The notes under the pieces are model-generated. The model was not told where the DNA came from. It saw only the letters and a list, made by a program, of their open reading frames with translations, and made no database searches. Below are positions 1 through 39,168 of a stretch of DNA of 39,168 nucleotides, one piece after another (position 1 is the first letter of the stretch; every line of letters begins with the position of its first letter). Source of the stretch: an uncultured bacterium (GTDB lineage: Bacteria > Cyanobacteriota > Vampirovibrionia > Gastranaerophilales > Gastranaerophilaceae); assembly GCA_902767275.1 (NCBI GenBank), contig CACXGY010000047.1, forward strand, positions 1 through 39,168, given 5' to 3'. The translations under genes were made by a program, and so were the position numbers.

Positions 1-2
1 GG

Positions 3-104
3 AAATATTCGTCATTTAATAAATTTGTACAAAATGGATATTATGAACAAGATTGGTGTAATTTTGAAGATAAGTACAATATAAATGGATTAGATTATGA
101 ATAG
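3..104 (+). CDS. C-terminal tail of an unknown protein, cut by the window edge
   Basis: Reading frame 3 is open from the window edge to a TAG at 102-104 and gives about 33 residues rich in aromatic and acidic residues (NGYYEQDW, then LDYE at the end). The other two plus frames give shorter or less protein-like readings. No start is visible, so this can only be the end of a gene entering from the left. I do not recognise the family. Confidence is modest because the piece is short and the region is AT-rich. Confidence 0.4.
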   Translation, partial: KYSSFNKFVQNGYYEQDWCNFEDKYNINGLDYE

Positions 105-122
105 TGGGAAATAATAGTTTTT

Positions 123-143
123 GTTGGGTTTCACCCAACCTAC
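123..143 (-). repeat. GTAG-headed palindrome, REP-like element 1
   Basis: Read on the minus strand this is GTAG, then a perfect 7-bp stem GTTGGGT / ACCCAAC around a 3-nt GAA loop. The same architecture (GTAG + 7-bp stem + 3-nt loop) recurs at 38912-38932 on the plus strand with covarying stem bases. GTAG followed by a palindrome is the hallmark of REP sequences mobilised by RAYT (IS200-like) transposases. No RAYT gene lies in the window. There is no T-run on the 3' side, so it is not a standard terminator. Confidence 0.6.
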
Positions 144-279
144 GTACTGTATAGAGGGCAGTCGTTAGAAGAAAAACGAAATCTTATGAATTTAGTGATG
201 TCGAACCCTGTTTTTGACGGTTCAAACATAGATTTTCAGGTACATTCCGCCTTCCGCTATGCCCTCAAGTCCTATAAAC

Positions 280-688
280 TGGAGATGGTGGGACTCGAAC
301 CCACGTCCAAAATGGATTAAAGCAAACATCTACGGGCGTAGCATCCTATTATCTCGGATAAATTTGGGAAGATACACAACCAACATTTATCCAAAGTCTA
401 TTTTGCGGATAGACAAACCTTCGGCGGTTAACTTGGGATTAATACCGCTATCTTAACCTTGTCCTTGCATAATGGCCCATAAGTATCGGCAAGGTGGACA
501 ACTTATGGGTAGCATACTGCGATATTAGGCAGCAAGAGCTTCTGGTGCTCTACGTGCAGCAAATGCTGCAGTTGCATCTACAACGTTGTTTTCAGCGTTT
601 AATTTGATTTGCTCGTTGATAACCGAGAACAGCGCTCGGACTCGCAGTCTGATTTAATCAATCACCCTGTCAAATCCAAAACATCCCC
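280..688 (-). ncRNA. ssrA: Transfer-messenger RNA (tmRNA), one-piece
   Basis: Rescues stalled ribosomes by acting as an alanyl-tRNA and then as a short mRNA that adds a degradation tag. The 5' end (688 downward) starts GGGGATG and pairs as a 7-bp acceptor, with one G-U, to CATCTCC at the 3' end (287-281). The discriminator A is at 280, and the next bases are GTT, so CCA is not encoded. The T arm GTGGG-TTCGAGT-CCCAC is at 304-288. The tag reading frame runs from the resume codon GCT at 596 down to TAA at 527-525. It begins AENNVVDATA and ends RRAPEALAA, 23 codons in all. Length is about 409 nt with both tRNA halves contiguous, so it is not the permuted two-piece form. A TATAAT lies just upstream at 698-693. 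Confidence 0.96.
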
Positions 689-692
689 ATTT

Positions 693-698
693 ATTATA
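693..698 (-). promoter_or_regulatory. -10 box of the tmRNA promoter
   Basis: A perfect TATAAT on the minus strand ends 4 nt before the mature tmRNA 5' end at 688. No good -35 is seen at 17 nt; the best is TTAGAA at 721-716. The spacing to the mature end is slightly short, which would fit either direct initiation or RNase P trimming of a short leader. Confidence 0.5.
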
Positions 699-744
699 TT
701 TTCATTGTACTACTATTCTAAGTATAAACTATTCTGTTACCTTT

Positions 745-761
745 TTCAATATATTATTGAA
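745..761. promoter_or_regulatory. Inverted repeat between the divergent ssrA and waaA promoters
   Basis: TTCAATA-tat-TATTGAA is a perfect 7-nt inverted repeat. Its right arm overlaps the proposed -35 of waaA (757-762), and it lies upstream of the tmRNA promoter on the other strand. It could be a regulator site, but AT-rich sequence gives such repeats by chance fairly often. Confidence 0.3.
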
Positions 762-785
762 TATATACTTAATTTATGTTAAAAC
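757..785 (+). promoter_or_regulatory. Candidate promoter for waaA
   Basis: TTGAAT (757-762), a 17-nt spacer and TAAAAC (780-785). Transcription would start near 792, downstream of the ATG at 776 but upstream of the ATG at 815. This supports the downstream start for waaA. Confidence 0.4.
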
Positions 786-814
786 ATTTTCATAATATTC
801 AAAAGGGGAGTTTG

Positions 815-2077
815 ATGTTTAATATTCTATCATTTATCTATGATATATTAGCAACTGTTTGCTTTATTATATTTTACCCTTTTGTTGCAATTTCAAGACT
901 GCACACAGGGAAAGATAAAAACACAAGGCTTACTAAACTCGGATTGTTTGATAATCCTGATTTCAATGATAATGTAATAATGTTTCACGCTGTTTCTGTC
1001 GGAGAAGTACTTTCTCTTGAAAAACTTCTAAAAAAAACTAAAGAATCTTATTCTAACTATAAAATAGTTCTTACAACAGGAACTAAAACCGGTCAAGAAC
1101 TTGCACACAAAAAATACTCAAACATTGTTGACTTCATTACATATCTGCCATTTGATTTTCCGTTTGCAGTAAACAATTTTCTTAACAGAATTAATCCATC
1201 AATTGTTCTTATAGCAGAAACCGAACTTTGGCCGGATTTTGCTATCCATTGCAAAAAAAGAAAGATTCCACTGATTATTATAAACGGAAGAATTTCTGAT
1301 TCTTCTTATAAATCATACAAACTTCTTAAACCGTTTTTTAAACCTATTCTTAATCTATATACTAAAATTTACACTCAAAGTGAACTTGATAAAGAACGAT
1401 TTATAAATATTGGTAACGCTCCTGAAAATACCGAAGTAATGAAAAATTTGAAATTTGATGTTGATAAGACTCCTGCTGATATAGACTTAAAATCAGGTTC
1501 TAACAGAACTTTAATTGCAGGCAGTACTCACTCAGGAGAAAACGAAATAGTAATAAAAACATATTCAAAACTAAAACAAAAACACCCTGACCTAAAACTA
1601 ATTATTGCTCCAAGACACATGGAACGTCTGCCTGAAATAAACAAAATTTTATCAGAATACAATTTTAACGTCGGATATCGTTCAAAAAATGATGACTTTT
1701 TATCAAACGACATTGTAATACTTGATACACTTGGAGAACTGAAAAAATGTTATGCAATATGCGATATAGCGTTTATAGGAGGAAGTTTTAATAAAACAGG
1801 CGGGCACAACCCTCTTGAAGCAACGATATATAATGTTCCTACAATATCAGGTCCTTCAATTAAAAACTTTCGTGACATATACGGAATACTGACAAGAGCA
1901 GGGGCATCTACTGTTGTGAAAAATGAAACTGAATTCTTTATAAAAACAGATAAACTGCTCTCAGATAAGAATCTTCTTGAAAAAGAAATAAACAACTGTA
2001 AAACTGTTTTTGATGACCAAAAAGGTGCATTAGATTTTGTAATAAACAAAATTAATGAACTGTTAAATCATACTTAA
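815..2077 (+). CDS. waaA: 3-deoxy-D-manno-octulosonic acid (Kdo) transferase, GT30 family
   Basis: Transfers Kdo from CMP-Kdo to lipid A precursor on the inner face of the inner membrane, an early step of LPS core synthesis. A hydrophobic N-terminal anchor (about residues 1-25) is followed by two glycosyltransferase lobes. Visible family motifs are ELWPDF (about 137), NGRISDSSYKSY, AGSTHSGE (about 235), IAPRHMER and GGHNPLEA (about 329-336). The length of 420 aa is normal. I chose ATG 815 because GGGGAG sits 4 nt before it and the proposed promoter starts transcription after the ATG at 776. The gene marks the host as Gram-negative with a Kdo-containing envelope. An independent promoter for pyrH follows, so it may be only partly co-transcribed with the downstream genes. 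Confidence 0.95.
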   Translation: MFNILSFIYDILATVCFIIFYPFVAISRLHTGKDKNTRLTKLGLFDNPDFNDNVIMFHAVSVGEVLSLEKLLKKTKESYSNYKIVLTTGTKTGQELAHKKYSNIVDFITYLPFDFPFAVNNFLNRINPSIVLIAETELWPDFAIHCKKRKIPLIIINGRISDSSYKSYKLLKPFFKPILNLYTKIYTQSELDKERFINIGNAPENTEVMKNLKFDVDKTPADIDLKSGSNRTLIAGSTHSGENEIVIKTYSKLKQKHPDLKLIIAPRHMERLPEINKILSEYNFNVGYRSKNDDFLSNDIVILDTLGELKKCYAICDIAFIGGSFNKTGGHNPLEATIYNVPTISGPSIKNFRDIYGILTRAGASTVVKNETEFFIKTDKLLSDKNLLEKEINNCKTVFDDQKGALDFVINKINELLNHT

Positions 2078-2093
2078 TAATAATTAAAATTGC

Positions 2094-2122
2094 TTTACAA
2101 GTGCAATCATTTGTTTTAAAAT
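2094..2122 (+). promoter_or_regulatory. Promoter of the pyrH-frr-cdsA-rnc-rpe-mla run
   Basis: TTTACA (2094-2099), a 17-nt spacer and TAAAAT (2117-2122), each 5/6 to the sigma-70 consensus. It gives a leader of roughly 37 nt to the pyrH ATG at 2166. Confidence 0.6.
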
Positions 2123-2165
2123 AAAGTGGTTATTTAGTGAATTATAGTTTAAATAAGGGATAGAG

Positions 2166-2888
2166 ATGACTAATCTGAAATATAAAAGAGTGCTTTTAAA
2201 AGTTAGCGGAGAAGCACTTATGGGTGAACAGGAGTTTGGTATAGATTACAAACCTGTTGAAATGATGGCACATGAAATTGATACAATTTTAAAATTAGGG
2301 GTTCAAGTCGCAGTTGTTGTAGGCGGCGGTAATATATTCAGAGGAATGAAGAATAGTGCAAAACTCGGAATGGACAGAGCCTCCGGAGATTATGTCGGAA
2401 TGCTTGCAACAGTCATGAATGCTGTTGCTCTGCAAAGTGCCTTAAAAAAAGCAAATATTGATTGCAGAATACAATCTGCAATTACAATGAAACAAATCGC
2501 TGAACCATATATCAGACACAGAGCAATAAGACACCTTGAAAAAGGCAGAGTTGTAATATTTGCAGCAGGAACGGGTAATCCGTTCTTTACAACAGATACT
2601 GCCGCTGCACTCAGAGCATCTGAAATTGATGCGGAAGCAATGCTTATGGCTAAAAACGGTGTTGACGGTGTTTATAATGATGATCCGAAAACTAATCCTA
2701 ATGCTAAAAAATTAGATAATATTAAATACTCTGATATTGTATTTAACGGTCTAAAAGTTATGGATACATCAGCGTGTACTTTATGCGAACAAAATAATAT
2801 TCCGATTGTCGTTTTTGATTTTAATGCAAAAGGTAGCCTTAAAAAAATTATTGAAGGCGAAAAAATAGGAACATACGTTAGTAAATAG
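2166..2888 (+). CDS. pyrH: UMP kinase (uridylate kinase)
   Basis: Phosphorylates UMP to UDP with ATP in pyrimidine nucleotide synthesis; the bacterial enzyme is a hexamer of the amino-acid-kinase fold, unrelated to eukaryotic UMP kinases. The N-terminal KVSGEALMG, GGGNIFRG, and the segment GTGNPFFTTDTAAALRA for UMP and ATP binding are all present. Its 240 aa is the family length. AGGGATAGAG precedes the ATG. It is followed after 26 nt by frr, the classic pyrH-frr pairing, which links nucleotide supply and ribosome recycling genes in many bacteria. Confidence 0.98.
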   Translation: MTNLKYKRVLLKVSGEALMGEQEFGIDYKPVEMMAHEIDTILKLGVQVAVVVGGGNIFRGMKNSAKLGMDRASGDYVGMLATVMNAVALQSALKKANIDCRIQSAITMKQIAEPYIRHRAIRHLEKGRVVIFAAGTGNPFFTTDTAAALRASEIDAEAMLMAKNGVDGVYNDDPKTNPNAKKLDNIKYSDIVFNGLKVMDTSACTLCEQNNIPIVVFDFNAKGSLKKIIEGEKIGTYVSK

Positions 2889-2914
2889 ATTAAATATAAA
2901 AGAAAGAGGTTAAA

Positions 2915-3481
2915 ATGTCAGAAACAGTTGAAGCACTCCTAAAAACAGGTGAAGAAAAAATGGATAAAGCAATCGCTCAATTAAAAAGAGAGTTTGCTAC
3001 AGTAAGAACAGGTCGTGCAAATCCTGCTATTTTAGATAAGGTTCAAGTTGATTACTACGGAACACCTACACCGCTTAGACAAATGTCTCAAGTAACTGTT
3101 CAAGACGGTACAACCCTTGTAATAACACCTTATGATAAATCAATTTTAAAAGAAATTGAAAAAGCAATCATTAAAGCAGAATTAGGAATTGCTCCAAACA
3201 GTGACGGCATTTGTCTCAGACTTCAATTCCCGCCTTTAACAGAAGACAGAAGAAAAGAAATTGCAAAAGACGTTAAAAAAATGGGTGAAGAAGCAAAAGT
3301 TGCAGTTAGAAACGTTAGACGTGATATGTCTGACGGATTAAAAAAAGCAGAAAAAGCAGATAATATTCCGGAAGACATGGTTAAAGATTATCAAGATAAA
3401 ATCCAAAAGATTACGGATAAATATACAAAAACTATTGATGATAGCGTTTCTGAAAAAGAAAAAGAGGTTATGACTGTATAA
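2915..3481 (+). CDS. frr: Ribosome recycling factor
   Basis: Splits post-termination ribosomes together with EF-G and IF3. At 188 aa it is close to the usual 185. It shows the conserved VRTGRANPAILDKV segment, YYGTPTPLRQM, the IRLQFPPLTEDRR-like core (here LRLQFPPLTEDRRKE) and the long charged helical domain. AGAAAGAGG lies before the ATG. Its TAA overlaps the ATG of cdsA (TAATG), which indicates translational coupling. Confidence 0.98.
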   Translation: MSETVEALLKTGEEKMDKAIAQLKREFATVRTGRANPAILDKVQVDYYGTPTPLRQMSQVTVQDGTTLVITPYDKSILKEIEKAIIKAELGIAPNSDGICLRLQFPPLTEDRRKEIAKDVKKMGEEAKVAVRNVRRDMSDGLKKAEKADNIPEDMVKDYQDKIQKITDKYTKTIDDSVSEKEKEVMTV

Positions 3482-4374
3482 TGGCATCTGATAACAAAAG
3501 TATAACAAGGTTAATAACAGGTTCAATTCTTGGTTTCACAGTTTTATTTTGTTTACTGTGGGGCGGTTTACCATTGTTTTTTATCACTCTGCTTTTTGTT
3601 ATATTTGCAACTAAAGAGTATGTTGTCATTCTTAAACATAAAGGATTTTATCCGAGTTTAAAAGTTATACTTGTCGCAGATGCCTTTTTTGCACTGCTCG
3701 CATATCTTAACAGATTCAACTTACTCTCTTTTGCAGTTACCTTATGTTCAATATCCGCTTTTATATGGGTTCTGTTTAAAGGCAGACAACCATATATTGC
3801 GAATGTTGCAACCACAATTTTAGGATTCATATATGGAGGATTGTTCCCTCTATATCTTATATTTTTGAGAGATATAGGCTCAACCCCCACTTATGATTAC
3901 CTCATAAAATCAACAGGAGATTGTATTGGAAAAGGTTTTGTTCTTTTAATATTTTTCTCGGTACTTATTACGGATACAGGATGTTATTATTTTGGAACAA
4001 AACTTGGGAAACATAAACTGGCACCTGTTATAAGTCCGAATAAAACCATTGAAGGTTCAATTGGTGGTACGCTTTGTGCAATTGCTATGAGTTTATTTAT
4101 TGGGCATCTTATAGAGTTACCTATTTATCATTGCATTATTGCAGGGATATTGGTCGCTTTATTTGCACAAATTGGAGATTTGTGTGAATCACTTATTAAA
4201 CGTGATGCAGGAGTTAAAGATTCTGGGAATATTCTTCCCGGACACGGAGGGTTTTTAGACAGAACAGACAGTTATGTCTTTACACTTCCTGTTTTATACT
4301 ACTATTTCCAATACGTTGTTAATAATGCTGAAACAATCCACGCTATAAAAACTTTTTTTGAAGGATTAATGTAA
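3481..4374 (+). CDS. cdsA: Phosphatidate cytidylyltransferase (CDP-diacylglycerol synthase)
   Basis: Makes CDP-diacylglycerol from phosphatidic acid and CTP at the inner membrane, the branch point for all phospholipids. The protein is 297 aa with multiple hydrophobic segments. The C-terminal signature is clear: [21 protein letters not shown] followed by LDRTDS, including the acidic residues of the catalytic site. The upstream motif [27 protein letters not shown] is also typical. It overlaps frr and rnc by TAATG junctions, so it sits inside a tight operon. Placement next to a lipid transporter (mlaEFD) fits membrane lipid biogenesis. Confidence 0.96.
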   Translation: [297 protein letters not shown]

Positions 4375-5057
4375 TGAGTTTTAACATTCTTGATGTTGTT
4401 TGTGAAAAAGAAGATGTTTTAAAAATGGCATTTACTCATCCTTCATACACAAAAGAACACTCTTTACCTGTATCCGACAGTTATGAACGACTTGAGTTTC
4501 TTGGAGATGCTGTATTAAAACTTATTACATCATATTTGCTTTACGAAAAATATCCGAAATATCAGGAAGGAGAATTATCAAAAATGCGGTCTATTCTTGT
4601 TTCGGATGCTGTTCTGGCACAAATAGCAAAAGATATTGGTATTGATAAACGATTAATCCTTGGCTCAGGAGAAGAACACACAGGCGGAAGAAATAGAGAA
4701 TCTAATCTCGCTTGTTCTATGGAAGCGGTTTTGGGGGCTTATTTTTTAAGTGATAAAATGAGTGATGTTGAAAATTTTCTCAAAGAAAGACTTCTGCCGA
4801 AATCTGATGATATTGATCATCATTTTGTAAAATATAATGCAAAGGCGGTTTTGCAAGAATATACACAAAAAGAAAATTGCACGACACCTGAATACATTAC
4901 ACAAGATATTAAAGGTCCTAATCATAATCCGACCTTTTATGTTGATGTATTTTTCAACGGAGAATTACTTGCATCAGGTACAGGAAAAACAAAAAAAGAA
5001 GCACAACAAAACAGTGCCTATAATGCTTGTATAAAACTTGGGATTATAGAGGAGTAA
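4374..5057 (+). CDS. rnc: Ribonuclease III
   Basis: Cuts double-stranded RNA in rRNA processing and mRNA turnover. The catalytic domain contains the signature ERLEFLGDAVLKL (about residues 41-53) and the second acidic patch AVLGAYFL. A double-stranded-RNA-binding domain occupies about residues 155-225, with the GTGKTKKEAQQNSAYNAC helix at its end. Its length of 227 aa is normal. It starts within the cdsA stop (TAATG) and ends 2 nt before the rpe ATG. Confidence 0.97.
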   Translation: MSFNILDVVCEKEDVLKMAFTHPSYTKEHSLPVSDSYERLEFLGDAVLKLITSYLLYEKYPKYQEGELSKMRSILVSDAVLAQIAKDIGIDKRLILGSGEEHTGGRNRESNLACSMEAVLGAYFLSDKMSDVENFLKERLLPKSDDIDHHFVKYNAKAVLQEYTQKENCTTPEYITQDIKGPNHNPTFYVDVFFNGELLASGTGKTKKEAQQNSAYNACIKLGIIEE

Positions 5058-5059
5058 AA

Positions 5060-5701
5060 ATGTCAGAAATTAAAATATCACCATCTATATTATCAGCAGA
5101 TTTTGCAAATCTCGAACGAGATATAAAACTTGTTGAAAATAACGGTGCTGATTGGCTTCATATTGATGTTATGGACGGACATTTTGTCCCAAACATAACA
5201 ATTGGTATTCCTGTTGTTAAATCCATTAATGACATTACGGACATGACTCTTGATGTCCATTTGATGATAGATAATCCTGAAAAATATATTAAACAATTTG
5301 CTGATGTCGGTGCTGATATTATAACCGTTCATTACGAAGCAACACAAAATAAAACAGATGAAATTTTAAATAAAATCAAATCTTTTGGTATAATGGCAGG
5401 TTTATCAATAAAACCTAAAACAAAACCTGATGCAATAACGCAATATATTCCTATTGCGGACTTAATACTTGTAATGACAGTTGAGCCGGGGTTTGGAGGT
5501 CAGAAGTTTATACAAGAATGCGGAGATAAACTTCCTTTCATAAAAAATTTACAAAATAACTCACAATATTTACAAGTTGACGGAGGCATAAATAAAGATA
5601 CCGGGAAATATTGTACAGATAGAGGGGCTAATTCTCTCGTTGCAGGGAATTATATTTTCCATAGCGGTAATATAAAAGAGAGTATAAAATCTCTTAAATA
5701 A
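5060..5701 (+). CDS. rpe: Ribulose-phosphate 3-epimerase
   Basis: Interconverts ribulose-5-phosphate and xylulose-5-phosphate in the pentose phosphate pathway. The TIM-barrel motifs are all present: SILSADFANLE, HIDVMDGHFVPNIT, VHLMIDNP, VMTVEPGFGGQKF and VDGGI. I chose ATG 5060 because GAGGAG lies at 5050-5055 just upstream and the protein then starts MSEIKISPSIL, as in the family. The longer ORF start at 5027 lies inside rnc. The resulting 213 aa matches the usual ~215-220. Confidence 0.96.
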   Translation: MSEIKISPSILSADFANLERDIKLVENNGADWLHIDVMDGHFVPNITIGIPVVKSINDITDMTLDVHLMIDNPEKYIKQFADVGADIITVHYEATQNKTDEILNKIKSFGIMAGLSIKPKTKPDAITQYIPIADLILVMTVEPGFGGQKFIQECGDKLPFIKNLQNNSQYLQVDGGINKDTGKYCTDRGANSLVAGNYIFHSGNIKESIKSLK

Positions 5702-5746
5702 TATTACAAATTAGCAAAATAGAAATAAATTTGATATATTAAAAAA

Positions 5747-6550
5747 ATGGACACTTTTACATTCAAAGGAACAGTAACATATTCTGTATACAGACAACTG
5801 CTAAAACACTTTGTCAGTCTTGTTTCGACAATAGGCGACACAGTAACATACGGTGCAGAGGTAATAAAACACCTGCTTAAATGCAGTGTTGACAGAAAAG
5901 TGCTAATAGAACAGTGTGCCAGATTCGGAGTAAGTTCACTCCCAATCACATTATCAATAGTAGGCATGTCAACTGTGATTGTTGCAATGCAAGTTGCAGG
6001 AGAAATGGTAAAACAAGGAGCCGGAAATTTTGTCGGATTACTTGTTACAATGCTTGTTGTAAGAGAAGAAGCGATAATCATGTCAGGATTTGCTATAATA
6101 TCAATGATTGGCTCATCACTTGCATCAGAAGTTGCAACTATGAGAGTAACAGAACAAATTGATGCAATAACAGTATTAAAAGTAAATCCTATAGAATACC
6201 TTTTTGTTCCGAGAGTATTATCAGGAATATTAATGATGCCATTAGTATTAATAGTCGCATCATTATTTGGAATTATAGGCGGAGGTGTTGCGGCACATCT
6301 TGCATCAGGTTTATCATATAAAGCATATTTTGATTCCGTTTGGAACGGACTTTATATGAAAGACATGAATGTTGCACTATTGAAAGCGGTTGTTTTTGGA
6401 TTTACAATAGCATTAGTAAGTTGTACATGCGGATATAATGCAACAGGCGGGGCAAAAGGAGTTGGAGAAGCAACTACCAAGGCTGTCGTCTGGTCATTTG
6501 TTGCAATTGTTATTTGGGATTTGGTTTTCTCAATAATATTTTTCTTTTAA
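5747..6550 (+). CDS. mlaE: MlaE/TGD1-type ABC transporter permease
   Basis: Integral membrane subunit of an Mla/TGD-type phospholipid transporter that moves lipids between inner and outer membranes. The protein is 267 aa with an amphipathic N-terminus followed by about five or six hydrophobic segments. The MlaE-family core LVVREEAIIMSGFAIISMIG...SEVATMRVTEQIDAI is diagnostic, as is the downstream NPIEYLFVPRVLSG. There is no clear Shine-Dalgarno sequence before the ATG, unlike most genes here. mlaF and mlaD follow directly, and rpe precedes by 45 nt. No MlaB or MlaC homologue is in the window, which resembles the three-gene cyanobacterial and plastid TGD set. Confidence 0.92.
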   Translation: MDTFTFKGTVTYSVYRQLLKHFVSLVSTIGDTVTYGAEVIKHLLKCSVDRKVLIEQCARFGVSSLPITLSIVGMSTVIVAMQVAGEMVKQGAGNFVGLLVTMLVVREEAIIMSGFAIISMIGSSLASEVATMRVTEQIDAITVLKVNPIEYLFVPRVLSGILMMPLVLIVASLFGIIGGGVAAHLASGLSYKAYFDSVWNGLYMKDMNVALLKAVVFGFTIALVSCTCGYNATGGAKGVGEATTKAVVWSFVAIVIWDLVFSIIFFF

Positions 6551-6566
6551 AATAAGAAAGAGGACT

Positions 6567-7286
6567 ATGGGTATAGAAGTTAAAAACTTAATAAAATCTT
6601 TCGGGAAAAACACTGTAATTGACGATTTATCATTTAAAGTCAATAATGGTGAGATATTGGCTATTGTCGGGTTCAGCGGATCAGGGAAAAGTACGGTTTT
6701 AAAACTTATAAGCGGATTAATCCAAAAAGATTCCGGAGAAATAATTACCACCGGTGATATTGCAATGGTTTTTCAATATTCTGCTCTAATTGATTCTTTA
6801 AACGTATATGAAAATATTTCATTTGCACTACACGAAAGAAAAGATTTAAGGAAGAAATATACCGAATCGGAGATAAAGAAAATTGTCAGAGAAAAACTTG
6901 GGCTGGTAGGTTTAACGGGGATTGAATTAAAATATCCGTCAGAATTATCCGGAGGTATGCAAAAACGTGTTAGTTTTGCACGAGCAATAGTCACAGAACC
7001 GCAAATTATACTTTATGATGAACCTACTGCGGGATTAGATCCAATGTCATCTACTCTCATAGAAGACTATATCGTAAGATTAAAACAAGAAACTAATGCA
7101 GCCTCAATTGTCGTCACACACCAAATGTCGACAATCTCAAGAACTGCGGATAAAGTTCTTATGTTATATGGCGGGAAATGTGTTTTTTACGGCACTCCTG
7201 ATGAACTTTGCAGACAAGAAACACCTTATACAAAACAATTCGTTTCTGCAAGTTTAGAAGGTCCTATGAAAATGTTAAAAGGATAG
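6567..7286 (+). CDS. mlaF: MlaF/TGD3-type ABC transporter ATPase
   Basis: Nucleotide-binding subunit that powers the MlaE permease. It shows Walker A GFSGSGKST, the Q-loop (MVFQYSAL), the ABC signature LSGGMQKRVSFARAI, Walker B IILYDEPTAGLDP and the switch VTHQMS. The 239-aa length is normal. AAGAGGAC precedes the ATG. It begins 16 nt after mlaE and is followed 44 nt later by mlaD, the permease-ATPase-MCE order. Confidence 0.94.
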   Translation: MGIEVKNLIKSFGKNTVIDDLSFKVNNGEILAIVGFSGSGKSTVLKLISGLIQKDSGEIITTGDIAMVFQYSALIDSLNVYENISFALHERKDLRKKYTESEIKKIVREKLGLVGLTGIELKYPSELSGGMQKRVSFARAIVTEPQIILYDEPTAGLDPMSSTLIEDYIVRLKQETNAASIVVTHQMSTISRTADKVLMLYGGKCVFYGTPDELCRQETPYTKQFVSASLEGPMKMLKG

Positions 7287-7330
7287 ATAATAATTATAGT
7301 AAAATAAAAATATAAAAAGAGGATATAAAA

Positions 7331-8680
7331 ATGAAATTTTCATCATCATTTAAAGTAGGAATATTAGCACTCGCAGCACTAATGATATTTTTCTGTACGG
7401 TATTGTGGGTAAAAGGCAGAGCATTATCATCTGCAGACAGAATAGAAGTTCATTTTAAAGATGTTAACGGTATACGTCCCGGCTCGGCAGTCCAAATGAT
7501 GGGATTAAGAGTCGGTCAAGTAGAAGAAGTTGTGCCTGTTGTCGATGGGGAAACCAGTTATGTAAAACTTAAATTTGTTATAACAAATCCTAATGTAACA
7601 ATTCCAAGGGCATCAATGTTGTCTATTCAACAATCCGGTTTGATTGGAGAACAGTTTCTGGAAATTACACCTCCAAAATTGAAACCTGTTTATTTACCAG
7701 CGAATAAAGAAATTTTACAAAAAGGAACTATTGTTCAGATTAAGTTAGATGACAAGTATTATGATGTAGGTTTTGTCAAAAAATCACAGATTTTAAGTAA
7801 GGTTGTAGTACCAAAAAATATGCAAGAATATATTAGTACACAATATGCCTATAGATATGATTATATTATTGATTTACCGGGGTTAATTTTACCTGAATTC
7901 ATGGTTGGCGAAGTTATATATGATAAAGGGGTTCGTAAATTAAGAATACATCCGCTGGATAATGCTGCTATTCCTTATCCGAATCAAACATCTCCATTTA
8001 CAATTGTTGAACCAATGCGTATAGCAGACTTTTTAGATTTACAATATCAAGCGGCTGAATCATTAACAGAAACAAATAAAAAACTGAATGAAATTCTCGA
8101 TGAACAAACCGTAACAGAGTTAAAACAATCTGTTTTAAATATAAAGATACTAACGGCACAAGCAACAACGACTCTTGGTAAAGCCGAATTACTTATCGAC
8201 GAATCCAGAAAAGACTTGAATGCCGTTATGACAATGATGAACGATGTATCTAAAAACTTTAATGATTTAGCAAAAAGCGTTAACAATATCATAAGTGACC
8301 CTAAGTTCAAACCTACAATGTTTGAAACTGCAAAATCTATAAACGGACTTGCTAAGGAACTCACTCCTATTATTGGGGCGGTTGATGCTCAAAAATTTGC
8401 ATCTGATTTAGGTGTAACAATGAATAATGTTGCCGAAATAAGTAATTCCGTAAACAGAATGTCGAAAGATGATAAACTTAAGAATAATCTTATGTTGACA
8501 ATTGACAACCTTAATAAGACACTTTGTAATATTTCTGCAACACTTGAAGTTGTAAATAACACAAAAGATAAGGCAAATGTAAAACAAGTTATGGAAGATA
8601 CAGCCGCTACCGTACATAACTTAAAGACATTCTCTGAAAAATTGAATAAGCGATTCTTATTATTCAGATTATTATTCTAA
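7331..8680 (+). CDS. mlaD: MCE-domain lipid-binding protein (MlaD/TGD2 type)
   Basis: Periplasmic substrate-binding component of the lipid transporter. A single N-terminal membrane anchor (about residues 9-28) is followed by an MCE domain with GIRPGSAVQMMGLRVGQVEEV and LSIQQSGLIGEQFLEI. A long C-terminal region (about 240-449) is predicted helical and rich in Asn, Lys and Thr. At 449 aa it is much longer than E. coli MlaD (~183) and resembles cyanobacterial MCE proteins. AGAGGAT precedes the ATG. The run ends at the hairpin 8704-8750. The family is certain; the symbol is by analogy. Confidence 0.88.
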   Translation: MKFSSSFKVGILALAALMIFFCTVLWVKGRALSSADRIEVHFKDVNGIRPGSAVQMMGLRVGQVEEVVPVVDGETSYVKLKFVITNPNVTIPRASMLSIQQSGLIGEQFLEITPPKLKPVYLPANKEILQKGTIVQIKLDDKYYDVGFVKKSQILSKVVVPKNMQEYISTQYAYRYDYIIDLPGLILPEFMVGEVIYDKGVRKLRIHPLDNAAIPYPNQTSPFTIVEPMRIADFLDLQYQAAESLTETNKKLNEILDEQTVTELKQSVLNIKILTAQATTTLGKAELLIDESRKDLNAVMTMMNDVSKNFNDLAKSVNNIISDPKFKPTMFETAKSINGLAKELTPIIGAVDAQKFASDLGVTMNNVAEISNSVNRMSKDDKLKNNLMLTIDNLNKTLCNISATLEVVNNTKDKANVKQVMEDTAATVHNLKTFSEKLNKRFLLFRLLF

Positions 8681-8703
8681 ACAAAAAAAATAATTTTATT
8701 TAT

Positions 8704-8750
8704 TACAAAGGGCAGGATTTACAACTTTTTCAAATTACCTGCCCTTTGTA
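8704..8750. terminator. Bidirectional hairpin between convergent mlaD and pgeF
   Basis: A 13-bp perfect stem, TACAAAGGGCAGG (8704-8716) with CCTGCCCTTTGTA (8738-8750), encloses a 21-nt loop. AT-rich sequence flanks both sides. It lies between two converging genes. There is no clean T-run after the stem on either strand, so termination efficiency is uncertain. Confidence 0.6.
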
Positions 8751-8770
8751 TAATAAATAATTCTTTGAAA

Positions 8771-9496
8771 TTACTGCAATTTTATCACAGCATTATGACG
8801 TTTAACAGTTCCATTTTCTTTTCTATATGAGTAAAATAATTCATTGTTACAAGAAGTACAAAACAGACAAATATCAATATTTTCTTTAGGAACACCAAAC
8901 TCAATAAGTTGTCTTGAATTTATCAACTTTAAATCAACATAAACTCCGTCGGATTTTTCTATTACAACCCCGCCGGAATCTTTTAACGTTGACTTAACTC
9001 CGTCAACAACCTCTTGTCCAACTTTATAGCAACATGCTCCAATAGATGCACCAATCACTGCGTAGATATCTGATTTTTTTGAACGAGTATAATTTAATAT
9101 TTTTTCTGCTCCTTTAACCGCAATCTTACCAACAGTACCTCTCCAACCGGCATGCACTATTCCTGCAACGTTTGCTCTTTTATCATATAAAATAACAGGT
9201 GTACAATCTGCAAAACGCATATATACTCCTTGTTCTTTATTAGTCAATATTACTCCGTCTGTTTCCGGATAATCAGTTTTTCCAATCTGTGAGAATTCAA
9301 TATTAACAGAATGTGTCTGTGTAGGATGAATAAAATTTTCTTTATTTAAACCTAAATACTTTCGTACTCGTTCAAAATTATCATCCACATTTATTGAACG
9401 TGTAGTGAAAAAATGTTCCAGTTCCGGTATTTTATCCGAATAAAAAACTTTTTCCCCGTCTATATACTTCTCTCTTATCATATTTTTAGTATACAT
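8771..9496 (-). CDS. pgeF: PgeF/YfiH family (DUF152) multicopper oxidase-like / purine nucleoside phosphorylase
   Basis: Members of this family were long called laccase-like polyphenol oxidases. They have since been linked to purine nucleoside metabolism and to removing misincorporated L-Ser from UDP-MurNAc. The conserved metal-binding motifs are visible: PTQTHS, RFADCTPVILYD, GIVHAGWRGTVGKIA and the C-terminal FCTSCNNELFYSYRKE. The 241-aa length is normal. No strong ribosome site precedes the first ATG (9496); an internal ATG five codons on is possible. It converges on mlaD and diverges from pheT. Confidence 0.9.
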   Translation of the reverse strand: MYTKNMIREKYIDGEKVFYSDKIPELEHFFTTRSINVDDNFERVRKYLGLNKENFIHPTQTHSVNIEFSQIGKTDYPETDGVILTNKEQGVYMRFADCTPVILYDKRANVAGIVHAGWRGTVGKIAVKGAEKILNYTRSKKSDIYAVIGASIGACCYKVGQEVVDGVKSTLKDSGGVVIEKSDGVYVDLKLINSRQLIEFGVPKENIDICLFCTSCNNELFYSYRKENGTVKRHNAVIKLQ

Positions 9497-9597
9497 TCTA
9501 AACTTTTATTTTGTATATCCATTACAAAAAGTTTACACTAACCTATGTTTGAATTAAAATAAGTTTAAAGAATACAGGGATAGAAAGGATATACTAA

Positions 9598-12078
9598 ATG
9601 AAAGTTTCTCTAAATTGGTTAAATGAATTAATAGACTTATCAGATATAAAAGTTGAACAAATTGCACACGAACTGACAGTAAGCGGACTGGAAGTTGAAG
9701 AAATCGAAGAAGTAAAAGCACAGTTTTCAAACATAATAACCGCCAGAATAGAGAAAATAGACAATCATCCAAATGCAGATAAACTCCATTTGGTCACAAT
9801 AAATAACGGCAGCGGAACAAAAACAGTCGTCTGCGGTGCTCAAAATATTGAAGTCGGTCAAATTATTCCATACGCATCAGTAGGAAGTAATGTCCTTGAC
9901 AGACACACAGGAGAACAATTTACACTTACCCCTGCTAAGATAAGAGGGGTTGAATCAGAAGGTATGTTATGTTCTGCTGATGAACTCGGAGTGGCTGACA
10001 GAAACTATCAAGAAGAAGACGGAATCCTTATTCTTAACAGACTTTTCCCTAATATTCAAATAGGAGTTAATGTAGAAGAAGTTCTCGGGTTTGAAAAAGA
10101 TATAGTTCTTAATGTCGCTCCGACAGCAAATAGAGGTGATGAATTTTCGGTAGTAGGTGTTGCAAGAGAACTTTCTGCTATACTCAACAGACCGCTTAAA
10201 TTTTCATACCTTGAACCCACTAAAGATTTCTCTACAAACGAGTTTAAAGTTGAAATAAAAGATTCTGATGTCTGCAAATATTATTCAATTGGATTGCTAA
10301 AAGATATTGAAATTAAGCCTTCTCCGGATTGGATGCAAAAAAGATTAATCGCATCAGGAATCAGAGCGATAAATAACGTTGTAGATATCACAAACTATGT
10401 GCTGTTAGAATACGGTACACCTTTACACGCATTTGATTTCGATAAAATCGGTAACTATCTGTGCGTAAGACGTGCTGAAAACGGAGAAAAAATAACAACC
10501 TTAGACGAAGTTGAACGCACTTGTACAACAGATACAGTTCTTATTTCAACAGAAACAGAAGGGGTCTGTGTAGGCGGTGTATTCGGAGGGGCAAACTCTG
10601 AAGTTGATAACAACACAAAAAATATTGCTTTAGAAGCCGCATTCTTCCCGTCTCCGACAACAAGAAAAAGTGCAAGAAGCATTGGATATCGTTCAGAAGC
10701 AAGTTCACGTTTTGAACACGGAGTAGATATAGATGCCGTAAAACCAGGACTTATGAGGGCTATGCAACTTATGGCAGAATATGCAAATGCAAAAATTACA
10801 GGAATTGTTGAAACAGGTTCAAACAAAATTGAAACCCCTGAAATAACTTTACGATACAATCAGGTTTCAAAACTTCTGGGATGCACTATCGAACCTGAAA
10901 GATGCACTACAATACTTGAACGTTTAGGATTTGAATATTTAGGCGGTAATGAAATAGCAGCAAAATATAGTGTTCCTTCCTTCCGAGCACAAGATGTGAC
11001 AAGAGAAGTTGATTTAATAGAAGAAATAGCAAGAATTAATGGGTTTGACAAAATAGCCCCAACACTCCCTAGTAAATCTTCTACACCTGTTATCACTCTT
11101 GAAGAAAGAACAAAACAAAAAGTTCATAATATTATGAGATCTTGTGGGTTAAATGAACTTGTAACTACTTCTCTTATAGGTAAACCTCTGCTTAAACAAT
11201 TCGATATGACTTATGACGAAGAAAATGTTATTGAAGTGGAACATCCTCAAAGTGAAGAATTCACTATGTTAAGACAAACAATGGCTGCTAATATGCTTAA
11301 TGTCTTAAAGTACAATTATGACAACGGACAAAAAATATTCTGGGGTTACGAAATAGGAAAAACGTATCTTAAAAACGGTCAGGCTGATGTCAAAAATGCC
11401 GGAGTAAAAGAAACACAAGTTCTTGCAGGTATTATATCCGGCGAAATCGAAAACTCTAAATGGGAATCTTCTCAAAAAACTGATTTTTACACTGTTAAAG
11501 GAATTATGGATAAGTTACTCGACGAGTTGGGAATAAGCAAACGTATAAAATTTATTTCTCTGTCAGAATCTCCTCTCAAAGATTCTCATAGAGCATTACA
11601 TCCGTACAGAACTGCGGTTATGCTTCTTCTCGGCAAACAGCCTGAAGTAATCGGATACTACGGTCAAGTTAATCCTGAATTGAGAGATAAACTAAAACTT
11701 AAACAAGAATCTTTCTTGTTTAAACTGGATTTAGATTTGGCTATTTCCGCTATAAATGAAAAAACTGTCAGATATAAAAAACTTCCTCAATTTCCTGAGG
11801 TTCAAAGAGATTTGGCAATCATTATAAATAATGATGTAACTTTTGCAGAAATTGAAAAAGTTATACAAAAAGGAGTCCAAAACAATTTGTTTAACGGATG
11901 CGATATATTTGATGTATATCAAGGAGAACACGTTCAAGAAGGATTCAAAAGTGTGGCTTTCAGAATAAGAATGCAAGATGCAAATACTACTCTTACGGAT
12001 GAAACAGTGGAAGCCCAAATGGCTAACGTTCGTTCTGTTCTCAAAAAATCTTTTAGTGATGTTTCATTCAGAGAATAA
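9598..12078 (+). CDS. pheT: Phenylalanyl-tRNA synthetase beta subunit
   Basis: Beta chain of the alpha2-beta2 enzyme that charges tRNA-Phe. Domain order is complete: N-terminal MKVSLNWLNELIDL, a tRNA-binding OB domain (about 40-155, IDNHPNADKLHL and VVCGAQNI), the B3/B4 editing region, B5, the catalytic-like core and a C-terminal FDX-ACB anticodon-binding domain (YKKLPQFPEVQRDLAI). At 826 aa it is close to the usual ~800. GAAAGGAT precedes the ATG. pheS, normally just upstream, is not in this window, so the two subunits are encoded apart. The next gene follows after 9 nt. Confidence 0.97.
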   Translation: MKVSLNWLNELIDLSDIKVEQIAHELTVSGLEVEEIEEVKAQFSNIITARIEKIDNHPNADKLHLVTINNGSGTKTVVCGAQNIEVGQIIPYASVGSNVLDRHTGEQFTLTPAKIRGVESEGMLCSADELGVADRNYQEEDGILILNRLFPNIQIGVNVEEVLGFEKDIVLNVAPTANRGDEFSVVGVARELSAILNRPLKFSYLEPTKDFSTNEFKVEIKDSDVCKYYSIGLLKDIEIKPSPDWMQKRLIASGIRAINNVVDITNYVLLEYGTPLHAFDFDKIGNYLCVRRAENGEKITTLDEVERTCTTDTVLISTETEGVCVGGVFGGANSEVDNNTKNIALEAAFFPSPTTRKSARSIGYRSEASSRFEHGVDIDAVKPGLMRAMQLMAEYANAKITGIVETGSNKIETPEITLRYNQVSKLLGCTIEPERCTTILERLGFEYLGGNEIAAKYSVPSFRAQDVTREVDLIEEIARINGFDKIAPTLPSKSSTPVITLEERTKQKVHNIMRSCGLNELVTTSLIGKPLLKQFDMTYDEENVIEVEHPQSEEFTMLRQTMAANMLNVLKYNYDNGQKIFWGYEIGKTYLKNGQADVKNAGVKETQVLAGIISGEIENSKWESSQKTDFYTVKGIMDKLLDELGISKRIKFISLSESPLKDSHRALHPYRTAVMLLLGKQPEVIGYYGQVNPELRDKLKLKQESFLFKLDLDLAISAINEKTVRYKKLPQFPEVQRDLAIIINNDVTFAEIEKVIQKGVQNNLFNGCDIFDVYQGEHVQEGFKSVAFRIRMQDANTTLTDETVEAQMANVRSVLKKSFSDVSFRE

Positions 12079-12087
12079 CGAGGTTAT

Positions 12088-12747
12088 ATGTTGAAAACTT
12101 ATATTTTTAAAAAATGTTTCATTACAATATTTGCACTGTTTTTTTCAACTGCTGTTTGTTTTGCGAATATTTTTCCTGTTAACGTCAATGATATTCCACA
12201 AAAGACAATGGGGGTATATCAAACTGACGAAATTATAACAGTATATGAAAAACCTGATAATACTTCAACAATTGTATATAACAGAACTGTTGATTATGCT
12301 GCTCTCGTCGGAGTAAAACGAGATAGTTTCTTTGCAGTTCTAATTCCTAAAAAAAACTTGGGATACGCATACGCTACTAACATTTCTGATGATGAAGAAT
12401 GGATAGAAATCATTTATAATAAAGATAAAAATTTAAAAGGCTGGGTTAGAAAAAATGATGATTTTCAATTCTTGCCATGGGGAAATTTTTACAACTTATA
12501 CGGAAGAAAATACGGACTTATAAAACTTAAAAACCAACAAATAGAACTAAACGGAATATTTTCTCAACCTGACGAATCAGGACAAGTTTTAGGAACTTTA
12601 TCCCGACCAAAATTTATTCATTTAACTTCTCTTGAAGGGAATTGGATGTTAATTTCCGTACTTGATTTATCAGGGCAAACAACAACAGGATACCTTCAAT
12701 GGAGAACAAATGACGGAAAATTCCTTCTTTTTCCTGATATAAAATAA
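12088..12747 (+). CDS. Exported SH3-like domain protein of unknown function
   Basis: A signal peptide (about residues 1-26, ending CFA-N) precedes about 190 residues of beta-rich sequence. Two stretches look like bacterial SH3 repeats: IITVYEKPDNTSTIVYNRT...WIEIIYNKDKNLKGWVRK and GIFSQPDESGQVLGTL...WMLISVLDLSGQTTTGYLQW. Such domains often bind cell-wall peptides, which suggests a periplasmic role. No catalytic motif is seen. ACGAGG lies just before the ATG, and the 9-nt gap to pheT suggests co-transcription, although no functional link is evident. Confidence 0.7.
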   Translation: MLKTYIFKKCFITIFALFFSTAVCFANIFPVNVNDIPQKTMGVYQTDEIITVYEKPDNTSTIVYNRTVDYAALVGVKRDSFFAVLIPKKNLGYAYATNISDDEEWIEIIYNKDKNLKGWVRKNDDFQFLPWGNFYNLYGRKYGLIKLKNQQIELNGIFSQPDESGQVLGTLSRPKFIHLTSLEGNWMLISVLDLSGQTTTGYLQWRTNDGKFLLFPDIK

Positions 12748-12788
12748 ACCACTTTATTTACTATTGTTAACATATAAAATAAAATATC

Positions 12789-12816
12789 TTGACAAATTCA
12801 AAAAAAAGTCTAAAAT
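12789..12816 (+). promoter_or_regulatory. Promoter of the AAA+ ATPase gene
   Basis: TTGACA (12789-12794), a 16-nt spacer and TAAAAT (12811-12816), 11 of 12 consensus bases. It lies 71 nt before the ATG at 12887, leaving a leader of about 64 nt. Confidence 0.65.
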
Positions 12817-12886
12817 AAAAAACAGTAGAAAATAATTGTAAGATGAACACTTATTGATGGACAACTAGACAAAAGAAGGGGTAATT

Positions 12887-14419
12887 ATGAAGGTATCAAA
12901 CATTAACTCTGTACCTATTTATGGTGCAAACATTTCTGTTGACAAAAAACAAAACAATATCAAACAACAAAATGTTATGAGTAATGTCGTCATGTGTCAT
13001 AACAATCCTCTGGTTGATAAAAATTACGGTATACTTCAAACTAAGAAAATGAATGTTTCCTTCAAAGGAGGGCTTCCTGCTCTTCCTACAAAAACACTAA
13101 GCGGAAAAATAAACAATTTGTTTAATATTGTAAAAACAAACGATATTATTGTTACCGCTCCAAATTATAATCACGCTATTGAATCTCTCAAAAATAACGT
13201 TGGAAATATTAAAACTGTGATAAAAAGAGTTTTCTTTGTTGAAGATAAATCTTTAGACCGAGCAATCGGATTTAGAAAAAATCTCGGGGACAGAGAAGCA
13301 ATAAATCTAAGTGACAAACCGCTTATGATAAAAGATTCAAAAAATGAACTTGGTTTTTTGAGAAAAGGAGAGAGTGGTTATCTGCTGGACGGGGATACAA
13401 TAAATCCCAGAAAAACAGAAATAAATATCAAAAATGATGAAACTACTTATTTACCAATAAAAGATTCTTTTGATATGTTTCTTGATTTTGATAAAGAAGT
13501 TGAAGATAAAATTAAACAAATAAATGAAAACTCTCTTTCTCTTGTTAAGACAGGAGAAAAAGAAACCAAAAAAGAACATAAAATAACGTTTGCAGATGTC
13601 GGCGGAATGGATAGTACAATTAAAGAATTAAAGAAAACAATTCTCTATCCTATTAAACATCCTGAAATAAAAAACGGGAAGAATATGAGGCAATCAGTAC
13701 TTCTGTACGGACCTCCGGGCACGGGTAAGTCATTTGTCGCAGAAGCATGTGCAAATGAATCCGGAGCATGGTTCAAAAAAATCAATGCCTCTGAACTAGA
13801 TTCAAAATGGGTTGGAGAATCAGAAAAGAACTGGCGTGATTTATTTACAGAAGCAAGAAAAAACCAACCTTCCGTAATATTTATTGATGAAATAGATGCA
13901 ATCGCTAAAAAACGTGGCGGTAGTGATGTATATGGAGATAAGACCTTAAATACAATCTTAGGATTAATGAGTGATTCGGAAAAACGTGGAGATCAAATTT
14001 ATATGATTGCCGCAACTAATAAAAAAGATGCTTTGGACAGTGCAATCCTTCGCTCCGGCAGAATCAGTGTTGCAATAGAGGTTAAAGAGCCTGATTTGAA
14101 AGGAACGGGAGATATCTTAAGTAAATATATTGAAAATGAACCAATTGCAGAAGATTTTGATAGATCAGCAGCCGCACAAAAACTTTTCAAACAAAAAGCG
14201 ACTGGTGCTGATATAGCATCTGTAACTGAAGATGCCAGAAATTATGCTTTGGAAAGAGAAAATATTTATGAAAAGATTGATAATGGAACTTATAAACCGG
14301 AAGATATGGCTTCTCTAAGAATTACAAATGAAGATTTTGATAATGCTCTTAATGCATTTGCAAAATCACATAAGTCTTCTGAAAGAAAACCTATCGGGTT
14401 CAACAGCAGTCTTTATTAA
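12887..14419 (+). CDS. Stand-alone AAA+ ATPase with an unusual N-terminal region (FKG motif)
   Basis: The C-terminal half is a classic AAA domain: GPPGTGKS (275-282), a pore-loop segment SKWVGESEKNW typical of Vps4/katanin-like AAA proteins, Walker B VIFIDEIDA (330-338), sensor-1 AATNKK, and SAILRSGRI in place of the usual LLRPGRFD. No HExxH protease or second AAA domain follows. The first ~230 residues match nothing I know; they include a low-complexity Asn/Lys start and VSFKGG at about 57-62. The family suggests remodelling or unfolding of a protein substrate, but the substrate is unknown. The gene is monocistronic with its own promoter (12789) and terminator (14451). GAAGGGG precedes the ATG. 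Confidence 0.85.
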   Translation: MKVSNINSVPIYGANISVDKKQNNIKQQNVMSNVVMCHNNPLVDKNYGILQTKKMNVSFKGGLPALPTKTLSGKINNLFNIVKTNDIIVTAPNYNHAIESLKNNVGNIKTVIKRVFFVEDKSLDRAIGFRKNLGDREAINLSDKPLMIKDSKNELGFLRKGESGYLLDGDTINPRKTEINIKNDETTYLPIKDSFDMFLDFDKEVEDKIKQINENSLSLVKTGEKETKKEHKITFADVGGMDSTIKELKKTILYPIKHPEIKNGKNMRQSVLLYGPPGTGKSFVAEACANESGAWFKKINASELDSKWVGESEKNWRDLFTEARKNQPSVIFIDEIDAIAKKRGGSDVYGDKTLNTILGLMSDSEKRGDQIYMIAATNKKDALDSAILRSGRISVAIEVKEPDLKGTGDILSKYIENEPIAEDFDRSAAAQKLFKQKATGADIASVTEDARNYALERENIYEKIDNGTYKPEDMASLRITNEDFDNALNAFAKSHKSSERKPIGFNSSLY

Positions 14420-14450
14420 ATAAATTTTAAATGACTCATAATTAAGACCT

Positions 14451-14480
14451 TCCCGCTTCTGCTACTGCGGGATTTTTTTT
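14451..14480 (+). terminator. Rho-independent terminator of the AAA+ gene
   Basis: TCCCGC / GCGGGA stem (14451-14456 with 14467-14472), a 10-nt loop, then eight T (14473-14480). The last two T double as the start of the next promoter's -35. Confidence 0.85.
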
Positions 14481-14506
14481 GACAATAATTTTTAATGTTT
14501 TATAAT
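14479..14506 (+). promoter_or_regulatory. Consensus promoter of the YhcH-family gene
   Basis: Perfect TTGACA (14479-14484), a 16-nt spacer and perfect TATAAT (14501-14506). The -35 begins inside the T-run of the preceding terminator. Transcription should start near 14513, leaving an 18-nt leader with GAAAGGA before the ATG. Confidence 0.75.
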
Positions 14507-14530
14507 GAACAGGATTAGAAAGGATTTTTT

Positions 14531-14983
14531 ATGATAAAAGATAGTTTAAATAATTATGATAAATATACGGATTTATCGTCAAATATAATAAAAGGTCTTA
14601 AATATTTGAAAAATACCGATTTTAATTTGTTAAATGACGGAAAATACTTTATAGATGGGGAAAATTTATACGTCAACATACAAACTTATATAACAAAATC
14701 AAACGCTGACTATGAAGCACACAGAGATTATGCAGATATTCAATATATAATATCAGGTCAAGAAAATATTGGAGTTACAGATTACACAACCTGTACTACA
14801 ACTATTGAATATAATAAAGAAAACGACATCGAATTCCTAAATGGACATGGCGATTTTATTAAGATGGATACGGGCGATTTTATGATATTATATCCTGATG
14901 ATGCTCACAAACCATCCATATCAATTGATATTAAATCTCCGCAAAAAGTAAGAAAAGCCGTAGTTAAAGTAAAATTACAATAA
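14531..14983 (+). CDS. YhcH/YjgK/YiaL (DUF386, TabA-like) family protein
   Basis: A small cupin-like beta-barrel family. E. coli members are linked to sugar and sialic-acid catabolism (YhcH) and biofilm control (TabA). Family motifs are present: YEAHRDYADIQYIISGQENI, with putative metal-binding His and Glu, and FMILYPDDAHKPSI near the C-terminus. The length of 150 aa is typical. It is transcribed alone from a consensus promoter and ends in a terminator that begins at its stop codon. The neighbouring sugar MFS and glgC fit a carbohydrate theme, but the substrate is unknown. Confidence 0.88.
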   Translation: MIKDSLNNYDKYTDLSSNIIKGLKYLKNTDFNLLNDGKYFIDGENLYVNIQTYITKSNADYEAHRDYADIQYIISGQENIGVTDYTTCTTTIEYNKENDIEFLNGHGDFIKMDTGDFMILYPDDAHKPSISIDIKSPQKVRKAVVKVKLQ

Positions 14984-15018
14984 AAAAGAGGGATATTCTT
15001 GGGATATCCCTCTTTTTT
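14982..15018. terminator. Bidirectional terminator between the YhcH and MFS genes
   Basis: A 15-bp hairpin with six A, GAGGGATAT, a 7-nt loop, ATATCCCTC and six T reads as a terminator on both strands. It starts inside the TAA stop of the YhcH gene and lies just past the end of the convergent MFS gene. Confidence 0.9.
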
Positions 15019-15035
15019 ATATAATTATAAATTTA

Positions 15036-16415
15036 TTATTCTTTTGCAGGTTCTTTTATGATGTTAGTAATAAAAGCAGCAAGCAGCAAACAAACAGCCC
15101 CAATATAGAACGAATATTCATAATGGTAATTGAGTCCGTTTTCAGCCTGAATAACAGAATTATTAATTATCCATGCAACTAATGTACAAACAAAGACCTG
15201 CGGGCCTGCTATAAAGATATTAAATATACCCATAACCGAACCTTCCGTACCCGGTTTAATATATCTTGACAACATAGCAAACGGCAAAGCACAAACACTT
15301 GCCCATCCAATACCGGATAATGCCATAAACGATGCAACGGCTAGCGGATTCGTTCTGAGTAATGCCATACCTAAATATGCTACAACCATTGATAATAATG
15401 AAATTATATGAATACGTTTATTACCAAACTTGCCCGCTAATACACCAATAGGAATAGCAATAACAAAACATATAAAGTTAAATATTGCAAAACAAATTGA
15501 TGAATAATTTGTTGCCCTTGTTTGAATATCCATAAAACCTGCCTGAACACTATCAGAAAGTTTTGTTAAATCGGGTACTCCAAACACAGTATGAATTGCA
15601 AAATTTGTGAAGAATATCATCAAACACATCATCCCAATCCAAGTAAAAAATTGCATTAAGCAAATCTTACCAACCTCAGGCGATAACAAGAAAAATTCTT
15701 TCAATGATTCCGCAAAAGACTTTTTATCTTGCTCATCAACTTGTACCTCTGTTTTTAAAGAACTTTTTTCTTTAATTGTCATACAAGTCCAAATCATTGC
15801 CAATGAAAAAGCAAGTGCTGCCATAATAAATTGAGCAGGAATAGACATTTGATAATTTAATGCATATTTTAAAACCGGAGCAGTCGCAGCAGCAATAACC
15901 GAACCCAAACCGATAGATAAACTTATGTACGAATTAGCAACAGAATGCTGTTCTTGCGGAACAACATCAGGCACCAATGCTCTATAAGGTCCTTGAGCAA
16001 TATTGATACACGCATCAATAATCCAAATCATAATAGCCGCAACAAGTAATCCACCCCAAGCAGGCATTGAAATATGCAAAATATTCCCAAAGAAATCAGA
16101 AATCCCAGCTGAATTAGGGAATGCCCATAAAGCCAACGCAGTAATCAATGCACCACCTAATAAATAAGGTCTTCTTCTTCCAAATCTTGATTTGGTATTG
16201 TCAGACAAAACACCAACCAATGGTTGTACAACCATTCCTGTAAACGGACCTGCTAACCATATCAATCCGTAAATAAACGGAGATGCTCCTAACCCTTCCG
16301 TAACAGGTGCAGACAATATAATACGCATCTGCCATGCAAACTGCAACCCTAAAAATCCTAATGCAAAATTAAGAAAATTCACGGTTGTAAATCTTTTCAT
16401 TTCGCTATTTTCCAT
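15036..16415 (-). CDS. MFS sugar transporter, SLC45/SUT-like (GPH-type)
   Basis: Predicted 12-helix inner-membrane symporter of 459 aa. The loop after helix 2 reads GVLSDNTKSRFGRRRPYLLGG, matching the GRRRP motif of sucrose/maltose carriers (SUT, SLC45) and related bacterial sugar transporters. The N-terminus NFLNFALGFLGLQFAWQMR is also typical. GAGGAG sits 6 nt before the ATG. It lies only 21 nt after glgC on the same strand, so the two are probably co-transcribed, which suggests uptake of a glucoside feeding or sensing glycogen metabolism. The substrate is not determinable from sequence. Confidence 0.88.
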   Translation of the reverse strand: MENSEMKRFTTVNFLNFALGFLGLQFAWQMRIILSAPVTEGLGASPFIYGLIWLAGPFTGMVVQPLVGVLSDNTKSRFGRRRPYLLGGALITALALWAFPNSAGISDFFGNILHISMPAWGGLLVAAIMIWIIDACINIAQGPYRALVPDVVPQEQHSVANSYISLSIGLGSVIAAATAPVLKYALNYQMSIPAQFIMAALAFSLAMIWTCMTIKEKSSLKTEVQVDEQDKKSFAESLKEFFLLSPEVGKICLMQFFTWIGMMCLMIFFTNFAIHTVFGVPDLTKLSDSVQAGFMDIQTRATNYSSICFAIFNFICFVIAIPIGVLAGKFGNKRIHIISLLSMVVAYLGMALLRTNPLAVASFMALSGIGWASVCALPFAMLSRYIKPGTEGSVMGIFNIFIAGPQVFVCTLVAWIINNSVIQAENGLNYHYEYSFYIGAVCLLLAAFITNIIKEPAKE

Positions 16416-16436
16416 TCTTTACTCCTCAATTATATA

Positions 16437-17675
16437 TTACTTTAATATTGCACCTTTTGGAACAACTGTTATACCATTTTCAGATACATAAAATCCTCTC
16501 GCTAAATCTTCCTCTCTATTGAAACCAATTTTCGTATAAGGAGGAATATCAACGTACTTATCTATTATAGCACGTCTGATTTCGGCATGTCGTCCTATAT
16601 TAACATTTTCCATTAATATAGACTCTGTTACTTGAGAATAACTGTTAATTCTAACCTCCGGCGACAATACACATCTGGATAAAGTACCGCCTGATACAAT
16701 ACAGCCTTCAGATATCATTGAATCAGTTGCCATACCGACTCTATCCTCCCATTGCCATATAAATTTTGCAGGAGGGTAGTTATAATTAAATGTTCTTAAC
16801 GGCCAATCTTTTGAATATAAATTCAAAACAGGTTCATAATCAATCAAGTCCATATTTGCTTGCCAATAGGCATCAATTGTTCCTACATCTCTCCAATAAC
16901 CTTTCTCTTTAGGAGTCATCCCTTTAAACTCATTGTCATGGAAATTGTAAACCATTATATTTTTACCTTGGGAAAGCATCATTGGAATAACATTTTTCCC
17001 AAAGTCATGGTTTGAATCTTCTATTCTTGCATCTTCTTCAAGAGCATCTAAAAGGACATTTTTCCCGAAAATATAATTTCCCATTGACGCAAGACACATA
17101 TTAGGATTACCAGGAATTGTTCTCGGTTTATCTTTTGGCTTTTCAACAAAATTAACCAATCTCCAATCATCATCAACTTCCATTATTCCATATTCATGAG
17201 CGAGTTCTATAGGCACCGGAATGCCTGAAATGGTTAAATCCGCTCTATGTTTTTTATGATATTTTAGCATCTGGAATACATCCATTTTATAGATATGGTC
17301 GCCTCCAAATACACAAACATACTCAGGATTTTCATCAATGATATGAAGTTTGTTTTGATACACGGCATCAGCAGTTCCTTGATACCAAGCATTGCCGGTA
17401 CGCATCTGTGCCGGAACTAAATCAATATATTGATCTAAAAACGGTGACAATGTCCATCCTCTTGATATATGTTTATTTAATGAATCTGATTTGTATTGTG
17501 TTATAACTTTAATTTTATAAAACCCTGAATTTATAAAATTGTTCAATACAAAATCAATAATCCTATATCTTCCGCCGAACGGAACCGCAGGTTTTGCTCT
17601 GTCTTTTGTTAACGGATATAACCTTTTACCTTCGCCGCCTGCAAGTATCATCGCTAAAGTATCATTTATAGACAT
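16437..17675 (-). CDS. glgC: Glucose-1-phosphate adenylyltransferase (ADP-glucose pyrophosphorylase)
   Basis: Makes ADP-glucose from glucose-1-phosphate and ATP, the committed step of bacterial glycogen synthesis. N-terminal nucleotidyltransferase motifs are LAGGEGKRLYPLTKDRAKPAVPFGG, WYQGTADAVYQN, FGGDHIYKMD and the sugar-binding FVEKPKD; a left-handed beta-helix domain closes the C-terminus. I place the start at ATG 17675 because AGGAGT lies 7 nt before it; a GTG three codons upstream is unlikely. At 412 aa it is normal. WYQGTADAVYQN and GGDHIYKMD look closer to proteobacterial and actinobacterial GlgC than to classical cyanobacterial enzymes. Other glg genes are not in the window. Confidence 0.96.
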   Translation of the reverse strand: MSINDTLAMILAGGEGKRLYPLTKDRAKPAVPFGGRYRIIDFVLNNFINSGFYKIKVITQYKSDSLNKHISRGWTLSPFLDQYIDLVPAQMRTGNAWYQGTADAVYQNKLHIIDENPEYVCVFGGDHIYKMDVFQMLKYHKKHRADLTISGIPVPIELAHEYGIMEVDDDWRLVNFVEKPKDKPRTIPGNPNMCLASMGNYIFGKNVLLDALEEDARIEDSNHDFGKNVIPMMLSQGKNIMVYNFHDNEFKGMTPKEKGYWRDVGTIDAYWQANMDLIDYEPVLNLYSKDWPLRTFNYNYPPAKFIWQWEDRVGMATDSMISEGCIVSGGTLSRCVLSPEVRINSYSQVTESILMENVNIGRHAEIRRAIIDKYVDIPPYTKIGFNREEDLARGFYVSENGITVVPKGAILK

Positions 17676-17703
17676 AATACACACTCCTATTGCTCATATA
17701 TCT

Positions 17704-17709
17704 ATTATA
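17704..17709 (-). promoter_or_regulatory. Candidate -10 box for glgC
   Basis: A perfect TATAAT on the minus strand, 28 nt before the glgC ATG; no convincing -35 is present at 17 nt. Confidence 0.35.
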
Positions 17710-17777
17710 TTCGCTTTATAAAAATTTTGCACTAATTCGTTTTGATTATTTTTTGTAAATAAATTGAAATCATATAA

Positions 17778-17806
17778 TTGACAAAATAAAAAAAACATGT
17801 TAGTAT
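17778..17806 (+). promoter_or_regulatory. Orphan plus-strand promoter
   Basis: TTGACA (17778-17783), a 17-nt spacer and TAGTAT (17801-17806). No plus-strand protein gene follows; a terminator hairpin lies about 25 nt downstream of the expected start. Confidence 0.5.
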
Positions 17807-17812
17807 GTGTGT

Positions 17813-17863
17813 GGGGTAAATGTATATTTTTGAGTCTTGCACAATTGCAAGGCTTTCTTTTTT
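17813..17863 (+). ncRNA. Candidate ~50-nt small RNA ending in a terminator hairpin
   Basis: The expected start near 17813 follows the promoter at 17778. The transcript would end at a 9-bp hairpin, AGTCTTGCA-CAAT-TGCAAGGCT (17833-17854, one G-U), followed by TTCTTTTTT. A 24-codon frame from ATG 17820 (starts MYIFESC) runs through the hairpin and is probably not translated. Genes on both sides are on the minus strand. Confidence 0.4.
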
Positions 17864-17869
17864 ATATAC

Positions 17870-17899
17870 AAAAAAAAAGCGATTATGGGGATAATCGCT
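17870..17899 (-). terminator. Terminator of the small acidic-protein gene
   Basis: On the minus strand, AGCGATTAT-CCCC-ATAATCGCT (17899-17878) is followed by a run of eight T. It lies 41 nt past the stop of the 17941-18159 gene. Confidence 0.85.
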
Positions 17900-17940
17900 A
17901 AATTTTATTTTTGGGGTGGGGGGACTAAAATTCTCTAGTT

Positions 17941-18159
17941 TTAATCGAGAGAATGTAATCTTTTTTGTATTGAACATTGTGGAAGTTCAATAATTATATT
18001 TGTATATATTAAATCATCATCTTCATTTAATTCATCAGGAATTTCTATAAACTGAACCTTTCTTGAATTGATTGGTACAGTTGTATTTGAACATACAGTT
18101 TCCCGTTCTTCATTGTCAACATAAAAATCAGTTTGTTCAATCCAATCGTCGTTTATCAT
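17941..18159 (-). CDS. Small acidic hypothetical protein
   Basis: 72 aa, rich in Asp and Glu (for example DELNEDDD), with no signal peptide or membrane segment. I do not recognise the family. Support comes from AGGGA placed about 9 nt before the ATG and a strong terminator (17870-17899) right after the gene. Inverted repeats at 18205-18230 lie upstream and could regulate it. The neighbours are glgC downstream and ffh upstream, both on the same strand. Confidence 0.6.
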   Translation of the reverse strand: MINDDWIEQTDFYVDNEERETVCSNTTVPINSRKVQFIEIPDELNEDDDLIYTNIIIELPQCSIQKRLHSLD

Positions 18160-18204
18160 CCGTTAATTCCCTGTTTATATGTAATTTAGCAATATTAAAT
18201 AAGC

Positions 18205-18230
18205 ATTAACATAACAATGTTAATAACATT
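18205..18230. promoter_or_regulatory. Overlapping inverted repeats upstream of the small acidic protein
   Basis: ATTAACAT-aaca-ATGTTAAT (18205-18224) overlaps AATGTTA-a-TAACATT (18216-18230), so one shared arm can pair in either direction. The site lies 46-71 nt before the ATG at 18159, where an operator would sit. No regulator gene is adjacent. Confidence 0.4.
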
Positions 18231-18385
18231 ATTTTAACTATACTATACAATACCTAATCTTGTTAGTTCATAAATAAAGTAACTTATTTAATCCCCGTAC
18301 TATATAAAAGTATTTTTTTTTAGAAAAATTGACTAAAGATTTTTGTAAGTTTACAAAACTTAATATATATATATTTTATAAAATG

Positions 18386-19786
18386 TTATTTAAACCTTCT
18401 CATATTACGCATCATCTGCTGCATACCAAGTTTGCTTCCCATCATATTTCCAATATTTCCCATTTTAGCGAACTTAGACAGATTCTTTTTCATTCCGTTC
18501 ATGCCTTTCATCATTTCACGCATTTGCTCAAACTGTTTAATAAAAATATTTATATCATGCATAGGAATTCCTGAACCCAGAGATATTCTGCGTTTTCTGC
18601 TTGAATTTAACAATTGCGGATTATTACGTTCTTCTTCTGTCATACTTTGGATAAATACTTCTATTTTTTTAAATTGTTTTTCCCCTTCATGAGTCAACTG
18701 CTCTCTTTGATCTTTGGGAATATTTAATCCCGGTATCATACCCATTATTTGATCAAGTGAACCAAACATACTCATTTGTTTTTTCATTTTTAAGAAATCA
18801 TTAAACGAAAATTCTGCTTTTTCCATTTTCTTTTGCAATTCTAAAGCATCTTCTTCATCAATAACTTCTTTTGCACGTTCAACAAAGGAAACAATATCTC
18901 CCATTCCAAGGATTCTTGTAGCAATACGTTCAGGGTAAAAAGTTTCAAGTGCATTAAGTTTTTCTCCTGTACCCGTTAATTTAATCGGTTTACCCGTACA
19001 ATAAGAAACACTAAGTGCAGCACCACCTCTTGAATCCCCATCTAATTTTGTTAAAACAATACCGGTCAACCCAAGTTGTTCATCAAAATTTTCTGCAACA
19101 TTAACCGATTCTTGTCCAACCATTGAGTCAATAACTAACAATTTTTCGTCAGGATGAAACATTCTGTCTATCAACATCAATTCAGCCATCATATCTGTAT
19201 CAATTTGTAAGCGACCTGCTGTATCAAGAATTATTACGTTAAAATTATTTTCCTTAGCATACTCTTTTGCCTCACGAACAATTTCTGTTACATCTTTTGA
19301 ATTTTCTATAGAAAAACATTCTGTATCAATTTGTTTTGCCAATGTTTTTAACTGATTAATTGCAGCAGGTCTGTATACGTCACAGGCAACAAGTAACGGA
19401 TTTTTACCCTCATTTTTTAATTTTACTGCCAACTTTGCTGATGATGTAGTCTTACCTGAGCCTTGCAAACCAAGCATCATTATTACGGTAGGTTTATTTT
19501 CAAGATTGAGAGGAGAAACTTCCTTCCCTAAAATATTAACTAATTCATCATTTACAATTTTTACAAGTTGTTGTGAAGGATTAACCCCTTTTATTACATC
19601 TTCGCCTTCTGCTTTATCTTTAATACTGGAAATAAAAGATTTTACTACTCTCAAATTAACATCTGCTTCTAACAACGCACGTCTGATTTCACGCAATGCT
19701 TCTTTCATATTTTCTTGCGTAAGTTCTTTTTGCCTTGATGTATTTTGAATAATATTTTGTAATCTGTCAGTTAAAGAATCAAACAT
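18386..19786 (-). CDS. ffh: Signal recognition particle protein Ffh (SRP54)
   Basis: GTPase that binds signal sequences on nascent membrane proteins and delivers ribosomes to FtsY. The N domain (about 1-90) is followed by the G domain with GLQGSGKTT, DVYRPAA, DTAGRLQ, TKLDGDSRGGAAL and GTGEK. The Met-rich M domain (about 330-466) ends in GMQQMMRNMRRFK and carries RRISLGSG for SRP RNA binding. At 466 aa it is normal. AAGAGG precedes the ATG. It begins 16 nt after ftsQ, so it appears to be the last gene of the murC operon, an unusual partner for a cell-wall cluster. Confidence 0.97.
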   Translation of the reverse strand: MFDSLTDRLQNIIQNTSRQKELTQENMKEALREIRRALLEADVNLRVVKSFISSIKDKAEGEDVIKGVNPSQQLVKIVNDELVNILGKEVSPLNLENKPTVIMMLGLQGSGKTTSSAKLAVKLKNEGKNPLLVACDVYRPAAINQLKTLAKQIDTECFSIENSKDVTEIVREAKEYAKENNFNVIILDTAGRLQIDTDMMAELMLIDRMFHPDEKLLVIDSMVGQESVNVAENFDEQLGLTGIVLTKLDGDSRGGAALSVSYCTGKPIKLTGTGEKLNALETFYPERIATRILGMGDIVSFVERAKEVIDEEDALELQKKMEKAEFSFNDFLKMKKQMSMFGSLDQIMGMIPGLNIPKDQREQLTHEGEKQFKKIEVFIQSMTEEERNNPQLLNSSRKRRISLGSGIPMHDINIFIKQFEQMREMMKGMNGMKKNLSKFAKMGNIGNMMGSKLGMQQMMRNMRRFK

Positions 19787-19802
19787 ATAAACCTCTTAGT
19801 AA

Positions 19803-20720
19803 CTATTCTGCCAACTTAATATAATACAAATTATTTTGCCACCTTAAATCTAAATATTTAACTTTTTTGTTTAAGATTTTAACTTTAGGTAAAATAGATG
19901 GCAATCCGCTAATCTTCTTAAGAGTATCAGGGTATGTTATAGGAGAAACCGAACCTAATTTAATTTTAACAGTAGGGATTTGCACGTAAACATCATCAGG
20001 ATTTCTCAAATCAATATATTGAACAGGCTCTTTAGAGTATTGTTCAATATCCCGTGCTATATTGGTAATAAACTTTATCATTTCTTTATCAAATTTAGTA
20101 CCGTTAAAAGAACCATAGGTTAAGACTTTTACAGTCTTAAAAGCAGGATTTAACGGCAGATAAGTTCTACCTATAAGTTTTCCGTCTTTTGTATAAAATG
20201 CAATAGGCGGAACATTTTCATTTGGAGCAATCGTAATTGCAGGTTCGCGTTCTTGCACTAAAATCTCTATCCTTGCCGGTAACCAAAATCTTTTTATATA
20301 AACATTTTGAATAGGCGGTATTTTAAGAATAGATTCTTTTATCTCATCAGTATTCATCAAAAAAATCGGACCTTTATAAACGTCATTCTCTTGAATCGCT
20401 TTTAAAATTCTTTGAGATGGTGTAATATAATTATTTTCAATTTTTATTGACGTATTTCCCAGACTATCAAAAGCATGAGGATTTAATCTCCAATATTTTA
20501 ATTTTAAAGTGAAATACCCGATTAACACAAGTGCAACTAAAAGAAATAACCTTGAAAAAACTAATAACAGTTGAACATTATGTTTTGATTTTCTAACTTG
20601 ACGTTTTAACTGTGCCTGCTTACGTCGTCTGTCAATTTGATATCGACTGACTTTTTCATCCTTATCATCAGGCATTGCATTATATGAATAACTGTTATTT
20701 ATATTTTCTTCACTGGTCAT
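19803..20720 (-). CDS. ftsQ: FtsQ/DivIB-type cell division protein (POTRA domain)
   Basis: Bitopic division protein that bridges early and late divisome components. A basic cytoplasmic tail (about 1-49, many Arg and Lys) is followed by one membrane segment (50-71). A periplasmic POTRA-like region with ILKIPPIQNVYIKRFWLPARIEILVQEREP then precedes the FtsQ beta domain. The 305-aa length suits the family. Its ATG overlaps the ddl stop (TAATG). The order murC-murB-ddl-ftsQ is that of a dcw cluster, but ftsA and ftsZ do not follow. Confidence 0.88.
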   Translation of the reverse strand: MTSEENINNSYSYNAMPDDKDEKVSRYQIDRRRKQAQLKRQVRKSKHNVQLLLVFSRLFLLVALVLIGYFTLKLKYWRLNPHAFDSLGNTSIKIENNYITPSQRILKAIQENDVYKGPIFLMNTDEIKESILKIPPIQNVYIKRFWLPARIEILVQEREPAITIAPNENVPPIAFYTKDGKLIGRTYLPLNPAFKTVKVLTYGSFNGTKFDKEMIKFITNIARDIEQYSKEPVQYIDLRNPDDVYVQIPTVKIKLGSVSPITYPDTLKKISGLPSILPKVKILNKKVKYLDLRWQNNLYYIKLAE

Positions 20721-21652
20721 TACTTATTCAAACCTGCACTTTTTAATGTTAATTCAACTAACTCATCATAAGAGATACCCATAGAAGCAGTTTGAGCAGG
20801 TAAATCACTGGTATCAGTCATCCCCGGAGATGTATTAACTTCTAAGATATAAGATTCTTTTTCAGTTACAACAAAATCTACTCTGCTTACACTTCTGCAC
20901 CCGCAGGCTTTGAATGCTTTTACAGCGATCTCTTTTATATTTTCTGTCATTTCATTAGAAAACTCAGCAGGGACTATAAAATCTGTCATACCTTTTGTAT
21001 ATTTTGCTTCATAATCATACCACTCATTATGTGGTCGCATTTCTAAAATATCTGTTGCAAATGGGATTCCATCCTTTTCTAACACTCCTACAGTCGCATC
21101 AGAACCCACAACGTATTCTTCAATCAAAATATCTTGTCTGAATTTTGAAGCCTCAAATACGGCTTTTACAAGTTCGTCTTGATTGTTAACTTTACTCATT
21201 CCGAAACTTGAACCTTCGCAAACAGGTTTAACCATCATAGGATATTTTAAATCTTTAGTCTTATCATAAAGATTATCCCCTTTTGAAATACACACTGATT
21301 TAATTAATGGTAAACCTGCATCTCTAAGAACACGTTTCGTAAATTCTTTGTTCATACAAATTGCACTTGCCATAACACCGCAGCCTGTATACGGAATTTT
21401 AAGAATCTCTAATAGTCCTTGAATACAACCATCTTCTCCATATTTACCATGTAGAGCATTATATGCAAAATCAAATCCTTTTAAATCATTTGCAATATTT
21501 TCCGTTACTTCAATTAATTTTGTATTCTTATAACCTAATCTCAATAATGCTTCGTAACAATTCTTTCCGGAGCGTCTGGATACTTCCGCTTCTGAAGAAA
21601 ATCCACCACAAAGTACTGCTATTTTAGAGTCTTTTTGTAAAGTTGTTTGCAT
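20720..21652 (-). CDS. ddl: D-alanine--D-alanine ligase
   Basis: Joins two D-Ala for the peptidoglycan pentapeptide. ATP-grasp fold with VLCGGFSSEAEVSRRSG at the N-terminus, NALHGKYGEDGCIQG, MVKPVCEGSSFGM, and the metal-binding end SRVDFVV...LEVNTSPGMTDTS. The 310-aa length is normal. GAGGAAG lies 4 nt before the ATG at 21652, so the 34-nt overlap with the end of murB is real. Confidence 0.96.
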   Translation of the reverse strand: MQTTLQKDSKIAVLCGGFSSEAEVSRRSGKNCYEALLRLGYKNTKLIEVTENIANDLKGFDFAYNALHGKYGEDGCIQGLLEILKIPYTGCGVMASAICMNKEFTKRVLRDAGLPLIKSVCISKGDNLYDKTKDLKYPMMVKPVCEGSSFGMSKVNNQDELVKAVFEASKFRQDILIEEYVVGSDATVGVLEKDGIPFATDILEMRPHNEWYDYEAKYTKGMTDFIVPAEFSNEMTENIKEIAVKAFKACGCRSVSRVDFVVTEKESYILEVNTSPGMTDTSDLPAQTASMGISYDELVELTLKSAGLNK

Positions 21653-22542
21653 ATATCTTCCTCACGTTTATTTTTCTTTCCTACAAACCTTATTTCAGGT
21701 TCTAATTCAATTGTATATGTTTCTTTTACACAATTATACATTTTATATATCAATTCAAGAACATTTTCTGATGTTGCATGCCCGGTATTAACAATAAAAT
21801 TAGCATGTTTATCCCAAACTTTAACATTATCAACACACAATTCTTTCACACCGGCTTTATCTAACAATCTTCCTGCCGAATCATTTTCAGGGTTCTTAAA
21901 AACACTGCCTGCATTTGGGTACGCAAGAGATGGTTGTATATTTTTTCTGAATTCTAAATTTCTGTCCATTAGATTCTTGATATCAGATTGATTTGATTTT
22001 TTTAATTCAAATTCTGCTCCTAACAGAATGAATTTCCCGTCTTGCAGAACAGATTGTCTATATCCAAAACCCATCTTATCTTTTTCAATATAAACAACTT
22101 CTTTTGATTTTAAATCATATAAACATGCTTTAATAAAGGTATCAGATATAATTTGACCATGTGCACCTGCATTCATAAACACATTACCGCCAATTGTACC
22201 GGGGAACCCAATCATAAATTCAAATCCGCTTAATCCTGCATTATATGCAGCCTGAGAAGCCATAGGCCCTTTTACCCCGCATTCTGCAAGTACTCTTGTA
22301 CCTCTAATCGATACTTGTGACATTTTTACGGTAGATATTATAACTCCGTCATATCCTTGAGATGAGAACAATATATTAGACGCTCCGCCAATAATAAGAG
22401 GATTTTTTATTGTTTGAAGCAAATAAACAAACTCCTGCTGATTTGTCGGGAAATATATTTTTTTTACTATTCCGCCGACTTTAAATGTTGTCATATTTGT
22501 TATATCAAAATTTTCTTTACATTCAATCGTTTTTACTTCCAC
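21619..22542 (-). CDS. murB: UDP-N-acetylenolpyruvoylglucosamine reductase
   Basis: FAD- and NADPH-dependent reduction giving UDP-MurNAc, in the cytoplasm. It shows NMTTFKVGG, GGASNILFS, GLSGFEFMIGFPGTIGGNVFMNAG, YRQSVLQ, PNAGSVFKNP and a C-terminal LEPEIRFVG, as in type I enzymes. At 307 aa it is normal. The start codon is GTG (22542-22540), inside the murC end, with GAGGAACAG directly before it. Tight overlaps on both sides indicate translational coupling in the mur operon. Confidence 0.96.
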   Translation of the reverse strand: MEVKTIECKENFDITNMTTFKVGGIVKKIYFPTNQQEFVYLLQTIKNPLIIGGASNILFSSQGYDGVIISTVKMSQVSIRGTRVLAECGVKGPMASQAAYNAGLSGFEFMIGFPGTIGGNVFMNAGAHGQIISDTFIKACLYDLKSKEVVYIEKDKMGFGYRQSVLQDGKFILLGAEFELKKSNQSDIKNLMDRNLEFRKNIQPSLAYPNAGSVFKNPENDSAGRLLDKAGVKELCVDNVKVWDKHANFIVNTGHATSENVLELIYKMYNCVKETYTIELEPEIRFVGKKNKREEDICKQLYKKTLK

Positions 22543-23888
22543 ACCTGTTCCTCTTTCGCTTTAATTAATTCTTTCCCTAAATTAGTAATTGTACCAGCAC
22601 CTAACCCGATTACAACACAATTATCCAAAGTCGGAAGCAATTTTTTTGCAACTTCTTCCATATCCCCTGAAAAATATTCTGAATTTTTTAATTCTGAAGA
22701 AAATTTTTCAGAATCAACCCCTTCAATTTTATCTTCAGATGCTGCATACACATCGGTAACAATAACCCTGTCAGCAGCAACAAGTGCATCTTTAAAATCT
22801 TCCCATAAACTTTGAAGTCTGGTATAACGGTGAGGTTGAAAAACTGCCACCACTTTTTTATCTGTATATGACTTCATTGCACTAAGAGTAGATTTTATTT
22901 CAGTCGGATGATGAGCATAATCATCATAAATAATCACATTATCTAATTGTGCAACTTTTTGAAATCTTCTGCCCATACCGCTAAATGTCTCAAAATACTT
23001 TGACACTTTTTTTACATCAATACCATCTTCATTCAAAGCGGATATTACAGCAAGAGCATTATATATATTGTGTTCTCCCGGTAGAATTATCTTCATTGAA
23101 GTTAATAACTCATTATGATAAAATACATCAAATGTAGAATATCCGTGTAAATAATTTATATTTTTTGCTGTATAATCAGCCTCTATCAATCCAAAAGTAA
23201 TATATTTATCAACATTTTTTAATTTAGATACTCCAAGATTATCAATATTGACAATAACCTTTGATGAAGGCTTTAAATTCGAAATAAAATTCTCAAACGT
23301 TTCAAGTACTGACTTCAGACCATCTTTATAAAAATCTAAATGATCAGCCTCTAAATTATTAACAACAACAATATCAGGAGAATATTTCACAATTGTTCCG
23401 TCACTCTCGTCTAATTCCGCAATAAAATTTTTACCGTCAGAGAATTCTGCATTCGTATGATAATCCGGAATAATTCCTCCGACAACATACGACGGATTCA
23501 AACCTGCTTTTGATAAAACATAAGAAGTCATACCACTTGTAGTAGTTTTTCCATGAGTACCGGAAAATCCTATAAAACATTTATCACAACGTGATATTTC
23601 AGCCAATAAATCAGAACGGTGATAAACTTTTAGATTATGTTTTCTTGCAAATTTTAATTCAGGATTCGATTCTCTAATAGCAGAACTTATTACAACTATT
23701 GAATTATCCGGAACATTCTTTTCCGAATGACCTATATATATTTTTCCGCCTAATTCTCTTAATTGTTGAACATACTTGCTATCATTAATATCGGAACCCG
23801 AAACCTCATATCCTTGTTGCAAAAGATATTTAGCAAGCCCGCTCATTCCAACACCGCCAATTGCTATAAAATGATATTTTTTATTCAT
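22533..23888 (-). CDS. murC: UDP-N-acetylmuramate--L-alanine ligase
   Basis: Adds L-Ala to UDP-MurNAc, the first peptide step of peptidoglycan synthesis. N-terminal GGVGMSGLAKYLL, the ATP-binding GFSGTHGKTTTSGM, NLEADHLDFY, PGEHNIYNALAVI, YDDYAHHPTEI and FQPHRYTRL are all family signatures. Its 451 aa is normal. AAGGAG precedes the ATG. It is the first gene of murC-murB-ddl-ftsQ-ffh. Confidence 0.97.
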   Translation of the reverse strand: MNKKYHFIAIGGVGMSGLAKYLLQQGYEVSGSDINDSKYVQQLRELGGKIYIGHSEKNVPDNSIVVISSAIRESNPELKFARKHNLKVYHRSDLLAEISRCDKCFIGFSGTHGKTTTSGMTSYVLSKAGLNPSYVVGGIIPDYHTNAEFSDGKNFIAELDESDGTIVKYSPDIVVVNNLEADHLDFYKDGLKSVLETFENFISNLKPSSKVIVNIDNLGVSKLKNVDKYITFGLIEADYTAKNINYLHGYSTFDVFYHNELLTSMKIILPGEHNIYNALAVISALNEDGIDVKKVSKYFETFSGMGRRFQKVAQLDNVIIYDDYAHHPTEIKSTLSAMKSYTDKKVVAVFQPHRYTRLQSLWEDFKDALVAADRVIVTDVYAASEDKIEGVDSEKFSSELKNSEYFSGDMEEVAKKLLPTLDNCVVIGLGAGTITNLGKELIKAKEEQVWK

Positions 23889-23905
23889 AAAATTCTCCTT
23901 ATATA

Positions 23906-23911
23906 ATTATA
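23906..23911 (-). promoter_or_regulatory. Candidate -10 box for the murC operon
   Basis: Perfect TATAAT on the minus strand, about 17 nt upstream of the murC ATG; the -35 at 17 nt (TTATAC) is poor. The leader would be very short but still includes AAGGAG. Confidence 0.4.
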
Positions 23912-24054
23912 GTACAAAAGAGTTTTCTGTATAATTATTAAGGGTATTAAATAAAGTTTGTTACAAATATTCATTTTTATAAAAAAGAAAATTTTAAGTA
24001 AATAAAATTTATTATACTGACAAATTAATTTATTAGAGGTTTTATATAAATACT

Positions 24055-24537
24055 ATGAAATTATGTTTCCCCACATCTCAGCAAATAAAGAAATTACCCG
24101 AACATATTATATATCAGGTAGCACCTGATACTTATAAAATGGCATCGACAAAAACAGGCAAGTATGAAGGTATGATGATTGCACGCCCTGAATTTGTCGA
24201 AGAAAGCGGAATTTATCCCAAAATGAAAAATTTCTGGGCTTATTATGTTGTAGGTCTGCATGCAAAAGAAAAATGCAAAGGGGTAGGGAAAAGATTTGAT
24301 AAATTTTTAAAAAATTTAGCGAAAAATGATGAAAGATGCCAAGGCAGAATTTGGCTAAGAGCGTTTAATAATATGGAGCCTACAGGAAGGGCATCTTCTA
24401 CATGGTGGTACGCTCGTGGCTACAGAGGCTGTGATAAAGCGGCTCAATCAGATTTGGAAAGAGTTATGAGAGGGCAAAAACCGAAATATGGTGATTGGTA
24501 TAGAGATATGGATATGTATCTTCCGATAAAAAAATAA
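24055..24537 (+). CDS. GNAT-like N-acetyltransferase (putative)
   Basis: 160 aa, soluble and basic. YYVVGLHAKEKCKGVGKRFDKFLKNLAK resembles the GNAT acetyl-CoA-binding motif A (V...R/KxxGxG followed by a helix). It is followed by RIWLRAFNN, a beta strand in the right place. The rest is not recognised, so an acetyltransferase is a fold-level guess. No good Shine-Dalgarno lies before the ATG; a weak GAGG is 15 nt away. It diverges from murC. Confidence 0.55.
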   Translation: MKLCFPTSQQIKKLPEHIIYQVAPDTYKMASTKTGKYEGMMIARPEFVEESGIYPKMKNFWAYYVVGLHAKEKCKGVGKRFDKFLKNLAKNDERCQGRIWLRAFNNMEPTGRASSTWWYARGYRGCDKAAQSDLERVMRGQKPKYGDWYRDMDMYLPIKK

Positions 24538-24561
24538 ATATTTTTATTTTATTACCGTTTC

Positions 24562-24577
24562 GTTTAAATATTTAAAC
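24562..24577 (+). terminator. AT-rich palindrome with T-run, weak terminator candidate
   Basis: GTTTAAAT / ATTTAAAC is a perfect 16-nt palindrome 25 nt after the GNAT-like gene, followed directly by five T. A stem with only two G-C pairs would be weak. Confidence 0.3.
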
Positions 24578-24686
24578 TTTTTATATTACTATAATGTTAA
24601 TTTTTGTAACAATTCATCTTGTTATATCTAAAGTTTTTTAATAATTATCCGTAATCGTATGTAGGGAACCAATAGGAATAGGAAAA

Positions 24687-25130
24687 ATGGCACCAGATAT
24701 TTCATACGTTAACACATACGGATATGCGATTGATAGTTCTAACTTAAAAGATAATCTTAAGTTGGTTCTCAACAATGCTGTTCAAAAAAATGCAAATACT
24801 CCGGAGGCTGTAATTGAACAAAATGTTGCTAGTACAAATTCCGCACTCTTATTCGAGTACACCCAAAGTATAGCAAAATCAAATATTGCACAACAGTTAG
24901 TGTTAGATAACAATCTGAAAGAAACTTTAAAGTTTCTAAAATCAGAAGCAGCAAAAAGAATTTCTCAAACCGCAAAGAAAAAAGCAAGTGATATTGTTGA
25001 ACAAATCTTAGCGGGCAATGATATTAACGATTTTAAATCAGAAGAACAAGAAAAAGAGGAAGATATGGATAATCTTGAACTCTTTGATATAAAAATTGAT
25101 ACAGGCAAAAGAAATATTTTTGCCGCATAG
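24687..25130 (+). CDS. Small helical hypothetical protein
   Basis: 147 aa with no signal peptide or membrane segment. Residues ~20-110 read as amphipathic helices (for example SNIAQQLVLDNNLKETLKFLKSEAAKRI), followed by an acidic stretch (SEEQEKEEDMDNLELFD). I do not recognise the family. AATAGGAAAA precedes the ATG, and a terminator follows at 25172. The preceding 149-bp gap holds no other gene. Confidence 0.6.
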   Translation: MAPDISYVNTYGYAIDSSNLKDNLKLVLNNAVQKNANTPEAVIEQNVASTNSALLFEYTQSIAKSNIAQQLVLDNNLKETLKFLKSEAAKRISQTAKKKASDIVEQILAGNDINDFKSEEQEKEEDMDNLELFDIKIDTGKRNIFAA

Positions 25131-25171
25131 AGATTAGGATAGGTAAAGGATAAAAATAGTTGATACGTTTT

Positions 25172-25197
25172 AACTCTTGATAAATCAAGAGTTTTTT
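25172..25197 (+). terminator. Terminator after the small helical protein
   Basis: AACTCTTGA-TAAA-TCAAGAGTT (25172-25193), with the T-run continuing to 25197. Confidence 0.8.
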
Positions 25198-25233
25198 ATT
25201 TGTAAAATAGTATATATTTTATTGATTTTTTGA

Positions 25234-25239
25234 TATAAT
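25234..25239 (+). promoter_or_regulatory. Candidate -10 box for the TPR-glycosidase genes
   Basis: Perfect TATAAT; the start point would lie near 25246, only about 8 nt before the ATG. No clear -35 is seen at 17 nt. Confidence 0.4.
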
Positions 25240-25253
25240 CTTATATTGAGGAG

Positions 25254-25904
25254 ATGATTAAAATTTTTCAAAGAGGGTTAGCATTTTTTATATTGTTTTT
25301 GTGTTGCTCTTGTTCGGTTTTTTCTGTACAACAAGGTCAAGTTCAATATGAAGTTCCGATTGATTATTCATATATAAATGAAGGAACCTTAAACCTTGAG
25401 GCAGAAAATTTATTTAATGCCTATATGACAGCACAGGATGAAACACAAAAAAAGAAACTTTTAGAGCAGATGCTAAGTGATTATAGTGTATTATCTAAAA
25501 TAAACAGTGAAAACCCATTATATTTTACAAGACTCGGTATAATTTTTGATAAATTAGGTAAGGACAGATGGGCAAAATCAAATTTTTGCAGAAGTTCTAA
25601 TATGGTTCCTGATAATCCTTATGCTTTTTACAATTATGGAAATTATTTTTTTGACAGAGCAGAATACAGAAAAGCGTTAAGGGAATATATGAGAGCATAC
25701 AATTGCGGATATGATACACATTACGAAACTTTATATCAAATAGGAAGAATTTATGAAAAATATGGAGATTTTACTTCTGCTATAGGGTTTTATAAAAGGG
25801 CTTCTCAGTATAAACCTTCTTCTGAACTCAGCACTAAAATCCTTATGTTAGAAGAATTAAAAAAGAAAAATTCATTATATGATGAAAAACGGAGATTACA
25901 TTGA
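25254..25904 (+). CDS. Exported TPR-repeat protein, probable lipoprotein
   Basis: 216 aa. A hydrophobic N-terminus (about 8-22) ends in LCCSCS, so lipidation at a Cys is likely though the lipobox is not canonical. Residues ~75-190 contain TPR-like helical repeats: PLYFTRLGIIFDKLGKDRWAK, PYAFYNYGNYFFDRAEYRKA and HYETLYQIGRIYEKYGDFTSA. TPRs mediate protein contacts. GAGGAG abuts the ATG with no spacer, which is odd. Its TGA overlaps the next ATG (TGATG), so it is coupled to the exported glycosidase and may assist it. Confidence 0.75.
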   Translation: MIKIFQRGLAFFILFLCCSCSVFSVQQGQVQYEVPIDYSYINEGTLNLEAENLFNAYMTAQDETQKKKLLEQMLSDYSVLSKINSENPLYFTRLGIIFDKLGKDRWAKSNFCRSSNMVPDNPYAFYNYGNYFFDRAEYRKALREYMRAYNCGYDTHYETLYQIGRIYEKYGDFTSAIGFYKRASQYKPSSELSTKILMLEELKKKNSLYDEKRRLH

Positions 25905-28114
25905 TGAAAAAATATATAATATTATTGTTACTTGTTTTAGCAGGGAATTTTGTATTGGCGGAGGATTTATACTCCGAATATAATGCACCGAGAGATGTTG
26001 TCTTATATTCTAAAGCAACAAAAACAATTAGTGCAATTGATCCTAATTCAATAACTGCAAAAAAGAACAGTTCCTATCCCGGCTATAGAGGCTCTAATCA
26101 ACTGGTTATATATACCCGTGCTTATGGGGACAGAACCAATACAAATGAATTTGGGGCAGAAGCGATTGTAAAAGATAATGTTGTTGTTGCTCTTAGCGGT
26201 GCGGATTCCCTAATCCCTAAAGACGGAATCGTTATTAGCGGACACGGAAGTGCTAAAACATGGATTAATAAAAATATTATCGTCGGTACAAAAATATATA
26301 TAAATAAAGAAAATAATACAATTACTGCTTATACGACTTCTGAAAGTTATATTTACGGGGCAAAAGAGTGTCTTAAAGAAGTTAAAGACGTAATGGACTA
26401 TTATAAGAAGAATGAAGAAAAATATAACAGTAAAAATATAGAAGACTGTGTTCAATCCTCAGAAAGTTGTATTAAAAAAGCAGAAAAGCACCCTGCTCAA
26501 GTCAAAGAATATTCCGAACTTGCTATAGAATATGCAAACAAGGCTCTTGCAATGTCAGTTCCGTATAAATCGTCAGAATTGAGAGGAGTATGGATTAGAC
26601 CTACTTGCAAAACAAAAGAAGATGTAGTTTACGTTGTTAGTAAACTTGCAGATGCAGGGATAAATAATATTTTTTTAGAAACCTATTATCACGGTATGAC
26701 TATTTTCCCCAGCAGAACAATGGTACGATACGGATTTGTGGAAGAAAATCCGATATTCGGGAATTTAGATGTACTACAAACCTTTATTGATGAAGCACAC
26801 AAAAGAAATATAAAAGTAAACATTTGGTTTGAAACTTTTTATGTGGGTAATAAACGACCGGAATCAAATAAAAAAAGTATTCTTGCAGTATCTCCTACTT
26901 GGACAAACCTTACAAAAAAAAGTTATGATTCGGACAAGCCAGTACAATGTGCTTCTGAACACAACGGGTATTTTCTAGACCCATCTAATCCGGAAGTACA
27001 AACATTTTTAATTCAATTAGTTTGCGAAATCATATACAAATACCAGCCAGACGGCATAAACATGGACTATATCCGCTACCCGCAAAGTGTTGTTCCTCGT
27101 GCAGTCGGTAGTGATGCTAATGCTTGGGGATACACATTATGTGCAAGAAACGAATTTAAGTCAATCTATGGAGTTGATCCTGTTTCTATCAATCCGGGAG
27201 ATGCTTGTTGGCAAGCATGGAATAATTACAGACGAGATAAGGTAACTGCATTCGTTAAAAGAATGTCTAAGGTTTGTCGTTCAAACAAAGTCGATTTAAC
27301 AGCAGTAATTTTCCCCGGGAAATATACTGCGTTAGAAAATAAGCATCAAGATTGGGAAGTTTGGACAGCAAACGATTATATTGACGGATTCACACCTTTA
27401 TTTTTAACATGTGATCCTGTTACAGCGGCTGATATGATGAAAAGTGTCATGAGGTTTAAAAATCCTAAAACAAAAATGTATGCAGGGTTGTTTATTGCTT
27501 TTATGAATGGTTCTCAAACAGATTTGGTTCGTCAAATCCATGAAGCAAGAAAATTAAAAATCGACGGATTCAGTATGTTTGACTATGCTCATTTTCAAGA
27601 TTGCTATATAAACACGCTTAAAGAAAGTATTTCAACTCCACCTCCTCAAAACACAAAGAAAAAGAAAAAAGTCCGCAAAGTGAAAAAGTCTGCCTCGGCA
27701 AACAATACTCAACAAATGTCTAATATAAAACCTGTATCGGAAGTTAAACCGATGACAAAACGTGAAATGAAAGAAAAATTAAAGAATGATAAAAAACAAG
27801 CAAAAATTAAAATAAAAGAACAGAATGCAGCCGTAAAAAAAGCAGCCGCAGAGAAAAAACAGGCAGAAGCGGACAAGAAAAAAGCAGAAAAATTAAAAAT
27901 TAAACAAGAAAAAGAAAAGAAAAAACTTGAATTAAAGAAACAAAAAGAAGAAATAAAAAAACAAAAACTTGAAAAGAAAAAACTCAAAAAGGAAGAAGAT
28001 GCAAAAAAGAAACAACAATTAAAAGAAAAAAACATTTCAAAAAATAAAGCGGTTACAGAAAAAACAGAAACCGAGAATAAGACTGAAAATAAAACTGAAC
28101 CTGAAAAGAAATAA
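25904..28114 (+). CDS. Exported GHL10/DUF187-type glycoside hydrolase-like protein with a Lys-rich tail
   Basis: 736 aa. Signal peptide (1 to ~20, ending VLA), then a beta-rich region (~30-160, with DGIVISGHGSAKTWI). A TIM-barrel domain starts near 222 with SELRGVWIRPT and includes INNIFLETYYHG, IKVNIWFETFYVG, GYFLDPSNPEVQ and GINMDYIRYPQ. These match the YngK/GHL10 family of glycosidase-like exoproteins. From ~582 to the end the protein is a very basic Lys/Glu coiled-coil-like tail. ATG 25904 is chosen over the TTG at 25901 because GGAG lies 9 nt upstream. The substrate is unknown; cell-wall or glycan polymers are plausible. Confidence 0.82.
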   Translation: MKKYIILLLLVLAGNFVLAEDLYSEYNAPRDVVLYSKATKTISAIDPNSITAKKNSSYPGYRGSNQLVIYTRAYGDRTNTNEFGAEAIVKDNVVVALSGADSLIPKDGIVISGHGSAKTWINKNIIVGTKIYINKENNTITAYTTSESYIYGAKECLKEVKDVMDYYKKNEEKYNSKNIEDCVQSSESCIKKAEKHPAQVKEYSELAIEYANKALAMSVPYKSSELRGVWIRPTCKTKEDVVYVVSKLADAGINNIFLETYYHGMTIFPSRTMVRYGFVEENPIFGNLDVLQTFIDEAHKRNIKVNIWFETFYVGNKRPESNKKSILAVSPTWTNLTKKSYDSDKPVQCASEHNGYFLDPSNPEVQTFLIQLVCEIIYKYQPDGINMDYIRYPQSVVPRAVGSDANAWGYTLCARNEFKSIYGVDPVSINPGDACWQAWNNYRRDKVTAFVKRMSKVCRSNKVDLTAVIFPGKYTALENKHQDWEVWTANDYIDGFTPLFLTCDPVTAADMMKSVMRFKNPKTKMYAGLFIAFMNGSQTDLVRQIHEARKLKIDGFSMFDYAHFQDCYINTLKESISTPPPQNTKKKKKVRKVKKSASANNTQQMSNIKPVSEVKPMTKREMKEKLKNDKKQAKIKIKEQNAAVKKAAAEKKQAEADKKKAEKLKIKQEKEKKKLELKKQKEEIKKQKLEKKKLKKEEDAKKKQQLKEKNISKNKAVTEKTETENKTENKTEPEKK

Positions 28115-28124
28115 GGAGAATATT

Positions 28125-29360
28125 ATGACAATATCTGAATTAAGAAAAGAAAGCGAATTATTAGATATATTTTGTTCATTAGCGGAAATCCCTTCTCCGT
28201 CATTACACGAAGAAAAAGTTATCGAATGGATAAAATTGTTTTGTAAAAAAAATAACCTTGATTGTCAACCTGACAGTTATGGAAATATTTATATTTACGT
28301 ACCGGCAACAGATGACACAAAAGAACCAATAATGTTTTCATCGCACATGGATGTTGTCGGAGATGCTTCTGCGGTAAATCTTTTACTTGACGGGGACTTT
28401 ATAACTGCCGACGGAAGGACTCTTGGTGCGGATGATAAAGTAGGAGTTGCATCAGCACTTTATTTAGCAAAAAATATTGTTAATAATAAAACCTTAAAAC
28501 ACGGAGGGTTAGAAATAACCTTTACCCGTGATGAAGAAACCAATATGAGCGGAATAGAGCATGTTGAGTTTTCTAAAATAAAATCTAAATACATACTCGT
28601 TTGTGATGCAGATAAATTAGCACAAGTTCAAATATCAGGAGCAAGTTATACAAACGCAAAAGTTTATGTAAAAGGCTTAATCGGAGGGCATTCGGGTATT
28701 GATATAGGAGATAAAGACAGATTAAATGCCGCAAAACTAATCGCTGAATTGCTTAATAATTTCCCTCAAGGGGTATTTTTTGCTGATGAAACAGGAGTTA
28801 TTACCTCTTGCAATCTCGGTGCAATCGTTGCCGGCGGAGTGCAAAATGCTGTAAAAACACTTATTGATGAAGGAGTTAATTCTCCCGATTATATCAAAAC
28901 TATTATAGAAAAGTCTTCAACAAACATTATCAACACTGATGCAAGAGCCGCTTATTCTATTCGAAGTGCAAGTGCTGAAAAAGAAGAAGAATTAAAACAA
29001 GTTATGAGAGATTGCGTAGACGATTTTAACAAAAAATACGACGGACTTGCAAAAGCAGAAGTTACTTTTGAAGTACATCTGCCACCTTTTGAAAAAGCAA
29101 ACGATGATTCAATTCCTGAATTACACACAAAGGTATGTAACAAATTAGGAATACAAAACGAAGTTTCATCCTTCCACGCAGGGGCTGAAACACATATTTA
29201 TGCACATAATAAAAACTCAAAAGGAGAAACCTTTATGCCGTTTTTATTAGGATTGGCGGATGTTTACAATATGCATTCCGCTAACGAAAAGGTTGATTAT
29301 AAAACTTTATTAAAAGGTTACACTATTATTGAAGAATTATTTAAAGAATTTAATTCTTAA
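28125..29360 (+). CDS. M20-family metallopeptidase (tripeptidase T-like)
   Basis: 411-aa cytosolic di-zinc aminopeptidase. SSHMDVVG supplies the first His and Asp, GADDKVG the bridging Asp, RDEETNMSG the catalytic Glu pair, VCDADK the next ligand and FHAGAETHI the last His region. The lid domain is the IGGHSGIDIGDKDRLNAA part. The sequence is closer to PepT-like proteins than to DapE or ArgE. AAGGAG precedes the ATG, 10 nt after the glycosidase. Confidence 0.88.
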   Translation: MTISELRKESELLDIFCSLAEIPSPSLHEEKVIEWIKLFCKKNNLDCQPDSYGNIYIYVPATDDTKEPIMFSSHMDVVGDASAVNLLLDGDFITADGRTLGADDKVGVASALYLAKNIVNNKTLKHGGLEITFTRDEETNMSGIEHVEFSKIKSKYILVCDADKLAQVQISGASYTNAKVYVKGLIGGHSGIDIGDKDRLNAAKLIAELLNNFPQGVFFADETGVITSCNLGAIVAGGVQNAVKTLIDEGVNSPDYIKTIIEKSSTNIINTDARAAYSIRSASAEKEEELKQVMRDCVDDFNKKYDGLAKAEVTFEVHLPPFEKANDDSIPELHTKVCNKLGIQNEVSSFHAGAETHIYAHNKNSKGETFMPFLLGLADVYNMHSANEKVDYKTLLKGYTIIEELFKEFNS

Positions 29361-29380
29361 ATATGAGAACGGATTTTAAT

Positions 29381-31189
29381 ATGAAACAGCAGAAACTAAT
29401 ATGTATAATTATTTTATTATCATTATTTGTGCTGTTTTTTATTTATCAATACAATAAAAGAACTACTTTTGAAGTTTTGAAAGTTTATAATCCTTTGACA
29501 ATTGGTGTTGATAAAAATCGAAACGGTACAGTTGATGATGGCGAAATTATTACTGTATTAGACGGATATAGCATTATTAATAAAGAAGATATAACAAACC
29601 ATACTAAGTATCCTTCTCTTAATACAAAAACTAAATCAGCATTTTATTTTCTTTCAGATAAATATTCAAAAGATATATTGCTTGATAAACGAGTCGAATT
29701 AAAACAAGTAAACAATAAAAACGAAATAATTATAAACAAAGAACCCTATTCAAATATATTATTAAAATCGGGTTATATATTCCAATCAGAAAAACCCACT
29801 AATAAAGACATCTATAATAGACGGTTAAATCAAATATTAAAAGCCGATTATAAAATATATAACCCCTCAAGCAATAAATATCACGAATTGGATTGCGAAT
29901 ACGGATTGGCATCCGGAAAGGTTATACTATTAACAAAAGCACAGTTACCAAAAGGTGCAAAACCTTGTGAAGTATGCGTAGTACATAAAAAGAAAAAACA
30001 CTTTTATAATATACATAACAAATATGATATACCATCTCCGCCAATGATATATTCATCAGGGGCTATAAAAATATTTTTGTCTGATCATACAAGAACGTTA
30101 AAACCGGACAGATTAGGGAACACAGAACTCTGTAATGAACTTGTTCGTCAAATAAATTCTGCAAAATCAACTATTGATATAGCAATTTATGGTTATGATA
30201 AAGTACCTAAAATAGAAAAAGCAATTAAAAATGCTATTGCAAGAGGAGTAAAAATACGTTTAGTTTACGATATAGATTCAAAAGGCGAAAATATTTATTC
30301 GGATACAGATTATTTAGTCAACATTATTAATAATGCACAATGTGATACAGCCCCTTTAAACATAAAAAATCCGTCTAAATATACAAACTCTATAATGCAT
30401 AACAAATTTTATATTTTTGATAAGTCTACAGTTATAGCAGGTTCTGCAAATATGAGTTTTACTGATATGTCCGGATTTAATTCTAATTGCTTAATCCTAA
30501 TTCGTTCAAAACAAATTGCGGATATTTATACAAAAGAATTTGAACAAATGTTTAATAAAAGATTTCACAATTTAAAATCAAAGATTGATAACAAAGAAAA
30601 TATTCAACTCGGGAAATCGAACATTTCAATCTATTTTTCTCCTACAGATTCAATTATAGATAATGCTATAATACCCTACATCAATAAAGCGGAAAAGTAT
30701 ATTTATATGCCTGTGTTTTTAATTACAGAAAAGCATCTGACAAATGCACTTATTCGTGCAAAACAACGAGGAGTGGATATAAAAATAATTGTTGACGCTA
30801 CAAATGCAAAAAATGATTATTCAAAACATAAATTATTAAGAGCAAATGGGATTTTAGTTAAAACAGAGAATTATGCAGGGAAACTACATTCAAAATCAAT
30901 TATAATAGATGACAAATACACATTTATAGGTTCAATGAATTTTTCTAACAGCGGAGTTTATAAAAACGATGAAAATGTTATTTTAATAAAAGATTCCGGA
31001 CTAACAATGTTTTATAAAAAGTATTTTTTATATATTTGGAACAGAATAAATAATTATTGGTCAAAACACGATGTAAGTGCCGAAAGTATATATTCAATCG
31101 GTTCTTGCTCTGACGGAATAGATAATGATTACGACGGTAAAACTGATAATGAAGATGAAGGTTGTAAAATGAAGCCTAAAAAGCGTTAG
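29381..31189 (+). CDS. Membrane-anchored PLD-family nuclease with SNase-like and zinc-knuckle N-terminal parts
   Basis: 602 aa from the chosen start. An uncleaved anchor (about 5-22) is followed by a region (28-135) resembling a degenerate thermonuclease fold, with SNILLKSGYIF near its end. An H168-x3-C172 ... C196-x2-C199 cluster follows, as seen in SNase- and Ada-type zinc sites. Two HKD motifs come next: HNKFYIFD (340) with GSANMS, and HSKSIIID (503) with GSMNFS, the paired active site of phospholipase-D nucleases. DKNRNGTVDDGE (44-55) and SDGIDNDYDGKTDNEDEG near the end look like Ca-binding loops. ATG 29381 is preferred over 29363: a GGA lies about 7 nt before it, and it starts right at the membrane anchor. 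Confidence 0.82.
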   Translation: MKQQKLICIIILLSLFVLFFIYQYNKRTTFEVLKVYNPLTIGVDKNRNGTVDDGEIITVLDGYSIINKEDITNHTKYPSLNTKTKSAFYFLSDKYSKDILLDKRVELKQVNNKNEIIINKEPYSNILLKSGYIFQSEKPTNKDIYNRRLNQILKADYKIYNPSSNKYHELDCEYGLASGKVILLTKAQLPKGAKPCEVCVVHKKKKHFYNIHNKYDIPSPPMIYSSGAIKIFLSDHTRTLKPDRLGNTELCNELVRQINSAKSTIDIAIYGYDKVPKIEKAIKNAIARGVKIRLVYDIDSKGENIYSDTDYLVNIINNAQCDTAPLNIKNPSKYTNSIMHNKFYIFDKSTVIAGSANMSFTDMSGFNSNCLILIRSKQIADIYTKEFEQMFNKRFHNLKSKIDNKENIQLGKSNISIYFSPTDSIIDNAIIPYINKAEKYIYMPVFLITEKHLTNALIRAKQRGVDIKIIVDATNAKNDYSKHKLLRANGILVKTENYAGKLHSKSIIIDDKYTFIGSMNFSNSGVYKNDENVILIKDSGLTMFYKKYFLYIWNRINNYWSKHDVSAESIYSIGSCSDGIDNDYDGKTDNEDEGCKMKPKKR

Positions 31190-32814
31190 GTATACAATTT
31201 AAATGTCTTATCAATATTATTTTTCATTATATCTTCCAGCGATTCAATTTCTGTTGTTAAAGCACTTCTTTCTGATTCTAATTTTGATAACATAGTATCG
31301 TATTTTGTATCTTTATCATTTATACGTGCTAATTCCGCCTCATATTCTTGTGATGCTTTATCAATTCTTGCCTGATCTGATATTTCTCTTATATTAGTGT
31401 TCAATTCTGTAGATGTCTTTGACAGCATCTCATTTTCGTAATCCCAAGTTGTCAAAATAACTTGAGCATTTTTAATCATATTACTTACCCAAGTTGTATT
31501 TTTAGCACGTTCATCATTAGCATCAAGCCAGCCGCCGGCAGCAGATATAGCATTATATACTTCTTCGTAATATTTACCTTTTACTTTGTCAGTCGGTTCT
31601 GCTTCATAAACAGGAGTATATGCCTCATATTCAGCCTTGCAATTCAAATATTCTTTGTAGTTTTTAATTTTTGCTCTTGATATTCCGTTTGCTGCAAGAA
31701 ATTCATCTTCATTCTTTGTATCATTCATAACTTTATCATACATTTCTATTAATGCATCCCCTAAACATTCAAGAGATTTTCCGATTTGAGATGAATAAGA
31801 AGAAATTAAACTTGTTATGCTACTATCATAAATATTATAATTATACGAAACATCGTTCTCAATTGACGGAGAAGCAAAACCCATATTATAAGAAATTTTT
31901 TGAACTCCTTCCCAGGTAATATTACCGCCGGAGAGCATCATTGCGAATTTATCATTTGCTGTTAATACATTTCCGTCATTTTCTTTTGCGTAGTTTGTAG
32001 AATCTTTTGTTGCATAAACACTTGTATTAAAGTATTCTGTTTTAGTTGAACCGGAGTCAGAATCTTCAGGAAATTTTAAAGAAATTCCGTTAATAATATC
32101 AATAGATGCTTTTACAAGTGCACGTTCGGTTGCATTATATGCTGAATTATAGTAAGCACTTCCCATTACTGCTTCTGCATTTATTACATAACTTGACCCT
32201 GCATAATTATTTGTATATACAGGTTCGTAAATTTTGTTTTTATCTTTTGTAGGAATAAAACTTTTTGCAAGTGCTGCTGTATTTCTAATAACTGTATCCT
32301 TTGCAACAGCCTGATTATAACCGTCAATCAAAGCATCAATAGTTTCCTTATCCGAACCAAGAATGGTATCCCATCCATTTGCGAGTGCATTTTCATAATT
32401 TGTTTTTGCACTCTCATTTATATCAACATCAACATATTCAACTCCAAATGCTTCTGCAAAAGCACGAGCATTACTTGCCGAATCGTATTTGTTTCCTATT
32501 TCTGTCGGAACATATAGTTTACCTGTTGTCATATCTTGAACGTAGAAAACACTTCCTGATGTATTCTCTGCAGTTCCGTATCTCATCAAATTATTTATAC
32601 TACCGTCAATCCAAATTGAACGTCCTGAATCCCCATTTGTTTGTAATGTTTTAATCGTTGTACCGTTTAAAGCATCAAGATAAACATGATATGCTTTATC
32701 AGAATCATTAGATAAACGCATTTTGTTGTGTTGAATGCGTTGAGCATTATACTCGACAGTATGCTGACGAGTAGTTAATGATAAAAGTCGTGCTTGTGAT
32801 GCTGATAAACCCAC
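31186..32814 (-). CDS. Lineage-specific protein with MGLSASQARLL N-terminus, function unknown
   Basis: 542 aa, no signal peptide. The N-terminus MGLSASQARLLSLTTRQHTVEYNAQRI and the C-terminus LTTEIESLEDIMKNNIDKTFK look like conserved heptad-type helical ends. A long Asn/Ser/Tyr-rich middle (~100-480) looks variable, giving a filament- or hook-like layout. I recall similar N-termini from gut Melainabacteria proteins, but no function is known to me. The start codon is GTG with AGGA about 10 nt upstream. Its stop overlaps the stop of the convergent PLD gene by 4 nt, with no terminator between them. A 20-bp perfect palindrome lies upstream at 32830. Confidence 0.75.
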   Translation of the reverse strand: MGLSASQARLLSLTTRQHTVEYNAQRIQHNKMRLSNDSDKAYHVYLDALNGTTIKTLQTNGDSGRSIWIDGSINNLMRYGTAENTSGSVFYVQDMTTGKLYVPTEIGNKYDSASNARAFAEAFGVEYVDVDINESAKTNYENALANGWDTILGSDKETIDALIDGYNQAVAKDTVIRNTAALAKSFIPTKDKNKIYEPVYTNNYAGSSYVINAEAVMGSAYYNSAYNATERALVKASIDIINGISLKFPEDSDSGSTKTEYFNTSVYATKDSTNYAKENDGNVLTANDKFAMMLSGGNITWEGVQKISYNMGFASPSIENDVSYNYNIYDSSITSLISSYSSQIGKSLECLGDALIEMYDKVMNDTKNEDEFLAANGISRAKIKNYKEYLNCKAEYEAYTPVYEAEPTDKVKGKYYEEVYNAISAAGGWLDANDERAKNTTWVSNMIKNAQVILTTWDYENEMLSKTSTELNTNIREISDQARIDKASQEYEAELARINDKDTKYDTMLSKLESERSALTTEIESLEDIMKNNIDKTFKLYT

Positions 32815-32829
32815 TTTAGAATATTCCTA

Positions 32830-32849
32830 ATAATTGTATATACAATTAT
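32830..32849. promoter_or_regulatory. 20-bp perfect palindrome upstream of the MGLSASQ gene
   Basis: ATAATTGTAT / ATACAATTAT is a perfect dyad 16 nt before the GTG start. On the minus strand it includes TATAAT (32850-32845), so a bound dimeric regulator would cover a possible -10 box. It could also be a cruciform or RNA hairpin, but it has no T-run. Confidence 0.5.
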
Positions 32850-32923
32850 ATTGACGGCATTTTTAAGGAGTTTCTTTAGATATGAACGGGTTTTTGTTAC
32901 ATTTGTTAATATAAATTAAATAC

Positions 32924-33400
32924 TTATCTATAATATCTTGTAACGTTTGTTAAATAAGTTTCATAAGCCTTATAGCCTTTGAACATTTCATTACTATTGG
33001 TTGAATAATTATCAGATAATACAAACTTAATTTCTTTTACTCTTATATTTAGTAACTTTGTAGCATCCTCTCGTATAATATCATCTGTAGAAGTTGCCCA
33101 ATCTTTTAGTTGTGCGATTTCTTTATTAGCCTTTGATATCGTTGTATTTTCCAAAGTATCAAAAGAATATTTATTCAATAAAGCAGTTTCAACCATCGTA
33201 ATTCTTGGTTGAACAATTTGGAAAGAACAAATTCGACGCAAAACAACATAATTATCAGCAATTCGTCTGTGAGAATAAGGGACGGATGATTTTGCCAATA
33301 AAGTAGATACCTCTAAATCAGAGCATAAATCATCATTATTAATTTTAGATTTTGATGAACTTTTATTTGATTTGAATATGTCATCTAATTTAGTGTTCAT
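32924..33400 (-). CDS. Hypothetical protein
   Basis: 158 aa, soluble, Ser/Lys/Asn-rich at the start, then helical (PRITMVETALLNKYSF...ISKANKEIAQLKDW). No motif that I recognise. AGAGGGA lies 3-4 nt before the ATG. It begins 21 nt after the wecA-like gene, and the MGLSASQ gene follows after 109 nt, so it may be co-expressed with either. Confidence 0.65.
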   Translation of the reverse strand: MNTKLDDIFKSNKSSSKSKINNDDLCSDLEVSTLLAKSSVPYSHRRIADNYVVLRRICSFQIVQPRITMVETALLNKYSFDTLENTTISKANKEIAQLKDWATSTDDIIREDATKLLNIRVKEIKFVLSDNYSTNSNEMFKGYKAYETYLTNVTRYYR

Positions 33401-33421
33401 AATCCCTCTTATGCTGATTAT

Positions 33422-34543
33422 TTACTGCTTGTTTTTTGTGAAAACGTCGAATAAACTTAATAAAATCATTAAAACTAATACAATCAGTATATAATAAACA
33501 TAATGTCTAATAGATAAAATTCCTAAAAATTGAGTTGCAATAGCCCCTGCAAATATAGCGACAGCCGTCATTATAGCGACTGTAAATTTTTGTGAAAAGC
33601 CTGCTTTCAAGAGTTTATGATGTATGTGTTCAGCATCAGCAACAAACGGAGATTTACCTTTAAAAATCCGTCTTAAACTGGAATAAGTAATATCCATAAT
33701 AGGAACAGCCAAAACAATAAACGGGAGTAGAATTGCAAGAGTAGCACTTTTCATAATACCTGTAATCGAAATAGAAGCGAGCATAAAACCTGAGAACAAC
33801 GCTCCTGAATCTCCCATAAAGATTTTTGCAGGATTAAAATTAAAGGTTAAAAATGCCATCATTGAACCCGCCAAAATAAAAGCAATCAATGCACTAATCG
33901 GATTTGGCGGAGTCATAGCAAGAGCAATTATTGCTAGTGTAATAGCATTAACAGTGATAACCGAACCTGCAAGTCCGTCGACACCATCAATAAAATTAAC
34001 AGCATTACTAATCCCAACGACCCACAAAATAGTCAAAGGATATGATGCCCAAGCATTCAAGTGTATCAAATCTCCGGTAGGATTAAGAGGATTAAATATA
34101 GTATCAAACTTAACCCCTAAGCAATATACAACTGTAACAATCAAAATTTGTAATAATAATTTAAACTTTGCATCTAAATTATAAATATCGTCAACGAGTC
34201 CTAATAAAAACATCAACGAACCACCCAACAACATACCTGAAACCAAACTGCCATAAGGATAATAACTAAGTAAAACTAAAATAAGGAAAGTAAGCATAGT
34301 ACTTGTCCAAATTGCAACTCCACCTATTCTTGATACAGGCTTCTTATGGATTTTACGTTCATTAGGAAGATCAACTAATCCTTCTTTTTTAGAAAATGCA
34401 ATTACCATCGGAACAATAAAGACACCAAGAATATAGGAGATAACCGCTCCTATAATATTAATCCCAACAGTTTCCGATAACTCGATAATAATCTTCCTAT
34501 CCTCACATATTTGAATACAAAGGGAATTTCTTACAAAGAGCAA
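33422..34543 (-). CDS. WecA/TagO-type UDP-sugar:undecaprenyl-phosphate sugar-1-phosphate transferase
   Basis: Multi-spanning enzyme that loads a sugar-phosphate on undecaprenyl phosphate to begin O-antigen, teichoic-acid or other surface glycan synthesis. It shows [14 protein letters not shown], the DD motif [40 protein letters not shown] and the C-terminal [12 protein letters not shown]. It resembles WecA/TagO rather than MraY. The only canonical start is TTG 34543, inside glyA. A strong GAGGATAGGAAG right after the glyA stop faces ATT codons, so the true start may be non-canonical. The function is firm; the sugar is unknown. Confidence 0.9.
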
Positions 34544-35747
34544 GAGAATCCTCTTTAAGTTTATTTAACACCTCTTGATTTTCAGAGTTTTTAATTGCTT
34601 CCGATATAATTCTTGCAACTTCTCTCATCGCATTTTCGTCAAACCCTCTTGTAGTGGCAGCGGCAGCACCTAATCTAATACCGCTTGTAACAAAAGGACT
34701 TTGCGGGTCATTAGGAACAGTATTTTTATTAGCAGTAATTCCAACGACCTCAAGAAGGTTAGCCATATCTTTACCGGTTTTACCGGTTTTTCTTAAATCA
34801 AGAGTCATCAAATGATTTTCAGTCATACCGCCAACAATATCCATCCCATTATCAAGCAAACCTTGAGCGAGAGCCTTAGCATTTTTAACAATATTTTGAG
34901 CATAAACTTTAAATTCAGGTTTAGATGCTTCGAGCAAAGCAACCGCTTTTCCGGCAATAATATGTTCTAAAGGTCCGCCCTGCATCCCCGGAAAAACTGC
35001 TTTATCAATAATTTGTGCAAATTCTTCATCACACATAATTATACCGCCTCTTGGACCTCTCAAGGTTTTATGAGTGGTAGTTGTAACGAAATGAGCATAA
35101 CCGGCTGGAGAAGGATGGACACCACCCGCAATAAGACCTGCAATATGAGCAATATCCGCAAGCAAATATGCACCTACTTCGTCAGCAATCTCTCTAAATT
35201 TTTTAAAATCAATAATCTTAGAATAATTACTTGCACCACAAATAATCAATTTCGGTTTATGTTCTAACGCCATAGAACGAACATTGTCATAATCAATATT
35301 ACCCTCAGAATCAACACCATAGGATTTTACATCAAAATACAATCCTGAGAAATTAACAGGAGAACCGTGACTTAAATGGCCACCGTTAGACAAATCCATG
35401 CTGAGCACTCTATCGCCGGGTTTTAATACAGCCATAAAAACTGCCATATTAGCCTGTGCACCACTATGAGGTTGAACATTAGCGTGATCCATACCGAACA
35501 ACTCACAAGCACGTTTTTGTGCCAAAGATTCAATCTTATCAATTTGTTCACATCCGTTGTAATATCGTTTGTTTGGTTTCCCTTCCGCATATTTATTGGT
35601 TAAAACCGAACCGCAAGTCTCCATTACCGCCTCAGAAGTAAAATTTTCACTTGCTATTAACTCAATAGTAGACTGCTGACGTTCTAACTCTTTTTCTATA
35701 TACATAGCAACATCAGGATCAACCCTTTTTACATTTTCTAAATTCAC
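34503..35747 (-). CDS. glyA: Serine hydroxymethyltransferase
   Basis: PLP enzyme converting serine and tetrahydrofolate to glycine and 5,10-methylene-THF. N-terminal [36 protein letters not shown], the PLP lysine in [26 protein letters not shown], and [11 protein letters not shown] near the C-terminus. At 414 aa it is normal. The start is GTG (35747-35745) with AGAGGG 8 nt upstream. It follows the LysM gene after 50 nt and abuts the wecA-like gene. Confidence 0.97.
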
Positions 35748-35797
35748 GATATTACCCTCTTCAACTTTAAAAAAACGAACGATAAAAACTATGATTC

Positions 35798-36343
35798 CTA
35801 CTGAATCGGAATAATGAGTTTTTGACCGATTTTAATAGAGTTTACGTCTTTTAACTCATTTCTTGTTTGAATTGCTTTTAATTTTGCTTCATCCCAACTT
35901 CCGTAGAATCTCATAGCAATATCTTCTAAACTATCACCTGATTGAACTGTATACTCTTTTTCAGCAGGTTTTTGTACTGCTTCTTCCTGCGGAGTTTGCT
36001 TATCAGCAGGAATAAAGGTAAACTTTACATTTTCCTTATTTGCTTTTGGTGCTGAAAAATGGATATCGTTCAAAGGCGAATACCCTATAAAGAAACTTAT
36101 AAACATTGCTACAACAAGTGATGCAACAATACCTGTAAAGAAACCCGCTGAAAAATATGTTTTTGGATTCTTATTAGAAGTTGCCGCAATCTTAAAGTTT
36201 TGCCATAGCATATCCAGTTCGGCTTGCTTATCCGTAATATGTGCATTACTTCTGCCTTTTGCAGCGTTGTAATCAGATAATGCACTAAGCATAGCCATTT
36301 TTTCTCTTGTAATATTTGATCTTCTTAATGTAGAACTTTTCAT
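35798..36343 (-). CDS. Membrane-anchored LysM-domain protein
   Basis: 181 aa. A basic cytoplasmic N-terminus (~1-62), one membrane segment (~64-87), a linker with charged and Pro residues, and a C-terminal LysM domain (~132-180, [28 protein letters not shown]...[10 protein letters not shown]). LysM binds peptidoglycan, so it probably tethers the membrane to the wall. I chose ATG 36343 because GAGG lies just before it and the promoter at 36375-36403 places transcription after the longer GTG start at 36394. Confidence 0.8.
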
Positions 36344-36374
36344 AATCCTCACCCATTTTTGATAATTCTTTATT

Positions 36375-36403
36375 ATCATAACAAAGATTAACACAATAGT
36401 AAA
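36375..36403 (-). promoter_or_regulatory. Promoter of the LysM-glyA run
   Basis: On the minus strand TTTACT (36403-36398), a 17-nt spacer and TATGAT (36380-36375). The start point would be near 36368, about 25 nt before the chosen ATG. Confidence 0.5.
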
Positions 36404-36541
36404 ATTATTTCAATAATATCATCCGTTTAGAGGATAGAATTAACTTAATAGAACTTAATCTCGCTGTTATTTATATTAATATTTTACCAAGAAACAAAAC
36501 TCTTTGATTTTTTATGTTATTATTGTATTTGAGGAAAAAAT

Positions 36542-37129
36542 ATGAGATTATGTGTATTTCAAGGAACTTTTAACCCTATACATAAAATACATTTAGAAGT
36601 CGCCAAATTTGCCAAACATTTTTATAAATTTGACAATATACTTTTTATACCTGCATACATTCCGCCGCACAAAACTATTGATAAAAATTTGGCTAAACAC
36701 AGATTTAATATGGTTAAACTAGCCATATCAAATTATAACTATTTTGATATAAGCGATATAGAATACAAAAACAACGAAAACTCTTATACATATAACACAA
36801 TTACAGAACTGTACAAAAAATATGATGTTACGGGGAAAATAAACTTTTTAATCGGAACAGATGCGTTTATAAAAATTGAAAGTTGGTATAAATCAGAACA
36901 ATTAAAAGATCTTGTACATTTTATAGTATTTAAACGTACAAACAATTTTAATGAATCGGATTTTGAATATTTAAAAGAAAACGGTTACGATTTTGAATTT
37001 TCGCCAATGAATTATATTGACGTATCTTCAACTGAATTAAGAAACAATATAAGCAGCGGTAAATCAATAAAAGATATGGAATTACCACAAGTGAGGGAGT
37101 ATATAAAGAACAATGGATTATATAAATAA
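36542..37129 (+). CDS. nadD: Nicotinate-nucleotide adenylyltransferase
   Basis: Makes nicotinic acid adenine dinucleotide from NaMN and ATP in NAD synthesis. It shows FQGTFNPIHKIHLEVAK (the (H)xGH-type nucleotidyltransferase motif, here HKIH), FIPAYIPPHK, LIGTDAFIKIESWY and the C-terminal VSSTELRNNI. At 195 aa it is normal. TGAGGA precedes the ATG. It overlaps yqeK by 17 nt, the common nadD-yqeK pair. Confidence 0.93.
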   Translation: MRLCVFQGTFNPIHKIHLEVAKFAKHFYKFDNILFIPAYIPPHKTIDKNLAKHRFNMVKLAISNYNYFDISDIEYKNNENSYTYNTITELYKKYDVTGKINFLIGTDAFIKIESWYKSEQLKDLVHFIVFKRTNNFNESDFEYLKENGYDFEFSPMNYIDVSSTELRNNISSGKSIKDMELPQVREYIKNNGLYK

Positions 37130-37700
37130 ATCCGAAGTAATTGAATGGTTAAAAAAGAACCTTAATAAAGAAAGATTTGAACATTCAATAGGGGTATCCG
37201 AAACTGCGAAGGAACTTGCTGAAATGTTTAATCTTGACACTGAAAAAGCATATACCGCAGGGTTATTACATGACTGTGCTAAATGTCTGCCAAATGATGA
37301 ATTATTAACTATAATGAAAACAAATCTTGAAGTAGAAGACTGCGAATTAATAAATCCAAAGACCTTTCATTCTCCTGTAGGAGCATATCTGGCTAAAACC
37401 ATATTTGGAATAACTGACGAAGAAATTTTATCTGCTATAAGGTGGCATACTTTAGGGAAACTAAATATGACAGATTTTGAAAAAGTTATATTTATCGCTG
37501 ATAAAATAGAACCCAGAACCCGACCACAGGAATATATAGACAAAATCAAACCTAAATTATCGCTAAAAAACGGTTTAGACATGGCTTTGTTAGAATGTTT
37601 CAAAGGAACAATAAAAAGCCTTGTTGACAGGAATTTAAAAATTTGTACAAGTACAATTGATATATATAATGATTTGCTAAAAAAATATGAAAAGAATTAA
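37113..37700 (+). CDS. yqeK: HD-domain hydrolase YqeK (bis(5'-nucleosyl)-tetraphosphatase, symmetrical type)
   Basis: Hydrolyses diadenosine tetraphosphate in characterised homologues. HD-superfamily metal ligands are visible: FEHSIGVSETAKELA, AGLLHDCAK, TFHSPVGAYLA, AIRWHTLG and FIADKIEPRTRP. At 195 aa it matches the family. It starts inside nadD and ends inside panE. rsfS, which often follows, is absent here and panE takes its place. Confidence 0.92.
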   Translation: MDYINKSEVIEWLKKNLNKERFEHSIGVSETAKELAEMFNLDTEKAYTAGLLHDCAKCLPNDELLTIMKTNLEVEDCELINPKTFHSPVGAYLAKTIFGITDEEILSAIRWHTLGKLNMTDFEKVIFIADKIEPRTRPQEYIDKIKPKLSLKNGLDMALLECFKGTIKSLVDRNLKICTSTIDIYNDLLKKYEKN

Positions 37701-38598
37701 GAACATACTAATATGCGGAATTGGTGCAATAGGAGGGTATTATGCCTCTGTTTTTGAACGAAACGAATCTTGTGATTTAAGGATACTTGTTGATAAAAAA
37801 AGATTAGAACACTACAAAAACGAACCGAGAATTATAAACGGTAAATCATATAATTTTAATTATATTCTCCCATCAGACACTACCTTCAAAGCGGATTTAA
37901 TAATTATTGCAACAAAATCATCAGGAATAAAAGATGCAATAAATAATATAAAGAACTTTGTAAGTGATGAGAGTATAATTATGTCATTTTTAAACGGAAT
38001 AACCAGCGAACAACTTCTGTCAGAGGTTTACGGAAAAGAAAAAGTTTTGCACTCATTTCTTCTGGGACATACTTTTTTCAGAGAGGGAAACAACATTTCG
38101 CACGACGGAAAAGCAAATATAATTTATGGTTCTATAAATAACGATAAAAAGAAAGAAAAATTAGTAGAAGAACTATTTAAGGAAAATAGTATTTCATATA
38201 TAATTTCCGACGACATTTTGAGTGAACAATGGAACAAATTCTGTTTCAACAGTTGTGTTAATCAAATATCTGCCATAACACGAATGACGTTCGGAGAAAT
38301 AAAACGCAGTGTGAATTGTAGAGATTTAATAAATAATATATGTGATGAAATCAGAATTATAGGGGAAAAAGAGGGCGTCAAAGGGGCAAACGATTTCAAA
38401 AGAAACACATATAAAAGTCTTGAATTAATGATTGATAGCGGAAAAACTTCTATGTTGCAGGATATAGAATCAAGAAGGGTTCCAGAAACGGATATTTTTG
38501 GAGAGACTGTAATAAAATTAGGCGAAAAGCATAACATCAATACTCCATATAACAGAATTCTAACAGAACTTATAAAAAGTATTTCGGATAGTTTTTAA
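37687..38598 (+). CDS. panE: 2-dehydropantoate 2-reductase (ketopantoate reductase) family
   Basis: NADPH-dependent reduction of ketopantoate to pantoate in vitamin B5/CoA synthesis. An N-terminal Rossmann motif ICGIGAIGGYYASVF is followed by IIATKSSG and SFLNGITSEQLL. The C-terminal helical domain has EQWNKFCFNSCVNQISAITRMTFGEI, with the conserved Lys and Asn, and a SSMLQDIESRR-like segment (TSMLQDIESRRVPETD) near the end. At 303 aa it is normal. It overlaps yqeK by 14 nt and has no strong ribosome site, so it probably relies on coupling. Some family members act on other 2-keto acids, so the symbol is by similarity. Confidence 0.85.
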   Translation: MKRIKNILICGIGAIGGYYASVFERNESCDLRILVDKKRLEHYKNEPRIINGKSYNFNYILPSDTTFKADLIIIATKSSGIKDAINNIKNFVSDESIIMSFLNGITSEQLLSEVYGKEKVLHSFLLGHTFFREGNNISHDGKANIIYGSINNDKKKEKLVEELFKENSISYIISDDILSEQWNKFCFNSCVNQISAITRMTFGEIKRSVNCRDLINNICDEIRIIGEKEGVKGANDFKRNTYKSLELMIDSGKTSMLQDIESRRVPETDIFGETVIKLGEKHNINTPYNRILTELIKSISDSF

Positions 38599-38600
38599 TA

Positions 38601-38629
38601 TTGAAAAAGAAATATGGTTATGTTCTAAT
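38601..38629 (+). promoter_or_regulatory. Promoter of tRNA-Gly
   Basis: TTGAAA (38601-38606), a 17-nt spacer and TCTAAT (38624-38629), 8 nt before the mature 5' end. Confidence 0.5.
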
Positions 38630-38637
38630 ATAGATAT

Positions 38638-38709
38638 GCGGACGTAATTCAGTGGTAGAATGCAACCTTCCCAAGGTTGACGTCGCCGGTTCGAGTCCGG
38701 TCGTCCGCT
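38638..38709 (+). tRNA. tRNA-Gly, anticodon CCC
   Basis: Acceptor GCGGACG pairs perfectly with CGTCCGC (38702-38708), discriminator T at 38709. The D arm contains AGTGGTAGA. The anticodon stem CAACC / GGTTG encloses loop TTCCCAA with anticodon CCC at 38670-38672. The T arm is GCCGG-TTCGAGT-CCGGT. CCA is not encoded; the next bases are AAT. It should read GGG codons, which are rare in this AT-rich genome. Confidence 0.97.
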
Positions 38710-38743
38710 AATTTATAACAAGTTTACCCAAGAGTATGGACAA

Positions 38744-38772
38744 GAACCATAAGGCACCGCCTTATCAGGTTC
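38744..38772 (+). other. Stable hairpin just after tRNA-Gly, possible structured RNA
   Basis: GAACC + ATAAGGC, loop ACC, GCCTTAT + CA bulge + GGTTC: 12 base pairs. A nine-T run lies 38 nt downstream. Either a read-through processing/termination structure for the tRNA or a small RNA; no known family matched by eye. Confidence 0.35.
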
Positions 38773-38911
38773 GAGAGGATTTTCGGTAGTGTGACGGTTG
38801 CAAAGCATATTTTTTTTTATTTTGACGGGTTAAAACCAGTCCTATTAATTCTACTACATAATGCCTTAGTGCCTTAATGCTAAAGTCTAATATTCTGTAG
38901 TTTACCTTACT

Positions 38912-38932
38912 GTAGGTCAGGCACTGCCTGAC
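38912..38932 (+). repeat. GTAG-headed palindrome, REP-like element 2
   Basis: GTAG, then GTCAGGC-ACT-GCCTGAC, a perfect 7-bp stem with a 3-nt loop. Same plan as 143-123 on the minus strand; differing stem bases are compensated on the other arm. Confidence 0.6.
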
Positions 38933-38946
38933 ACTAATTAATTGGC

Positions 38947-39020
38947 AACCCTTCCCTAACCCTTCCCTTGCTAAGGGCAGGGCACACTATCCTTGACAAG
39001 GGAATGACAGAGGATGGGTT
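38947..39020. repeat. Imperfect 24-nt inverted repeat, MITE-like
   Basis: The left arm (38947-38970) starts AACCC and ends CCCTTG; the right arm (38997-39020) starts CAAGGG and ends GGGTT. They match as reverse complements at 17 of 24 positions around a 26-nt centre. A small hairpin CCCTT-GCT-AAGGG (38965-38977) lies inside. The sequence is more G+C-rich than its flanks. Confidence 0.45.
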
Positions 39021-39168
39021 ACTGATTTAATAAATCTGTACGAAACATCGCAATCTATCACTGCTGTTTTAAAAATATTATTGTACATAATAAATCTTAT
39101 GGGTATATATTTAATTTAATTTAATTTAAAAAAATATTTATGTACTTTTCTTTTCTTTATATTGCGAC

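What the first reader, a model, noticed from the sequence alone, without database searches (positions are those of the whole stretch)
31186..32814. MGLSASQ protein: a lineage-specific, filament-like candidate
Strongly patterned N- and C-terminal helices flank a large Asn/Ser/Tyr-rich middle with no signal peptide. This is the layout of flagellin, hook-associated and type III-exported proteins, whose ends pack and whose middle varies. No secretion genes lie nearby, and I know no function for this family. A small unknown gene and a WecA-type gene lie upstream on the same strand.
Basis: partly seen in the sequence, partly recalled or inferred. Interest (0 to 1): 0.55.

Follow-up and report, generated by a model that had tools for sequence, protein, structure and literature searches.

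The report
Flagellin-like family of flagellum-less gut bacteria
This gene belongs to a large family of unusual proteins in gut relatives of cyanobacteria that look, by their layout and gene switches, like the outer parts of a flagellum, although these bacteria have no flagellum; it suggests that their supposedly broken flagellar genes are a working second export machine with its own cargo.

Summary
The gene (minus strand, 31186-32814, 542 aa) encodes long N- and C-terminal helices (modelled 2-49 and 481-541) around an Asn/Ser/Tyr-rich middle, with no known-family match. It is one of at least 17 paralogues in a 1.8 Mb Gastranaerophilales-type genome: both ends are conserved, the middle varies, lengths run from 233 to 984 aa. 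In flagellated relatives the homologue is a 109-aa protein made of the two ends alone. "No secretion genes nearby" is true of the window but misleading. The genome encodes a flagellar-type export basal body (FlhA, FlhB, FliE, FliF, FliH, FlgB/C/F/G-like rods) whose FlhA belongs to a second clade, distinct from the flagellar one. Flagellin and MotB are absent in 52 of 52 genomes of this family. The paralogues carry the flagellar late-gene (sigma-28) promoter core: TAAA-N14-16-GCCG lies upstream of 37 of 83 members versus 4 of 948 other genes. A FliA/WhiG-like sigma gene sits beside flhB. I conclude that the protein is probably a sigma-28-type late substrate of a second, flagellin-less type III export system. 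Polymerisation into a surface filament is plausible but not shown. Sequence membership in the flagellins was tested and not met.

The parts
31186..32814 (-). CDS, 542 aa, GTG start; MGLSASQ-family protein (sigma-28-linked clade of the family)
32668..32811 (-). conserved N-terminal helix, residues 2-49 (invariant G2, Q7, R9, L11, T14, R16, E21, Y45 among 24 homologues)
   Evidence: alignment A4; model
31375..32667 (-). variable middle, residues 50-480, mixed alpha/beta, Asn/Ser/Tyr-rich; conserved only with six orthologues of 532-551 aa
31192..31374 (-). conserved C-terminal helix, residues 481-541, ending at a fixed distance from the C-terminus (Y491, E515, A518, E522, N533, F538)
32854..32878 (-). 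sigma-28 (FliA)-type promoter core TAAAGAAACTCCTTAAAAATGCCGT, ending 39 bp before the start codon
32825..32828 (-). possible Shine-Dalgarno AGGA
   Evidence: sequence, (by eye)

Best explanation
The protein is a late substrate of a second, flagellin-less flagellar-type type III export system, transcribed from a sigma-28-type promoter by a FliA/WhiG-like sigma factor encoded beside flhB. Its two terminal helices form a conserved antiparallel core that serves for export and most likely for packing into a surface filament or cap. The middle, which differs in every paralogue, is displayed outside. Shown by computation: the family, its ends and its core-only form; the regulon-like promoter; the export apparatus; the absence of flagellin and stator; a separate FlhA lineage. 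Inferred: export through this apparatus (about 0.75) and polymerisation (about 0.45).
For: (1) Own-genome paralogues share both ends without gaps (first 45 residues 47% mean identity, last 45 26%, residues 100-144 8%; 15 members of 233-984 aa). (2) The flagellated families f3/f8/f9 have a core-only form of 109 aa, 12 of 12 fetched copies. (3) Promoter TAAA-N14-16-GCCG: 8 of 17 own members vs 2 of 255 other ORFs (p 1.5e-9); independent set 29 of 66 vs 2 of 693 (p 8e-32). In the pooled set (83 members, 948 others) the spacing peaks at 15-16, and none of the 23 letter-permuted controls exceeds 1 of 83 members. The motif matches the published FliA consensus TAAAGTTT-N11-GCCGATAA (PMC7286023, passages). 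(4) FliA/WhiG-like sigma gene adjacent to this flhB in 5 of 5 own-family genomes looked at (L153, L165-L168) and in G002 (L170). (5) Own genome: FlhA, FliE, FliF, FliH, FlhB, FlgB/C/F/G-like rods. Own family: Flagellin_N 0 of 52 and MotB_plug 0 of 52, FlhA full-length in 51 of 52, rod motif in 52 of 52. (6) FlhA tree: a flagellar clade, and a second clade whose branch 2a holds exactly the families that have this protein. (7) A member within 20 kb of flhA in 11 of 12 own-family genomes, about 2.6 expected. (8) GLUG repeats in the middles of several long members.
Against: No sequence relation to flagellin (hhalign probability 1.1) or to any Pfam/PDB axial family. Structure searches give no significant match; flagellins appear among the weak ones beside unrelated coiled coils. 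The co-occurrence with FlhA type 2a rests on one phylogenetic contrast. Core-only members of f3/f8/f9 lack the promoter (0 of 10 strict, 1 of 10 lenient), and so do flagellins of f3, so sigma-28 control is established only in the own order. Genome G088 has 7 members but no full-length FlhA match. FlhA type 2b lineages (f4-f6) have no detectable member. Export and polymerisation were never observed. The sigma gene's match to FliA_WhiG is below that model's cut-off (82.5 vs 189.6 bits).
Confidence: 0.6

Rival explanations
1. Exported but not polymerising: the two ends are secretion and chaperone-binding signals, and the proteins are released or surface-bound effectors or adhesins with different middles.
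For: Middles are very diverse, with GLUG repeats and one calpain-like/RTX-like stretch. Large signal-peptide-less non-members also carry the promoter (L155, L157, L162). Up to 21 copies per genome.
Against: Both ends are conserved to the last residues, and the f3/f8/f9 form is nothing but the two ends, which has no room for an effector domain.
Confidence: 0.25
2. Published view: these gut genomes keep decaying remnants of a lost flagellum, and the protein is unrelated to them.
For: Di Rienzi 2013 and Soo 2014 read the partial gene sets this way (PMC3787301, PMC4040986; passages).
Against: The retained FlhA is a separate clade that coexists with the flagellar FlhA in f3/f8/f9. FlhA is full-length in 51 of 52 own-family genomes, a sigma gene lies beside flhB and there are many sigma-28-type targets.
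Confidence: 0.07
3. A cytoplasmic coiled-coil scaffold that merely shares the sigma-28 regulon, as chemoreceptors do elsewhere.
For: Best weak structural matches are coiled coils, including a chemoreceptor cytoplasmic domain; an HD-GYP-like protein carries the same promoter (L158).
Against: Middles are highly variable and include GLUG repeats; copy number and length vary as in displayed proteins.
Confidence: 0.1
4. Highly diverged true flagellins: the family descends from flagellin and replaced it.
For: Same layout, same promoter type, and no flagellin in the own family.
Against: hhalign probability 1.1 against flagellins of the class; both families coexist in 18 of 18 f3/f8/f9 genomes.
Confidence: 0.05

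Closest known systems
Bacterial flagellin / hook-associated axial proteins (PF00669, PF00700)
   Same: Two conserved terminal helices, variable middle, no signal peptide visible, many copies, sigma-28-type promoter, flagellar-type export apparatus in the genome
   Different: No sequence or profile match; coexists with real flagellins in f3/f8/f9; the core-only form has 109 aa; the own family has no flagellin and no MotB
Flagellar type III export apparatus kept by a non-flagellated bacterium (Lysobacter enzymogenes OH11, PMC7277350, abstract only)
   Same: Export apparatus without a flagellum, shown there to secrete heterologous flagellin
   Different: There the genes serve twitching motility; here a separate FlhA lineage comes with its own sigma gene and a large substrate-like family
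Type III needle and tip proteins
   Same: Helical hairpin core; weak Foldseek hits to a tip protein lead the list for the 215-aa model (E 0.035, not significant)
   Different: No profile match; FlhA and FlhB score higher with flagellar than with injectisome models

Membership tests
Flagellin (FliC) | Flagellin_N / Flagellin_C profile match | tested here: not met
   0 of 52 own-family genomes; hhalign probability 1.1
Flagellin (FliC) | long N- and C-terminal helices around a variable middle | tested here: met
Flagellin (FliC) | sigma-28-type late promoter | tested here: met
   window gene; family
Flagellin (FliC) | flagellin fold of D0/D1 | tested here: inconclusive
   no significant match; flagellin rows at Z 8-9 lie among unrelated coiled coils
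Flagellin (FliC) | export by type III and assembly into a filament | not testable with these tools
   needs experiment
Type III needle or tip protein | profile match to the family | tested here: not met
   Pfam scans; PDB profile searches
Type III needle or tip protein | needle or tip fold | tested here: inconclusive
   tip protein E 0.035, TM 0.2
Flagellar-type export basal body (the apparatus) | FlhA, FlhB, FliE, FliF, FliH and rod proteins | tested here: met
Flagellar-type export basal body (the apparatus) | FliP, FliQ, FliR, FliI | not tested
Flagellar-type export basal body (the apparatus) | FliG switch protein | tested here: inconclusive
   FliG_M 19.4 bits against a cut-off of 25
Motile flagellum | flagellin filament and MotB stator | tested here: not met
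   0 of 52 own-family genomes for each
Injectisome (non-flagellar T3SS) | SctV/SctU closer to injectisome models; secretin | tested here: inconclusive
   TIGR01398 FlhA 702 vs TIGR01399 SctV 589 bits, both below their cut-offs; secretin not tested

The most novel reading that the evidence does not exclude
Gut relatives of cyanobacteria carry a third kind of type III appendage, neither flagellum nor injectisome: a sigma-28-controlled basal body that builds a non-rotating surface filament from a 109-aa helical core. In the gut lineage each subunit gene has acquired its own large displayed domain, giving ten or more alternative surface coats.
Probability: 0.35. Interest if true: 0.92.

Novelty: new variant of a known kind. 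Interest (0 to 1): 0.74.

Why it matters
The partial flagellar genes of gut Melainabacteria have been read as decay. If they are instead a second, conserved export machine with its own sigma factor and a large family of displayed or secreted proteins, a common uncultured gut lineage has an unrecognised surface or secretion system. It would also offer a natural test case for how type III axial proteins arise, from a 109-aa core to large decorated subunits.

Tried and rejected
Rejected: a known-family label for the window protein (Pfam, NCBIfam and PDB give only coiled-coil noise). Rejected: flagellin and FliE kinship by profile. The partner protein of the conserved operon has no family either. 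The hydrophobic-moment test of 'patterned' helices was not significant. The single-protein scan of genome contigs found no relatives; the profile-based scan did. Promoters of flagellins of f3 do not show the strict motif. Read backwards, the promoter pattern occurs genome-wide as often (20) as forwards (17), so the evidence is its position before family genes, not its total number. VIA-align rows reach Z 11 for coiled coils, below the tool's caution level for helical models, so no fold is claimed. Papers: searches gave no paper on a type III system of this lineage other than as a flagellum. That is limited to the held open library; listings and the passages cited were seen, no whole text. Not run: search for FliP/Q/R/I, secretin, L/P rings, multimer modelling.

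Full report
WHAT IS THERE. The gene lies on the minus strand at 31186-32814 (GTG start, 542 aa). Pfam, NCBIfam and PDB sequence searches give nothing above noise. The genome (G000, 1.81 Mb, 114 contigs, 88.5% complete) is of a Gastranaerophilales type: the close homologues recovered by profile search lie in contigs, many of them titled Candidatus Gastranaerophilales. The organism itself is unnamed, so this is inference.

A PARALOGUE FAMILY. A search of the own genome gave 29 matches; beside the gene itself nearly all cover only the first ~130 or the last ~140 residues of the query. A 62-residue N-terminal profile gives 21 matches in the genome. In the fetched stretches 17 N-terminal ORFs with 200 bp upstream were collected. 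Fifteen were aligned: lengths 233 to 984 aa; mean ungapped identity of the first 45 residues 47%, of the last 45 residues 26%, of residues 100-144 8%. G2, S6, Q7, R9, L11, R16 and the phenylalanine near the C-terminus are invariant. AlphaFold2 models of the window protein and of a 215-aa relative both give one long N-terminal helix, a mixed middle and one long C-terminal helix. Confidence is moderate (pTM 0.45 each) and no PDB match is significant. Several long members have GLUG repeats in the middle.

THE CORE-ONLY FORM. In three other families of the class (f3, f8, f9) the homologue is 109 aa long: the two ends with a short linker (12 of 12 copies fetched, two of them after trimming an upstream start). 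Its profile is found again at the C-terminus of the long forms with hhalign probability 99.3, and with E-values of 1e-6 to 1e-26 in hmmsearch. In 7 of the loci fetched it heads a set of genes with a conserved ~300-aa protein and a ~85-aa protein (L116, L117, L121, L122, L123, L125, L126). The same set, with a long member in front and a ~108-aa member behind, occurs in the own genome (L023) and in four relatives (L112-L115; the small middle ORF was not picked in L115).

A SECOND EXPORT SYSTEM. The own genome encodes a full-length FlhA next to FliH, and FliE, FliF and a FliG-like protein on the same contig, FlhB on another, and a four-gene rod operon (L152; FlgB, FlgC, FlgF and FlgG-like). In a sample of 146 genomes of the class (the same draw): the family profile hits 70 (52 of own family f1 and 18 of f3/f8/f9). 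FlhA hits 94, among them all 70, with a full-length match in 51 of 52 f1 genomes (G088 has only partial matches). Flagellin_N hits 27 and MotB_plug hits 27, the same 27 genomes and none of f1. The rod motif hits 91, all 52 f1 genomes among them. A tree of 30 FlhA sequences splits (100/100) into a flagellar clade (f3, f4, f8, f9: the families with flagellin) and a second clade. The second clade splits into 2a (f1, f3, f8, f9: exactly the families with the protein; 100/99) and 2b (f4, f5, f6: no member found; 99/98). f3, f8 and f9 thus have both systems, and f1 kept only the second. The co-occurrence of the protein with 2a is one phylogenetic contrast and by itself weak.

SYNTENY. In 12 own-family genomes chosen for few contigs or known positions, the family member nearest to flhA lies within 20 kb in 11 (G138 is the exception); about 2.6 of 12 would be expected from uniform placement. 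The genomes are related, so this is conserved synteny rather than 11 independent events. In f3, f8 and f9 the members are mostly far from the second flhA.

THE PROMOTER. Upstream of the window gene lies TAAAGAAACTCCTTAAAAATGCCGT (32854-32878, minus strand), a sigma-28 core. Its frequency in 200 bp upstream was counted. Own genome: 8 of 17 family genes and 2 of 255 other ORFs of at least 100 aa; lenient form 11 of 17 and 3 of 255. Genome-contig loci: 29 of 66 and 2 of 693; lenient 48 of 66 and 8 of 693. Pooled: spacing 15 in 15 and spacing 16 in 22 of 83 family genes, at most 2 at any other spacing from 8 to 21 (3 and 5 at 22 and 23); of 24 letter permutations only the true one is enriched (37 of 83 against 4 of 948). 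The consensus of 59 lenient sites is TAAAGTTTT...TGCCGTAATA, close to the published FliA consensus (PMC7286023, passages). Genome-wide the core with GCCGT occurs 17 times: 8 before family genes. Others lie before three large proteins of 788, 1128 (cut by the stretch) and 852 aa, an HD-GYP-like protein, a 134-aa protein and the 94-aa operon partner; the rest lie inside genes or before a 70-aa ORF. A gene whose best subfamily match is FliA/WhiG sigma (82.5 bits, below the cut-off) lies directly beside flhB in 5 of 5 own-family genomes looked at and in the type-2 flhB locus of G002. No homologue lies beside the type-2 flhB of G008, nor beside either flagellar-type flhB looked at.

TWO CLASSES. 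A tree of the joined ends of 30 members separates a clade with the promoter (10 of 11, the window gene among them) from a clade of the operon-type and core-only members (2 of 19 with the lenient motif). The likely history is an ancestral 109-aa protein belonging to the second export system, then in the gut lineage insertion of middle domains, duplication, and capture by the sigma-28 regulon. This is inference.

HOW IT MOST LIKELY WORKS. Flagellar late genes are made when the basal body is ready and their products leave through it. The same logic is seen here: apparatus genes without the motif, substrate-like genes with it. The protein would be exported by the second apparatus and pack by its two end helices, exposing the middle. 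Export is inferred from regulation, layout and genome context; polymerisation only from layout.

AGAINST THIS READING. No sequence tie to any known axial family; no significant fold match; the motif is absent before core-only members and before flagellins of f3; four own-family operon-type members of relatives also lack it (0 of 4); G088; FlhA 2b lineages without the protein; the sigma gene below the model cut-off.

WHAT IS KNOWN. Di Rienzi 2013 and Soo 2014 (passages) describe complete flagella in three early genomes and partial sets elsewhere, read as loss. Utami 2018 (passages) repeats this. In the Lysobacter case (abstract) a flagellar export apparatus without flagellum still exports. No paper on a second type III system or on this family was found in the held library.

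Noticed in passing
L029:15044-16504 (G000 contig C16) and own-family genomes: A stand-alone C-terminal FlhA domain protein (486 aa, FHIPEP positions 323-655) with an unrelated N-terminal part, beside the full-length FlhA; FlhA's C-terminal domain is the known docking site for substrate-chaperone complexes (recalled), so it may be a soluble substrate receptor.
   Followed up: partly
L155:581-2947, L157:1-3384, L162:1015-3573, L158:1006-2367, L163:2894-3298: Other genes with the sigma-28-type core 25-65 bp upstream: three large proteins without visible signal peptides (EF-hand-like stretches by eye), an HD-GYP-like protein and a 134-aa protein; candidate further substrates or members of the regulon.
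   Followed up: partly
window 24687-25130 (+): A 147-aa protein of unknown family with a near-consensus sigma-28-type motif (TAAAGTTTTTTAATAATTATCCG) starting 58 bp upstream; possible regulon member inside the window.
   Followed up: no
L116:6524-7432, L121:1466-2410, L023:2972-3823 and nine others (alignment A7): A conserved 272-315-aa partner protein encoded after a family gene: hydrophobic Gly/Ala-rich middle and a coiled C-terminus, no known family; by eye reminiscent of membrane-inserting translocators.
   Followed up: partly
L014:15403-16845 (same gene L027:1404-2846): A 480-aa protein with a C-terminal CHAP (peptidoglycan hydrolase) domain encoded near flhA; candidate wall-opening enzyme of the system.
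   Followed up: no
L018:2552-5350: A 932-aa protein with strong RTX calcium-binding repeats close to a family gene.
   Followed up: no
L010:8729-11667: One long family member is split into two overlapping frames (232 and 749 aa); frameshift or assembly error not resolved.
   Followed up: no
families f4, f5, f6 (L128-L140, L146, L147): These families have an FlhA of branch 2b; f5 and f6 lack flagellin and MotB too, so a further export system without filament may exist there, with unknown substrates.
   Followed up: partly
window 12887-14419; L014:11920-15397; L028:15322-16377: Several otherwise unrelated proteins of this genome carry a short segment of the type F-K-G/S (e.g. VSFKG) within the first ~60 residues; meaning unknown.
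   Followed up: no
G320 (phylum sample): A single marginal hit of the N-terminal profile (8.6e-5) in a 6.2 Mb genome of another family of the phylum; chance or a distant relative.
   Followed up: no
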